From Holophagales bacterium (lineage in GTDB: Bacteria; Acidobacteriota; Thermoanaerobaculia; Multivoradales; Multivoraceae): a stretch of DNA of 64,000 bases. Below the pieces are notes generated by a model. The model saw only the letters and a list, made by a program, of their open reading frames with translations, did not search any database and was not told the DNA's origin. The position numbers and the translations under genes were made by a program. Position 1 is the first letter of the stretch; each line of letters opens with the position of its first letter. Below, one piece after another: positions 1-64,000 of this stretch. The stretch spans positions 256,073 to 320,072 of the forward strand of contig VXVC01000012.1 of NCBI GenBank assembly GCA_009836625.1, in the 5' to 3' direction.

Positions 1-1081
1 CGAGATACCAGCCGTCGAAGATCTGGAGGCAGGCCTCGCTGCCTTCGTAGGTGGTGGGGCGGTAGCCGCGGGACGCGACGCCCAACTGCGTAAGGGCGCA
101 TACCTCCCAGTCCTGGCGGTTGACGAGATGCCAGAAATCGACCGCGTCGCTGGGATCGAAGTCCGGTGCGGCGGCCACCTCCGGGTCGAACAGCCATTCA
201 CACACCACACGCGTTCGTCCAGCCTCGATCGGCCACAGCGTGTGGGTCACGACATAGTCCCGGTGCAGGCTGATCAGCAGGTTCGGGTACACGTGGTAGT
301 ACTGCACCGAGGTCCGGTCGGTGACCTCGATCGCCGGCAGGTCGGGGCGGTTGCTTCTGCCGGTCGCCGACATCGTGTTGCAACCGTCGTTCAGCGTCAT
401 CGGGCCGCCGACGTAGTAGCGGCCGACTTCCAGGTTGCCGCCGTTCCGGTAGTCCGACACCCGGTTCAGTTCCGGGTGGACGACGGCGCAGTGGTAGCAC
501 TCGTTGTAGTTCTCGCACAGGATCTTCCAGTTCGCCTGCGCCTCGTACTCGTGACGGTCGCCCCGGACCAGCCGGTCGAGGGTGAACCGGGACATGTCCG
601 GCAGGTCGGCGGCGACCTCGGCGAGCGGCGGCCCGTCGGCCGCCAGGGAGAGGAAGAAGAAGCCGTCCATCGCGTCGATCCGAACCGGCACCAGGCCGGC
701 GCGCCCGGCGTCGAAGTCGTTCCCCATGTGCGGCGCGCCGACCAGCCGGCCGTCGAGGCCGTAGGTCCAGGCGTGGTAGGGGCACTGGAAGACCCTGGCC
801 CGGCCCGCGCATTCGTCGACGACTCGCGATCCCCGGTGGCGGCAGACGTTGAAGAAGGCGGCAAGACCGTCTCCTGCCGCGGTGCGCACCGCGATCACGG
901 ACTCGCCGCCGATCTCGCGGGTCACGAACCGCCCAGGTTCGTCCAGTTCCTCGAGCCGTCCGCCGCACACCCACATGCGCGAGAAGATGCGCTCCATCTC
1001 CTGCTCGAAGACCGTGGCGTCTGTGTACAGGTCGCCGTCCAGGGGACGGGGCGCCTTGCGCGGAACCATGGGTGAATCCAT
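1..1081 (-). CDS. Rieske [2Fe-2S] oxygenase alpha subunit (aromatic ring-hydroxylating / quaternary-amine demethylase-like), truncated at left window edge
   Basis: Manual minus-strand translation from ATG at 1081: MDSPMVPRKAPRPLDGDLYTD...FFNVCRHRGSRVV...VFQCPYHAWTYGLDG...NWKILCENYNECYHCAVVHPEL. Rieske CxH...CxxH and NExxHC-like mononuclear Fe region. Missing from the ORF track because it is open at the edge. Confidence 0.9.
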   Translation of the reverse strand, partial: MDSPMVPRKAPRPLDGDLYTDATVFEQEMERIFSRMWVCGGRLEELDEPGRFVTREIGGESVIAVRTAAGDGLAAFFNVCRHRGSRVVDECAGRARVFQCPYHAWTYGLDGRLVGAPHMGNDFDAGRAGLVPVRIDAMDGFFFLSLAADGPPLAEVAADLPDMSRFTLDRLVRGDRHEYEAQANWKILCENYNECYHCAVVHPELNRVSDYRNGGNLEVGRYYVGGPMTLNDGCNTMSATGRSNRPDLPAIEVTDRTSVQYYHVYPNLLISLHRDYVVTHTLWPIEAGRTRVVCEWLFDPEVAAAPDFDPSDAVDFWHLVNRQDWEVCALTQLGVASRGYRPTTYEGSEACLQIFDGWYL

Positions 1082-1100
1082 GGGGTGAATCCTAGCCCGC

Positions 1101-3680
1101 GTGTGCCATCATCCGGCCGTGCCGCGTCTCCTTCTGCTCGCCGTCCTGCTCGGTGTGTCCGCGGTCCCGGTTGCGATTCAGGCCCAGGAGGCCGAAGCGA
1201 CAGCGCCACCCGAGGGGGAGTTGGTCGCGGAGTTCGACGAAGAGTTGGTGGTGGTCGGCAGCCGCGCGCGTCCGCGGTCGGTGACCGAGTCCTCCGTCCC
1301 GATCGACGCCATCCCGGTCGAGGATGTCATCAGCCAGGGCGCCAGTACGCTGGACTACCAGTTGCGGAACCTGGTGCCCTCGTTCAATGTCGCGACCCAT
1401 CCAATCAGCGGCGCCGCGTCGCTGGTGCGGCCGGCCAGCCTGCGCAACCTGGCCCATGACCACACCCTGGTTCTGGTGAACGGCAAGCGCAGGCACCGCT
1501 CGGCGATTCTGGTCTGGTTCGGGGGCGTGACCGACGGTACCCAGGGGCCGGACATCTCGACCATCCCCGCGACCGCGCTGCGACAGGTGGAGGTGTTGCG
1601 CGACGGAGCCTCGGCGCAGTACGGCTCCGACGCGATCGCCGGCGTCATGAACTTCCTGCTCAAGGACTCGCCCTCGGGCGGCAGCCTGGAGGTGAAGAGC
1701 GGCGTCTACGGCGCGGGCGACGGCCAGGCGTACGCGATCGCCGGCGACGTCGGACTGCCGCTGGGGGAGAACGGCTTCGCCCATCTGAGCATGGAATACG
1801 GCAACGCCGACCCGACCAGCCGCAGCGTGCAGCGCGCCGACGCGGCGGCACTGATCGCTGCCGGCAACACGCACGTCCGCGACCCGGCGCAGATCTGGGG
1901 TGACTCGGAGTACGAGGACGACCTGAAGCTCTTCGGGAACTTCGGCAAGCTGCTGGGGAATGGCGCGCAGGTCTACGGGCACGCCAACTACGCCGAGAAG
2001 ACGGCGACGCAGGGCTTCTACTACCGGAATCCCAACACGCGCGCGAACATCTTCAGCCTGGACGGCGGCCGCACGCTGCTCATCGGCGACGTGCTCGACG
2101 CGGAGGACGGCGTCCGCGACGGATCGGCGGGATGTCCCACGGTGACCATCACCGACAACCGGCCGGACCAGGACGCTCTGGCGCAGGTGTTCGCCGACCC
2201 CAACTGCTTCTCCTTCCAGGAGATCGCTCCGGGCGGATTCACGCCCTACTTCAGCGGCGTGATGACCGACACGTCGGCCGTGGCCGGGGTGCGCCGCACC
2301 ACGAAGAGCGGCTTCACCTGGGACGCCAGCGCCAGCTACGGCTCTCACGAAGCGGACTTCTTCCTCTTCAACACCGTGAACGCCTCGCTCGGCCCGGCGA
2401 GCCCGCGCGACTTCGACCCGGGCGTCTACCGGCAAGCCGAACTCAATCTGAACTTCGACGTCTCCTACGCGGTCTCCGAACTCGTTCACGTGGCCGGCGG
2501 AGCCGAGTGGCGTGACGAGCGCTTCACGATCCGCTCCGGGGAGCTGCCGTCGTGGCAGGTCGGACCGTACGCGGCGCAGGGTTTCGTCTCCGGCTCCAAC
2601 GGTTTCCCGGGCTTCCCCGACTACACGGCCGGGACCTGGACCCGCGCCAACACCGCGGTGTACGGCGACGTGGAACTGCGGGATCCGGACGGCCGATGGA
2701 CGCTGGGCGGCGCGTTGCGATTCGAGCACTTCGACGTCTTCGGCGATACGACAAACGGAAAGCTCTCGGCCCGCTACGCCCTGACGGACACGGTTTCCGT
2801 GCGCGGCGGCGTCAGCACCGGCTTCCGGGCCCCGACGCCGGGTCAGCAGAACGTGTTCAACGTGCAGTCGACGATCAACCCGGAGACGCTCGATCTGGTC
2901 GACAGCGCCACCGTGCCGTCGACCTTCCGCGCCGCGCAGTTCCGCGGCGGCCAGGCGCTCGAGCCCGAAACCTCGACCAACGTGACGGCGGGGCTCGTGG
3001 TCGACACCGGGCCCTTCACGCTGACGGCGGACACCTACCACATCGACGTCGACCGGCGGCTCGCCCTGTCCCAGTTCTTCACGCTGGCCGAAGAAGAGCG
3101 CGCCCTGCTGCTGTCGGAAGGCATCACCTCGGCGCGCACGCTGTCCTCGTTCCGGTTCTTCATCAACGACTTCTCGTCGCGGACCCAGGGGATCGACATC
3201 GTCTCGACCTGGACGCCGCCGGTCCTGGGCGGCGACACTGTGTTCAGCCTGGCGCTCAACCACACGGAGACGGAGATCACGAAGGACTCCGAGCTGCTCG
3301 GTCCCGGCGACGTGCTCGCGCTGGAACGGGGGGTGCCGGAGACGCGGTGGAACCTGGCCGTCAACCAGGGAATCGGGCGCGTGGACCTTCTGGGGCGCCT
3401 CCACTACTTCGGCTCGTGGGTGGACCACATCGACGCCCGCTCCGTACGCCGGGCCGACGCGCCGGTCCTGAGCGGCCGGTACATCCTCGACCTGGAAGTC
3501 AGCGTCCCCCTGGTGCCCGACGCCACGCTTGCGATCGGCGGCCAGAACGTCTTCGACACGTTCTCGGATCGGATGGACCTGTTCGCCGCGCAGTTCGGTC
3601 TGCCTTACAGTCAGTTCACGCCCTGGGGCCTGGGCGGCGGGTACTACTACGCGCGGCTCAACTACCGCTGGGGCGGATAG
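1101..3680 (+). CDS. TonB-dependent receptor (start may be GTG at 1119)
   Basis: Signal peptide, plug region (VEVLRDGASAQYGSDAIAGVMNFLLK), C-terminal beta-barrel ending in aromatic-rich strand. Confidence 0.93.
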   Translation: MCHHPAVPRLLLLAVLLGVSAVPVAIQAQEAEATAPPEGELVAEFDEELVVVGSRARPRSVTESSVPIDAIPVEDVISQGASTLDYQLRNLVPSFNVATHPISGAASLVRPASLRNLAHDHTLVLVNGKRRHRSAILVWFGGVTDGTQGPDISTIPATALRQVEVLRDGASAQYGSDAIAGVMNFLLKDSPSGGSLEVKSGVYGAGDGQAYAIAGDVGLPLGENGFAHLSMEYGNADPTSRSVQRADAAALIAAGNTHVRDPAQIWGDSEYEDDLKLFGNFGKLLGNGAQVYGHANYAEKTATQGFYYRNPNTRANIFSLDGGRTLLIGDVLDAEDGVRDGSAGCPTVTITDNRPDQDALAQVFADPNCFSFQEIAPGGFTPYFSGVMTDTSAVAGVRRTTKSGFTWDASASYGSHEADFFLFNTVNASLGPASPRDFDPGVYRQAELNLNFDVSYAVSELVHVAGGAEWRDERFTIRSGELPSWQVGPYAAQGFVSGSNGFPGFPDYTAGTWTRANTAVYGDVELRDPDGRWTLGGALRFEHFDVFGDTTNGKLSARYALTDTVSVRGGVSTGFRAPTPGQQNVFNVQSTINPETLDLVDSATVPSTFRAAQFRGGQALEPETSTNVTAGLVVDTGPFTLTADTYHIDVDRRLALSQFFTLAEEERALLLSEGITSARTLSSFRFFINDFSSRTQGIDIVSTWTPPVLGGDTVFSLALNHTETEITKDSELLGPGDVLALERGVPETRWNLAVNQGIGRVDLLGRLHYFGSWVDHIDARSVRRADAPVLSGRYILDLEVSVPLVPDATLAIGGQNVFDTFSDRMDLFAAQFGLPYSQFTPWGLGGGYYYARLNYRWGG

Positions 3681-3692
3681 GAGCGGCGGTCC

Positions 3693-5204
3693 TTGCCGCG
3701 GCGGGCTCCGCAGGGAACGCAGGCCGTTCAGCGCGCGCTGGGGCTGCTCCGCTCGTTCACTCCCGAGGCGCCGGAGCACCGCCTGTCGGAGCTCGCAGCG
3801 GCGCACGGGCTCCATCCGTCGACGGCGCATCGCCTGCTCGGCGTACTGGAGGCGGAGGGTCTGATCGGCCGCAGTCCGGACAGTCAGGCCTACCGGTGGA
3901 TGCCGGGCGCACCGGGCGCCGGAGATGCCGCGCCGTCACCGCGCTACAACGGCCTGCGGCCGCTCGAACCGTTGCGGACGCCGTTCCACCGGCGGACAGC
4001 CGCGCTGTGCGAGAGCGGCGCGTGGCGCGACTGGTCGGGCTACACGTGCGTCGAAACCTACGAGCCGACGCCTGAACGCGAGTACTGGGCGGTCCGCAAC
4101 GCGGCCGGCCTGATCGACGTGTCGCCGCTGTTCAAGTACGAGATCACGGGAGCGGACGCGGTGCGGTTGCTGGACCGGATGATGACGCGGGACTTCTCGA
4201 AGAGCCAAACGGGCCGGGTGATGTACACGTCCTGGTGCAACGAGGACGGCCACCTGCTGCAGGACGGCAACGTGCAGCGCCTCGCGCGCGAACGCTTCCT
4301 GGTCAGCGCGGCGGAGCCGTGCCTGCGCTGGTTCGAGGACTGCGGCTGGGGCATGGACGTCGAGGTGCGGGACGTCTCGGAAGAGATCGGCGTGCTTGCG
4401 CTCCAGGGGCCGCGGGCGCGGGCGGTAGCCGAGGCGGCCACGACGGGACTCGACTTCGGCGCGATGCGCTACTTCGACCTCGCGGCCGGCGAGGTCGGCT
4501 CAGGCGCCGGAGGCGCCCCGGTGACGGTGACCCGCACCGGCTACACCGGCGATCTCGGCTACGAGTTCTGGGTGGCTGCCGAGCACGCGGAGGCGCTGTG
4601 GGACGCTCTCGTCGAGGCGGGTCGGGACCACGGGCTGCTGCCCGCGGGGCTCCTGGCGCTCGACATGGTGCGGGTCGAAGCCGGCCTGGTGCTGATCGAT
4701 GTCGACTACGTGTCCGCGTCCCACGCCGAGATCGAGGTGCTGAAGGCGACGCCGGCCGAGGCGGGACTCGGGTTCACCGTCAAGCTCGACAAGCAGGCCG
4801 ACTTCGTAGGCCGCCGCGCGCTCGTGCTGGAACGAGACCGCGGACCTGCCTGGGCAATGGTCGGCCTCGAGGTCGACTGGTTCGAGTTGGAGCGGTTGTG
4901 GTCCGAGATCGACCTCCGCCCGCAGGTCGTGGGCCAGCCGGCGTCCAGGAAGCCGACGCCGGTGTTCGCGCCCGGAGGATGGCAGGTCGGCCAGTGCACT
5001 AGCCGGTTCTTCTCGCCCCTGCTCAAGAAGTACGTGGGCCTCGCCACGGTGCACGCCGACGCGGCCGCCCTGGGGACGGAACTCGATGTCGAGGTCGCCG
5101 TCGGCTACGGTCGGCGCCGGGCACGGGCGCGAGTCGTCCGGCGGCCGTTCTTCAATCCGGCGCGCAAGACGGCGGTCGATCCGATGCCCGGGGTTGACGA
5201 ATGA
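3693..5204 (+). CDS. IclR-type winged-HTH domain fused to GcvT-family aminomethyltransferase/folate-binding domain
   Basis: N-term GTQAVQRALGLLRSF..HRLSELAAAHGLHPSTAHRLLGVLEAEGLIGRSPDSQAYR matches the IclR HTH pattern; from ~aa 85 GcvT signature (RNAAGLIDVSPLFKYEITGADAVRLLDRMMTRD...GYTGDLGYEFWV...GLLALDMVRVEAGL). Internal ATG at 3900 is an alternative start. Confidence 0.85.
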   Translation: MPRRAPQGTQAVQRALGLLRSFTPEAPEHRLSELAAAHGLHPSTAHRLLGVLEAEGLIGRSPDSQAYRWMPGAPGAGDAAPSPRYNGLRPLEPLRTPFHRRTAALCESGAWRDWSGYTCVETYEPTPEREYWAVRNAAGLIDVSPLFKYEITGADAVRLLDRMMTRDFSKSQTGRVMYTSWCNEDGHLLQDGNVQRLARERFLVSAAEPCLRWFEDCGWGMDVEVRDVSEEIGVLALQGPRARAVAEAATTGLDFGAMRYFDLAAGEVGSGAGGAPVTVTRTGYTGDLGYEFWVAAEHAEALWDALVEAGRDHGLLPAGLLALDMVRVEAGLVLIDVDYVSASHAEIEVLKATPAEAGLGFTVKLDKQADFVGRRALVLERDRGPAWAMVGLEVDWFELERLWSEIDLRPQVVGQPASRKPTPVFAPGGWQVGQCTSRFFSPLLKKYVGLATVHADAAALGTELDVEVAVGYGRRRARARVVRRPFFNPARKTAVDPMPGVDE

Positions 5205-6862
5205 CCGATGCGATCGTGGTCGGCGCCGGCCACAACGGCCTGGTTGCCGCGGCTTATCTCGCCCGAGCCGGTCTCGACGTCGTGGTGCTGGAGTCCTCTC
5301 CCGAGATCGGCGGCGCCACCCGCAGCCAGGAGGCCTTCCCGGGCTTCCGGTTCAGCGTGTTCTCCTACCTCGTTTCGCTGTTGCGGCCGGAGGTCATCCA
5401 CGAACTCGACCTGGTGCGCCACGGCCTGCTCCTCGTCCCCACCGCGAGCACCCTGAACCCGCTGCCGGGGGGCGACTGCCTGTTCCGCGAGGCGGATCCG
5501 CAGAGGACGTACCGCCACATCGCCCGTCACTCGCGGCGCGATGCCGAGGCGCTGTTCGAGTACAAGCTCGAGATGCGCCGCATGGGCCACCTGATGTACC
5601 GGCTGCAGCGGGCGGCGCCCGACGAACTGGCCGCGGCGATAGGTGACCGGGTCGCCGAGAGTGCGGAGCACCTGGACGTCGAGGTGTCGGCGGAGGTCGC
5701 CGACATTGCGCGTTACTTCCTCGACCTGCCGGCGGAGCGGTTGCGCGGCTTCGTGCAGATGCTGACGATGAGTTCGGCCGATTTCCTCGGCCAGTGGTTC
5801 GAGTCCGACGTGCTGAAGGCCGCGCTGTCGAGTTCCAGCATCATCGGCTCGATGCTGTCTCCCCGCACGCCGGGCTCGGCATACGTGCTCCTGCACCACT
5901 ACATGGGCGAGGTCGACGGGGTCTACCGGGAGTGGGGTTTCCAGAAGGGGGGCACCGGCGCGGTGGCGGCGACGATCGCCAGGGCGGCGCAAAGCCACGG
6001 CGCCGAGATCCGGACGCACAGCCCCGTGGCGCGGGTGCTGGTGAGTGACCGCCGGGCGGCGGGCGTGGTGCTGGCGAACGGCGACGAGTTGCGGGCCGGC
6101 GTCGTCATGTCGTCTGCGGCGCCGCAGATCAGCCTCGGCCGGCTGCTCGATCCCGAGGATGTCCCGGGCGGGGCCGGCGCCGGACTCGTCGAACGGGCGG
6201 CTCGGTGGCAGAGCGGCGGCTGCGCGGGCAAGGTGAATCTCGCGATCTCCGGCCTGCCGCGCTTCGAGTGCATGCCGGAGCCCGGCCCCCACCTCTCGGG
6301 CGGGATCACGATCGCCCCGGGCCTCGACTACGTCGACCGCGCCTACGACGACGCGAAGTACGGCGGCTTCTCGGAACGACCGTTCATCGACATGATCATC
6401 CCGTCCGTCCTCGATCCGGACATGGCGCCGCCGGGCAAGCATGTCCTCTCCTGCTTCGTGCAGTACGCCCCGTACGAACTGGCGGCGGGCTCCTGGGACG
6501 AGGGTCAGCGCGAGGCGTTCGGCGATGCCGTGGTGCGCACACTCGCCGAGTACGCGCCTGGCATCGAGGACCAGATCCTGCACCGGCAGGTGCTCGTGCC
6601 GCCGGACATCGAGGCGATCGCCGGTATCCCCGGGGGCAACATCTTCCACGGCGAGCTGCGGCTGTCGCAGTTGTTCCTGCTGCGCCCCGACCCGGCCGCG
6701 GCGGCCTTCCGGACGCCGTTGCCCGGCTACTACCTCTGCGGCTCGTCGACGCAGTTCGGCGGCGGCATTTCCGGCGGCCCGGCCCGGCTGGCCGCGCTCC
6801 GGGTGCTGGACGATCTGCGGACAGCCGACACGGCCGGTGGCGGGAGCGCGGAGGCGCCTTGA
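5201..6862 (+). CDS. FAD-dependent oxidoreductase, phytoene desaturase-like/PYROXD2-like
   Basis: N-terminal dinucleotide-binding VVGAGHNGLVAAAYLARAGLDVVVLE; ATGA overlap with upstream gene. Confidence 0.9.
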   Translation: MTDAIVVGAGHNGLVAAAYLARAGLDVVVLESSPEIGGATRSQEAFPGFRFSVFSYLVSLLRPEVIHELDLVRHGLLLVPTASTLNPLPGGDCLFREADPQRTYRHIARHSRRDAEALFEYKLEMRRMGHLMYRLQRAAPDELAAAIGDRVAESAEHLDVEVSAEVADIARYFLDLPAERLRGFVQMLTMSSADFLGQWFESDVLKAALSSSSIIGSMLSPRTPGSAYVLLHHYMGEVDGVYREWGFQKGGTGAVAATIARAAQSHGAEIRTHSPVARVLVSDRRAAGVVLANGDELRAGVVMSSAAPQISLGRLLDPEDVPGGAGAGLVERAARWQSGGCAGKVNLAISGLPRFECMPEPGPHLSGGITIAPGLDYVDRAYDDAKYGGFSERPFIDMIIPSVLDPDMAPPGKHVLSCFVQYAPYELAAGSWDEGQREAFGDAVVRTLAEYAPGIEDQILHRQVLVPPDIEAIAGIPGGNIFHGELRLSQLFLLRPDPAAAAFRTPLPGYYLCGSSTQFGGGISGGPARLAALRVLDDLRTADTAGGGSAEAP

Positions 6863-8373
6863 ACGGTCGAGTAGCCATCGTCGGCGGCGGCCACAACGGC
6901 CTGGTCGCCGCGGCGCTCCTGGCGCGATCGGGGCGCGACGTCGTTCTGTTCGAGGCGCGGCCGGAGCTCGGCGGGCTGGCGTCGACGCGGGAGCTCATCC
7001 CCGGCCACCGGGTCGATGCGGGCAGCCACGACCTGGGGATGTTCCGCCGTTCCGTGATGGAGGAGTTGGAGCTTGCCGGGCACGGGTTGGAGTTGATCGA
7101 AGCTCCGGCGGTAGCCGCCGTTCCGGCGACCGCCGATTCGAGCGCCGTCGTGCTCTGGCCCGAAGTCGGGCGCACCGTGGAGGGGCTGGGCGGGGTCAGC
7201 CGTCGTGACGCGGCTGCCTGGCCCGGCTTCGTGTTCGAGCTGGCTGAGCGCGCGGCGACTCTCGAGCCGCTCCTCTCCAGGCCGTTGGAGCTCGCCGACA
7301 TAGGGGGCCTCCTCATCGCGCCGGAAGTCCTGCGGGCGCTGTCCTCGCCGCTCGAGGAGTCGCTGCGCGAGCGGTTCGAGAACCGGTCACTGCTGGCCGG
7401 GCTTTGCGGTGTGGCGCTCCCCGCGACCGGTCTGGGACCTCGCGCCAACGGGACCGGCTGGCCGTTGCTCTTCCACTGCGCTCTGGGCGGTTCCGACCGA
7501 CTGGCGCCGGTGGTCCGCGCTCAGGGCGGCGCCGGGGCTCTGGCATCCGCCCTGGCCACTTCGGCGGCGGCGTCGGGCGCGGAGATCCGGACCGGCGTTG
7601 CCGTCTCCCGGATTCTCGTGGATTCGGGGCGCGTCGCCGGCGTGCAGTTGGCGGATGGCGAACGGATCGAAGCCGGGGCCGTCATCTCGACCGCGACGCC
7701 CTCCGTCACCTTCCTCGAGCTGCTCGGCGCGTCGGTCCTCGAACCTCGCTTCGTGCGGCGGCTGCTCAACGTGAAGTACCGCGGCGCCGCGGCGAGACTT
7801 GCGCTGTCGCTCGACGGCCTGCCGGCGTTCCGCGGGCTGGAGCGGCCTGCGCTGACCGGCCGGATCGTGCTGGCGGAGCAACCGGACGACATCGAGCGGG
7901 CGGCCGACGCCGCGAAGTACCGCCGCCTGCCGGACCGTCCGTGGATCGAGGCGGCGCTGCCGACGACTCTCGATCCGTCGCTGGCACCCGCGGGGCGGCA
8001 CCTGTTGCTGGCGACGGTGCACCACCTGCCGTTCGACCTGGACGGCGGCTGGGACGCGGGCGGTCCGGAGCTCCTGGCCCGGGTGGCGGCCGAACTCGAG
8101 CGGTGGGCGCCCGGCATCGGCGGCCTGGTCCGGGAGCACGCGCTGCTGCTGCCCACGGACTTCGAGGCGGACTACGGCGCAACGGCCGGCGGGCTCCATC
8201 ACGGCGAGATGAACCCGTCCCAGAGCCTGTGGCTTCGACCGACGGCGTCGGCCTGGGCGGGCGAGCCGCTGCCCGCCTCTGGCCTGTGGCTGGGCGGCGC
8301 CGGTTGCCATCCGGGAGGCGGTCTGACCGGCTTGCCGGGAACGATCGCTGCGGTCTCCCTGCTCAGGGGATAA
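6859..8373 (+). CDS. FAD-dependent oxidoreductase, phytoene desaturase-like (second tandem paralog)
   Basis: LNGRVAIVGGGHNGLVAAALLARSGRDVVLFEARPELGG; TTG start overlapping the upstream TGA (TTGA). ORF-track start 6205 is an upstream-extended frame. Confidence 0.87.
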   Translation: MNGRVAIVGGGHNGLVAAALLARSGRDVVLFEARPELGGLASTRELIPGHRVDAGSHDLGMFRRSVMEELELAGHGLELIEAPAVAAVPATADSSAVVLWPEVGRTVEGLGGVSRRDAAAWPGFVFELAERAATLEPLLSRPLELADIGGLLIAPEVLRALSSPLEESLRERFENRSLLAGLCGVALPATGLGPRANGTGWPLLFHCALGGSDRLAPVVRAQGGAGALASALATSAAASGAEIRTGVAVSRILVDSGRVAGVQLADGERIEAGAVISTATPSVTFLELLGASVLEPRFVRRLLNVKYRGAAARLALSLDGLPAFRGLERPALTGRIVLAEQPDDIERAADAAKYRRLPDRPWIEAALPTTLDPSLAPAGRHLLLATVHHLPFDLDGGWDAGGPELLARVAAELERWAPGIGGLVREHALLLPTDFEADYGATAGGLHHGEMNPSQSLWLRPTASAWAGEPLPASGLWLGGAGCHPGGGLTGLPGTIAAVSLLRG

Positions 8374-8402
8374 CCTCGCGCGACCTGACCTGGAGATCAT
8401 CG

Positions 8403-8939
8403 ATGAAGAACTTCCTTCCTTTCGTGTTCGCGCTCGGCACGGCGCTCTGCTGGGGCCTCTACGGCCCGGTGCTTGGCAGGGCGCGCCTGGTGGACGAGAC
8501 GATGTCGCCGTTCAAGCCCTATGTCGGCATCGGGATCGCCTATCTCGTCATCGCCATCGTCGGCGGTCTGATCGGCATGAGAGTGATGGGCGACAGCTTC
8601 GAACCGACCGGACCGTCGGGAATCTGGGGTCTCTACGCCGGCACCCTCGGCGCGCTGGGTGCGCTTTCGCTGACGCTCGCCATGTTCAGCGGCGGGGCGC
8701 GGATTCCCTACGCCGTCATGCCGGTCGTGTTCGGCGGCGCGGTCACGGTCACGGCGCTCTTCACGCTGTACCGCGGCCGGGGCCAGCTCGAGGTGAGTCC
8801 CCTGCTCTGGGTCGGCATCGGCGGGATGCTGATCTCGGTCATCCTGATCACGACGAACACGCCGCACCCCGGCCCGCCGGGCGGCGGCCACGGCGAGCAG
8901 GCGACGGTGAGCGAGGGGGAAAGCGAAACAGGACAATGA
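8403..8939 (+). CDS. DMT/EamA-like small integral membrane protein (about 5 TM)
   Basis: MKNFLPFVFALGTALCWGLYGPVLGRAR... hydrophobic helices; DMT-like N-terminus. Confidence 0.75.
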   Translation: MKNFLPFVFALGTALCWGLYGPVLGRARLVDETMSPFKPYVGIGIAYLVIAIVGGLIGMRVMGDSFEPTGPSGIWGLYAGTLGALGALSLTLAMFSGGARIPYAVMPVVFGGAVTVTALFTLYRGRGQLEVSPLLWVGIGGMLISVILITTNTPHPGPPGGGHGEQATVSEGESETGQ

Positions 8940-9877
8940 GACGAGCGCGGGGAGGCGGATGGACGCGGCGCGCGACATTTGCGGTCGCGTGCGCCTTCGC
9001 GGCAGGAGGTCTCGCGGCGGAGGAGCGAAAGGGCTTCTATCTGAGCAGCGGCATGGGAATCCACGCCGCGCCGGGGGTCTTCCTCGTCGGCCACAGCGAC
9101 GATCGGGCGAGCCGCTGCGACGAGTTCATCAATCCGCGCTACGCCGAGGTGGAAGGATGTACGACGCCCGATCGCGGCTCCGGCGCCGGTTGGCGGACGT
9201 CGTTCGACAGCGCCCGCGGTCTGTTCGCAGGCGCCGCCCTGGGCTATGACTTCGGCGGCCGGCTGCGCCTGGAAGCGGAGTACTTCCACCGCGATTCGAC
9301 CTACGACCAGTCGGCGCCGGTTGCCAGCGCCACCGGCGCCACGTTCGCCAAGCTGGGCGGCGAGATCCAGGTCGCGGAGGAACGGATCAACAGCGTCACG
9401 TCGGACAGCGTCTTCGCGAATCTCTACGTCGACTTCGGCGGAGGCGGGCGGTGGACTCCCTACGTGGGCGTCGGCGTCGGACTCGGCGCGACCGAGATCG
9501 ACTACGGCACCTTGTGGGCGCGGAACACGGATCCCGACTCGATCACGACTGCTGCCGGCTTGCCCAATGAGGAGGAGGTGCGCCGTAACCTCGCCGGCAC
9601 GGTTACCAGCGAGACGACGACGCTCGACGACGATCTCTCCGGCTACCAGGTCATCGCGGGCCTGAACTACGCGCTCGGCGATCGCGTCAGCCTCGACTTC
9701 GAGGCGCGATGGACCGACTTCGACGGCTTCTACTCGCTCGACGAAGACGGCTGGCGCCGGCTCCGCAGCCATCCGTCCCAGCTTCGGCTCGACGGCAGCG
9801 AGCCCGTCTCCTACTGGATGGAGACCGAGGACACGGACATCCGGGTCGTGAGCGTCAGCCTGCGCTACGACTTCTAG
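8936..9877 (+). CDS. Outer-membrane beta-barrel protein
   Basis: Signal sequence, alternating amphipathic strands (LGYDFGGRLRLEAEYFHR), C-terminal ...VVSVSLRYDF; ATGA overlap with upstream gene. Confidence 0.8.
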   Translation: MRRARGGGWTRRATFAVACAFAAGGLAAEERKGFYLSSGMGIHAAPGVFLVGHSDDRASRCDEFINPRYAEVEGCTTPDRGSGAGWRTSFDSARGLFAGAALGYDFGGRLRLEAEYFHRDSTYDQSAPVASATGATFAKLGGEIQVAEERINSVTSDSVFANLYVDFGGGGRWTPYVGVGVGLGATEIDYGTLWARNTDPDSITTAAGLPNEEEVRRNLAGTVTSETTTLDDDLSGYQVIAGLNYALGDRVSLDFEARWTDFDGFYSLDEDGWRRLRSHPSQLRLDGSEPVSYWMETEDTDIRVVSVSLRYDF

Positions 9878-10304
9878 GAGCGAGCGCCACCCGGAGCGGC
9901 TTCACCATGTGGGCGCCGTAGCCGATGAGAAACAGCGCCGAGGCGATCAGGTGCATCGCGATCCAGGTCTGCCGCCAGACATCGCCGACGGCGGTCTGGA
10001 TCAGGTAGCCGGAGACGATCATCGGGGCGCAGCCCAGCAGCAGGGACAGGCCGCTCCGGCGGCGGTCGCGGACCCGGCGCCGGTAGTGCCGCCAGACGTG
10101 ATCCCGCCAGATCAGGCCGACGGCGAACACGAGAAGTGGCGCCGTCCACAGGTGAAGGTGCTGGACGTGCGGCTGCCAGGGATGGCCGACGATCGCGAAC
10201 TCGTCGGCAGGCTCCGTGAAGTAGCGCATCCACGCGTACACGAGCCCCGTACCGCCTACCAGGGCGGTCGACGTATGAACGGTCCAGGCGGTCAGGCGGT
10301 TCAT
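9855..10304 (-). CDS. DUF4405/cytochrome b-like integral membrane protein
   Basis: Four hydrophobic segments with TM-associated histidines (HPWQPHVQHLHLWTAPLLVF; AMHLIASALFLIGYGAHM). Confidence 0.65.
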   Translation of the reverse strand: MNRLTAWTVHTSTALVGGTGLVYAWMRYFTEPADEFAIVGHPWQPHVQHLHLWTAPLLVFAVGLIWRDHVWRHYRRRVRDRRRSGLSLLLGCAPMIVSGYLIQTAVGDVWRQTWIAMHLIASALFLIGYGAHMVKPLRVALAPRSRSAG

Positions 10305-10879
10305 GGCACGAGCTCGCCGTCCCTGAAAAGGTCCTTCCTGAGCACCTGATCGAGCGCCAGGATTCTGCGTACCGCATCGGTTGTAGCGCGGGCGGTCAGG
10401 GTGGCGCCCGTCACCGCGTGGATCGACCGCTTCAGGCGCAGCCTCGAGTCGAGCCGCAGCCTGAGGAACTGGTCGTACCAGCTCCGGCGGGGGATGTACT
10501 CCTCCGGCTCGAGGAAGGACATGATCTCCAGGCGTGCGACCCGGCCCTCGGAGTCGACCACGACCATCACCGTCTCGGCCAGCGTGCGGACCCGGTGGGC
10601 ATCGAAGTAGGCGGTGCCTCCGCAGTCGGAGCGGTAGCGAACGACGAGCCGTGAGTCGATCCTGGCGCCGCCCAGTTCGGCGGCGCGTTGTCGTTCGTCC
10701 TGGGTCAGGTAGTGGGTCTCGCGATCGACCTCGCAGTCCGGGAAGGCGAGTTCAAGCGCTTCGTCGCGGGTCAGGAACACGCCGCCGGCGGCCGGCTGTG
10801 GGGCCCACAGCGACAGCACCAGGGTGCCGGCTGCCGCGGCCGCGAGTGAGGCGCGGCGGCTGGTCGCGTCGAAACTCAC
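10301..10879 (-). CDS. Secreted FMN-binding domain protein (covalent flavinylation motif)
   Basis: Signal peptide; RSIHAVTGATLTARATTDAVRRIL matches the S/T-G-A-T/S flavinylation motif; ATGA overlap with downstream 9855 gene. Confidence 0.78.
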   Translation of the reverse strand: MSFDATSRRASLAAAAAGTLVLSLWAPQPAAGGVFLTRDEALELAFPDCEVDRETHYLTQDERQRAAELGGARIDSRLVVRYRSDCGGTAYFDAHRVRTLAETVMVVVDSEGRVARLEIMSFLEPEEYIPRRSWYDQFLRLRLDSRLRLKRSIHAVTGATLTARATTDAVRRILALDQVLRKDLFRDGELVP

Positions 10880-10906
10880 GACGTTCCGTCTCTGCTCCGC
10901 AGGCTC

Positions 10907-12331
10907 CTAGAAGAGGTAGCCCATGGCCAGGTTCCATTCGTCGAACCCGGTGCCGCCTGGGTTGGTCCAGTCCTGGTAGCCGACCTTGAAGACAAGCCGG
11001 TCGATGGGCTGCCAGGCGGCGCCCCAGGTCAGGATCTCGCGATCGTAGATCGGGTCGCTTTCGAATCCGGCCGGCACGCGGACCTGGGTGTCGATCGACT
11101 CGACGCGGACGAAGGGCGACAGCGAAGCGCGCCCGCCGCGGTAGGCGAGCACGTCGTATGCGAGCTCGAGGTAGTGCCCCTCCAGCCGCTCGCCGATCGA
11201 GTCGCTGCCGGTGATGCCCAGCGCCGCGTTGAGTCGGGCCGCGTCGCCGACGTCGCCCTGGGCCCACAGACCGCGCAACCGGAAGCCCCGGTGGCTCCAG
11301 TCGAAGTGGAAGTCGAGGATCTCGGTACGGGCGTCGATCGTGGCCCCGGCGGGGTCGAGGAGTCCCTGGCCGGAGTTCCCGACGAAGGCCGAGACGCCGA
11401 CGATCAGCCCGGGCGTCGCGGTGTAGTCCAGGCGTCCGGTCCAGGCGAAGTCTTCGGCCTGTGCCTGCGCGCCCTTCTGGCGTCCGCCGCGGAGGCCGTT
11501 GGACGTGAAGCCGGCGCCTTTCAGGCCGTTGACCACGTAGCTCCGGTAGGAGAAGGGCCCCACGTCGCCGAAGATGCCTGCGCCGTTCTCGCGCCAGGTG
11601 CTCGGAATCAGGACCTGCTCCACGTAGGGGCGCTCCGCGCTCGGGAAGAGGGTGGGCTCGTGCAGCTCGTTGAGCCAGCCCATGGGGAGCAGCAGGATTC
11701 CCGTGCGGAAGTTCAACTGCGGCTTCCACAGGTAGTCGATGTACGCGAACTCGACCGAGGCGCTGCCGGACTTCGACGTCGAGGCGTGCTCGAACTCGAT
11801 CTCCGAGTTGAACACCCACCGCTCGTCGAATTTGTAGCCGACGTAGACGATGGCGCGCAGGAAGTCGATGGTGTCGCCGAAGCCGGTCGGTTCGCCGCCT
11901 TCGCGCTTGCTGGCGTAGCTCTCGAAGACCATTTCTCCGTAGCCGCCGATCGACAGGCCTTCCTCCACCCGGTAGACCTTCGATGCGGCGATGCCCAGGC
12001 CGTAGAGGCCTTCATCGGCCTCGGCTCCAGCGGTTGCCGCGGAACCGAGGTTGAGCTTCTCGATCTCCTCGGCGAGGACCTCGATCTGCCGCTCCAATTC
12101 GGCCACTCGCTCGTCGGGCGCCTGAGCGGCGAGTTCGGCGATCGCCCGCCGCAGGTTCTCGATCTGCTCCTCGAGCGTCGCGATGCGCTCTTCGGTGGAG
12201 TCCTGTGCGGGCGCGGGGCCGGCCGTCAGGACGAGGGCGGCCAGTGCCACAAGCAGCACTAACGGCCTGGCTCCGGCCCTTCGAGAGTTGGTCTTCATCC
12301 GCTTCGCCCCCCCTCCGGTTTCGCCAGGCAA
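10907..12331 (-). CDS. Outer-membrane porin-like beta-barrel protein with N-terminal coiled coil
   Basis: Signal peptide, coiled-coil EERIATLEEQIENLRRAIAELAAQ...ELERQIEVLAEEIEKL, barrel ending ...WNLAMGYLF. Confidence 0.8.
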   Translation of the reverse strand: MPGETGGGAKRMKTNSRRAGARPLVLLVALAALVLTAGPAPAQDSTEERIATLEEQIENLRRAIAELAAQAPDERVAELERQIEVLAEEIEKLNLGSAATAGAEADEGLYGLGIAASKVYRVEEGLSIGGYGEMVFESYASKREGGEPTGFGDTIDFLRAIVYVGYKFDERWVFNSEIEFEHASTSKSGSASVEFAYIDYLWKPQLNFRTGILLLPMGWLNELHEPTLFPSAERPYVEQVLIPSTWRENGAGIFGDVGPFSYRSYVVNGLKGAGFTSNGLRGGRQKGAQAQAEDFAWTGRLDYTATPGLIVGVSAFVGNSGQGLLDPAGATIDARTEILDFHFDWSHRGFRLRGLWAQGDVGDAARLNAALGITGSDSIGERLEGHYLELAYDVLAYRGGRASLSPFVRVESIDTQVRVPAGFESDPIYDREILTWGAAWQPIDRLVFKVGYQDWTNPGGTGFDEWNLAMGYLF

Positions 12332-12449
12332 CGACGCTGCCTTTCGGCGAGGCCGGGATAGTGGATCGGATTGGTCCTATTTGTCAAGGACCGACCGCGC
12401 ACGGGCCGGATTGCCTGCCGGCTTCACGGTGCCGGCGTGGGCGAGAGAG

Positions 12450-12854
12450 CTACTCGACGACGCGGGTGGCGTTGGCTTCCATGTCGCCGAAGTCGCTGGC
12501 GAAGCTGCCGGTGAGGCTGTCGCCGTCGACAGTGCCGGAGAACGTCAGGCTGAGCGACTGTCCGCCGGCGTCGATGTCCATGGTGAAGCCGAGCGTGCCG
12601 TCGTCGTTCCAGGTCACGTCGGCGAGCTCGACGTCACCCTGGGGCGAACTCATCGTTCCCATCAGGCCGCTGGCGTCGCCGGACACGATCAGGGTGGGTT
12701 CCTGGGTGCCGAGGGGAGTCTCGATCGTCATGTTCCAGGAACCTACGGCGGCGGGCAGGGCCGGCGCGCCATAGCCGCTGCAGGCGAATGTAAGCAGGGC
12801 GGCGACGAGGGCCAGGAGCAGTGTGTTGCGGAGTTTCCCGGTTTGGGGGGTCAT
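12450..12854 (-). CDS. Small secreted/lipoprotein of unknown function
   Basis: Hydrophobic N-terminus with lipobox-like LTFAC; beta-rich short protein. Confidence 0.65.
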   Translation of the reverse strand: MTPQTGKLRNTLLLALVAALLTFACSGYGAPALPAAVGSWNMTIETPLGTQEPTLIVSGDASGLMGTMSSPQGDVELADVTWNDDGTLGFTMDIDAGGQSLSLTFSGTVDGDSLTGSFASDFGDMEANATRVVE

Positions 12855-12976
12855 TGTGGCCTTTCCGGTCCCCGTCGGGACCCGTGTCGTTCGAAACGTT
12901 GCCTGGAGCGTCGGATCGCTCCGTAGTCAGGATCGCGTAGGCGGCGAATGATAGCCGAGGAACGGGTTCGGCGGCG

Positions 12977-13882
12977 CTACTCGTTCTCCAACTGGCGGCG
13001 CATGTCGTCGAACATGGCCAGGTCGGCGAGCGACGGTTCCGGGTTGTGCAGGTCGAGGCTGGCGAGCCTGTCGCGCACGATGTCGGCGACCGCCCAGCGC
13101 ATGTACGGCTTGCTGTCGGCGGGAATCGCGTACCACGGCGCGTGGCTCCTGGTGGTGCCCCTGATCGCCTCGCCGTAGGCGCTCATGTACTCGTTCCAGA
13201 ACCCGCGTTCTCGGACGTCGCTGATGGCGAACTTCCAGTGCTTGTCCGGCCGGTCGAGACGCCGCAGGAAACGCGCCTTCTGTTCGTCGCGGGAGATGTT
13301 CAGGAAGAACTTGAGGATCACGGTGCCGTTGCGCGCCAGGTGCCGCTCGTGTTCGACGATCGACTCCATGCGTTGCTGCCACAGGCCGTTGGGGTCCACG
13401 TGGGGCAGGTTCTGCTTTTCCAGCAACTCGGGATGGACCCGTACGACGAGCACCTCTTCGTAGTAGCTGCGGTTGAACACGCCGATGCGGCCGCGCTCGG
13501 GCAGGCTGCGGGCGGTGCGCCACAGAAAGTCGTGATCGAGTTCTTCGCTTGAGGGTTGCTTGAAGTTGAACACCTGGCAGCCCGCCGGGTTGACGCCGGT
13601 GAGCAGGGCGTTGATCGTGCTGTCCTTGCCGGCGGCGTCCATCGCCTGGAAGACGAGCAGCAGCGCGTACCGGTTCTCGGCGTACAGCAACCGCTGCTGA
13701 CGGCTGATGTCGCGCACGGCGCGCCGGCGCAACTTGCGCAGTTCGTTGTGGCCGGGCGCGTCCGGCGGCGGCGCCGTGGCCCACTTTCGAGGATCGAATC
13801 GTTTCGTCCCCTCGGGAACCAGGTAACGCTGAGCCGGCTTCGCGGTCTCGTGGAGAACGCCTTCGGGGCCGTCTGTGGACAT
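12977..13882 (-). CDS. Polyphosphate kinase 2 family protein (polyphosphate:nucleotide phosphotransferase)
   Basis: FQAMDAAGKDSTI Walker A-like; RIGVFNRSYYEEVLVVRVHPE; SRDEQKARFLRRL: PPK2 signatures. Confidence 0.92.
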   Translation of the reverse strand: MSTDGPEGVLHETAKPAQRYLVPEGTKRFDPRKWATAPPPDAPGHNELRKLRRRAVRDISRQQRLLYAENRYALLLVFQAMDAAGKDSTINALLTGVNPAGCQVFNFKQPSSEELDHDFLWRTARSLPERGRIGVFNRSYYEEVLVVRVHPELLEKQNLPHVDPNGLWQQRMESIVEHERHLARNGTVILKFFLNISRDEQKARFLRRLDRPDKHWKFAISDVRERGFWNEYMSAYGEAIRGTTRSHAPWYAIPADSKPYMRWAVADIVRDRLASLDLHNPEPSLADLAMFDDMRRQLENE

Positions 13883-13923
13883 GAAGGGCTTAGGATACTC
13901 GCACGGATGAGCCGGGTCAGGAG

Positions 13924-15486
13924 ATGATCGCTACGAAGCGACCCCATCGACGGGAGTTCCTCAAGACCGTAGGGGCGGCGACGGTAGGCGTGGCCGTCGC
14001 GTGCAGCCTGCGCTCCGGACGGGATCTGGACCGCACGCCGAACGTCGTCTTCATCCTCGCCGACGACATGGGCTACGGCGACATCACCGGTCTGAACCGT
14101 GACTCGCAGATTCCGACCGCGAACATCGATCGCCTGATTCGCGAGGGCCGCTACTTCACCGACGCCCATTCGCCCTCGGCCCTTTGCACCCCGACCCGCT
14201 ATGGCGTGCTCACCGGCCGCTACTGCTTCCGTACGCGAGTGAAACGCAGCGTGCTCTGGGGCTACAGCCGCCACCTGATCGAACCCGAGCGCACGACGGT
14301 CGCTTCGCTTCTGAAGGAACGCGGCTACCGGACCCACTGCATCGGCAAGTGGCATCTGGGCATGGACATGCCGGCCCGGGGCGGCGGCGGATTCCGCGAT
14401 GCCGACGAGGTCGTTGACCAGCGTTCCTACACCGGCGACGTCGACTGGGCGGGCCGGATCGACAACGGGCCCGTTGCCAACGGCTTCGACACGTTCTACG
14501 GCATCTCGGCTTCGCTCGACATGCACCCCTACATCTACATTGAGAACGACCGTTTTCTGGGCGAGTGCACAGTCGAGGACGACCTGCTCTTCGTCACCGA
14601 AGACACCCGTGAAGAGCGCTACGGTGACAACCTCGGCCCGGCTCACGCCGACTTCCGCGCCGACGAAGTGATGCCGAAGCTGACCCGGCGGACCGTGGAG
14701 ACGATTGAGGCTCAGGACGCCGACGAGCCCTTCTTCGTGTTCCTCGGGCTCACTGCTCCCCACATCCCGATCGTGCCGTCGGAGAGGTTCCGCGGATTGA
14801 GCGAACTCGGGCCCTACGGCGACTTCTGTCTCGAGGTCGACGACACCGTGGGGCAGGTGCTGGATGCCCTCGACCGCAAGGGAATCACCGACGACACGCT
14901 GGTCATCTTCACCGCCGACAACGGGTGCGCGCCCTACATCGGGGTCGAGGAGATGAACGAGCAGGGGCACTACCCGAGCTACGTCTACCGGGGCTACAAG
15001 TCGGACATCTACGAGGGCGGCCACCGCATTCCGTTCGCCGCCCGCTGGCCGAGTCGGATCCCGGCGGGAACCCACTCCGACGAGATCATCTGCCTGACGG
15101 ACCTGCTCGCGACCTGCGCCGGCATCACCGGCACGAGGCTCGGAGAAGATGCCGGCGAAGACAGCTACGACATTCTCCCGGCGCTTCTCGGCGAACCTCT
15201 GTCCGCACCGATCCGTGAGGCGACCGTGTACCAGGCGGGCGACGGCTCGTACGCGATCCGGCAGGGCCGCTGGAAGCTGGAGGACACACCGAGCTCCGGC
15301 GGCTACTACCGCGTGTCACGCGAAGAGGCCCGCGAGGCCGGCCTGCCGGAGATCCAGCTCTACGATCTGTTCGCGGACATCGGGGAACGCACGAACGTCT
15401 ACGCCGAGCATCCCGACGTTGTGGAACATCTGACGGCCCTGCTCGAGAAGTACAAGCGCCAGGACCGCAGCGCACCCGTGCTGTAG
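13924..15486 (+). CDS. Arylsulfatase (Tat-exported)
   Basis: Tat-like RREFLKTVGAATVGVAVAC; NVVFILADDMGYGD; formylglycine motif CTPTRYGVLTGR; GKWHLG. Confidence 0.93.
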   Translation: MIATKRPHRREFLKTVGAATVGVAVACSLRSGRDLDRTPNVVFILADDMGYGDITGLNRDSQIPTANIDRLIREGRYFTDAHSPSALCTPTRYGVLTGRYCFRTRVKRSVLWGYSRHLIEPERTTVASLLKERGYRTHCIGKWHLGMDMPARGGGGFRDADEVVDQRSYTGDVDWAGRIDNGPVANGFDTFYGISASLDMHPYIYIENDRFLGECTVEDDLLFVTEDTREERYGDNLGPAHADFRADEVMPKLTRRTVETIEAQDADEPFFVFLGLTAPHIPIVPSERFRGLSELGPYGDFCLEVDDTVGQVLDALDRKGITDDTLVIFTADNGCAPYIGVEEMNEQGHYPSYVYRGYKSDIYEGGHRIPFAARWPSRIPAGTHSDEIICLTDLLATCAGITGTRLGEDAGEDSYDILPALLGEPLSAPIREATVYQAGDGSYAIRQGRWKLEDTPSSGGYYRVSREEAREAGLPEIQLYDLFADIGERTNVYAEHPDVVEHLTALLEKYKRQDRSAPVL

Positions 15487-15495
15487 CGCCTTTGG

Positions 15496-16899
15496 CTACT
15501 CCACGTTCGTGGTGGGAAGGAACCCTGCGAGTTCGTCTACAACAGGTGCGTACTCCGGCACGGAAGCCAGGTTGGTCCACTCGTTCGGGTCTGCGTCGTG
15601 GTCATACAACTCCTGACCGCCGTCGTGGTACTCGATGTAGCGCCAGCGTTCGCTGCGGACGGAGTGGTTCCCGTATCCGTAGGTCGTCAGCACGGGTCGT
15701 GGCCATGCCGACTCGGGGTCCTCGAGCAGGGGCACGAGGCTCTGGCCGTCCAGCCCGTTTCGGGCGGGGACTCCGGCAAGCTCCACCAGGGTCGGGTAGA
15801 GATCGATCAGGCTGACGGGGCGTGGACTCGTGGCGCCGCGCCGCGTCGCCGCCGGCGAGGAGATGATCAGCGTCGTACGCGTGGTCACCTCCCAGAGTGC
15901 GTGCTTCCGCCAGTGCTGCTTCTGGCCGAGATGCCAGCCGTGATCGCCCCAGAGCACGACGATGGTGTTGTCGGTGTGCTCGCTAGCGTCCAGAGCGTCC
16001 AGCAGGCGGCCGACATGCGCGTCGACGAAGCTGATCGTGGCCAGGTAGCTCTGCACCGCCCGGTGCCACTGGTCGTGCTTCAGCACCATCGCGTGGTCCT
16101 CGCCGTGCCTGCTGAAGTTGCGGGAGTCGGAGACCGCGTACACCTCCGCCGCGAGTTTCTTCCCGAACGCCGGAAGGTCGTCCCGGTCGTTGTCCAGGGT
16201 CGCCGGCAGTTCGATTTCCTCCAGTGGGTGCATGTCGAAGTACTTCCTCGGCACGTACCAGGGCAGGTGGGGCTTGGTGAAGCCGCAGGCCAGGAAGAAG
16301 GGCTTCTCGTGCGGCTTGTTCAGCTCGCCGATTGTCCAATCCACGATCTTGACGTCGAACATCTCGGCGTCGTCCACGTCGAGCGGTCCCCAGGGCGCCC
16401 AGGCTGACTCGGGGACACCTTCCTGCCGTTCGCCGATGTGCCGGGCGCCGCCCGGCCGGGGCGGCGTGTAGTACTCGTCCCAGGAGTCCGGGTCACCGGC
16501 GCTTCTGCCGTGGAAGATCTTGCCGCCTCCCTGCGTGGAGTAGCCGTAGGCCTTCAGGTGCTGCATCAGGGTCACGGCGTCGGGCAGCTTCTCGCGAAAC
16601 CGCTCGCGGTTGCCGTAGACGCCGGAGTTCGACGGCAGGACGCCCGACAGCAGGCTGATTCGGGAGGGATTGCAGAGAGGCGCCGGCGCGTAGGCCCTCG
16701 TAAACGATACGCCTCGGCGAGCCAGGCGATCGATGTTCGGCGTGCTCGCCTGTGGGTGGCCGGCCAGGTGGCCGACCCAGTCGTTCAGGTCGTCGACGGC
16801 GATAAAGAGGATGTTGGGAGGCCGGTCCTGCGCAAGCGTCGGCGCGGCGACGAGCACCGCCAGAGCGATGAGCAATGCAGCGACTGGGAACCTGTGCAT
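15496..16899 (-). CDS. Sulfatase (iduronate-2-sulfatase-like)
   Basis: Signal peptide; NILFIAVDDLNDW; CNPSRISLLSG; FFLACGFTKPHLPW; WGDHGWHLG. Confidence 0.92.
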   Translation of the reverse strand: MHRFPVAALLIALAVLVAAPTLAQDRPPNILFIAVDDLNDWVGHLAGHPQASTPNIDRLARRGVSFTRAYAPAPLCNPSRISLLSGVLPSNSGVYGNRERFREKLPDAVTLMQHLKAYGYSTQGGGKIFHGRSAGDPDSWDEYYTPPRPGGARHIGERQEGVPESAWAPWGPLDVDDAEMFDVKIVDWTIGELNKPHEKPFFLACGFTKPHLPWYVPRKYFDMHPLEEIELPATLDNDRDDLPAFGKKLAAEVYAVSDSRNFSRHGEDHAMVLKHDQWHRAVQSYLATISFVDAHVGRLLDALDASEHTDNTIVVLWGDHGWHLGQKQHWRKHALWEVTTRTTLIISSPAATRRGATSPRPVSLIDLYPTLVELAGVPARNGLDGQSLVPLLEDPESAWPRPVLTTYGYGNHSVRSERWRYIEYHDGGQELYDHDADPNEWTNLASVPEYAPVVDELAGFLPTTNVE

Positions 16900-16964
16900 C
16901 CTGCCTCCCGACGTTCGAGAACCCGCCCTACTATAGGGCTGGATCGAGCCGCTAGAGTCATGGC

Positions 16965-18095
16965 GTGAGGCAGACCCGTCGTACCTTCCTGGCCTCTTCC
17001 GCTTCGATTCTGAGCGCCGCGGCCCTGCCCGCCGCGCGACCGCAGGCGGGCAGGGCTTCGAACATCCTGCTCTGCATCTCCGACGACCAGTCCTGGTTGC
17101 ACACCGGTGCGGGGGGCGATCCCGTCGTGCGCACTCCGGGCTTCGACCGGGTGGCTTCGGAGGGGGTTCTCTTCACGCAGGCCTTCTGCGACGAGCCGAC
17201 CTGCGGGCCCTCGCGGAGCGCGCTCCTTACGGGTCAGCCGTTCTGCTTCTGGCTTGGCAGCTACGACCCGCACCGGCCGTACACGGCGGGATCGGGGCAG
17301 GAGTCGGGCAAGGATCCGGCGAAGGTCGACGTCCCGCCGCACGTCCCGGACCATCCGATCGTGCGCGATGACATCCTCGACTACTACGTCGAGGTGGAGC
17401 GCTTCGACGGTACGGTCGAGGCCGCGCTCGCGCTTCTCGAGCAGGCGGGAGAACTCGAGAACACTCTGGTCGTCGTCACCAGCGATCACGGGATGCCGTT
17501 CCCGCGGGCCAAGGCCAGCCTGTACGACTACGGCAGCCGGGTTCCGCTGGCGGTTCGCTGGGGCGATGCGATTCCCGGCGGCGGCGTGGAGCCGGACCGG
17601 GACGCCGCCTTCATCGCGATGGAGCGGCACGACGGCTGCCGCCGACGCGGCAAGGGCTACCCCTGCCGGGCGATTCGTACCGAGAGCCATCTCTACATCC
17701 GGAACTTCGAACCGACGCGTTGGCCTTCGGGCTCGCCGAACGCGAAGGACTGCGCCAGGGGCATCCCCTATGGCGAGATCGATTCGTCGCCGACCAAGAC
17801 GCTGATGATGGAGTCGCGAGACGAGCCCGGGATCGACCATCTGGCGGAGCTCTCCTTCGGCACACGGTCCGCGCACGAGCTCTACGACCTTCGAAGCGAT
17901 CCGGGCCAGCTGAACAACCTCGCGAGCGACTCGTCGGCGTGGCCGGTCCTGGAGCAGTTGCGGGATCGGCTGATGGACCATCTCGCAGCGACCGGCGATC
18001 CGAGGGCGCTGGGCCTGCCCGCGCCCTGGGACTACTACCCCTACTACGGCCGGAGAGTGAACGAGGACTGGGAGGTCGACGCACCGCCGGGCTAG
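16965..18095 (+). CDS. Sulfatase, internally shortened (two apparent in-frame deletions)
   Basis: ILLCISDDQSW; CGPSRSALLTGQ running directly into PFCFWLGSYDPHRPY; VVVTSDHGMPFPRAK; 376 aa, lacking central and DIAPTLL-type segments. Confidence 0.8.
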   Translation: MRQTRRTFLASSASILSAAALPAARPQAGRASNILLCISDDQSWLHTGAGGDPVVRTPGFDRVASEGVLFTQAFCDEPTCGPSRSALLTGQPFCFWLGSYDPHRPYTAGSGQESGKDPAKVDVPPHVPDHPIVRDDILDYYVEVERFDGTVEAALALLEQAGELENTLVVVTSDHGMPFPRAKASLYDYGSRVPLAVRWGDAIPGGGVEPDRDAAFIAMERHDGCRRRGKGYPCRAIRTESHLYIRNFEPTRWPSGSPNAKDCARGIPYGEIDSSPTKTLMMESRDEPGIDHLAELSFGTRSAHELYDLRSDPGQLNNLASDSSAWPVLEQLRDRLMDHLAATGDPRALGLPAPWDYYPYYGRRVNEDWEVDAPPG

Positions 18096-18128
18096 AGTTG
18101 CCTGAACCGACCCGACAGGAGAAACAGG

Positions 18129-18458
18129 ATGAGCAGAGTCGACTGGTACTACCACCGAAACGGCTGAACGAGCTGCAAGAGAGCGTCCAAGTTGATGGAC
18201 GCACGCGGCGCGGAGATAGCGAACAGGACTCCGGCGAGCCGGAAGTTGGGGAGGGCCGACGCGGAGGCGCTACTCGCCGACGCGCAGACCCTCTACGTGG
18301 CGAAGGGGCAAAAGCACACGGAACTGCCGGCCTCGGATCCGGGCGCGGCCGACCTGATGCTCGGGCCCACGGGCAACCTGCGGGCGCCGGTGGTCAGGGT
18401 GGGCCGCACGCTGATCGTGGGCTACCACGAAGAGGCCCTGAGCCAGGCACTCGGCTGA
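18129..18458 (+). CDS. ArsC/Spx-like thioredoxin-fold protein, probable selenoprotein (TGA 18165-18167 read as Sec)
   Basis: ATG 18129 in frame with ORF 18192-18458 through a single TGA: MSRVDWYYHRNG-U-TSCKRASKLMDARGAEIANRTPASRKLGRADAEALLADAQTLYVAKGQKHTELPASDPGAADLMLGPTGNLRAPVVRVGRTLIVGYHEEALSQALG. TGA falls at the first Cys of CxxC; the ArsC-family C-terminal block (NLRAPVVRVGRTLIVGY) is retained. Confidence 0.8.
18183..18202 (+). promoter_or_regulatory. Putative bacterial SECIS element (hairpin downstream of in-frame UGA)
   Basis: GCGTCC-AAGTTGAT-GGACGC: perfect 6-bp stem, extendable by an A-U pair to leave loop AGUUGA with G at loop position 2; starts 15 nt after the TGA. Confidence 0.7.
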
Positions 18459-18465
18459 TCGAGAC

Positions 18466-21108
<2,643 letters not shown>

Positions 21109-21219
21109 GAGTCGAGTGCCTCTCGGTTCGGGGCGGTGGTCGTGCTTGTGTCCGCCGGAACGGAGCTGCGGCGGGATCTTATTCCATTTCGCTTAGGTTG
21201 TACACATCTTAGTGTTTCT

Positions 21220-22092
21220 TCATAAAGATCGGCGAGCCAGCGATTCCTCCTTGCGTCGCCAGCGGTCGTTCAGCCAGTTCGTCACGCCGTCCGGCTCGAC
21301 GGCAGCTATCGGGATTGTCTCCCACGCCACCTCCACCGACCCCGCGGCGCCGCCGAGGAACTCCCAGAAGGTGGAGGGCCGCGGGTAGGCGAGCGTCAGA
21401 TCGACGATCGAGCCTCCGCCCGGGGCGAGCGCCTCGATCATGGCGGCGAGGCCGCCGGCGCGAGGCGGCAGCAGGTGCTGGTATTGCGGAGCAATCCCGG
21501 ATACTCCGTGCCTGTCGCCGGCGACGCGCCTGTTCGCATCCCGCTTGGCGAACGTGAAGCGCGTGCCCTCGGCGAACGAGAGGATGGCCGCGGGTGACTC
21601 GAGCAGGGCGGCTGCTGCTTCGGTCACCCGGCGGCGGTCGTCGCCGCGCCGGCTCCCGGCGTCGATCCTGCGCTGGGCGCGGCGGCGGAGGACGGGGAAG
21701 TCGAAAGCGAGGATGATCAGGCCGAAGATCGGCACGTAGAGCAGTTCGCGCTTGCACAGGAACGTGACGATGGGACCGCGTGTGGCGATGAGACTCTGGA
21801 CCAGGAAGATGTCGGCCCAGGAGCGGTGGTTCGATAGGACGATGTGAGGCCGCGTCGGGTCGAGGCTCAGTGCGCGGCCGCGCCAGGAGGCCCGGGAGAT
21901 GCGCCGCAGCAGCACGTTGTCGACGCGCACGGCGGCGCGGTAGATGCGCGCGGCGGCTCGCCGGAACCATGGTCGCGTCCGCGGCGTCGCCTTGGCGGGT
22001 AGCAGGACGAGCAGCAGCAGCGCCCAGACGGTCAGGTTCAGCGTGATGGCGGCGAGGCAGATCGCCGCCCTCAGGTGCTGGGGCGCCGTCAA
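21220..22092 (-). CDS. PlsC-like 1-acylglycerol-3-phosphate acyltransferase family protein
   Basis: SNHRSWADIF (HX4D-type motif) and FAEGTRFT motif; N-terminal TM. Confidence 0.85.
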   Translation of the reverse strand: MTAPQHLRAAICLAAITLNLTVWALLLLVLLPAKATPRTRPWFRRAAARIYRAAVRVDNVLLRRISRASWRGRALSLDPTRPHIVLSNHRSWADIFLVQSLIATRGPIVTFLCKRELLYVPIFGLIILAFDFPVLRRRAQRRIDAGSRRGDDRRRVTEAAAALLESPAAILSFAEGTRFTFAKRDANRRVAGDRHGVSGIAPQYQHLLPPRAGGLAAMIEALAPGGGSIVDLTLAYPRPSTFWEFLGGAAGSVEVAWETIPIAAVEPDGVTNWLNDRWRRKEESLARRSL

Positions 22093-22961
22093 GTCCCGCG
22101 GGGCGGCCAGGGCAGGAGCGTGTTCGTGCCGCGGACGTAGTCCCGGTAGCCGGGATCATCGCGCCACTTCCGGTTCGCCCGCGCTTCGAGCATCCGTACG
22201 CCGCTGATCCTGGTCAGGAGCAGCCAGACGAAGACCGGCGAGACCAGTGTCGCCAGTTGCCAGCCCTCGAGCGTCGGCGCCGCGATCACCGCGATGCCGG
22301 TCCACAGCACGATCTCGCCGAAGTAATTCGGGTGGCGCGACCAGGCCCAGAGCCCCGACGTGATGTACCGGTCCCGGTTCGCGGGTACGGCGCGGAAGCG
22401 CGTCTTCTGGGCGTCGGCGGTCACCTCGATCAGGAAGCCGAGAGTCCACAGGGCCAGCCCGGTTGCGAGGGTCCAGTCCGGCGGCGTGCTTTCGGTCGCG
22501 AGCAGCGCCGCCAGCGCCGGGGCCGCGGTCAGTGATACCCAAAGGCCCTGGAGGGTCCAGGTCATCAGGAAGACGGGGCAGTTCGGTTTGATCTGCCGGA
22601 AGCGGCGATCCTCGCCGTCCCGGCGTACGCGCAGGAAGAGGAAAGGACCCAGCCTTAGCGCCCACACCGCGATGGCGGCGGCGATGACGAGCGATCGCGG
22701 GTCGAAGCCGGCGCGGATGAGCAGGGCGCCCGCGGTCACGACGAGGAAGGTGATGCTCCCGGTCAGATCGAAGAAGCGCTCCGTCTGGAGGAACCAGGCC
22801 GGGATGAACGCGATCCACTGGACGGCGAAGGCCGCGGCGACGACGACCGCGAAGGCCGGCAGGCCGCCGACTTCCACGCCGCGACTGCCGCCGGCCGCCC
22901 CCATCAGCGCGCCGGCAACGAGCGCCCCCGCGATGCCCAGGTAGGGGAGAGACTTCGGCAC
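22089..22961 (-). CDS. DUF1295/steroid 5-alpha-reductase C-terminal-like membrane protein
   Basis: Multi-TM with YITSGLWAWSRHPNYFGEIVLWTG signature; ATGA overlap with downstream gene. Confidence 0.88.
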   Translation of the reverse strand: MPKSLPYLGIAGALVAGALMGAAGGSRGVEVGGLPAFAVVVAAAFAVQWIAFIPAWFLQTERFFDLTGSITFLVVTAGALLIRAGFDPRSLVIAAAIAVWALRLGPFLFLRVRRDGEDRRFRQIKPNCPVFLMTWTLQGLWVSLTAAPALAALLATESTPPDWTLATGLALWTLGFLIEVTADAQKTRFRAVPANRDRYITSGLWAWSRHPNYFGEIVLWTGIAVIAAPTLEGWQLATLVSPVFVWLLLTRISGVRMLEARANRKWRDDPGYRDYVRGTNTLLPWPPRGT

Positions 22962-22977
22962 GGACGGAACCTAGCAG

Positions 22978-23343
22978 TCAGTACGGCATGTCGTCGTCGC
23001 CGAGACCGAAGTGGTGTCCGAGCTCGTGCACCAGGGTGTCGCGCACTTCGCGCACGACGTCCGCCTCCGTGTTGCAGATCCACAGGATCGGCAGACGGTA
23101 GATCACGACCCGGTCGGGCAGTGAGCTGTAGCCGCTGCCCCGTTCGTCGAGGGGTACGCCGTGGTAGAGGCCCAGCAGGTCGTCCTCCTCCGGGTCGAGC
23201 CCGACCAGGCGCAGGTCCTCCTCGCTCGGCTCCTCTTCGACCACGACGGCGACGTTGTCGATCAGCTCGGCGAACGCCGGGGGCAGCGTGTCCAGAGCAC
23301 GCGACAGCAGGTACTCGAACCGCGGCAGGTCGACCTCGATCAT
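22978..23343 (-). CDS. Zincin-like metallopeptidase family protein (PF06262-type)
   Basis: LVHELGHHFGLGDDDMPY (HExxH-type HELGHH); short acidic protein; likely start ATG at 23343. Confidence 0.85.
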   Translation of the reverse strand: MIEVDLPRFEYLLSRALDTLPPAFAELIDNVAVVVEEEPSEEDLRLVGLDPEEDDLLGLYHGVPLDERGSGYSSLPDRVVIYRLPILWICNTEADVVREVRDTLVHELGHHFGLGDDDMPY

Positions 23344-23437
23344 GGGCGGCAAGCCTGTCAGGCGTCGTCCCGGACTGCTAGGGTCCCGCCGGAAAGAGTC
23401 GAGCGCTTCCGTGACCGATCCCAGACGACGTCCCAAC

Positions 23438-24559
23438 ATGAGCGACGACCCGCTGGCGCCGGGAGAAGCGGCCAGGAACGCACTGACCCTTCACGAGCTG
23501 GTCGTGGCCGCCCGCCGCAACCTGGACGGCAACGTCTGGGACTACCTGGTTGGCGGCGCCGAGACCGAGACGAGCGTGAAGCGGAACCGGCAGGCGCTGG
23601 ACTCCGTGGCCTTCCGGCCGCGCGTTCTCACCGATGTCTCGAAGGTCGAGGCCGGTGGCTCTCTGCTGGGCCACGACCTGCGCATTCCGGTCATCCTGGC
23701 GCCGATCGGCTCGCTGCAGCTCTTCGAGGAGGGCGGCGGCGCCACGGCCGCCGAGGCAGCCGAGGACTTCGGGATCATGAACTTCGTCAGTTCGGTGTGC
23801 CTGCCGGGGCTCGAGGGGACGGCCGAGGCATCCGATTCAGCGAAGGTGTACCAGCTCTACCTCGCCGACGACGAGGACTGGATGCGCGGTCTGATCCGGC
23901 GGGCGGTGGCCGCCGGCTACAACGGCTTCTGCCTGACCGTCGACACCCAGGTCTACAGCCGGCGGGAGCGGGATCTGCTGAAGCGCTGGCGGCCGCCCTC
24001 GGTCGGCGAGGCGACCACCCGCGTAGCGCCGCTCAACTACCAGGCACGGATGACCTGGGACCTGGTCAAGCGGATCAAGGACGAGTTCGACATCCCGTTG
24101 ATCCTCAAGGGCATCGCCACGGCTGAGGACGCTGGCGCCGCGTGCGAGCACGGAGTCGACGTGGTCTACGTGTCGAACCACGGCGGTCGCCAGCTCGACC
24201 ACTGCCGCGGCACCCTCGACACGCTCCCGGAGGTCGTCGAGGAGGTCGACGGTCGCACCCAGGTCGTCGTCGACGGCGGCTTCATGCGGGGCACGGACGT
24301 GGTCAAGGCCAGGGTTCTGGGCGCCGACGCGGTCGGCATCGGCCGCCTCGAGGCCATCGCCATGGCCGCCGGCGGCCGCGAAGGCGTCGTCCGCATGCTC
24401 AGCATCCTCGAGCACGAGATCGTCACCTGCCTCGGCCTCCTCGGCGTCACCGGCTGGGACGAACTCGACGCCACCTGTCTCCACCGCGCCCTGCCGGTCG
24501 ATCCTCCGACCGTCCTCGGCGCCTTTCCGTTCCTGGACCTGGACTACCCGTATCTCTGA
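23438..24559 (+). CDS. FMN-dependent alpha-hydroxy acid oxidase/dehydrogenase
   Basis: VVYVSNHGGRQLDHCRGTLDTLPEVV active-site block; FMN-binding DGGFMRGTDVVKARVLGADAVGIGR. Confidence 0.92.
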   Translation: MSDDPLAPGEAARNALTLHELVVAARRNLDGNVWDYLVGGAETETSVKRNRQALDSVAFRPRVLTDVSKVEAGGSLLGHDLRIPVILAPIGSLQLFEEGGGATAAEAAEDFGIMNFVSSVCLPGLEGTAEASDSAKVYQLYLADDEDWMRGLIRRAVAAGYNGFCLTVDTQVYSRRERDLLKRWRPPSVGEATTRVAPLNYQARMTWDLVKRIKDEFDIPLILKGIATAEDAGAACEHGVDVVYVSNHGGRQLDHCRGTLDTLPEVVEEVDGRTQVVVDGGFMRGTDVVKARVLGADAVGIGRLEAIAMAAGGREGVVRMLSILEHEIVTCLGLLGVTGWDELDATCLHRALPVDPPTVLGAFPFLDLDYPYL

Positions 24560-24572
24560 TCCCGCGACGCGC

Positions 24573-25439
24573 ATGGAAGAAGCCCTGCTCCTGCGGCGGA
24601 TACGGGAGGAGTTTCCCAACGTCACGTGGACGTCGCACCGGTACCTGACGCACGGCTGGGACCACGTCGTCCTGATCCTCGACGAGGCGCTCGTCTTCCG
24701 GGCTCCCAGGACCCAGGCGTACCGGAATGCGCTGGCGAACGAAGCCAGGCTGCTTCGCTACCTCCAGCCGAGGGTCGCCGTCGGCATTCCCGACTACGTC
24801 TACGAGTCCGCCGACGGCTCGTTCGCCGGCTACAGACTTCTCGCCGGTCGGGAGCTGGACGTCGCCACGTTCGGTCGGCTCTCCGATACGGCAAGGGAAC
24901 GGATAGCGGAACAGCTCGCCGCGTTCCTCACCGCGGTCCACGAGACCCCGAAGTCGGTCGCCCGTGAGTGCGGCGTGTCCGAGCGGGACCCGCGGAGGGA
25001 CCACGAGGACTTCGTTCGTGACGTCGAAGCGCTCGTGCTACCGCGCCTCGCATCGAGCGAAGTCGAGGTCATCCGTGGCTTCCTGACCGAGCTGGCCGCA
25101 GAAGCGAAACCGACCCGCTCGACGTCGCTCGTCCACGGCGACCTGGCCGGCGAGCACATCCTCTGGGATGCGGACCGGCGACAGGTCAACATCATCGACT
25201 TCAGCGACCGCTCCATCGGAGACCCCGCCTTCGACTTCGCAGGACTGCTCGCCAACGGGCAGCAGTTCGCCCAACGCGTCGTGGACCAGTACCGCGGACC
25301 GAAGGATGAGGGGATGCTGTGGCGGGCGCGGTTGTACTTCCGCCGGATCGCACTGGAGACGATGGTGTACGCGCTGCAGGGCTACCCGTGCACCTTCGAG
25401 GAAGGCCGCGCGGAGTTCGGGGCCCGGTTCCGGGTGTAA
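24573..25439 (+). CDS. APH-family phosphotransferase
   Basis: LVHGDLAGEHILWD and NIIDFSDRSIGDPAFDFAGLL kinase motifs. Confidence 0.87.
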   Translation: MEEALLLRRIREEFPNVTWTSHRYLTHGWDHVVLILDEALVFRAPRTQAYRNALANEARLLRYLQPRVAVGIPDYVYESADGSFAGYRLLAGRELDVATFGRLSDTARERIAEQLAAFLTAVHETPKSVARECGVSERDPRRDHEDFVRDVEALVLPRLASSEVEVIRGFLTELAAEAKPTRSTSLVHGDLAGEHILWDADRRQVNIIDFSDRSIGDPAFDFAGLLANGQQFAQRVVDQYRGPKDEGMLWRARLYFRRIALETMVYALQGYPCTFEEGRAEFGARFRV

Positions 25440-25456
25440 CCGAGAACTCTCCGGCG

Positions 25457-25606
25457 GCGCTAAACCGTCGGATCGTCGCTGATCTGCACCACCATCTTGC
25501 CGGTGTTCTCGCCGCGGAAGAGGCCCATGAACGCCTCCGGGGCGTTCGCGAGGCCGGAGACGATCGTCTCGCGGTAGGCGACCTTGCCTTCCGCGATCCA
25601 GCCGGC
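25457..25606. repeat. 150-bp direct repeat, left copy (3' end of oxidoreductase gene)
   Basis: Letter-for-letter identical to 29367-29516 (gcgctaaaccgtcggatcg...gatccagccggc); encodes on minus strand AGWIAEGKVAYRETIVSGLANAPEAFMGLFRGENTGKMVVQISDDPTV*. Confidence 0.95.
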
Positions 25607-25684
25607 CTGCTCGACGTGACCGACGGGGACGAACTCGACGCCTCCCACCTCCACCGTGCCCTGCCGGTCGATCGTCCAGTGGTC
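25607..25684 (+). pseudogene. C-terminal remnant of an alpha-hydroxy acid oxidase paralog
   Basis: LLDVTDGDELDASHLHRALPVDRPVVLTR resembles LLGVTGWDELDATCLHRALPVDPPTVLGA of the intact 23438-24559 gene. Confidence 0.7.
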
Positions 25685-25944
25685 TTGACTCGGAACAAGC
25701 ACTGTCGAGGCCCCTGCATTGACCCAGACCCACCAACCGGAGCGAGCGGAGTGAGTCTCGACTGGGCGAAATGGCATGGAGGACCAAGGCGCGTAGGTGC
25801 GAGTCGGGCCAAGCGGACGAATCCACAGGTTTATGCGAGCTCTTTCTCCCAAGGGCGTTAGCGACGACCCTGCGTGATCGCACAATTCTCGCCCCAAGAC
25901 GGCGGTGCGTCGCTCATTCATCGGATTTCATCCGCCAAGCTAGG

Positions 25945-25973
25945 TTGACACCCCCACAGGGAGAAGCTAGGGT
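25945..25973 (+). promoter_or_regulatory. Candidate sigma70-like promoter upstream of 26060 gene
   Basis: TTGACA (25945-25950), 17-nt spacer, TAGGGT (25968-25973); flanked by 8-bp direct repeat AAGCTAGG (25937 and 25964). Confidence 0.35.
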
Positions 25974-26059
25974 CCCGCGAATCATCACAACCCTACAGTC
26001 GAGAATCGCCCGCGGATGAGCCGCAGAGGGGTAGGGCTGTAGCCTGCAAGGGGGGACTC

Positions 26060-26560
26060 ATGCTCCAATCACGCCATCTTCGTTACGCGCTGCTGAGCGC
26101 ACTCGCCTTCTTGTCGCTCGCAGTCGTTGGCGCGCCCGAAGTCGCGTCCGCTTGTGAAACGTGCAGCCCGAGGGCCACCTGCTACGACGTTGCCGTTGGC
26201 TTCAAGAACTGCAAGTCCCGAGGCGGTCTATTCACCCGCAGTTGCTTCGCCTCGATCGAATGCCCGCTCCGCTATAGCCCCGTCAATACCGACGGAGAGA
26301 CGCCGGAACCTCTTCAAGTAGCGTCTAAGGAGCGCCCAGCCGACCTCTTCTCTACACGGGGGTCTGGGGTTCGTTCCGCTTGCCTTGCTGGACAGAATCC
26401 GCCTCATGAGGCCTGCCGGATCCAGAACGGTAAGCTCCTCGCGTCATGTGAGGCGACGGCCACCGTGGCTGAATCGCTGCCGGCCCAGCAGTCCATCGTT
26501 GCTGAGACCCGCGCTGCAGGTGGCCGGCTCGCACTATCGCGGGCGGCGTCCGCCCCGTGA
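26060..26560 (+). CDS. Secreted cysteine-rich protein of unknown function
   Basis: Signal peptide MLQSRHLRYALLSALAFLSLAVVGAPEVASA then ACETCSPRATCYDVAVGFKNCKSRGGLFTRSCFASIEC; codon usage less GC-biased than neighbours. Confidence 0.6.
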   Translation: MLQSRHLRYALLSALAFLSLAVVGAPEVASACETCSPRATCYDVAVGFKNCKSRGGLFTRSCFASIECPLRYSPVNTDGETPEPLQVASKERPADLFSTRGSGVRSACLAGQNPPHEACRIQNGKLLASCEATATVAESLPAQQSIVAETRAAGGRLALSRAASAP

Positions 26561-28887
26561 ACCGGCTCGCCGAACCGTTCTTTCGCGTTTCGGTCGCCCT
26601 CCTATTGACGGCAGCGGTTCCGGGGCTGAACGCCCAGACGGAAGTTGTCACCGTCGTTCGAGGGGAACTGCCTATCCACTCCCAGGCTCGGGTTGTGGTT
26701 CGCGACCAAGAGGGGGATGAACGCCTAGCTGTACCAATCGACACCAGCGACAGCGCGGCACATCGCATCCGCCTAACGGACACCGATACGGTCAGCTGTG
26801 CAGGTGACGGTCTTTGGTGCCCAGTTCTGACTACTTCTGCCGGTGGCGGCGTAGCAGGCCGGCTGGTTCTTCCGGTGTTCAACCGGACTTCTTTCCGGAT
26901 GCCGGTCGTCCTGCCGCCGGGTGAAGGTTGGGTGGGTGAGAAGCTCCAGGTTGAGTTCTGGCTCAGGTCAAGGCAGTCGCAGGATCATGCTTTGCCGTCA
27001 TTGGCACAGGCAGATGAACGGTTCGTCCTGGAGGCGTCAGTCGACACCACGGACACCGGGTTGACGGTAGGCTGGTCTGGGCCAGCAGGTGCTCTCGACT
27101 TCCGCATTGCGGCCGAAGGGTGGGCGCCTGCGTACTTGTTTGATATCGAGACCCGGCCAGGCAGCGTGACTCTGCCCCAGACGAAGTTCGTCCGAGGATC
27201 ATCGCTCTCAGCGTTTGCCGTAGATGTCGAGACAGGTGCTGGAGTCCCTGACGTGGCGGTTGCGCTCCATCTTCCCGATGCTGAGTACGAGGATGAACGC
27301 GCTCGGCGACTCCGTAGGTCAGAAACCACGAACGACCGCGGTTTCGTCCAGCTGCGAGGCATCCCACCAGGCATTTACGACCTCGTCCTCTCAAGTGAAG
27401 GCCGACCTCCGACCCATATCAGGGACGTCGAGATGACGGACGGTGCCGAGACCTGGCTCGGCAATGTGGAACTACTTGGATTCGCTCAGATGACGGTCCA
27501 CGTAGAACCCGCTACCAACAATGGGGAGCCATGGCGCATCGAGGTTTGGCAACTGACTGAGCCGTGGACAGAGGCCTCGGCGACCACAAGTAGTGGCGTG
27601 TCTGTCTTGCGCGGACTCGTGCAAGGGCAGTACGAAGTCAGAGTAATCGGTTCCAGGGACAGCCTGGTTCGATCGGAAACACGCTGGATAGGCAGCGATG
27701 AGACGGTATTCCTGTCTCTCGACCTAGCCCGGGTCAGAGGACGGGTTCTCCTTGGTAGATACGGCGTCCGTTCCGAAGTGGATCTCGCTACCGGCGGCGG
27801 CGACCGCTCTCGGTTCAAGACAGACGACGAAGGCCGCTTCGGGGGCAGCATTCCCCGGCCGCTTCAGGACCGGGTTGTTGCGTTCGTGGAGACGGAGGAC
27901 GGCATTCATCGGACGTTTCGGCTAGAGCCACGCCAGCGTAGCGGTGCCTACGAAGTGTTACTCGAGCTGGGTAATCATGGTATCCGGGGCCAAGTGCTGG
28001 AGGCTACGTCGAGACGGCCAATCGACGGCGCCCTGGTCATGATCCGGCGTCCAGAGAACGAGGGCTTCTATCCGAGTGAACTGATGGTCGACGCTACCGG
28101 TTCTTTCGTCTTCCTGGGCCTCGATGCCGACAACTACGAGTTGACCGCCTACCGGGACGGCTACACGGAAGCCCGTCTGGCCGGAACTCCCGCTATCGAG
28201 ATGTCGGGCCCCGAAGAGGTCGTGGACACGCCCGGGCCGAACGGGGTTACGATCCTGTTGCAGCCGGGAACGCCTCTCGACGTCCTCATAACCTCCGCCG
28301 ACGGCATTCCGGAGCGCGGTGCCAACGTCAGAGTGTTCACGCTGACACCCGAAGGCACAGGCATTGGTGAAACGACCACCGACCTTGCGGGACGGGGTCA
28401 AGTCGTCGTGCCGCGCAGCGTCCTGCCCGCGGCAGTCGTCGTCCAGGCTCCGTCCGGTGTCCTCTGGTCTGGCTGCGTGGTTGTACCCGAAGAGGAACAG
28501 GTGCTACACCTTCAGCTTCCTTCCGCACCCGGCGGGACACTCTTGCTGCGGCGAACGGAACCGGATCTCGGCGATGGTCTTCCCATGCCCGATCAGGATC
28601 TCGTCTCGCTTGGCGGCGGATTGCTCCGAATCCAGGACTTTCTGAACTGGACGGCCGCTGTTGGACTTCCACTGCCTTCCGAGGACACGTTTCGAGTACC
28701 TCGGGTGGCATCCGGCCATTACGCCGTTACCGAAACTCTGCCATTGGGGCTAGACGCCTATCCGGCCGCTTGTCAGGGGACGGGTCGGCCGACTGGAGCC
28801 TGGGAGTATCTCCCGGTTGGCGGAGAACTGGCCCTGCCGTTTCGGTTTGAAGCGGTTGACGACGGGAGCTTCTGGATCCCCGGCTAA
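26557..28887 (+). CDS. Secreted multi-domain protein with carboxypeptidase-regulatory-like (prealbumin-like) repeats
   Basis: GTG start overlapping upstream TGA; repeated beta-sandwich motifs (GVPDVAVALHLPD..GFVQLRGIPPGIYDLVLSSEGRPP; RPIDGALVMIRRPENEG..FVFLGLDADNYELTAYRDGY). Confidence 0.72.
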   Translation: MNRLAEPFFRVSVALLLTAAVPGLNAQTEVVTVVRGELPIHSQARVVVRDQEGDERLAVPIDTSDSAAHRIRLTDTDTVSCAGDGLWCPVLTTSAGGGVAGRLVLPVFNRTSFRMPVVLPPGEGWVGEKLQVEFWLRSRQSQDHALPSLAQADERFVLEASVDTTDTGLTVGWSGPAGALDFRIAAEGWAPAYLFDIETRPGSVTLPQTKFVRGSSLSAFAVDVETGAGVPDVAVALHLPDAEYEDERARRLRRSETTNDRGFVQLRGIPPGIYDLVLSSEGRPPTHIRDVEMTDGAETWLGNVELLGFAQMTVHVEPATNNGEPWRIEVWQLTEPWTEASATTSSGVSVLRGLVQGQYEVRVIGSRDSLVRSETRWIGSDETVFLSLDLARVRGRVLLGRYGVRSEVDLATGGGDRSRFKTDDEGRFGGSIPRPLQDRVVAFVETEDGIHRTFRLEPRQRSGAYEVLLELGNHGIRGQVLEATSRRPIDGALVMIRRPENEGFYPSELMVDATGSFVFLGLDADNYELTAYRDGYTEARLAGTPAIEMSGPEEVVDTPGPNGVTILLQPGTPLDVLITSADGIPERGANVRVFTLTPEGTGIGETTTDLAGRGQVVVPRSVLPAAVVVQAPSGVLWSGCVVVPEEEQVLHLQLPSAPGGTLLLRRTEPDLGDGLPMPDQDLVSLGGGLLRIQDFLNWTAAVGLPLPSEDTFRVPRVASGHYAVTETLPLGLDAYPAACQGTGRPTGAWEYLPVGGELALPFRFEAVDDGSFWIPG

Positions 28888-29258
28888 CGTGAGGCAGCCT
28901 CGCGAGCTGACCGATTGGGGACGGTGGGGCGGAGACGGGCGAGAGGTTCTGGTCGGGCTGGGCCATGCCCCCGAATGGCCGTCTCCGCCGCGACAGCCGT
29001 GGTGAGTCCTCGACCAACGTGGAACAGCCTTCAGCGTAGTGAGTGACCCGCTACGGAGTACGCAACGGTGGCGGAGGTGTTCATCACAACCCTACGCGAG
29101 AGCCGCGGGCCGTAACGGGCCACCATTTAGCGTACCGCAGCGATGCCTCCGTAGCAGACTGAGAGTTCCTCGGCATCAAAGCGCGATACCCTCGGCTCCT
29201 TCGTTCCCTTGTTCAGGCATGCTCGTCCAGGAGGAGCCGGTTCAGGATCCGCATGGTC

Positions 29259-29284
29259 TGACCGACCGAGAAACTGGTCGGTCA
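29259..29284. repeat. Inverted repeat / hairpin
   Basis: TGACCGACC-GAGAAACT-GGTCGGTCA, perfect 9-bp stem, 8-nt loop, in non-coding right flank of the insert. Confidence 0.7.
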
Positions 29285-29366
29285 ACCGCCGGATGCCGCA
29301 GGAAAGACCCGCTACGGAACGGAACCGGCAGGTTCGTGCCAACGCCTCTCCTCGATCTCTCAAGCC

Positions 29367-29516
29367 GCGCTAAACCGTCGGATCGTCGCTGATCTGCACC
29401 ACCATCTTGCCGGTGTTCTCGCCGCGGAAGAGGCCCATGAACGCCTCCGGGGCGTTCGCGAGGCCGGAGACGATCGTCTCGCGGTAGGCGACCTTGCCTT
29501 CCGCGATCCAGCCGGC
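29367..29516. repeat. 150-bp direct repeat, right copy (within 3' end of 29370-30386)
   Basis: Identical to 25457-25606. Confidence 0.95.
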
Positions 29517-30386
29517 GACGTCGCGGACGAAGTCGGCGCGGCGGTCCATGTGGTCGGAGACGATGAAGCCCTGCATCCTGAGGCGCTTCGGAATGATCGA
29601 GATGAGGGTCCTCGGTCCCGGTCGCGGCTCCTCGTCGTTGTAGTGGGCGATCATCCCGCACACCGGGATCCGCCCGAACATGTTCATGTGCAGCAGGACG
29701 GCCTCGAGCGTCGGTCCGCCGACGTTCTCGAAGTAGACGTCGATGCCGTCCGGGCAGGTCTCGCTCAGGGACCGGTTCAGGTCGTCGTGGTAGTCGAAGG
29801 CGGCGTCGTAGCCGAGATCGGAGACCAGGTGCTCGACCTTGTCCGGTGAGCCGGCGCTGCCGACCGCGCGGCAGCCCTTGATCTTCGCGATCTGGCCGAC
29901 GAGGCTGCCGACCGCGCCCGCCGCGGCCGACACGAAGACGGTCTCGCCCTCCTTCGGTTCGCCGAGGTCGAGCAGGCCGACGTAGGCGGTCATCCCCGGC
30001 ATGCCGAGCACGCCGAGAAAGGCGGACAGCGGCGCGCCGTGGGTGTCGAGTTTCTGCAACTCCGTCGCGTGGGCGGCGAAGTGGCTGCGCCAGCCGAAGC
30101 GGCTCGACACCAGGTCGCCCGGCGAGAGGGCGTCCGTGTTCGACTCCTCGACGACCCCCACGGCGCCGCCGTCGAGCGGTTTCCCGATGGCGAACGGCGG
30201 CGTGTAGGACTTGATGTCCCGCATGCGGCCCCGCATGTACGGGTCGACCGACATGTAGACGTTGCGCACCAGCGCCTGGCCTTCGCCGGCGGCCGGCATC
30301 CCGGTCTCGGCGAGTTCAAAGTTGGCCGCCTCGGGTTCGCCGGCGGGGCGGGAAGCGAGGCGGATTTCCTGGCTGCGGTCGGACAT
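29370..30386 (-). CDS. NADP-dependent oxidoreductase (MDR superfamily, CurA/leukotriene B4 dehydrogenase-like)
   Basis: YMSVDPYMRGRM; ETVFVSAAAGAVGSLVGQIAKIKGCRAVGSAGS; DVYFENVGGPTLEAVL. Confidence 0.92.
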   Translation of the reverse strand: MSDRSQEIRLASRPAGEPEAANFELAETGMPAAGEGQALVRNVYMSVDPYMRGRMRDIKSYTPPFAIGKPLDGGAVGVVEESNTDALSPGDLVSSRFGWRSHFAAHATELQKLDTHGAPLSAFLGVLGMPGMTAYVGLLDLGEPKEGETVFVSAAAGAVGSLVGQIAKIKGCRAVGSAGSPDKVEHLVSDLGYDAAFDYHDDLNRSLSETCPDGIDVYFENVGGPTLEAVLLHMNMFGRIPVCGMIAHYNDEEPRPGPRTLISIIPKRLRMQGFIVSDHMDRRADFVRDVAGWIAEGKVAYRETIVSGLANAPEAFMGLFRGENTGKMVVQISDDPTV

Positions 30387-30409
30387 CTTTCGTCGTGCTC
30401 CGGAAGGGG

Positions 30410-31720
30410 TCAGTCGATGATCGCCTGGTAGGCGAGGTTGCGGAACTCCGTGCCGTAGGTCAGGCCGGCGTGGGGGAGGATCTGGATCATGAACACGGCG
30501 ACCATCTCCTCGTCGGGGTCGATCCAGAAGCGGGTGCCCGCGGCGCCGCCCCAACTGTAGTCACCGGGAGAACCCAGCGCGCCGTTGATGCCCGGGTTCG
30601 TGTTGACCCGGAAGGTGAGCCCGAACCCGTCGCCCGGCCCCATCAACTGACCGACCCGCGGCATGTCGCCGATGTGGTCGGAAGACAGCAGCTTGACGGA
30701 CTTCGGACTCAGCAACTGGCCGCCGTCGTAGCGGCCGCCGTCGAGCAGCATCTGGACCATCCGGTAATAGTCGGTGGTGGTCGAGACGAGGCCCGCGCCG
30801 CCGTAGAAGATCTTCGGCTTCTTGAGATAGGAGTCCTGCGGCGGCGCGCTGGAGCGCATGACGGTGCCGTCGCCCGCTTCGCGGTCGGGCGTGTAGAGCA
30901 CGGCCAGCCGGTCTTCGGTGCCCGGGCGGACGTAGAAGGCCGTGTCCTTCATCCCGAGCGGCTTGAAGATCTCCTCTTCGAGGAAGACGTCGAAGGTCTT
31001 GCCCGAGATCACCTCGACCAGGCGGCCCAGGACGTCCATGCCGTAGCCGTAGCGCCACACGGTGCCGGGGTGGTCGTGCAGCGGCGACTGGCCCAGCTTG
31101 TCGACGAACTCCTCCAGGGTCTGGTCGCGGTTGCCGACGCCGAGTTCGGCGTAGTACATGCCGCCGCGCGCGTTGCGCGGACCGCCGTAGCTGATGCCGG
31201 CGCTATGGGTCAGCAGGTCCTGGACCGTCATGTCGCGGTTCGCCGGGACGAGTTCCATGCGCGGATCGCCGGTCGGGGCGACGCTCCACTCGGTGACTTC
31301 CAGGTCGCCGAGCGCCGGAATCCAGCGCGAGGCCGGCGTGCGCAGCGGGAAGCCGTACTTCTCGTGGAGGATCATGACGGCGACGCCGGTCACCGCCTTG
31401 GACATCGAGTAGATGCGGAAGAGCGCGTCCTTCGGCATCGGCTCCTTCGTCTCGAGATCCCGGTAGCCGTAGGTGTTGAAGTACGCGATCTCACCGCGGC
31501 GGGCGATCAGACCGGTGGCTCCGGCGACCTTGCCGGCCTCGATGTAGCCGTTCATCGCCGCGTCGATGCGGGCGAGCCGTTCGGCCGACAGGCCAACCTG
31601 CTCCGGCTTCGAGATCGTGACCTCGGGGTCGGCGGCCGTCAGCGGCGCTGCGGCGGCCAGAGTCAGGGCGAGCAGCGCTGCGACCGCAGGCCGCCAGGGT
31701 GAGAACATCCCTCGCTTCAT
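30410..31720 (-). CDS. Serine hydrolase, class C beta-lactamase family
   Basis: Signal peptide; FRIYSMSKAVTGVAVM (SxxK); YGYGMDVLGRLVEVISG; HSAGISYG. Confidence 0.9.
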   Translation of the reverse strand: MKRGMFSPWRPAVAALLALTLAAAAPLTAADPEVTISKPEQVGLSAERLARIDAAMNGYIEAGKVAGATGLIARRGEIAYFNTYGYRDLETKEPMPKDALFRIYSMSKAVTGVAVMILHEKYGFPLRTPASRWIPALGDLEVTEWSVAPTGDPRMELVPANRDMTVQDLLTHSAGISYGGPRNARGGMYYAELGVGNRDQTLEEFVDKLGQSPLHDHPGTVWRYGYGMDVLGRLVEVISGKTFDVFLEEEIFKPLGMKDTAFYVRPGTEDRLAVLYTPDREAGDGTVMRSSAPPQDSYLKKPKIFYGGAGLVSTTTDYYRMVQMLLDGGRYDGGQLLSPKSVKLLSSDHIGDMPRVGQLMGPGDGFGLTFRVNTNPGINGALGSPGDYSWGGAAGTRFWIDPDEEMVAVFMIQILPHAGLTYGTEFRNLAYQAIID

Positions 31721-31814
31721 CGTCGTCTCCTCGTACGTTGGTCGTGACGTGGGGGCCGATCGTAACGGAGCCGAAATCGCGCTGCTACAGTGACGCGGAA
31801 TCCCGACCAAGCAG

Positions 31815-33230
31815 ATGCCGGTACCCATCCCACCGCTGCGCGAGGAGAACCTGCCCGAGCGCAAGCTCTCCTTCTGGCAACTCGCCGGGCCTGGCGCGAT
31901 CATGATCGGCCTCGCGATCGGTGCCGGCGAACTCGCGGTGTGGCCTTGGGTGACGGCCAAGTTCGGCACCGTGATGTTGTGGGCGGCGGCGCTAGGCGTC
32001 TTCCTCCAGCTCTGGATCAACATCGAGATCGGCCGCTGGGCGGTGGTCACGGGCGAGCACCCGTACACGTCGTACGCGCGCATGTCGATGACGGTCATCT
32101 ACGCGTTCCTCACCTTGGGGTTCGTCGGCCTGTTCCTGCCGGGCTGGGCGCGGATGTCGGGAGCGGCGCTCAAGGCGCTCTTCTTCGGACCCGACGGTCC
32201 CGGTCCGGAGTGGTTCTGGACCGCGATCACGTTCGGGTTCATCGCGCTCATCCTGTTCGGGCCCAAACAGATGTACCGGGCGGTCGAGCGGGCGATCGGG
32301 ATCATGGTCCTGGTCATCACGATCGGCCTGATCTACGTCGCGTTCTCCGTCGGCACCTGGGACGCGGTCAAGGAGATGGGGAGCGGGCTAGTCAACTTCG
32401 GCCACATCGAGCTGGACGATGAGTTCACCTTCGCCCGGTTCTTCGGCGCCGTGGTCTTCGCCGGCATCGGCGGCGCCGGCAATCTCTGGTACGCCTTCTA
32501 CCTTCGGGACAAGAACATCGGAATGGGTGGCCGCATCCCGGTGCTGGCGAACCCGCTGCGCGTCCACAAGACGGCCGAAGTCCAGACCGGGTTCCGCTAC
32601 ATAGAGAGTCCCGAGAACGCGAGCCGGTTCAAGCGCTGGATGCGCTTCGTGATCCAGGACCAGGTCATCTTCTTCTGGCTCGGCAACACCTTCACCATGT
32701 TCCTGTTCATGTTCGGTGCACTGACCGTGCTGCGCCCGGCGGGGATCGTTCCCGCCGAGGGCCAGATCGTCTGGGACATGTCGATCATCCTGGAGTCGAG
32801 CCTCGGCACCTTTGGCCGCTACGTCTTCCTGCTGATCGGCATGGCCGCCCTGTTCAGCTCGCAGCTCGGCGGCGTCGACGGCGGCGCCCGCACCTGGTCC
32901 TACCTGCTGGGCTCCATGTTCAAGTTCGGCCGCAAGCGCACCCAGAGCCAGTGGTACCTGATCTTCGCCATCATGTTCATGGTCGCCGGCACCGCCTCCA
33001 CCGCGTTCTTTGAAGTCTCCGGGGTGTCCGCGCTCGGCTTCATCTTCAACGCCGCCCTGCTGGGCGGATTCGCGATGGCGATCTACGTTCCGCTGACGCT
33101 CTACGTGAACCTGACGAAGCTGCCGAAGTCCGCCCGCCCGAAGGCGCTCAACATCGTGATGATGCTGATCGCTTCCGCGGTCTACGTGTCGTTCACCCTG
33201 TTCACGATCTGGGGCCTGATCTTCGGGTGA
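31815..33230 (+). CDS. Divergent Nramp-like membrane transporter
   Basis: Multi-TM; GPGAIMIGLAIGAGELAVWPWVTAKFG at the TM1 position; Nramp-like architecture without DPGN or MPH motifs. Confidence 0.75.
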   Translation: MPVPIPPLREENLPERKLSFWQLAGPGAIMIGLAIGAGELAVWPWVTAKFGTVMLWAAALGVFLQLWINIEIGRWAVVTGEHPYTSYARMSMTVIYAFLTLGFVGLFLPGWARMSGAALKALFFGPDGPGPEWFWTAITFGFIALILFGPKQMYRAVERAIGIMVLVITIGLIYVAFSVGTWDAVKEMGSGLVNFGHIELDDEFTFARFFGAVVFAGIGGAGNLWYAFYLRDKNIGMGGRIPVLANPLRVHKTAEVQTGFRYIESPENASRFKRWMRFVIQDQVIFFWLGNTFTMFLFMFGALTVLRPAGIVPAEGQIVWDMSIILESSLGTFGRYVFLLIGMAALFSSQLGGVDGGARTWSYLLGSMFKFGRKRTQSQWYLIFAIMFMVAGTASTAFFEVSGVSALGFIFNAALLGGFAMAIYVPLTLYVNLTKLPKSARPKALNIVMMLIASAVYVSFTLFTIWGLIFG

Positions 33231-33244
33231 TCAGGACCGGGAGC

Positions 33245-34282
33245 TCAGCCGGTGAAGCGGAGCAGGGCCGCCCCCCAGTGGAAGCCGGCGCCGAAGGAGG
33301 TCAGCAGCACCAGGTCGCCCGGCGAGATGCGGCCCTTGGTGTGGGCTTCCCAGAGCGCCAGGGGAACCGATGCCGAGCCGGTGTTCCCGTACTCCTGGAG
33401 GTTCGTGTAGACCTTCTCCATCGGTACGGACAGGTTCTTCGCGACCGCCTGAACGATACGCAGGTTCGCCTGGTGGGGCACGATCATGGCCACGTCTTCG
33501 AGCTTCGCGCCCACGGCTTCCAGCACGTCGAGGCCGACTTCCGACATGCGATGGACGGCGTGACGGAACACCGCCCGGCCCTCCATGATCAGCTTCAGAT
33601 GCTCTTCCTTCTGGGCGTACTCGAGGCTGAACGGCTTGCGAGTGCCGCCGATCTCCAGGGTCAGAATGCTCCACTGGCTGCCGTCGGTGCCGGTCCTGGC
33701 GCCGAGGATCTCGGCCATTTGTGGTCCGCGCTCGACGATCACGCCGGCCGCGGCGTCGCCGAACAGTACGCAGGTCTCCCGGATCTTCCAGCTCACCAGA
33801 CGCGTAATCAGCTCGACGCCGATGACGAGCACCCGGCGGGTGCCGGTCAGGACCCGCGAGCGGGCGACGTCCATCGCCTGCACGAAGCCGGCGCAACCGC
33901 TGCCGCCGAGGTCGTAGGAAGGGACTTCGCGGGCGCCGAGCTTGCGCTGGACGAAGGAGGCCGTATCCGGCGTGTAGACCTCCGGAGTGTCCGTGGCCAC
34001 GATGATCTCGTCGATCTCTTCGGGGCCGATACCGCGGCTCTCGAGGGCCGATCTGGCGGCGGCCGTCGCCAGGTCGGCGGTGGACTCGTCCTCGGCGGCG
34101 ACGCGCCGCCGGTGGATGCCGGTGCGTTCGACGATCCACTCGTCTGAAGTATCTACGTAGCGGGTCCACTCCTCGTTCGTCATCACTCGCTCCGGCACAT
34201 AGCCGCCGAAGCCGCTGATTCCTACGGCCGTGTTCGTCAAGTGGTCTCCTAGGGGCGTGAAATCGCCGGGTGGCTCTTCCAC
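33245..34282 (-). CDS. fabH: 3-oxoacyl-ACP synthase III (KASIII)
   Basis: Catalytic GGSGCAGFVQAMD, MIVPHQANLRI, YGNTGSASVPLAL. Start could be downstream, near 34240. Confidence 0.9.
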   Translation of the reverse strand: MEEPPGDFTPLGDHLTNTAVGISGFGGYVPERVMTNEEWTRYVDTSDEWIVERTGIHRRRVAAEDESTADLATAAARSALESRGIGPEEIDEIIVATDTPEVYTPDTASFVQRKLGAREVPSYDLGGSGCAGFVQAMDVARSRVLTGTRRVLVIGVELITRLVSWKIRETCVLFGDAAAGVIVERGPQMAEILGARTGTDGSQWSILTLEIGGTRKPFSLEYAQKEEHLKLIMEGRAVFRHAVHRMSEVGLDVLEAVGAKLEDVAMIVPHQANLRIVQAVAKNLSVPMEKVYTNLQEYGNTGSASVPLALWEAHTKGRISPGDLVLLTSFGAGFHWGAALLRFTG

Positions 34283-34297
34283 CGTACCACCGCTTGG

Positions 34298-35491
34298 CTA
34301 CTCGGGTGGCGGCTCCTGGTCGTCGCCCAGCAGTTCCGCGATCACTTCGTCCGTGTCGGCGCCGCACACGGGAGGGGACCGGCGGTAGGTCACCGGCGTG
34401 TCGGACATCCTGATCGGGTTGGCGACGACCGGCACGCTGCCGCGGTCGGAAAGCGGGTGCGGCATGTCGATCGTCATGCCGCGGGCCTTCGCCTGGTCCG
34501 ATGCCAGCGCCTGTTCCAGGTTGTGGATCGGTCCGCCGGGCACGCCGCGCGCTTCCAGGCCGGCCAGCACCTCGGCGCTGCTCAGCTCGCGCACGAGATC
34601 CGACAGCCGGGCCACCAGTTCGTCCCGGTGGGCGAGCCGGCCGGCGTTCGTCCGGTAGCGCACGTCCGCCGCCAGTTCGGGGGCGCCGAGCAACTCGCAG
34701 AACCGCTCGTACTGGGAGTCGTTGCCGACCGCGACGATCACGTGCCCGTCGGCGGTCTCGAAGACGCCGTAGGGAACGATGTTCGGGTGCTCGTTGCCGC
34801 GCCGCTCCGGCACCCCGCCGGAGACCAGGTAGTTCGATCCCTCGTTGACCAGCCAGGCCATCTGGGCGTCGACCAGGGCGACGTCGATGTGCTGGCCCCG
34901 GCCGGTGCGGTCGCGGTGCCGCAGCGCCGCCAGGATCGCGGTCGCCGCGTACATGCCGCACATGATGTCGGCGATGCCGACGCCGACCTTCATCGGTTCG
35001 CCGTCCGGCGCGCCGGTGAGGCTCATGATGCCGCCGTAGCCTTGCGCCAGCAGGTCGTAGCCCGCGCGGTGGGCGTTCGGTCCGGTCTGGCCGAAGCCGG
35101 TGATCGAACAGTAGACGAGTCCCGGCAGTTCATCCCTGAGGTCGTCGTAGCCGAGACCGTAGCGGCTGAGTGCCCCGACCTTGAAGTTCTCGATCAGGAC
35201 GTCCGAGCGGGCAGCGAGCCGGCGGACCAGGCCGGCGCCCTCGCTGGTCGCGAGATCGATCGCGACCGAGCGCTTGTTCCGGTTGGCGCACAGGTAGTAC
35301 GCACTCTCGCTCGTGTCTTCGCCGTTCGCGTCCTTCACGAAGGGCGGACCCCAGCCGCGCGTGTCGTCGCCCCGGCCGGGACGTTCGATCTTGATCACGT
35401 CCGCGCCGAGGTCGCCGAGCAGTTGGGTGCACGTCGGCCCGGCCAGGATGCGGGTCAGGTCGAGGATCCGGAGTCCGTCGAGGGCGGGCAT
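34298..35491 (-). CDS. CaiB/BaiF family (class III) CoA-transferase
   Basis: LDGLRILDLTRILAGPTCTQLLGDLGADVIKIERPGRGDDTR; NRNKRSVAIDL; GYDLLAQGYGGIMSLTG. Confidence 0.93.
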   Translation of the reverse strand: MPALDGLRILDLTRILAGPTCTQLLGDLGADVIKIERPGRGDDTRGWGPPFVKDANGEDTSESAYYLCANRNKRSVAIDLATSEGAGLVRRLAARSDVLIENFKVGALSRYGLGYDDLRDELPGLVYCSITGFGQTGPNAHRAGYDLLAQGYGGIMSLTGAPDGEPMKVGVGIADIMCGMYAATAILAALRHRDRTGRGQHIDVALVDAQMAWLVNEGSNYLVSGGVPERRGNEHPNIVPYGVFETADGHVIVAVGNDSQYERFCELLGAPELAADVRYRTNAGRLAHRDELVARLSDLVRELSSAEVLAGLEARGVPGGPIHNLEQALASDQAKARGMTIDMPHPLSDRGSVPVVANPIRMSDTPVTYRRSPPVCGADTDEVIAELLGDDQEPPPE

Positions 35492-35557
35492 GGCTGCGGC
35501 GCGTCCACCGGTCGGCGCCGGACGCGGATGGCAGCCGTAGCATACGATCCTCTCTCT

Positions 35558-37200
<1,643 letters not shown>

Positions 37201-37204
<4 letters not shown>

Positions 37205-38961
37205 GATACAGAACCTGCCTCGTTTCTCTTTCCCTGGCATTCTGGTTCATGGCGTCGCTGCTGGCGGCGACGCCTGTCGACGCCCAGCTACAGGTTGAGC
37301 CCGCCGCCGGGGTCATCCAGGACACCGTCGACGTCGAGGTCGTGAACATCGACGTCCACGTCACCGATCGTCAGGGCGCTCCGGTCTCCGGGCTCGAGCT
37401 CTCGAACTTCCAGGTCTTCGAGAACGGCGAACGTGTTCAGCCGGTGAACTTCTACGAAGTCGTCCGGGAAGACCCGGACGCAACGGCGCCGATCTGGCTG
37501 GTCCTCTACTTCGATCAGCACAACATGCTGTCCGCGAACCGCGACCGGGCGCTTGCCGAACTGGAGGTCGACCTGCCGACGGTGCTCGAGGATCGCCGCG
37601 TGCGGATCATGGTCGCCGCGCACGACCAGGAGCCGCGCGTGATTCAGGCCTTCACCCGGAACTGGGGAGCGATCCGGGGCGCCCTGAACGGGCTGAAGGG
37701 TCAGGAGACTGTTGGCGACCAGAGGGACGGTCTCCGGCAGAGCGCTCAACTCTCCGTCACGGACATCTTTCACCGGATGCGCAGCCGCGATCGACTCGAC
37801 CGCCAGAACGCGGGCCTCGCTATCGACGCCCTGTTGGGCGAGATGAGGACGTACGCCCGCGAGGTCTACAACGATTCGGAGGCCAGCTTCGAGGCGCTCG
37901 GGAACTTCGTGCGCACGCTGGCCTGGCTCGAGGGCCGCAAGGCGCTCGTCTTCGTCTCCGACGGCATCGCCGAGCGGCCCCTCGGTACCCTGATGGAGCA
38001 CGTCCAGGACTTGCTCACGGGCGGCGCCAGCGACGCCGGCGCCCTGGTCGAGCGGGCGGGCGGCGGTCAGGCCGGCGGCGCGCCCGGCACGGGCGGCATC
38101 TTCGACCGTGATGCGAGCATGGAGGTCGGCCGCCTGCAACAGGAGGTCGAGCAGTTCCGGGCGACCGCGACGATTCAGGCCATCGTCGCCGAGGCCAACA
38201 CCTACGGCGTCACGCTGTTCGCGGCCAAGCCGCCGCCGGGCGACGCCGCGACGAGCGCCAGGCGCTCCAGGGGGCGCGGCGCGCTGATGGAGGTCTCGGA
38301 CCGCCGGGAAGCGCTTCACAACCTGGCCGAAGGGACCGGCGGGTTCGGTCGCACCGGCGGCGGGAGGCTGACCGGCGTGCTGGCCCAGGCCGTCGGCGGC
38401 ATGCAGTCGTACTACTCGCTCGGGCTCTCTTCGGCGAACAAGGTCGAGGGCGAGTTCACGTCGATCGAGGTGCGAGTGCGCGGAGTGAGGGGCGCCTCGG
38501 CCGACTACCGCCGGAGCTACGTCAAGAAAGGGGTCCGGTCGCGCATCTCGGAGCGGGCGCTGGCGGCGGCCTACGTCGGTGAGAGCGACAACCCGCACGG
38601 GATGGAGGTGAACGTCGACGCGATCATGCCCGTCGAAGGCCAGGACCTGTACGACGTGCAGATGTGGATCGAGTTTCCGATCAAGAGCGTGGAACTGGTC
38701 GAGATCGACGGCGTTCACCGCTCCGCCACGCGGCTGGTCGTCGTGGCGATGGACGACGACGACGAACTGACCGCGGCACAACACCTGGAGGTGCCGCTCG
38801 AGGTGCCCGCGGAGACGCTCGCGGACGCCCTGGAAAGCCACTACCGGGCGGGCCTGAGAATCCGTCTGCCCGGGGGCCGGCAACGGATCGCGCTCGGTCT
38901 CTGGGACCAGGCGGCCCGGTCGGGGTCGGTGTTGACTGACGCCTTGACCGTGGGGGGATAG
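37201..38961 (+). CDS. VWFA-related (acidobacterial-type, TIGR03436-like) protein
   Basis: VEVVNIDVHVTDRQGAPVSGLELSNFQVFENGERVQPVNFYEV; YYSLGLSS..EFTSIEVRVRG..ADYRRSYVKKG; ATGA overlap with upstream gene. Confidence 0.88.
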
Positions 38962-38963
38962 CG

Positions 38964-39734
38964 ATGAAGAACCTGTTCGACGTTTCCGGCAAGGTGGCGG
39001 TGGTCACCGGCGGCTCCCGCGGCATCGGGGCGATGATCGCGCGCGGCTACGTCGAGAACGGCGTGCGGACCTACATCAGTTCGCGGAAGGCTGCTGTCTG
39101 CGACGCGATGGCAGACGAGCTTTCGGCGTACGGCGAGTGTGTTTCGCTACCGAACGACCTGTCGACGATCGAAGGAGTGGAGCGCTTCTGCGCCGAGCTG
39201 CGGGAACGCGAAGAGAGGATTCACATCCTGGTGAACAACGCCGGCGCCGCCTGGGGAGCGCCGCTCGAGGAGTTCCCCGAGTCCGGCTGGGACAAGGTGA
39301 TGGACATCAACCTGAAGGGCCCGTTCTACCTGACCGTCAAGCTGCTCCCCGAGTTGCGCGCCGCGGCCACGGAGGACGATCCGGCGCGGGTGATCAACAT
39401 CGCCTCGATCGACGGCCTGCACGTGAACCCGCAGGAGCACTACCCCTACAGCGCCAGCAAGGCCGGCATGATCCACCTGACCCGAGCCCTCGCGCGCCGC
39501 CTCGCGCCTGAGGACATCACGGTGAACGCCGTCTGCCCGGGGCCGTTCGAGAGCAAGATGATGGAGTACAACCTGCGGAAGTTCGGCGACGAGATCCGCG
39601 CCCGCAACCCGCGCAAGCGGATCGGCACGCCGGAGGACATGGCCGGCGTTTCGATCTACCTGGCGTCCCGCGCCGCGGCCTACGTCACCGGCGCCGCCAT
39701 CCCGGTCGACGGCGGCATCTTCGCGGTGAGCTGA
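38964..39734 (+). CDS. SDR family oxidoreductase
   Basis: VAVVTGGSRGIGAMIA; LVNNAGAAWG; YPYSASKAGMIHLTR; C-terminal VTGAAIPVDGGIFAV. Confidence 0.95.
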   Translation: MKNLFDVSGKVAVVTGGSRGIGAMIARGYVENGVRTYISSRKAAVCDAMADELSAYGECVSLPNDLSTIEGVERFCAELREREERIHILVNNAGAAWGAPLEEFPESGWDKVMDINLKGPFYLTVKLLPELRAAATEDDPARVINIASIDGLHVNPQEHYPYSASKAGMIHLTRALARRLAPEDITVNAVCPGPFESKMMEYNLRKFGDEIRARNPRKRIGTPEDMAGVSIYLASRAAAYVTGAAIPVDGGIFAVS

Positions 39735-39809
39735 GATGCAACCGGACGTCGGACGAGGCCGCGCTACGGTGCCGATTGCCGTCGAGGCCGGGCTGGCGAT
39801 CGACTCTAG

Positions 39810-40943
39810 CTAATCGCTCCGCGAGCCGACTTGGGAGCGTGGCGGCCAATACGCGAAGAGCTCTGCAGCAGCATCCACGACGTAGAAGCGGCCCAGAGCG
39901 TAAGTGATTCCGGTGGGACGGATGTTTGCCTGGTCCAGATCGAAGTCGGCCGACGGCACGCGCCGGCCGCCGTTGTCATATGCGTAGACTTTGTCATGGA
40001 ACTGGTCCACGACGTAGAAACGGCCATGGGCGTACGTGATTCCTGCGGGACTGCCGTTCTCCGGATCCAGGTCGAAGTCGGCCGAATCCATGCGCGCACC
40101 GTTGCGGGCGTACGCGTAGACTCTGTCGCTCCACTCATCTACGATGTACAGGTGGTCATTAGCGTAGGTGATTCCTGCGGAACTGCCGTTGTTTAGGTAG
40201 AAGTCGGTCGACCACAGCATACGCGAGCCCCTGCCCCAATACCCGTAGACTTTGTCGAGCCACTTGTCTACGACGTAGAAGCCGTGCTCGGCGTACGTGA
40301 TTCCTGCGGGACTGCCCCGGTCAAGGTAAAAGTCGGCCGACGGCACACGCAAGCCGTTGTTGCCGTACGCGTAGGCTTTTTCGTCGGTCCTTTCATCCGC
40401 GACATAGAAGCGGCCATGGGCATAGGCGATCCCCCTTGGTTCGTTGCTACCAGGGATTAGGCTCCAGCGGCCCACTTCCCGCGAGCCGGCGCTCGAGCAC
40501 CGGAACGCAGCGGTATCGCTGCTGGTGGCGGCGGTGTGGCCCGACTTGTTGCGGTGGAACCACCGTTGCCCGTCGCTGATCCGGATGACGACGAGGTTGA
40601 ACGCGAGGTCCGTTACGGGTGCCACGTACACCCAGCGGTGGTCGTTGATGGAACAGCCGTCGAGCACCTTGATCAGCACTTCCGCGTTGTCACGATTGAA
40701 GAACCAGAGCAACCCGGACTGTCCCGACGCCCATGTACCCGACTTGGCCTCGCCGATCGTGCCGTCGCTGACTTCGTAGCACATACGGACGATGTAGCCG
40801 CCGTCGAAGGAGAGCGGCGTTGCTCTGGGCTCACAGTCGGTGTAGCCGCTGGAGTCCAAGGCTGCCATCACTGGTGCCGCCCAAGGCACCAAGGCAAGTG
40901 TGAGGAGAGCGGGCAGGACGCGGCTTTTCTTGGGTGCGGACAT
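39810..40943 (-). CDS. Secreted repeat protein, beta-propeller-like, with N-terminal Thermoanaerobaculia/Acidobacteria-type domain
   Basis: Signal peptide; N-domain SGLLWFFNRDNAEVLIKVLDGCSINDHRWVYVAPVTDLAFNL; about five C-terminal repeats of [P/A]xGITYAxGxFYVVDxxxDKVYAYxxxGxRxxSADFxLD. Confidence 0.75.
   Translation of the reverse strand: MSAPKKSRVLPALLTLALVPWAAPVMAALDSSGYTDCEPRATPLSFDGGYIVRMCYEVSDGTIGEAKSGTWASGQSGLLWFFNRDNAEVLIKVLDGCSINDHRWVYVAPVTDLAFNLVVIRISDGQRWFHRNKSGHTAATSSDTAAFRCSSAGSREVGRWSLIPGSNEPRGIAYAHGRFYVADERTDEKAYAYGNNGLRVPSADFYLDRGSPAGITYAEHGFYVVDKWLDKVYGYWGRGSRMLWSTDFYLNNGSSAGITYANDHLYIVDEWSDRVYAYARNGARMDSADFDLDPENGSPAGITYAHGRFYVVDQFHDKVYAYDNGGRRVPSADFDLDQANIRPTGITYALGRFYVVDAAAELFAYWPPRSQVGSRSD
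39830..40440. repeat. In-gene tandem repeat, period about 129-132 nt, about 5 units
   Basis: Motif gtgattcc(tgcgg) (or its gcgatcc variant) recurs near 39904, 40036, 40168, 40297 and 40426. Confidence 0.85.
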
Positions 40944-41092
40944 GTCGGGAGGATAGCTGGCCGACTCGAACTTCCGGCGCATTCCGCGCTGTGGCCGCAC
41001 GCCTGCCCCGACGCCCCGTAGACTTCTGCCGACAAGCCCGATGTCCGACGGTGCGCGAACCGGGTGGAAGAGTGGTCGCGAGGCGCTGCGAC

Positions 41093-41500
41093 TCAGTCCT
41101 CGTCGCCGCTGATGCTGCAGATCCCGTTGCCCTTGGCTGCTATGTAGAGGAACACGAAGCAGAAGAGAACGGCGGCCTCCCCGCGGTTCACCAGCGGGAA
41201 CAGGTAGTGCAGGATGCCGGGGTCTTCGACCGGCCGGAACACGTGGCCGAGGAAGTAGGCGAAGGCCATCAGGCCGCTGGCGAGGAAGGCGACGGGTCGG
41301 GTGAACAGGCCGACCATGATCAATGCGCCGCCGATCAGCTCGATTGGCCCGGCGATGTAGAGGATGAAGCCGGGGGCCTCAGGAGTCGGAAGGGGAAAGC
41401 CGAGCAGCTTCTGCGCCCCGTGCCAGAGGAAAAGGAAGCCGGCGACGATGCGCATCGCGGCGTAGGTCTGGGGCTGGCAGTTCTTGAGCGACTCGAGCAT
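41093..41500 (-). CDS. DoxX family membrane protein
   Basis: RIVAGFLFLWHGAQKLLGFP; PIELIGGALIMVGLFTRPVAFLASGLMAFAYF. Confidence 0.9.
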   Translation of the reverse strand: MLESLKNCQPQTYAAMRIVAGFLFLWHGAQKLLGFPLPTPEAPGFILYIAGPIELIGGALIMVGLFTRPVAFLASGLMAFAYFLGHVFRPVEDPGILHYLFPLVNRGEAAVLFCFVFLYIAAKGNGICSISGDED

Positions 41501-41537
41501 CGCGTTCCTCCCTGGGCTGTTGTGGTGTGGGGCTAGC

Positions 41538-42353
41538 CTACCGTCCGGTTCGGGCGTCTACCGGCGACAGGATGTCTTCGTCCCTGGTCGCGATCAGCAG
41601 CCGGTGCGGCCGGTCCTTGATCAGGCTGCGTTCGAAGGGGACGATGCGGAGTGCCCAGTTGCGAAGGGCCGGGAACGCCTCGAAGTTCCGGTGGATCGTG
41701 AAGATGCCGACGGTTGGGCCGTGCGAAACCGCCTCGAACTCGCTCCAGAAGTCGGCGAGCGACCAGTGGAAGCCGGCGGCGTAGAAGGAGTACACGACGT
41801 CGTAGGGACCGGGCAGAGCGTCCAGGCGGTGATGGAGTTCGTGGGCGTCGAAGACGCGGAAGTGCGGCACCTCGTTGTGCTCCAGCACCTGGCGCAACGT
41901 CGTGAGATCACCGCAGAAGGAGCGGTCGGTCCGTTCGCCGCTCCGGGGATAGTCGATGCGCGGACCGTCGCCGTCGTAGAGGTGGAACTCCGTGTCGTTC
42001 CAGTCGAGCGCGCGCCGGAAGAAGGCGGTCGACCGGCCCAGGCCGCAGCCGATGTCGAGCGCCTTGCCGGGGCGCGGCATGGCGCGGAGCACGGGCTCAG
42101 CGGCGTCGAACTCGCCCCAGCAGGACCCGTTCTGGGTCAGCTCCCAGAACGACCGCGAGGTCTCTCCGGGTGCAAGGTGAAACTGCGGTGACAGGCGGGA
42201 GATCGCGGCCACCATCTCCGCGGTCATCGGCGGCGCCCGGAAGTGCCGTTCCCGGTCCCGGAAGCGCGGGTGGATGTCGGCCGCCGAGAGCTCGCGACCG
42301 GTGCGCTTGCGCCACTCGGCGCGCAGCCGCGGCAACAGGAAGCTGACGTCCAC
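41538..42353 (-). CDS. Class I SAM-dependent methyltransferase
   Basis: ALDIGCGLGRSTAFFRRALDWNDTEFHLYDGDG motif I/II. Confidence 0.82.
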   Translation of the reverse strand: MDVSFLLPRLRAEWRKRTGRELSAADIHPRFRDRERHFRAPPMTAEMVAAISRLSPQFHLAPGETSRSFWELTQNGSCWGEFDAAEPVLRAMPRPGKALDIGCGLGRSTAFFRRALDWNDTEFHLYDGDGPRIDYPRSGERTDRSFCGDLTTLRQVLEHNEVPHFRVFDAHELHHRLDALPGPYDVVYSFYAAGFHWSLADFWSEFEAVSHGPTVGIFTIHRNFEAFPALRNWALRIVPFERSLIKDRPHRLLIATRDEDILSPVDARTGR

Positions 42354-42365
42354 CGGCAGGCGGCG

Positions 42366-45300
42366 CTAGCGGCGGACGCGGATCGGGAAGGGTGGCTTCG
42401 CCGGCTCTGCCGGCGGGTTCGCCTCCAGTTGCTCGAGGACCATCTCGATCGCCTTCTCGAGTTGCGGATCGCGGCCGGCGATGATGTCCGCGGGCCACTG
42501 CTCGACGTCGATGTCGGGCGGCACGCCGACGTTTTCGACGACGAAGCCGTCCTCTGTCCAGATCGCCAGGTTCGGCGCGGTGACGAAGCCGCCGTCCATC
42601 AGGATGGGGAAGCCGAGGGTGCCGACCAGACCGCCCCAGGTCCGCTTGCCGACCAGCGGGCCGAGGCCGAGCTTGCGGAACATCCACGGCAGCAGGTCGC
42701 CGCCGGAACCGGCGGTCTCGTCGATGATCATGACCTTCGGCCCCAGTATGGCGCCGCTGGGCGTGCGGAAATCGGCGCCGTAGCGGGTCGCCCAGTGGCT
42801 GATGTACGGGCGCCGCAGGTGGTCGATGTAGTAGTCCGCGACCTGGCCGCCGCCGTTGAACCGCTCGTCGACGATCAGGGCCTGCTTGTGGACCTGCGGG
42901 AAGAAGTAGCGCTTGAAGTAGGTGTGGCCCAGAGTGGTCGTGTTCGGCACGTAGACGTAGGCGACCCGGCCGTCGGTGGCTTCGTTGACCTTCGCCAGGT
43001 TGCCCTCGACCCACTCCCGGTTGCGGAGCGCCGACTCGTTCGCGATCGGGACCACGGACACGGTGCGCGAACCGGAGCCGTCCGCGTTCGGACCGACCGT
43101 GATGTCCGTGATCTTGCCGGCCGTGTTCTCGAAGCGCTCGAAGACGTTATCGGAGGCTTCGAGGTCGACGCCGTTGACGGCAAGCAGATACTCGCCGGCG
43201 GAAACGGAGACGCCCGGCTCGGTGAGCGGTGCCCGCAGTTCGGGGTTCCAGTTCAGGCCCCCAAGGACGTGGGCGAAGCGGTAGCGGCCGTCGGCGATCT
43301 CGAAGTCGGCGCCGAGCAGGCCCCCGCCCACGCGCTCCGGATCGGCCCGCCGGTCGCCGCCGCCTACCCGGTGGTGGCCGACCGCGATCTCGCTGCACAT
43401 CCAGCGCAGCACCTTGTTCAGGTCGGCGCGGGTGGCGATGTCGGCCAGGAAGCCGCTGTACTTCTCGGCCATCGCCGGCCAGTCGGCCCCGTGCATGCCC
43501 GGGTCGTAGAAGTAGTCGCGGTTGATCCGCCAGACCTCGTCGTAGATCTGTTTCCACTCCGCGCGCGGATCGATGCGGACGGTCAGCTTGTCGACCGCCA
43601 TGGCGCTTTGCGCGCGATCGATCTTGCCGCCGGCGTTCGCGATGCCGAAGTCGTTCTGGCCGGCGTAGAGCAGCTTCTTGCCGTCGGCGCTCAGCGAGAA
43701 GCCCCCGACGCCGGAGAGCAGCACCGTTTCCTCGCGATCCTCCAGGTTGAAGAGGACGAGATCGCCGCCACCCCCGCCGAACCGGCCCGCGGGCTGCGAG
43801 CGGAGGTAGTAGAGCTTGCCCGCTTCGCCGGCTTCCAGGTTGCTGTAGCCGCCGGCCTGGACGGGCAGTGCGAGGATGCGCTGATTCAGGCCTTCGAAGT
43901 CGATCTCGACCTGTGGCCCTTCGGCGTCTTCACCGTCGCTGTCGGCGTCGGTGTTGTTGCCCTCCTCGGCCTCCTCGTCGCCTTCGTCCGACTCCACGGC
44001 CTCCTCGTCGCTCTCCGCGGCAAGCGGCGATTCGCCGTCCTGGCGCAGGACCGCGAGATAGATCGCGCTCGACAGTTCCATGTCCGCGTTCGACATGGCG
44101 AACCAGTGCTTCACGGGACCGGCGTCGGTCGAAGCGCGGAAGTACAGGTAGTCGCCGCTCCGGTCGAAGACGGGTTCGCCGACCTCGCTCAGCCCGTCGG
44201 TCACCGGGTGGGATGTCTCTGCTTCCACGTCGTAGACGAACACCTGCTGCATGTAGGAGCGCGTGTTCAGGGTGTAGGCGACGTAGCTTGAGTCCGGCGC
44301 CCAGGAGTGGCCGGGTCGGGGCGGGAAGGACGGCCCGTAGTAGTACTCGCTCGCCACCTTCGCCACGTCGCCGCTGTCGAGATCGATGACGAAGAGCGTC
44401 ATCGAGTTGTCGACGTAGCTGATCCTCTCGCCGTCGGGCGACCACTCGGGGCCGTGGTAGAAGCCGTTGCCGCCGGGTTCGCCGCCCAGCTCGTAGCGGC
44501 GAACATCGCCGCTCTCCTGGTCGCGGACGTGGAGTCCGTACTCGCCACCCTGGTCCGAGAAGTAGGCGATGCTTCTGCCGTCGGGCGACCAGGCCGGGTC
44601 GCGCTCGTGGACGCCGGGCGTGCGGGTCAGGTTGCGGGCGTCGCCCTTCTTGGCCGGCAGGGTCAGCACCTCGCCCCGATAGCCGAACGCGGCGCGGGCG
44701 CCAGTGGGCGAGATGGACGCGCTGCGGATGTTCTCCGGCCCCTCGACCCAACGAGGCCGGGTCTCGGTCAGGTCGGCCGCGACGCCGATTCGAAGGCGCT
44801 CATGGCGGTCCGAGGCCGGATCGTAGACGTGCAGGTAGCCGCCCTGCTCGTAGATCACCGTGTCGGCGGAACCCGAGAGATCCTCGACGTGAAAGTCCTC
44901 GAACTCGGAATGCCGGACGATCTCGCCGCTACCCGTCTCGAAGGAGTAGAGGTTGAATTCGCCGTCCCGGTCGGAGCGGAAGAACACCCGGTTGCCGATC
45001 CAGGTCGGGTCCGTGTCGTTCGAACGGCCTTCGGGTTGCGGGATCGTCTGTACCGAGTGATCGCCGGTGTCGTAGATCCAGATCCGCGACGTCGTGCCGC
45101 CGCGGTAGTTCTTCCACTGCTCGAAGCGTTCGGGGGTGGGGATGTAGGCGATGCGACTGCCGTCGGGCGAGTAGCTCGCGCGCAGCCCGTGCGGGATCGG
45201 GAGCTTCGCGGGCAGCCCGCCGGTCAAGGGCACGGTGAAGAGCTGGAAGTGGCGGTTCGTGAACATGCTGCGCTGGGAAGCGAACAGCACGGCCGAACCG

Positions 45301-45683
45301 TCGACGGTGAAGCCCTGAACCAGATCGGCGCCCGGGTGCCAGGTGAGCCGCTTCGGCTCGCCGCCCGCGGCGGGCATGACGAAAACGTCGATGTTGCCGT
45401 CGTACTCGGCGCTGAATGCGACCAGAGTGCCGTCGGGGGAGAAGCGGGGGGTGGTCTCCGTCCCCTCGTGGGAGGTGAGCCGGCGCGCTCCTGAGCCGTC
45501 GCGGCCGGCGATCCACAGGTCTCCTGCGTAGGCAAACGCCACGTGATCAGCGCTCACCGCGGGCTGGGACAGCAGCCTCGTGTCCGTGACGTCGATCGCG
45601 TGAAGGGCGGGCGCCAGCGTGCCGGTCGCGATGGCGACGATGGCAGGGGTCAGAAAGCGGATTCCGTTCGCGGTTGGATTCAT
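42366..45683 (-). CDS. Secreted tricorn-like / S41 family protease
   Basis: N-terminal WD40-type TolB-like repeats (RLTSHEGTETTPRFSPDGTLVAFSAEYDGNIDVFVMP), PDZ region and S41 core (LIVDERFNGGGQVADYYIDHL; MIIDETAGSGGDLLPW). Confidence 0.92.
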   Translation of the reverse strand: MNPTANGIRFLTPAIVAIATGTLAPALHAIDVTDTRLLSQPAVSADHVAFAYAGDLWIAGRDGSGARRLTSHEGTETTPRFSPDGTLVAFSAEYDGNIDVFVMPAAGGEPKRLTWHPGADLVQGFTVDGSAVLFASQRSMFTNRHFQLFTVPLTGGLPAKLPIPHGLRASYSPDGSRIAYIPTPERFEQWKNYRGGTTSRIWIYDTGDHSVQTIPQPEGRSNDTDPTWIGNRVFFRSDRDGEFNLYSFETGSGEIVRHSEFEDFHVEDLSGSADTVIYEQGGYLHVYDPASDRHERLRIGVAADLTETRPRWVEGPENIRSASISPTGARAAFGYRGEVLTLPAKKGDARNLTRTPGVHERDPAWSPDGRSIAYFSDQGGEYGLHVRDQESGDVRRYELGGEPGGNGFYHGPEWSPDGERISYVDNSMTLFVIDLDSGDVAKVASEYYYGPSFPPRPGHSWAPDSSYVAYTLNTRSYMQQVFVYDVEAETSHPVTDGLSEVGEPVFDRSGDYLYFRASTDAGPVKHWFAMSNADMELSSAIYLAVLRQDGESPLAAESDEEAVESDEGDEEAEEGNNTDADSDGEDAEGPQVEIDFEGLNQRILALPVQAGGYSNLEAGEAGKLYYLRSQPAGRFGGGGGDLVLFNLEDREETVLLSGVGGFSLSADGKKLLYAGQNDFGIANAGGKIDRAQSAMAVDKLTVRIDPRAEWKQIYDEVWRINRDYFYDPGMHGADWPAMAEKYSGFLADIATRADLNKVLRWMCSEIAVGHHRVGGGDRRADPERVGGGLLGADFEIADGRYRFAHVLGGLNWNPELRAPLTEPGVSVSAGEYLLAVNGVDLEASDNVFERFENTAGKITDITVGPNADGSGSRTVSVVPIANESALRNREWVEGNLAKVNEATDGRVAYVYVPNTTTLGHTYFKRYFFPQVHKQALIVDERFNGGGQVADYYIDHLRRPYISHWATRYGADFRTPSGAILGPKVMIIDETAGSGGDLLPWMFRKLGLGPLVGKRTWGGLVGTLGFPILMDGGFVTAPNLAIWTEDGFVVENVGVPPDIDVEQWPADIIAGRDPQLEKAIEMVLEQLEANPPAEPAKPPFPIRVRR

Positions 45684-45742
45684 GTCGGTCCCTCGGAAGT
45701 GGGGTCGGTTCTGGCCGGTTCGGCGGCTGGTACTCTGCCACG

Positions 45743-46702
45743 ATGCGCAACAAGAAAGTCGGTTCTCCTGAACCTGGCCGAATTCCGCGTCGACAGTTCC
45801 TCGCCGGAGGCGCCGCGGCGGCAACGGCGTTTGCCGTCGGCGCGGCTCCCGGGGCGCCGGCAGCGCGTGCCGCGCAGCCTGCCAGCGGAGGCGCATTCCA
45901 ACTCAAGTACGCGCCCCACTTCGGGATGTTCCGGCACCACGCCGGCAACGATCACATCGACCAGCTCCGCTTCATGCACGACGAGGGTTTCCGGGCCCTC
46001 GAGGACAACGGCATGGGCGGCCGCGAGCCGGAGCTCCAGGAGAAGATCGCCGCGGAGCTGGACCGTCTGGGGATGGAGATGGGCGTCTTCGTCGCTCACA
46101 CCTCCTGGGGCGGCGTGAGTTTCGCCTCCTCCGACTCTTCGGCCCGTGAGGCGATCGAGGCGGACATGAGGAAGGCGGTCGAAATCGGCAAGAGGGTGAA
46201 CGCGACCTGGTGCACCGTCGTCCCCGGCCAGCTCGATCCGGGCCTCGAGTGGGAGTACCAGACCGCCAACGTGGTCGAGAACCTGAAACGGGCCGCGGCG
46301 ATCCTCGAGCCGGCCGGCCTCGTGGCGGTGCTCGAGCCGCTCAATCACTGGACGAACCACCCCGGCGTGTTCCTGACCGGGATTCCTCAGGCGTACCAGA
46401 TCTGCAAGGCGGTCGGATCGCCCTCGGTCAAGATCCTGGACGACCTCTACCACCAGCAGATCACCGAGGGGAACCTGATTCCGAACCTCGATCGGGCCTG
46501 GGACGAGATCGCTTACATCCAGGTCGGCGACAACCCGGGGCGCAAGGAGCCGACCACTGGCGAGATCAACTACCTCAACGTCTTCCGGCACCTGAAGGGC
46601 AAGGGCTTCGACGGCATCGTCGGCATGGAGCACGGGAACTCGCTGCCGGGCCGGGAGGGCGAGCGGGCCGTGATCGACGCTTACCGGGAGTGCGACGCCT
46701 GA
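45743..46702 (+). CDS. Tat-exported TIM-barrel protein, hydroxypyruvate isomerase-like
   Basis: RRQFLAGGAAAATAFAVG; KYAPHFGMFRHHAG; LVAVLEPLNHW; GFDGIVGMEHG. Confidence 0.85.
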   Translation: MRNKKVGSPEPGRIPRRQFLAGGAAAATAFAVGAAPGAPAARAAQPASGGAFQLKYAPHFGMFRHHAGNDHIDQLRFMHDEGFRALEDNGMGGREPELQEKIAAELDRLGMEMGVFVAHTSWGGVSFASSDSSAREAIEADMRKAVEIGKRVNATWCTVVPGQLDPGLEWEYQTANVVENLKRAAAILEPAGLVAVLEPLNHWTNHPGVFLTGIPQAYQICKAVGSPSVKILDDLYHQQITEGNLIPNLDRAWDEIAYIQVGDNPGRKEPTTGEINYLNVFRHLKGKGFDGIVGMEHGNSLPGREGERAVIDAYRECDA

Positions 46703-47688
46703 AGGCTGCAGCCTTCCTCCTTCGGTTCGGTGGCGTGTTCGCCGTCGCGGCACTTTCCTGGCCGGGGACGGCCGAGGCGCAGCCGCGGACGCCCTGGGGC
46801 GACCCGGACCTGCAGGGAATCTGGACCAGCGCCACGCTGACTCCGCTCGAACGCCCGGAGGCGATGGCCGGTCGCGCGTCGCTGAGTGAGTCGGAGGCGT
46901 CAGAGCTGGAGCGGACCACGGTCGAGAGCCGCATCGCCGCGGACGGCACCTCCCGGCCGGGAAGCGTCGGCGGCTACAACCTGATCTGGATGGACGCGTC
47001 GACCCGGGTGGACGCGGATCGCCGTACGTCGCTCATCGTAGATCCGCCGGACGGCCGGATCCCGTGGACGGCGGCGGCGCGCGAGGCGAGCAGGGTGGAG
47101 CTGGCGCGCTACGGCAACGGGCCGTTCCTGGACCACACCGATCTCGACACCGGCGAACGCTGCATCACGGACGGCCTGCCGCTGATGGTCCCGATCCAGC
47201 CCTACAACATGAACTTCCTGATCCTGCAGACCCCGGACGCGGTGGTCATGCTGCACGAGATGTACCACGAGCTCCGCATCGTGCCGCTCGATAACCGGCC
47301 GCGCCTGCCGGAGACGATCGGGCTCTGGCTGGGCGACTCCCGCGGCCGCTGGGAGGGCGACACCCTGGTCGTCGAGACGACGAACATCGCCGACAAGACG
47401 GACTACCACTGGAGCCGCCTGTGGCGGGCGGCGCGGCCGACCATGCGGCTCGTCGAGCGCTTCAGGCGCATCGACGAGCGGACGATCGACTACCGGTTCA
47501 CCGTCGAGGATCCGACGATGTTCACCGCCGCCTGGACGGTGTCGGCGCCGCTGACGAACGACCAGGCGTCACGGGGAGTGACCGTCGGCGGGCTGTTCGA
47601 GTTCGCCTGCCACGAGGGCAACCGGGCGGTCACGAACGTGCTGAGCGGCGCCCGGGCCGAAGAGGCCCGGGCCGCCGCTGAGGACTGA
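46690..47688 (+). CDS. Secreted protein of unknown function ('CHEGN' family)
   Basis: Signal peptide; WGDPDLQGIWTSATLTPLERP; GRWEGDTLVVETTNI; FEFACHEGNRAVTNVLSGAR. GTG start at 46690 inferred; paralog of 61472-62554. Confidence 0.8.
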   Translation: MRRLKAAAFLLRFGGVFAVAALSWPGTAEAQPRTPWGDPDLQGIWTSATLTPLERPEAMAGRASLSESEASELERTTVESRIAADGTSRPGSVGGYNLIWMDASTRVDADRRTSLIVDPPDGRIPWTAAAREASRVELARYGNGPFLDHTDLDTGERCITDGLPLMVPIQPYNMNFLILQTPDAVVMLHEMYHELRIVPLDNRPRLPETIGLWLGDSRGRWEGDTLVVETTNIADKTDYHWSRLWRAARPTMRLVERFRRIDERTIDYRFTVEDPTMFTAAWTVSAPLTNDQASRGVTVGGLFEFACHEGNRAVTNVLSGARAEEARAAAED

Positions 47689-47700
47689 GAAAGCCGGGAG

Positions 47701-48309
47701 CTACTGGCCGACGCCGAAGGGCAGGACGCCCATCTGGTTGTCCCACATGACGATGATCGCGCCGCCGGCGTCCGAGACGTCGGAGAACAGGATCGTCATC
47801 TGGTCGATGGAGAACTCCTCCGTCGTGGTCATCATCGGCGCGCGGACGACGTCATGGTCCGCGTTGTAGCCGTAGGCGCCCCAGGTCAGGCCTTCCGCCA
47901 TCTTGGCCCGGTCGAACGCCTCCATGTAGGGCTGCTTCGAGATGATCGCTGTCCAGGCGCCGTCCTTCAGGTCGATGAACAGGCTGTACTCGCCGGCCGG
48001 GACGGTGCTGCCGCCGATCATCAGGTCGGCCTCTGTGTTGATCCGGGTCGTCACGTTCGCACCGGCACGCCAGACGGGGCCGCCCGCGAGAAGGGTCTGC
48101 CCGTACTCTTCGCCGGAGCCGAAGACGCCGTTCCGACCACGCAGGATCGGCCGGCCGTAGGTGATGTCGATCCAGGCGTCGCCGATCTGGGTCGAGGCGG
48201 CGCCTTCGGGGCTGGCGGGGCGGTCGCCCTGGGCCACGGCGGGTGCGAATCCGATCACCGCGAGGCAGAAGCTGAGAATGAGAACGCGGCAGGCAGTCTG
48301 TCGGTACAT
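47701..48309 (-). CDS. DUF2911 domain secreted protein
   Basis: GDAWIDITYGRPILRGRNGVFG..GGPVWRAGANVTTRINTEADLMIGGSTVPAGEYSLFID. Confidence 0.92.
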   Translation of the reverse strand: MYRQTACRVLILSFCLAVIGFAPAVAQGDRPASPEGAASTQIGDAWIDITYGRPILRGRNGVFGSGEEYGQTLLAGGPVWRAGANVTTRINTEADLMIGGSTVPAGEYSLFIDLKDGAWTAIISKQPYMEAFDRAKMAEGLTWGAYGYNADHDVVRAPMMTTTEEFSIDQMTILFSDVSDAGGAIIVMWDNQMGVLPFGVGQ

Positions 48310-48443
48310 TGTCGCTGGGTCTCCTGAGGTTCTTGGGAGTGCTGGTTCTTTCGCGAACGCGGACTCTAGCAGCCCGTGGCGGGAGCCGGGCCGCGTTTGA
48401 CCCGGAGGGTGTGGAGTAGTCTCCGATAGGTCAAGGGGCTGTC

Positions 48444-49766
48444 ATGATGCGCTCGTTTCCGACCGTTCCGCTTCGCCGCCGAGCCGCCCGAATCGCGGCG
48501 GTCACCCTGGTCGCGTCCTTGGCTGCGGGCGCGTTCGCCGTCCCCGCCGCTGCCGCCGACAGCGACGCGGTGGTCTTCAGCCGCGACGTGGCGCCGATCC
48601 TGATGCGCCACTGCGTCGGCTGCCACCGGCCGGGCGAAATCGCGCCGATGTCGCTCCTGAGCTACCGGGAGACGCGGCCCTGGGCCCGCTCGATCCGGCG
48701 TGTCGTCGTCAACGGCGAAATGCCGCCGTGGTTCGCGAACCCGGAGCACGGCGTCTGGGCGAACGACGCCCGGCTGAGCAAGGACGAGATCGAGACGATC
48801 GCCGCCTGGGTCGATGGCGGCGCCAGGCCCGGCGATCCGGCGCTGATGCCCGAACCGCCTCGGTTCAGGGATGGCTGGCAGGTGGGCGAGCCGGACCACG
48901 TGATCGAACTGCCGCCGGTAACCGTGCCGGCGAACGGGCCGGACCTGGCTCCCACACAGCTCGTGCGGCTGGACATCCCGGAGCGTCGCTGGGTGCGGGC
49001 CGTGGAGTTCCAGCCCGGCGACCGCACCGTGAATCACCACCAGATCGTCTTCAGGGGTGGATTCGGCGGGACGGATTCGCCTGGCGGTGAGGAGCGGCCG
49101 GTCGATGACCGGCAGCGCGGGGAAGCCGGCACCGTCGACGTGAACATCTTCGCGGTCTGGGCGGCCGGGGCGGCGCCGACCGTGTTCCCGGACGGCGCCG
49201 GACGCTGGGTGGACCCCGGGGGCTTGCTGATGGTCAACCAGCACTACCATCCGAACGGCGACTCGGAACGTACCGACCGGACCCGGATCGGCCTCTACTT
49301 CGGCGAGGGTCCACTGGAGATCGAGGTGGAGGCGATCTTCGCGAGCAGGATGGACTTCACGATCCCGGCCGGCGCCCCGAACCATCGAATCGTGACCCGC
49401 CACGAACTCGGGAGCGATTCGCGGATCGTGTCCTACTTCCCGCACATGCACATGCGCGGCCGGGCGATGTCGTTCATCGCGGTGTATCCGGACGGCAGCC
49501 GCGAGATCCTCCTCGACGTGCCGGAGTTCGACTTCGACTGGCAACTCTTCTACTACCCGGAGGCGCCGAACCTGCTGCCGGCGGGGAGCGTGGTCGAGGT
49601 CGTGGCGCACTACGACAACTCGGCGGCGAACCCCTACAACCCGGATCCGAACCGCGACGTCGGCTTTGGCTTTCGGTCGACGGACGAGATGATGGTCGGC
49701 ATCTTCGAGTTGATCGAAGTCGGTCCGGGTGAGAAGGCGGAGTCGGACGCGACCGGCGGCGAGTGA
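48444..49766 (+). CDS. c-type cytochrome fused to copper type II monooxygenase-like domain
   Basis: Signal peptide; FSRDVAPILMRHCVGCHRPGEIAPMSLLSY; VNHHQIVF; YFPHMHMRGRAMSFIA. Confidence 0.85.
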   Translation: MMRSFPTVPLRRRAARIAAVTLVASLAAGAFAVPAAAADSDAVVFSRDVAPILMRHCVGCHRPGEIAPMSLLSYRETRPWARSIRRVVVNGEMPPWFANPEHGVWANDARLSKDEIETIAAWVDGGARPGDPALMPEPPRFRDGWQVGEPDHVIELPPVTVPANGPDLAPTQLVRLDIPERRWVRAVEFQPGDRTVNHHQIVFRGGFGGTDSPGGEERPVDDRQRGEAGTVDVNIFAVWAAGAAPTVFPDGAGRWVDPGGLLMVNQHYHPNGDSERTDRTRIGLYFGEGPLEIEVEAIFASRMDFTIPAGAPNHRIVTRHELGSDSRIVSYFPHMHMRGRAMSFIAVYPDGSREILLDVPEFDFDWQLFYYPEAPNLLPAGSVVEVVAHYDNSAANPYNPDPNRDVGFGFRSTDEMMVGIFELIEVGPGEKAESDATGGE

Positions 49767-50272
49767 CCGGCACCGGCCAGACCGTAAGCGTCAACGGGAT
49801 CGCGCACATCCAGTTGACGGTCCGGGACCCGGAACGGTGCCTGCCGTTCTGGGAGCGGCTCTGCAACTTCCTGGAGATGAAGACCCTGATCCGGGGCGAG
49901 GACGTGCTGTACTGCATCGGCAGCCGGACCGGCATCCTGGTCCGCGCCGCGCCGCCGGACAAGCGCGACCGGCCCTTCGACCAGGATCGTCCCGGGCTCC
50001 ACCACCTCTGCTTCCGGGCCCGCAGCCGCGCGGACGTTGACGCGATCTACCGCTTCATCGAAGCCGAACTGGACGCGACCGTCGTCCACGGCCCGGAGGA
50101 GGGCGACCGGTTCGCGCCCGGCTACTACTCGATCCTGGTCGAGGATCCGGACGGAATCCGGGTCGAGGTGAACCATGTGCCGGGCAAGGGGCACTTCGGT
50201 GAGGGCGGCCGGCTGGGGCCGGACGGGGCGGGGGCCGCCACGACGTACGGCGACCACGGGCTGGGGGACTAG
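49763..50272 (+). CDS. VOC/glyoxalase family protein
   Basis: GIAHIQLTVRDPERCLPFWERL; LHHLCFRARSRADVDAIY; ILVEDPDGIRVEVNHV; GTGA overlap with upstream gene. Confidence 0.9.
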   Translation: MTGTGQTVSVNGIAHIQLTVRDPERCLPFWERLCNFLEMKTLIRGEDVLYCIGSRTGILVRAAPPDKRDRPFDQDRPGLHHLCFRARSRADVDAIYRFIEAELDATVVHGPEEGDRFAPGYYSILVEDPDGIRVEVNHVPGKGHFGEGGRLGPDGAGAATTYGDHGLGD

Positions 50273-51915
50273 TCGAGGTCGATGACGTAGACGGTGTTCG
50301 CCGCGTCGCCGGCGACCCAGGCGGTCTCACCGTCGGTGGCGATGCCGTTGAACAGCATCGTGTTCGGGAAGGCGCCGCTGGGCGGCACGTGCAGTTCGAG
50401 CCCGTCGGCGACTGTCGTTGACTCGCCGCTCGCCGGGTCGATCGCCACCACCCGGCCGGCGCCGGCCTCGACGACGTAGATCGAACCGTTCGCGGCGGCG
50501 AGACCTTCCGGCTGGTCGAGGCCTTCGGCGACCGTCTCGACACCGTCGTCGCCGATGCGCAGTACGGTGCCCGCGAGGTTGTCGGTGACGTAGAGGGTAC
50601 CGTCCGCCGCGGTCAGGCCGGCCGGTCCCGAGAGGCCCTCGGCCAGGACCCGTTTCTCCTCGGGATTCCCGGGAGAGAAGGCGATCACGTTGCCGGCGCC
50701 CCACTGACTGGCGACGACATCGCCCTCGAACTGGATCGCGTCGATCGGGGCGGCCAGCTCGCCGAAGATCTGGACCAGTGCGTCGGCGGCCGGATCCCAG
50801 AGTCGCACCGCGTTGTCGAACCAGCTCGACAGCACGAGGCGGCCCTCGTCGGCGGCATGAACGGACATGGATGTGCCGATGTCCGAGAAGCCGATCACGT
50901 CGCGCACGACGCCGAGTTCGTCGCCGGTTGACGGATCGAGCTGGCGCAGGGCGAAGAAGTCGGCGACCACGAGCCGGGTCGCTTCGCCGCTGCCGATGAG
51001 CGCCACGCCGCCAGGCATGTTCAGTCCGCCCTTGAGCACCATGCGGTTCTCCTCAGGCGACAGGGCCTCGACGATGAAGCCGTCGGCGAAGCTCGATATG
51101 AAGAGGCGGTCCGACTCGTCGAAGGCGAAGTTGTCGAGCCCGGGCTGGACGCGGGCGACGACCTCCTTGCCGCCGTCGCCGCCCACCCGGACGACCTCCC
51201 CCCGGAGCGAGTCGAGGACGTGGAGGACGCCTTCGCTGTTGAACTTGACGGCGGCCGGCACCTCGAAGCCGCTGGCGACCGTCTCCATCTCGCCGCTGTC
51301 GACGTCGACGCGGACGACTTCGCCGCGGAACCAGCGCGGGCCGTAGAGCCTGCCGTCGGCGGAACCCCAGTCCATGCCGTTCAGGCCGCAGCCGGGCCCG
51401 AGATCGTCGCGAATCACCCGTGGCTCGGTCTCGCCCGCCGGGTCGAGCTCGAACAGGTTCGTGTCCATGAAGCACTGGGAGACGAACAGCCGCCCGTCGT
51501 CCGAGAAGGTGATCGGGTTGACGCCGACGCCCGGCGAGGCGACTACGCGGGTCTCGCCAGTGGGCGTCCGCATCGTCACGTCGCCGTTGCTGATGTCGGT
51601 CCAGTACACGGAGCCGTCGGGCCCGAAGGCCAGGTCGTCGGGCGACTGTGCTCCGTCGTCCAGCCCCCAGTTGTCGAGGATCTCGCCGCTCTCCGGGTCG
51701 ATCCGTGCCACCGCGGGCGTTACCACCGAGGTCAGATACAGAGCGCCATCGGGCCCGAACATGATGCCGTTGATGCCGCGGAAGCTGGCGCTCTCACCAA
51801 TCGTTCGGACTTCTTCGGCGGCGGCTTCCACCACGTCGGCGTCCGGGGGAGCGCACCCGGCCAGCAGGGTCAGGGCGCCAAGACATGCGGCGGTTCGGGA
51901 GAGTCGTAGAAACAT
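50269..51915 (-). CDS. NHL/SMP-30-like beta-propeller lipoprotein
   Basis: Lipobox LTLLAGC; repeated GLAAANGSIYVVEAGAGRVVAIDPASGE blades. Confidence 0.85.
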   Translation of the reverse strand: MFLRLSRTAACLGALTLLAGCAPPDADVVEAAAEEVRTIGESASFRGINGIMFGPDGALYLTSVVTPAVARIDPESGEILDNWGLDDGAQSPDDLAFGPDGSVYWTDISNGDVTMRTPTGETRVVASPGVGVNPITFSDDGRLFVSQCFMDTNLFELDPAGETEPRVIRDDLGPGCGLNGMDWGSADGRLYGPRWFRGEVVRVDVDSGEMETVASGFEVPAAVKFNSEGVLHVLDSLRGEVVRVGGDGGKEVVARVQPGLDNFAFDESDRLFISSFADGFIVEALSPEENRMVLKGGLNMPGGVALIGSGEATRLVVADFFALRQLDPSTGDELGVVRDVIGFSDIGTSMSVHAADEGRLVLSSWFDNAVRLWDPAADALVQIFGELAAPIDAIQFEGDVVASQWGAGNVIAFSPGNPEEKRVLAEGLSGPAGLTAADGTLYVTDNLAGTVLRIGDDGVETVAEGLDQPEGLAAANGSIYVVEAGAGRVVAIDPASGESTTVADGLELHVPPSGAFPNTMLFNGIATDGETAWVAGDAANTVYVIDLD

Positions 51916-51944
51916 CGTTGGCTCCTTGGTTGAGAGACGGCTCC

Positions 51945-53342
51945 TCAGTTGAGAAGTGGTTCGAGGACCACGTAGCGGATGACGAATCCGACCAGGGTCA
52001 GCTCAATCAGGAAGATGGCCCAGATCCCGGTCCGGATCCCCCGGCCGGGGCGAATGCGAGGATCCATCCGTTTTCTCTGAAGCCAGAGCACGGCGCCGCT
52101 CTGAATCGGCAGCAGCATTCCGGCGACCAGGGAGCTGATCGTGATCAGCAATCGCGGGTTCTGGATCCACATGTAGACGATGAAGCAGAAGATCGGGACG
52201 GCGGCGCAGTAGCCGCGGATCCAGAGTCTGCGGGCGGCCAGGTTGCGCCGCTTCAGGTAGCCCAGCTCCATGATGTAGTCGGGGATGTAGCGGGCTTCGC
52301 CGGCGATGAACGAGATCATCGTCGAGAACAGGATGCAGAAGGCGCCGACGCCGAACAGCCACAGCGACCAGGGGCCCAGGGTCTGCGTGAACATCTCGGA
52401 GAGCATGGAGATCGTCTCCAGGCCGTCGGGCTCCTTTCCGAGTTTCTTCAGCACGCCGGCGCCGAGCATGTAGAAGGGCACTGTCGCGCAGGTCAGGAGG
52501 ACCAGCGTGACCCACACGTCCGTCTGCATGACCCTGATCCAGCCCCGGGCGCGCGTCTCCCAGCCCGGTGCATCGCTGCGGCCGATGAAGTTCGGGTAGC
52601 CCTTCTCTACGCACCAGTACTGGTAGGCGGAGGTCTCCGCGGAGTTGACGCCCGAGTAGCCGTAGACGGCCATGGCGGCGACGATGAACTCGGGTGGGAA
52701 GCTGAACGTGAAGCCCGACGCGAGATCGGCCCGTGTGACCGCGAACTCCGTGCCCTGCATCAGGATCGCGCACACGAGCGTGGCGCCGGTGAAGATCATG
52801 ACCAGCGCCAGCATCACGTTCTCCAGGATCCGGTAGGAGCCCGTGGTCAGGACGGCGATGGTGATCACGGCCAGCAGTCCGGCGGCCAGCGTCGACGGCA
52901 CCTCCGGGACCAGCAGGGTCAGAGCCTGACCGGCGCCGCCGATGATGCCCCCCATTCCCAGCAGTCCGGGAACCAGGGCGATCAGGGTGATCGCGACGGC
53001 GAAGCTGACGTGGCCGCGGCCGATCCGGATTCGGAAGGGGAGGCGGTTCATCGCCCGCACGTAGGTGTCGCCCGAAACCAGCGTGTAGCGGGCGAGTTCC
53101 GCCTGGATCAACGACTTGATCCAGCATGAGAGAAGCACCCACCAGAGCAGGACGAAGCCGGCCGCGGCGCCCAGGGCAGAGGTGAGAATGATCTCGCCCG
53201 AACCGACGATCGCTCCGGAAATGACGATGCTCGGGCCGAGATAGCGAATCCGGTTGCGCCAGTTCGCGGGCGGTGGAACGGCTCCGCCCTCCCGGACCGT
53301 GTAGGGATCGCTCCTCTGTTCGACGCAAGCGCTTGAAGCCAT
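51945..53342 (-). CDS. Divergent Nramp-like transporter (tandem copy 1)
   Basis: SDPYTVREGG..PSIVISGAIVGSGEIILTSALGAAAGFVLLWWVLLSCWIKSLIQAELARYTLVSGDTYVRAMNRLP; multi-TM. Confidence 0.82.
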   Translation of the reverse strand: MASSACVEQRSDPYTVREGGAVPPPANWRNRIRYLGPSIVISGAIVGSGEIILTSALGAAAGFVLLWWVLLSCWIKSLIQAELARYTLVSGDTYVRAMNRLPFRIRIGRGHVSFAVAITLIALVPGLLGMGGIIGGAGQALTLLVPEVPSTLAAGLLAVITIAVLTTGSYRILENVMLALVMIFTGATLVCAILMQGTEFAVTRADLASGFTFSFPPEFIVAAMAVYGYSGVNSAETSAYQYWCVEKGYPNFIGRSDAPGWETRARGWIRVMQTDVWVTLVLLTCATVPFYMLGAGVLKKLGKEPDGLETISMLSEMFTQTLGPWSLWLFGVGAFCILFSTMISFIAGEARYIPDYIMELGYLKRRNLAARRLWIRGYCAAVPIFCFIVYMWIQNPRLLITISSLVAGMLLPIQSGAVLWLQRKRMDPRIRPGRGIRTGIWAIFLIELTLVGFVIRYVVLEPLLN

Positions 53343-54734
53343 TCAGTCGAGAAAGGGGCCGAGGACCACGTACCGGATCACGAAACCCGCGAGGACGAGT
53401 TCGACCAGGAAGATGGCCCAGATGCCGGTGCGGATTCCGCGGCCGGGCCGAACTCGCGGATCCATGCGCTTCTTCTGCAGCCAGAGCACGGCGCCGCTCT
53501 GGATCGGCAGCAGCATCCCGATGACCAGCGAACTGATCGTGATCAGCAATCTCGGGTTCTGAATCCACATGTACACGGTGAAGGCGAACAGCGGGATCAC
53601 CGTGCAGTAGCCACGGATCCAGGACCTGCGCGCTGCCAGGTTCTGCCGCTTCATGTACCCCAGCTCCATCACGTAGTCGGGGATGTACCGCGCGCCGCCC
53701 GCGATGGAGGAGAGCATGGTCGAGAACAGGATGCTGAAGGCGCCGACGCCGAACAGCCACAGCGACCATGGGCCGAGGGTCTGGGTGAACATGTCCGACA
53801 GCATGGAGATCGTCTCCAGGCCGTCGGGCTCCTGACCGAGCTTCTTGAGCACCCCTGCGCCCAGGATGTAGAAGGGCAGCGTCGCGCAGGTCAGGAGCAG
53901 AAGCGTGACCCAGACGTCGGTCTGCATCACCTTGATCCAGCCGCGGGCCCGCTCCTCCCAGCCCGGCGAGTCGCTGCGGCCGATGAAGTTCGGATAGCCC
54001 TTCTCTACGCACCAGTACTGGTAGGCGGACGTTTCGGAAGAGTTGACGCCTGTGTAGCCGTAGACGGCGAGGGCGGCGACGAAGTACTCGGGCGGGAAGT
54101 TGAATGTGAAGCCCGACGCGAGTTCGGTCCGCGTGACGGCGAACTCGGTGAACTGCATCAGGATCGCGCACACGAGGGTGGCGCCGGTGAAGATCATCAC
54201 CAGGGCCAGCATCACGTTCTCCAGGATCTTGTAGGAGCCCGTGATGAGCAGCGCGATCGCCGCCGCGGCCAGCACGCCGGCGGCCAGGGTGGAGGGCACC
54301 TCGGGCACCATCAGCGTCAGCGCCTGACCGGCGCCGCCAACGATGCCGCCGAGGCCGAGCAGCCCCGGAACCAGGGCGATCAGCGCGATCGCGATGGGGA
54401 AACTGACGTGCCCGCGTCCGAGGGGGATACGGCCAGGGAGCCGGTTCATCGCCCGGATGTAGGTGTCACCCGAGACCAGTGTGTAGCGGGCGAACTCGGC
54501 CTGGATCAACGACTTGATCCAGCACGAGAGAAGCACCCACCAGAGCAGGACGAAGCCGGCCGCGGCACCCAGAGCCGAAGTGAGAATGATCTCGCCTGAG
54601 CCGACGATCGAACCGGAGACGACGACGCTGGGGCCGAGATAGCGGAGCCGGTTACGCCAGGTGACGGGCGGGGGTGTGGCGCCGCCCTCGCGGACGGTGT
54701 AGGGATCGCTCCGCGGAAGGGGAGAGTCGCTCAT
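53343..54734 (-). CDS. Divergent Nramp-like transporter (tandem copy 2)
   Basis: Highly similar to 51945-53342 along the whole length; stop codon directly abuts the start of copy 1. Confidence 0.82.
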   Translation of the reverse strand: MSDSPLPRSDPYTVREGGATPPPVTWRNRLRYLGPSVVVSGSIVGSGEIILTSALGAAAGFVLLWWVLLSCWIKSLIQAEFARYTLVSGDTYIRAMNRLPGRIPLGRGHVSFPIAIALIALVPGLLGLGGIVGGAGQALTLMVPEVPSTLAAGVLAAAAIALLITGSYKILENVMLALVMIFTGATLVCAILMQFTEFAVTRTELASGFTFNFPPEYFVAALAVYGYTGVNSSETSAYQYWCVEKGYPNFIGRSDSPGWEERARGWIKVMQTDVWVTLLLLTCATLPFYILGAGVLKKLGQEPDGLETISMLSDMFTQTLGPWSLWLFGVGAFSILFSTMLSSIAGGARYIPDYVMELGYMKRQNLAARRSWIRGYCTVIPLFAFTVYMWIQNPRLLITISSLVIGMLLPIQSGAVLWLQKKRMDPRVRPGRGIRTGIWAIFLVELVLAGFVIRYVVLGPFLD

Positions 54735-54868
54735 CGGGGGTGAAGGCGCGACTCTACACCGCGCGACCCGCTGACGGAGGCGGGACTGGTACGCTCGACA
54801 TTCTTCGCGCGCCGGCATTGGCGCCGGCACTCGGCAGGCAGCGGAGCATCAACACGGAGACGCTTTCG

Positions 54869-55252
54869 ATGAAGGAGCGACAACGCTTTCAGAGAGTCCC
54901 GACGTTCGGCGCCGTCGCCCTGCTCCTGGTGCTTGCAGCCGCCGCGCCTCCCCATCTCAAGGTGTCGAACACGAGCCCCGAGGACGGCGCGACGCTGAGC
55001 GGTCCGGTGCGCACCCTGCGGGTCTGGTTCAACCAGGAACCGGACGTGCCTCTGAGCAAGCTGGAGCTGACCGGCCCGACCGGTCCGTTGAGCGTCGAGG
55101 GCCTTCACACGATGGGCGAGAAGGATCTGATGGCCAGGGTTTCAGGGCGGATGCCGGACGGTTCGTACACCGCCAAGTGGCAGACGGCGGGCGACGACGG
55201 CCACGTCCTGACCGGCGAGTGGACCTTCACGATCGACCGCGGCGGTCGCTGA
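54869..55252 (+). CDS. CopC domain protein (periplasmic copper-binding)
   Basis: Signal peptide then HLKVSNTSPEDGATLSGPVRTLRVWFNQ; DDGHVLTGEWTFTI. Confidence 0.88.
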   Translation: MKERQRFQRVPTFGAVALLLVLAAAAPPHLKVSNTSPEDGATLSGPVRTLRVWFNQEPDVPLSKLELTGPTGPLSVEGLHTMGEKDLMARVSGRMPDGSYTAKWQTAGDDGHVLTGEWTFTIDRGGR

Positions 55253-55286
55253 GACGCTGGACGCGGGTTCGTCACTGAGCTGGGAG

Positions 55287-56156
55287 ATGGCCGGCCGTTG
55301 GGCCGTCTATCTGCCGCTGCTCCTGGTTTGCGGCGCGACCGGCATGCGCCTGCTGGAGGCGATGGGTCCACGCGACCTGGCGGTTCGCGACCTGGGGGTC
55401 GAACTGGCCCGACTCACGCTGCTGTCCTGTCTGCTGCTGCTGGCGGCGTTCCTGCTGCGCGCCGTGTTCCAGTCGATCGAGGTCTGGGGAGTGGGGGAGG
55501 CGTTTGCGCTCGACAACCTGCGAGCGGTCGCGCTCGAGAGCCGCTGGGGGGAACGATGGCGTTGGCAGACCGCAGCGGCGGCCGTCGCGACTCTCGGTGC
55601 CCTTGCGGCCTACAGGGTGCCCGCGCTTGGCCTGACGATCGCGGGGATGGGAGCCCTCGGGCTTGCGGCGACGTTGCCGATGACCGGCCATGCGTTCGGC
55701 AACCCGGTTGCTTGGACTGCGCAGAGCATCCACGTGCTGGGCGCTGGCTTCTGGATCGGCACGTTGATCGTCATCCTCGTTCTTCCGTTGATGGTGCCGG
55801 GGACGTCCGTGGCGGAGGCGGCGTCCATGCGCCGGTTCTGGCTCGGCGCCTTCTGGCCGCTGGCGATTGTCGCCGCGACGCTTCTGGTCCTGAGCGGGGT
55901 GGTGCTGGCGGTTCTCTACCTGCCGGCCTGGGACACGCTCTGGACCGAGCCGTACGGCCGCATTCTGCTGGCCAAGATGGCCGGGAGCGTGTGCGTCCTG
56001 TTCCTGGGCGCCGTGAACCACCTCCGGATGAACTTCCGCCCCGATGCCCACACGGATCCGGTACCGCTGACGGTCGCCCTCGAGGTCGTCTTCGCGTTGG
56101 TCGTGCTCGCGGCCACGGGGATGCTCACCAGCACCGCGCAGCCGGACATGCACTGA
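55287..56156 (+). CDS. CopD family membrane protein
   Basis: Eight hydrophobic segments; LAATLPMTGHAFGNPVAWTAQSIHVLGAGFWIGTLIVI; follows CopC. Confidence 0.87.
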   Translation: MAGRWAVYLPLLLVCGATGMRLLEAMGPRDLAVRDLGVELARLTLLSCLLLLAAFLLRAVFQSIEVWGVGEAFALDNLRAVALESRWGERWRWQTAAAAVATLGALAAYRVPALGLTIAGMGALGLAATLPMTGHAFGNPVAWTAQSIHVLGAGFWIGTLIVILVLPLMVPGTSVAEAASMRRFWLGAFWPLAIVAATLLVLSGVVLAVLYLPAWDTLWTEPYGRILLAKMAGSVCVLFLGAVNHLRMNFRPDAHTDPVPLTVALEVVFALVVLAATGMLTSTAQPDMH

Positions 56157-56190
56157 GGTGCCCGGAGCGGCTGACCCGTCGGGGATCTAG

Positions 56191-58605
56191 CTAGAAGGTG
56201 ATCCGGCTGCTCACCCCGATTGTGCGCGGCTGGTTCGTCAGGTAGCCGACGCGGGCGCGCGTGCCGCGTTCCTGGTCGAGAGCCAGCAGGGCACGCTCAT
56301 CGAGCGCGTTGTTGACGAAGAGCGCTATGTCCCAACGCTCGTTCAGGAAGCCGAGGCGCAGGTTCAGGAGGTCGTAGGCCGGCATCTCGGGGTCGAAGCG
56401 AAACGTGGTTTGCGCAAGCGGTCCGCCGACCGGATTCGTAGCGGAGAGCGCCAGCAGGTCGACGGTGCCGAAGCCCGGGGCGTGGTCGCCAATCTGGGTG
56501 AAGCGGGAACCGACGTGCTGGAATGCCGAGGAGAGGTAGCCTGCCCAATCGCCGGCCTCCCAGCGCCAGGTCGCGGCCACCGCGGCCTGGAACCGGGGCA
56601 CGGTCGGCAGCCGGTTGCCCTTCTCGATGCCGGAGACCACGCTGGTCGTCCCGTCGGCTGCGGTCGAGGTCAGGGTCGACCCGAGTTCGGAGTCCGCGTA
56701 GCTGGCGGAAATCGCGAAGTCGAAGACAGCCGAGGGCTGAGCCGTCAGCTCGAGCTCCAGGCCCGTGCTGCGAGCGTTCGGCACGTTGAAGACGAGCCGG
56801 GACGAGCAGGACCCGGCGGTGACGGTTGTCTGCAGGTTCGAGATGTCCATCGTGAACGCCGCGACATTGAAGGTGCCGCGGCCGCCCATGATCGTGGACT
56901 TCGACCCGATCTCGACGTTCCAGAGTTCCTCGTCCTCCCAGGAGTCGCGGCCGCTGAAGGTCGCGAGGTCTTCCGGGGTGCAGACGGGCACGTTCAGCGG
57001 GTCGTTGATGCCGCCGAGACGGAAGCCTTTGGAGACCTGGGCGTTGAGTTGCGTGTTCTCGGTCGCTTCGAAGCTGGCGATGAAGCGGGGCGCCACGCCG
57101 TCGGCGCTGGTTTCGCCCTCGGTCGGCCCCGGATCCGCGAACAGCCCGTCGAAGACCTGGCTGCGGGTCTCCTCGTAGTCGTACCAGCGTGCTCCCGCGG
57201 TCAGGTCGAGCCGTTCGCCGGCGGTCCAGGTGATCTCGAAGAAGGCAGCCGTCTGGTCGAACTCGTAGTTCAGGTCGGAGTAGAACAGCTCGTCGACCGC
57301 GGCGCCGAAAGCGCCCGCGGTGGGAATGCCGGTCATCGCCTGGAAGCCGGTGACCGGCAGGCTCTGGCCGTAGTCCCGTTCGCTCGTGCCGTAGAAGAGG
57401 CCGAGCACCCAGTGGGTGTACTCGTCCCCGCTCGCCAGCCGGAGTTCCTGGGTGAGGCCGCTCGCGGTCGTCGCGTCGATGAGGGGCGCGTCCAGCGTGT
57501 AGACCGCTTCGGGAAGGCCGATCGTGGCTCCGGCGACGCTCGCGTAGAGGGCTGTCGAGTCGCGCACGACGAGCACGTCGCGGTCGGTGGCCGAGGTGAT
57601 GGACGTGAAGTAGTAGCCGTCGGGGAGATCGACCACGACCTTGAGATCGGCGAGCAGGAACTCGTCGGTGTAGGGCTCCTCGAACTGGGTGAAGAGCTGG
57701 CGCTCGCCGAGATCCACGGCGGGCCGGCTCGTCGTGTACGGGTTGGCCAGGATGTTGAAGTCGTCGATCCGGTTCCAGCCGTCCATCTCGACTTCCTGGT
57801 AGAGGAGGCGCGGCGTGACCGTCACGTTCTCCGACGGCTCGAGGCGCAGAGCCCAGCGGGCGCCGGTGCGTTCGCCGGAGTTCACGTCTTTGTTCACGCT
57901 CAGGTCGGGCTGCACGGCGTCCATGAAGCCGCCGAACGAGGTGTGGTAGGCGGTGATTCGCATCGCCGTGGTGTCGCCCACCGGCACGTTGACCGCGACC
58001 TTCGCGCTTTCTCCCATACCGCCGTCACCGACCGAGGAGATGGAGAGCTCCCCGAAGCCGTCCGAGACTCCGAGCTCCGGCTGGTTCGTGATGTAGCGGA
58101 CCGTGCCGGCGAGCGAGCCCGATCCGAACAGCGTGCCCTGCGGTCCTCGCAGCACCTCGACGCGGGACATGTCGAACAGGTCGATGTCCGGAGTGAAAAG
58201 GGACAGGGAGATGACGGACTCGTCGAGGTAGATGCCGACCTGCTCCTTGACGCCAGGCTGGTCGCGGACGATCTGTCCGGCGGCGACGCCGCGCATCGCG
58301 ACCTGACTCTGACCGGGACCGAGGTTCTGCACGGTGAAGCCAGCGACGTTGGCCGCGATCTCTTCGAGGTCGCCGGCGCCGCGGCTGCGCAGGACTTCCT
58401 CGCTGGGCGCTACGACGGAGAAAGGCACCTCCTGGAGGTTCTCCTCCCTCTTGCGCGCGGTGACGGTGATCTCTTCGGAGAAGCTGCCGGATGCGGGCTC
58501 GGCTTCCTCGGCGGAGTTCGTCTGAGCCGCGGCCGGCACGGGGACCGTGCCCGCGAGAGCCAGCAGGCCGAGTGTCGGGAGGAGTTGTGTGAGTGTTCGA
58601 GTCAT
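56191..58605 (-). CDS. TonB-dependent receptor
   Basis: Signal peptide; EEITVTARKREENLQEVPFSVVA; VEVLRGPQGTLFGSGSLAGTVRYIT; C-terminal barrel. Confidence 0.95.
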   Translation of the reverse strand: MTRTLTQLLPTLGLLALAGTVPVPAAAQTNSAEEAEPASGSFSEEITVTARKREENLQEVPFSVVAPSEEVLRSRGAGDLEEIAANVAGFTVQNLGPGQSQVAMRGVAAGQIVRDQPGVKEQVGIYLDESVISLSLFTPDIDLFDMSRVEVLRGPQGTLFGSGSLAGTVRYITNQPELGVSDGFGELSISSVGDGGMGESAKVAVNVPVGDTTAMRITAYHTSFGGFMDAVQPDLSVNKDVNSGERTGARWALRLEPSENVTVTPRLLYQEVEMDGWNRIDDFNILANPYTTSRPAVDLGERQLFTQFEEPYTDEFLLADLKVVVDLPDGYYFTSITSATDRDVLVVRDSTALYASVAGATIGLPEAVYTLDAPLIDATTASGLTQELRLASGDEYTHWVLGLFYGTSERDYGQSLPVTGFQAMTGIPTAGAFGAAVDELFYSDLNYEFDQTAAFFEITWTAGERLDLTAGARWYDYEETRSQVFDGLFADPGPTEGETSADGVAPRFIASFEATENTQLNAQVSKGFRLGGINDPLNVPVCTPEDLATFSGRDSWEDEELWNVEIGSKSTIMGGRGTFNVAAFTMDISNLQTTVTAGSCSSRLVFNVPNARSTGLELELTAQPSAVFDFAISASYADSELGSTLTSTAADGTTSVVSGIEKGNRLPTVPRFQAAVAATWRWEAGDWAGYLSSAFQHVGSRFTQIGDHAPGFGTVDLLALSATNPVGGPLAQTTFRFDPEMPAYDLLNLRLGFLNERWDIALFVNNALDERALLALDQERGTRARVGYLTNQPRTIGVSSRITF

Positions 58606-58607
58606 GG

Positions 58608-59132
58608 TCAGGGCCGCAGGTGCGGCTCGAGCAGCTTGCCCCACTGCTTGTCGTACGGGTGAACGCGATCGACCTCGACGCCTCCGCGGTACACGGGCCG
58701 ACCGGAGTTGGCCCACTCGAAGATTGAGCCTTCCAGATTCCAGACCCGATCGAGAATGTCCGGGTCATGCAACTGGATCAGGTCGGCAACCGCGGCGGAG
58801 GAACGGTAGCCGACGGAACAGTAGAGGACGATCGGTCGATCGCGATCCGCGGCGGCGACCGCTTCGGCGATGTCCCCGCCCTGGGCGTGGACGGCTCCGG
58901 GCAGGTGGCTGACCTCGTACTCGAAGGGCTCGCGGACGTCGATCACCAGAGGTGGCGGCTCTTCCTCCAGCCGCCGGTCGAGCTCTTCGATGCTCATCTG
59001 GGGCACGCCGGGAAAGCTCGCCCGCACCAGGGCCTTGAGTTGGGACATCGTCGGCGCGCCACAGGTCAGGGCCATCAGCGCGCCGAGCATCAGCGCTCCG
59101 ATCTTCGGGATCCTCGGGTTACGTCCAGACAT
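58608..59132 (-). CDS. Secreted rhodanese-domain protein
   Basis: VIDVREPFEYEVSHLPGAVHAQGGD; active-site VLYCSVGYRSS; lipobox-like ALTCGAP. Confidence 0.9.
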   Translation of the reverse strand: MSGRNPRIPKIGALMLGALMALTCGAPTMSQLKALVRASFPGVPQMSIEELDRRLEEEPPPLVIDVREPFEYEVSHLPGAVHAQGGDIAEAVAAADRDRPIVLYCSVGYRSSAAVADLIQLHDPDILDRVWNLEGSIFEWANSGRPVYRGGVEVDRVHPYDKQWGKLLEPHLRP

Positions 59133-59241
59133 GGGTGTGTGCCGCCGGCAACGGTCGTGGCGCGGGCGGGATTCCATTATCATCACGGCTCCGGCGCTCG
59201 CATCCTGCTCTTCGCGGATAGCCCGCCGTCGATGTGACCCG

Positions 59242-59670
59242 ATGAAGGACTCTCTCGTAGCCGTTCCGTCGAGCACGTATCTGGTTTCCGGATCGCGCCT
59301 GGCGGCGTGCGCGGCGGCCTGGTGCGGCCTGCACTGCGCGCTCACACCGGTCCTGGTCGCGGTGGCGCCCGCGCTGGCGCTCTCCGAAGGCGTCGAGCGA
59401 GCCGTTTGGGCAGGGACCGTCCTTCTCGGCGCGGTGATGCTCGGCCTGGGCCCGGGCGGCAGGAACCGGGTCGTGTTCGTCACCTTTGTCGGGGGGGCCG
59501 TGGTCTGGGCAGCCTCCCTCGCGGGCTGGCTCCAGCCGCTGCCCGAGATCGCGACGTCGGCCGCCGGAAGCCTCATCCTCGCAGGGGCCATGGTGCAGAG
59601 CGCCCGTGTCTGCCACGCCAGCGCGTGCGCGGTCTGCGCCGACGAGGAGCGAGCGGATCGGGGAGACTGA
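59242..59670 (+). CDS. MerC-domain membrane protein
   Basis: AAWCGLHCALTPVLVAVAPAL; four TM; Cys-rich C-terminus CHASACAVC. Confidence 0.82.
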   Translation: MKDSLVAVPSSTYLVSGSRLAACAAAWCGLHCALTPVLVAVAPALALSEGVERAVWAGTVLLGAVMLGLGPGGRNRVVFVTFVGGAVVWAASLAGWLQPLPEIATSAAGSLILAGAMVQSARVCHASACAVCADEERADRGD

Positions 59671-59697
59671 GGACGACAGCCACGCCGCGTGCGGTCG

Positions 59698-61344
59698 TCA
59701 CTCTCCGGCGGCGGCTCCGGTGGCTTCAGTGGACGGCGCCCGCCCGGCGGGTTGGCCGACCATCTTCATCTCGAACGGCCGCTCGGTGTCGGCCCCCATC
59801 GTGATCGTGCCCTGGAGCGCCCCTTGCGCGTCGAGTTCCGCTTCGATCACCGTCGTGGTGGCTGACGCCTCGGGGGTGGGGAAGTGGGTCGTCACCCGCA
59901 GGCGGTCGCCGGACCAGGCGAAGTCGTCGAGGGTGATCGTGAACATCTGCAGACCGGATGCCACGTAGAGGATGCCCTCGCCCTCGCGGGGCGTCCAGAA
60001 AGCGATCGGCAGGAACCCGTCGGCCAGGAAGGAGGTCCCCCGTGGATGCCGGGCGATCAGCTTCGTCAGCTTGTCGACGTTGTCCTTCGGCCGGTGGTAG
60101 CCGCCGTCCTTGCGGACGATCTCCATGAAGCCGACGAACATCTCGTTGACCACGTCGCCACGGTAGATGATCTCGCGGGTCGGATCGGGGTTGGCCGGGT
60201 TGCTCTCCGAGTTGTCCCAGACCGCCGTGACCTCGATCCGGCTCGAGGCCGGCAGGTCGATCGGCTCGGTGGGGTAGTAGAGCCACTGCCAGTTGTAGTC
60301 GTACTTCGGCACGTCGAGCAGGGTCTCGCTGCTTCCGTCCGCGTGGAGGATGCGGTAGGTCATCGCCTTGCCCCGAACGTGCATGTGGGGGCTGAAGGCG
60401 AGGATCTGCATGTCGTCGTCGGGCTGAAAGAATCCCTCCTCGGCGTGGTGACCGGCGCCCGGCGGAATCCGGATGCCGGTGTTGGCGACCGAGACGGTCG
60501 CCACTTCACGCTCCAGTTCGCCCTTGCCGAAGTAGATCCCGATACGGGTGACGTCCGATGTCGCTTCGCCGAACGGGTGGTAGTGGGAGTCCATCGTGAT
60601 CGTCGTGCCCGGGCCCAGAACCCGGCCGGTGCCCTCGGGGAAGACGTAGGGCGGCATGCCCGCGGTCCAGATCCCGAACACGCCGCTGCCCCCGGCACCC
60701 TCGCTCACCCTCTCGCCTGAGCCGATCGGGCCACCGCTCTCGCGCCGCGGTGTCGTGTACGTGGCCTGGAAGTGGTGCGTGGCTCTGCGGTCGCCGGGGA
60801 GGAACTCGATCGCCTGTACCCATCGTTCCTCCTCCAGCTCGAGCGCGATGCGCTGCTTGGGGAAGAGATCCGGGCCTTCCGCCGGCACCTCGATGCGGTC
60901 GAGCGTCAGCACGTAGTCCGGTTCGCCCAGCGTCCAGCCCTCGGGGAAGGTCGGCGCCGGCGGCAGGTCGGCGGGATCGCCCTCGGGCGCGCCGCCCGTG
61001 GCCCAGCCCGCGATCGTTGCGATCTGTTCGGCGGAGAGGGAGAGGTCATTACGGAACACGACGTGCTCCGACTCGGCGCTCCAGGGCGGCATATCGCCGT
61101 TCTCGACCGCCCGCGCCATGCCGCGTGCCCAGGGGCGGGCCTCCCGGTAGGAGAGCAGCGACATCGGCGCCGCCTGGTTCGGGCGATGACACTGGACGCA
61201 CTTCTCGAACAGGATGGGCGCCACGTCGCGGCTGAAGGTCGGCGGGTCGGCCGCGCCGGCTGCCGTCGCTGTGAGCAGGACGGTGCTGGCGACCAACGCC
61301 GCGAGCGTGTATGGGTGGCGGCGGATAGGGGATCTCGTGAGCAT
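59698..61344 (-). CDS. c-type cytochrome fused to copper type II monooxygenase-like domain (paralog of 48444-49766)
   Basis: FSRDVAPILFEKCVQCHRPNQAAPMSLLSY; ATHHFQATY; FSPHMHVRGKAMTYRI. Confidence 0.86.
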   Translation of the reverse strand: MLTRSPIRRHPYTLAALVASTVLLTATAAGAADPPTFSRDVAPILFEKCVQCHRPNQAAPMSLLSYREARPWARGMARAVENGDMPPWSAESEHVVFRNDLSLSAEQIATIAGWATGGAPEGDPADLPPAPTFPEGWTLGEPDYVLTLDRIEVPAEGPDLFPKQRIALELEEERWVQAIEFLPGDRRATHHFQATYTTPRRESGGPIGSGERVSEGAGGSGVFGIWTAGMPPYVFPEGTGRVLGPGTTITMDSHYHPFGEATSDVTRIGIYFGKGELEREVATVSVANTGIRIPPGAGHHAEEGFFQPDDDMQILAFSPHMHVRGKAMTYRILHADGSSETLLDVPKYDYNWQWLYYPTEPIDLPASSRIEVTAVWDNSESNPANPDPTREIIYRGDVVNEMFVGFMEIVRKDGGYHRPKDNVDKLTKLIARHPRGTSFLADGFLPIAFWTPREGEGILYVASGLQMFTITLDDFAWSGDRLRVTTHFPTPEASATTTVIEAELDAQGALQGTITMGADTERPFEMKMVGQPAGRAPSTEATGAAAGE

Positions 61345-61471
61345 GTTCGTCCCTGAACTGATGGGTTTGGCGATTGCGTTCAGTCTAACAAGCGGCGGGC
61401 TGAGGTTCGTTCGTGCGGTAGGCTCGATGGCGCTTCCCCAAGGTACGTGGAGACGAATCGGAGGACACTCC

Positions 61472-62554
61472 ATGCGCATCGATCGAGCCGCCCTGGCTAT
61501 CTGTCTGTTCGCCGTTGCGGCGATGCTGATCGCGGCCCCTGCCGTGGTGGCGGGTGAAGAGGACATCCCGCGCACCGCCAGCGGCAAGCCCGACCTGACG
61601 GGTCGCTACAACATCGCGAGCTCGACGCCGTTCGAACGGCCGTCGGAGTTCGGCGACGAACTCTTTCTCACCGTCGAGGAAGCGGAAGAGATCATGGAGC
61701 GGACCCGCGCGGCGGTGGCCAGGTCCAACGCCGCCAGCGATCCGGAGCGGTCCGCGCCCCCGGCCGGCGGCGACGGCTCTCCCGGCGCCGCCGGCGCGGT
61801 CGGCGGCTACAACTCGTTCTGGACCGACCGCGGGAGCGACCGCTTCGCCATCGACGGGAAGTTCCGTACCTCCATCCTGACCGATCCGCCGAACGGCCGC
61901 ATGCCGTCGCTCTCCGAGGCGGGGAAGGCTCGCCGTGCCGACTTGCATCCGTACGCCTACGAGAACACCGGCAGCGCCTGGTGGCTCGAGACCGGCGACG
62001 ACCCGTACGACGGCCCGGAGACACTGTCGGTCCTCGATCGCTGCCTGTACCTGGGAGCGGCGGCGACTCCGGCTCGCCCGATTCTCTACAACAACCTGAA
62101 GACCATCACGCAGACCGAGGACCACGTGGTCATCCTGGTCGAGTGGATGCACTGGGCCAAGGTCGTGCGGCTGAACGCGGAGCACGCGCCGCCGGAGGTG
62201 CGTTCGCTGGGCGGCGACCCGATCGGCTGGTGGGAAGGCGACACCCTGGTGGTCGAGACGACGAACTTCCTCGAGCGGCCGGGCGTTGCGCGCGAGGGTC
62301 TGAAGGTAGTCGAGCGCTTTACCCGCCAGAGCGCGGACGGGCTCCTGTACGAGTTCACGGTGCACGACCCGGACTACACGGCACCCTACGGTGGCGAGTT
62401 TCTCTGGCCGCAGACGGAGGAACTGAACTACGAGTACGCCTGCCACGAGGGCAACTACGCGATGGGCAACATCCTTCGGGGCGCGCGACTGCTCGAGCGG
62501 GAGTACCTCGAGCAGAAGGGTCAGGCGGGCAGCACCGGCTCGGGGGACGAGTAG
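61472..62554 (+). CDS. Secreted protein of unknown function ('CHEGN' family; paralog of 46690-47688)
   Basis: Signal peptide; GWWEGDTLVVETTNF; LNYEYACHEGNYAMGNILRGARLLERE. Confidence 0.82.
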   Translation: MRIDRAALAICLFAVAAMLIAAPAVVAGEEDIPRTASGKPDLTGRYNIASSTPFERPSEFGDELFLTVEEAEEIMERTRAAVARSNAASDPERSAPPAGGDGSPGAAGAVGGYNSFWTDRGSDRFAIDGKFRTSILTDPPNGRMPSLSEAGKARRADLHPYAYENTGSAWWLETGDDPYDGPETLSVLDRCLYLGAAATPARPILYNNLKTITQTEDHVVILVEWMHWAKVVRLNAEHAPPEVRSLGGDPIGWWEGDTLVVETTNFLERPGVAREGLKVVERFTRQSADGLLYEFTVHDPDYTAPYGGEFLWPQTEELNYEYACHEGNYAMGNILRGARLLEREYLEQKGQAGSTGSGDE

Positions 62555-62572
62555 GCCCTCAGCAGGGGTTCG

Positions 62573-64000
62573 ATGGGAACGTTCTCCTACGCGGCCTGGG
62601 ACCGCCTGCTGGCCGAGGTCGTCGCGGAGGACGGCAAGGTCGACTACGAGCGTCTCGCCGCGCGGCGGCCGCTGCTGGAGGAGTTCATAGCCGAACTCGG
62701 CGAAACGTCGCCGGAAAGCCGCCCGGACCTCTTCCCGAGCGAGGAGGACGGGCTCGCCTACTGGATCAACGCTTACAACGCGTTCACCCTGCACGCGATC
62801 GCTGAGGAGTACCCGATCCGGTCGGTCTGGAAGACGCGCGACGGGCAGTTCTTCCAGCGGCGGCGGCACATCGCCGGCGGTTCGGCGGCCAGCCTCGACG
62901 ATATCGAGCACCAGATCCTCCGATCGGACTACGCCGAGCCGCGCATCCACTTCGCGATCAACTGCGGCGCGAACGGTTGCCCGGCGGTGCGTCCCTCGGC
63001 GTACCGGGGAGAGGGTCTGCGCGACACGCTGCGTGAAGCGGCCGGGGCGTTCCTCGCGAATCGCTGGAACTGCCGTGTCGACCACGAAGCGGAGCGGATC
63101 CACGTTTCCCGCATCTTCCGGATGTACGCGGAGGACTTCGCCGGCGGAGCGGGTACGCGCGAGGAGTACCGGCGCGGCGTCCTGAGCTTCGTGGCCGAGC
63201 ACGCGGGGCTGGAACTCGAGCAGATCGCTGGCTACGAGCTCGTCTACAACACGTACGACTGGGGTCTCAACGACACGCACCGCGATCCGAACATCGGCCC
63301 AATCACGTTTCACGAGCCCGTGGAGCACTTCTCCGAGGCCGACGGCGAACTCCGCGAGCTCCATCTCTACGAGGGCAACTTCTGCAACCGGGCGTGTTCC
63401 TGGTGCACGATCAACGGCTCGCCCGAGGGCTGGTACGAGCGCTACACGCCGGAGGTGCTGGACCAGGCGCTCAGTTCCCTCGCCGCGGACGGCAACCTGA
63501 AGTTCTACGGTGGCGAGCCGACCCTGCACACGCGGGAGATCGCCGGCGCCATGCGCTATGTCCGGGAGCGTGGTTTCACCGGTCTGATTACCGTGTTCTC
63601 GAACGGCATCCAGGCGGAGAAGCTGATCTCGATCCTCGAGTCGGACCCGAAGAGCGAGGCGGTGCTCAACTACTCGATCTACCACGGCAGGGACGCCGAT
63701 CCGATGCCGGCCTACGCGCGCGAGCGCCTGGAGGACTGGGCCCGCGCGAACCCGAACCGCATCTTCCAGGGCTACAAGGTGCTGTTCCACGCCGGCGCCG
63801 GCGCCGACCAGGAGTTTGCCCGCGACCGGGAGTCGGAGTACCACGGCATGGGCAATCGCTGCGTCCGCTGTTTTCCCGTGCTGACCACGAAGGGCCGGTT
63901 CCACGCCTGTCCGTTCGCCGCCGAGATCGAGTCGCCCCACTTCGACCTAGGCGCCGTCGGCTCGGATTCCGGCACCGTCTTCGAGAACTACCGGACGTTC
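62573..64000 (+). CDS. DUF547 domain fused to radical SAM domain protein (truncated by right edge)
   Basis: Manual translation from ATG 62573: MGTFSYAAWDRLLAEVVAEDGKVDYERL...YWINAYNAFTLHAI...RIHFAINCGANGCPAVRP...LHLYEGNFCNRACSWCTINGSPEG...LKFYGGEPTLH; open to 64000, so absent from the ORF track. Confidence 0.85.
   Translation, partial: MGTFSYAAWDRLLAEVVAEDGKVDYERLAARRPLLEEFIAELGETSPESRPDLFPSEEDGLAYWINAYNAFTLHAIAEEYPIRSVWKTRDGQFFQRRRHIAGGSAASLDDIEHQILRSDYAEPRIHFAINCGANGCPAVRPSAYRGEGLRDTLREAAGAFLANRWNCRVDHEAERIHVSRIFRMYAEDFAGGAGTREEYRRGVLSFVAEHAGLELEQIAGYELVYNTYDWGLNDTHRDPNIGPITFHEPVEHFSEADGELRELHLYEGNFCNRACSWCTINGSPEGWYERYTPEVLDQALSSLAADGNLKFYGGEPTLHTREIAGAMRYVRERGFTGLITVFSNGIQAEKLISILESDPKSEAVLNYSIYHGRDADPMPAYARERLEDWARANPNRIFQGYKVLFHAGAGADQEFARDRESEYHGMGNRCVRCFPVLTTKGRFHACPFAAEIESPHFDLGAVGSDSGTVFENYRTF

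What the first reader, a model, noticed from the sequence alone, without database searches (positions are those of the whole stretch)
62573..64000. DUF547 domain fused to a radical SAM enzyme, cut by the window edge
Seen in sequence: a continuous frame gives a DUF547-like domain (LAYWINAYNAFTLHAI...HFAINCGANGCPAVRP) followed by a radical SAM domain (NFCNRACSWCTINGS, CxxxCxxC; KFYGGEPTLH) and a later Cys cluster (GNRCVRCFPVLTTKGRFHACPF) suggestive of auxiliary Fe-S/SPASM-like binding. Established knowledge: DUF547 is typically a stand-alone secreted or membrane-associated domain, and its fusion to a cytosolic radical SAM enzyme is unexpected. Inference: a peptide- or thiol-modifying enzyme with DUF547 as substrate-recognition or transfer domain.
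Basis: partly seen in the sequence, partly recalled or inferred. Interest (0 to 1): 0.65.

Follow-up and report, generated by a model that had tools for sequence, protein, structure and literature searches.

The report
DUF547–radical SAM fusion enzyme
A bacterial gene at the window's edge makes one protein that joins a domain of unknown function (DUF547) to a radical-forming iron-sulfur enzyme; the join is genuine, conserved in two distant bacterial groups and apparently undescribed, and it gives a first testable hint at what DUF547 does.

Summary
The gene (window 62573 to 64129, read past the edge) encodes one 518-aa protein: DUF547 (Pfam 91 bits), then a short conserved linker, then a radical SAM core (30 bits, just over cut-off) and a C-terminal four-cysteine pattern typical of a Twitch domain (one auxiliary Fe-S cluster), not a full SPASM domain. 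It is not a frameshift or a two-gene artefact. The fused frame recurs in 19 of 21 sampled genomes of its genus (Candidatus Multivorans, Acidobacteriota) and, at 68% identity without gaps, in a deltaproteobacterial genome with different neighbours. No close relative of the radical SAM half was found without DUF547. Both halves are under strong purifying selection.

The DUF547 half keeps every residue that is invariant in 17 stand-alone homologues but lacks their signal-peptide-like N-terminus, so it is probably a working domain in the cytosol. DUF547 next to radical SAM is less odd than supposed: stand-alone DUF547 genes of this phylum recur beside arsenic radical SAM genes (ArsS), 7 of 64 loci within 3 kb.

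Best guess: a self-contained two-step small-molecule tailoring enzyme. Substrate and reaction are unknown; no conserved precursor peptide or partner was found. New architecture of a known superfamily; moderate interest.

The parts
62573..64000 (+). DUF547-radical SAM-Twitch fusion gene, part inside the window (476 of 518 codons; stop at window-equivalent 64129)
   Evidence: G000:C10:318645-320201
62582..63292 (+). N-terminal DUF547 module, aa 4-240 (Pfam core aa 56-161)
   Evidence: PF04784 E 6e-26; aligns end to end with stand-alone DUF547 proteins at about 32-40% identity
62948..62983 (+). H126-X4-C131-X4-C136-P137: H126 and C136 invariant across the sampled family, C131 and P137 nearly so; candidate active or metal site
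   Evidence: role inferred
63293..63358 (+). Linker aa 241-262 between the two domains, strongly conserved
   Evidence: dN/dS about 0.03; no start codon shared by all copies
63359..63772 (+). Radical SAM core aa 263-400, with CX3CX(W)C at aa 271-278 (63383-63406) and GGEP at aa 313-316
   Evidence: PF04055 30.4 bits against cut-off 29.5; motif invariant in 25 copies
63773..64000 (+). Twitch-like region from aa 401: C430, C433, G441, C446 inside the window; C496 and C499 beyond it
61472..62554 (+). Upstream neighbour (same strand, 18 bases before the fusion): secreted protein of about 360 aa without a Pfam family; ORF listed from 61214, start near 61472 inferred. Conserved neighbour in the genus, not in the distant relative

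Best explanation
A single-chain cytosolic enzyme with two catalytic modules. Shown: one continuous conserved polypeptide, DUF547 then a radical SAM core then a Twitch-like cysteine pattern. Inferred from the superfamily: the CX3CXWC cluster cleaves S-adenosylmethionine to a 5'-deoxyadenosyl radical that takes a hydrogen atom from the substrate, and the Twitch cluster (C430, C446, C496, C499, with C433 spare) accepts the electron or holds the substrate, as proposed for BtrN and MoaA. Inferred from conservation: the DUF547 module, with intact H126, C136, E112 and D188, carries out a second step on the same substrate or product, probably thiol- or metal-dependent; fusion keeps the two steps together and moves an otherwise exported domain into the cytosol. 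Most likely substrate: a small molecule (sugar, nucleoside or amino-acid derivative) rather than a ribosomal peptide. The identity of substrate and product is not determined.
For: Fusion in one frame in 17 of 17 loci of a collection scan; radical SAM half in 19 of 21 genomes of the genus. 68% identity without gaps over 506 aa to L080 from another phylum, where the neighbouring genes differ. All 14 DUF547-invariant residues kept. Radical SAM and Twitch cysteines invariant in 25 copies. dN/dS about 0.16 (DUF547), 0.12 (rSAM core), 0.13 (Twitch), 0.03 (linker). No signal-peptide-like N-terminus, unlike 17 stand-alone homologues. No constant partner gene: neighbours differ in L080 and the genus's downstream gene persists without the fusion in G176, consistent with a self-sufficient enzyme. 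Stand-alone DUF547 genes recur beside radical SAM genes that make small organo-arsenicals.
Against: No activity, substrate or cluster content is known. DUF547 has no solved structure by sequence and its model (pLDDT 73) matched nothing in the PDB or BFVD, so its catalytic role is only inferred. The full-length model is poor (pLDDT 59). The small-molecule preference rests mainly on the absence of a peptide gene nearby, which does not exclude one elsewhere.
Confidence: 0.35

Rival explanations
1. A peptide (RiPP) maturase: the radical SAM-Twitch part modifies a ribosomal peptide and the N-terminal DUF547 module binds, cleaves or transfers it, in the position where SkfB carries its RiPP recognition element.
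For: Modular N-domain-rSAM-Twitch layout like SkfB (PMC6231123); best weak NCBIfam hits include the peptide maturases HxsC and PapB; best though non-significant Foldseek hit is the peptide epimerase EpeE.
Against: All hits are far below cut-off (22 of 268 bits for HxsC) and cover only the radical SAM core. No conserved small ORF beside the gene in the genus or in L080: 18 bases to the upstream gene and an overlap or near-overlap downstream in the genus. DUF547 is about 240 aa with conserved Cys/His, unlike a small RRE.
Confidence: 0.2
2. A protein-modifying enzyme (anaerobic-maturase-like) that acts on a residue of a secreted or membrane protein, for example the conserved neighbours (secreted 360-aa protein, GT-C-like membrane protein).
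For: The two neighbours flank the gene in nearly all loci of the genus, same strand, with tight spacing.
Against: Neither neighbour is near the fusion in L080; both persist in G176 without the fusion.
Confidence: 0.12
3. Organo-arsenic (or selenium) chemistry: a departure from the ArsS-type gene pairs in which a radical SAM enzyme and DUF547 act on the same arsenical.
For: 7 of 64 ArsS loci of the phylum have a DUF547 gene within 3 kb, well above a rough background; three further DUF547 loci lie by PqqD-rSAM-ArsM, MerA-like and TIGR04282/04283 genes. The two sampled genomes of the genus without the fusion both have ArsS.
Against: The fusion itself is in no arsenic cluster and its genome has no ArsS above cut-off. 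Its radical SAM half resembles ArsS only across the core (74 columns). The anticorrelation rests on few, related genomes, and G207 has both.
Confidence: 0.12
4. A viperin-like antiviral nucleotide synthase with an extra domain.
For: Weak matches to viperin models (padloc 1.6e-5; NCBIfam 19 of 180 bits).
Against: The match covers only about 80 residues of the radical SAM core; no defence genes seen beside it; MoaA and HxsC match as well.
Confidence: 0.03
5. Artefact: two adjacent genes read as one through a sequencing or assembly error.
For: Metagenome-assembled genomes; the window itself cuts the gene.
Against: The same continuous frame in well over a dozen separately assembled genomes and in another phylum; linker under the strongest purifying selection.
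Confidence: 0.01

Closest known systems
Stand-alone DUF547 proteins (Pfam PF04784)
   Same: N-terminal 240 aa align end to end, about 32-40% identity, all 14 invariant residues kept
   Different: Stand-alone forms carry signal-peptide-like N-termini and no radical SAM domain; the fusion is cytosolic-looking and fused
Radical SAM-Twitch enzymes (BtrN, MoaA, SkfB)
   Same: CX3CX(aromatic)C core motif and C-X9-15-G-X4-C-gap-C-X2-C auxiliary pattern
   Different: No family-level similarity outside the radical SAM core; N-terminal DUF547 instead of an RRE or nothing; an extra C433
ArsS (TIGR04167) with a neighbouring DUF547 gene in arsenosugar-type clusters of Acidobacteriota
   Same: A radical SAM enzyme paired with DUF547, there as separate adjacent genes
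   Different: The fusion's radical SAM half is not ArsS (13 of 300 bits) and has no arsenic genes around it
PqqD-radical SAM/SPASM-ArsM fusions beside DUF547 (L112, L113, L114)
   Same: Radical SAM next to DUF547; profile similarity over 85 columns of the core
   Different: SPASM-type enzyme with a methyltransferase; DUF547 is a separate exported-looking protein there

Membership tests
Radical SAM superfamily (PF04055) | CX3CX(aromatic)C cluster motif and score over the Pfam cut-off | tested here: met
   30.4 bits against 29.5 for this gene; L080 scores 24.0, below the cut-off; motif in 25 of 25
Radical SAM superfamily (PF04055) | Reductive cleavage of S-adenosylmethionine by a [4Fe-4S] cluster | not testable with these tools
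   needs anaerobic biochemistry
Twitch-domain subgroup | First four cysteines of the SPASM motif, C-X9-15-G-X4-C-gap-C-X2-C, C-terminal to the core | tested here: met
   C430-X10-G441-X4-C446-X49-C496-X2-C499 in 25 of 25 (motif from PMC6231123)
SPASM domain (two auxiliary clusters) | Seven-cysteine motif with C-X2-C-X5-C-X3-C-gap-C | tested here: not met
   sequence ends about 19 residues after C499 with no further cysteine
DUF547 (PF04784) | Score over the Pfam cut-off and family-invariant residues | tested here: met
   91.2 bits against 27; 14 of 14 invariant residues
ArsS (TIGR04167) | NCBIfam equivalog cut-off of 300 bits | tested here: not met
   13.2 bits
RiPP maturases (HxsC, PapB and others) | Family cut-off and a linked precursor gene | tested here: not met
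   at most about 22 bits for the first member against 268-340; no conserved small ORF beside the gene
Prokaryotic viperins | NCBIfam cut-off of 180 bits | tested here: not met
   about 19 bits, core only

The most novel reading that the evidence does not exclude
DUF547 is a catalytic partner domain of radical SAM chemistry: here the two form one bifunctional cytosolic enzyme for an unknown small molecule, and in ArsS-type clusters the same pairing works through separate proteins. The fusion would then give the first function for a family found from bacteria to plants.
Probability: 0.2. Interest if true: 0.75.

Novelty: new variant of a known kind. Interest (0 to 1): 0.48.

Why it matters
DUF547 occurs in bacteria and plants, has no known function, and no solved structure was found by sequence. 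A conserved natural fusion to a radical SAM-Twitch enzyme, together with the recurrent DUF547-ArsS gene pairing found here, ties it to a kind of chemistry and makes its function testable in one purified protein. It also adds an architecture to the radical SAM superfamily for which no paper was found in the library at hand.

Tried and rejected
Frameshift or two-gene artefact: rejected. Full SPASM: rejected by the cysteine count. Mobile or viral origin: no relative in viral contigs and no fusion in plasmids (61 records with a partial match at most, the best ones DUF547 only). Partner gene by operon: the GT-C-like gene (PMT_2, below Pfam cut-off) follows the fusion closely in the genus but is not beside it in L080 and persists without it in G176. 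Precursor peptide: none conserved; the many weak small-ORF matches are composition noise at inconsistent places. AlphaFold2 of the whole fusion was poor and its Foldseek hits (EpeE, viperin, PFL-activase) were not significant; DUF547 alone folded moderately but matched nothing. ArsS or viperin membership: rejected by score.

Full report
What is there. The window ends inside a gene. The window lies at G000:C10:256073-320072; reading on gives one frame of 518 codons, L003:4646-6202, window 62573 to the equivalent of 64129. Pfam finds DUF547 at aa 56-161 (91.2 bits, cut-off 27) and Radical_SAM at aa 269-349 (30.4 bits, cut-off 29.5). No NCBIfam family comes near its cut-off.

Is the fusion real? 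Twelve genomes of the genus, this one included, carry it over the full length, the others at 90-96% identity. A scan of GTDB genomes with the radical SAM half returned 17 loci, all of them the fusion in one frame, one cut by its contig end. Sixteen are MAGs of the genus or close to it, one named Candidatus Multivorans thiocomprendens (taxonomy: Acidobacteriota, Thermoanaerobaculia). The seventeenth, L080, is titled Deltaproteobacteria bacterium; it aligns without gaps at 68% over 506 aa. In the order, 19 of 21 genomes of the genus have the radical SAM half and no genome outside the genus has more than a marginal hit to a short stretch. In 396 genomes of the phylum no other fusion appeared, nor in 345 genomes of L080's phylum apart from L080 itself. 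The collection scan used only two short peptide patterns, so more distant fusions could be missed. dN/dS within the genus is about 0.13 overall and 0.03 in the linker. There is no start codon in the linker shared by all copies.

Anatomy. The radical SAM motif is CNR(A/T/D)C(S/A)WC. The later cysteines are C430, C433, C446, C496 and C499, with G441 five residues before C446, identical in spacing in 25 copies. [quoted passage not shown] The DUF547 half aligns along its whole length with stand-alone DUF547 proteins at about 32-40% identity. All 14 columns invariant over 17 stand-alone proteins and two fusions are kept (Y25 Y68 N69 G103 E112 R117 H126 C136 L153 S179 F182 D188 Y228 N233), with C131 nearly invariant. 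H126-X4-C131-X4-C136-P is a candidate active or metal site (inference). The 17 stand-alone proteins have a longer N-terminus, hydrophobic in those read in full (judged by eye); the fusion starts a few residues before the domain. A cytosolic location is therefore inferred, as radical SAM chemistry requires.

Surroundings. In the genus the gene sits between a secreted protein of about 360 aa without a Pfam family and a GT-C-like membrane protein (PMT_2, 23.4 bits, below its cut-off of 26.1), with very short spacing. L080 has different neighbours: an alpha/beta hydrolase upstream and an ORF with an AhpC/TSA redoxin start downstream. In G176, a complete genome of the genus, the fusion is missing at that spot, other DNA stands in its place and both neighbours remain. 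So no partner gene is constant. No conserved small ORF was found.

A link between DUF547 and radical SAM outside the fusion. Three stand-alone DUF547 genes lay by PqqD-radical SAM/SPASM-ArsM proteins, MerA-like oxidoreductases and, in part, TIGR04282 or TIGR04283 glycosyltransferases. Three more lay by ArsS-type radical SAM and ArsM genes. Searching the phylum for ArsS (TIGR04167) gave matches over cut-off in 66 of 396 genomes. Around 64 of these genes, DUF547 lies within 3 kb in 7 and elsewhere in the fetched DNA once. With a guessed background of 0.5-1.5 DUF547 genes per Mb, 0.2-0.7 are expected near ArsS; against the farther flanks of the same loci the excess is weaker (binomial P 0.03). 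The fusion's own radical SAM half is not ArsS (13 of 300 bits; core-only profile match) and its genome has no ArsS above cut-off. The pairing is a lead on DUF547, not proof of arsenic chemistry here.

How it probably works. Shown: one conserved protein with three recognisable parts and intact motifs. From family knowledge: the radical SAM cluster makes a 5'-deoxyadenosyl radical; in BtrN the Twitch cluster is proposed to take up an electron and in MoaA it binds the substrate (PMC9012708). Inference: DUF547 performs a second step, and fusion couples the steps. A small-molecule substrate is favoured because there is no adjacent peptide, no constant partner gene, and the phylum's DUF547-radical SAM gene pairs belong to small-molecule arsenic metabolism. 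Confidence in this mechanism is 0.35; confidence that the fusion is real is above 0.95.

Structure. The whole-protein model is weak (pLDDT 59); its Foldseek hits, EpeE first, do not reach significance. DUF547 alone gives pLDDT 73 and pTM 0.76 with no PDB or viral match, and no solved relative was found by sequence. The fold of DUF547 remains open.

Known or new? No paper in the library holds both DUF547 and radical SAM, and none of the 21 papers naming DUF547 has it in its title or abstract. Subscription journals are mostly not in that library. It is a new architecture of a known superfamily, restricted as far as seen to one genus plus one distant genome, which suggests horizontal transfer (inference).

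Noticed in passing
window 61214-62554; L003:9136-10128, 13360-14175, 14109-15257: At least four similar secreted proteins (..SGKPDLTGRY..TPFERP.. type) cluster around the fusion with no Pfam hit in those scanned; a lineage-expanded family of unknown function.
   Followed up: partly
L112:9675-12191, L114:9778-12462, also L113: Three-domain PqqD-radical SAM/SPASM-ArsM proteins (838-894 aa) beside MerA-like, DUF547 and TIGR04282 or TIGR04283 genes: an arsenic-type cluster that no NCBIfam equivalog cut-off names.
   Followed up: partly
G176, G334, G207 (same genus): These genomes carry ArsS about 10 kb from their second DUF547 gene; G176 and G334 are the two sampled genomes of the genus without the fusion, while G207 has both.
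   Followed up: partly
L004:10379-12522 (G000:C3 near 1294585): The genome's second DUF547 gene, lipoprotein-like, lies next to a polytopic membrane protein resembling a GT-C glycosyltransferase (no Pfam hit); the fusion also has a GT-C-like neighbour.
   Followed up: no
L184 (G176:C1:1516000-1530000): At the fusion's position G176 has about 4 kb of unrelated DNA encoding a 497-aa ORF without a Pfam hit and a carboxypeptidase-regulatory-domain protein, with both flanks kept: a variable slot.
   Followed up: partly
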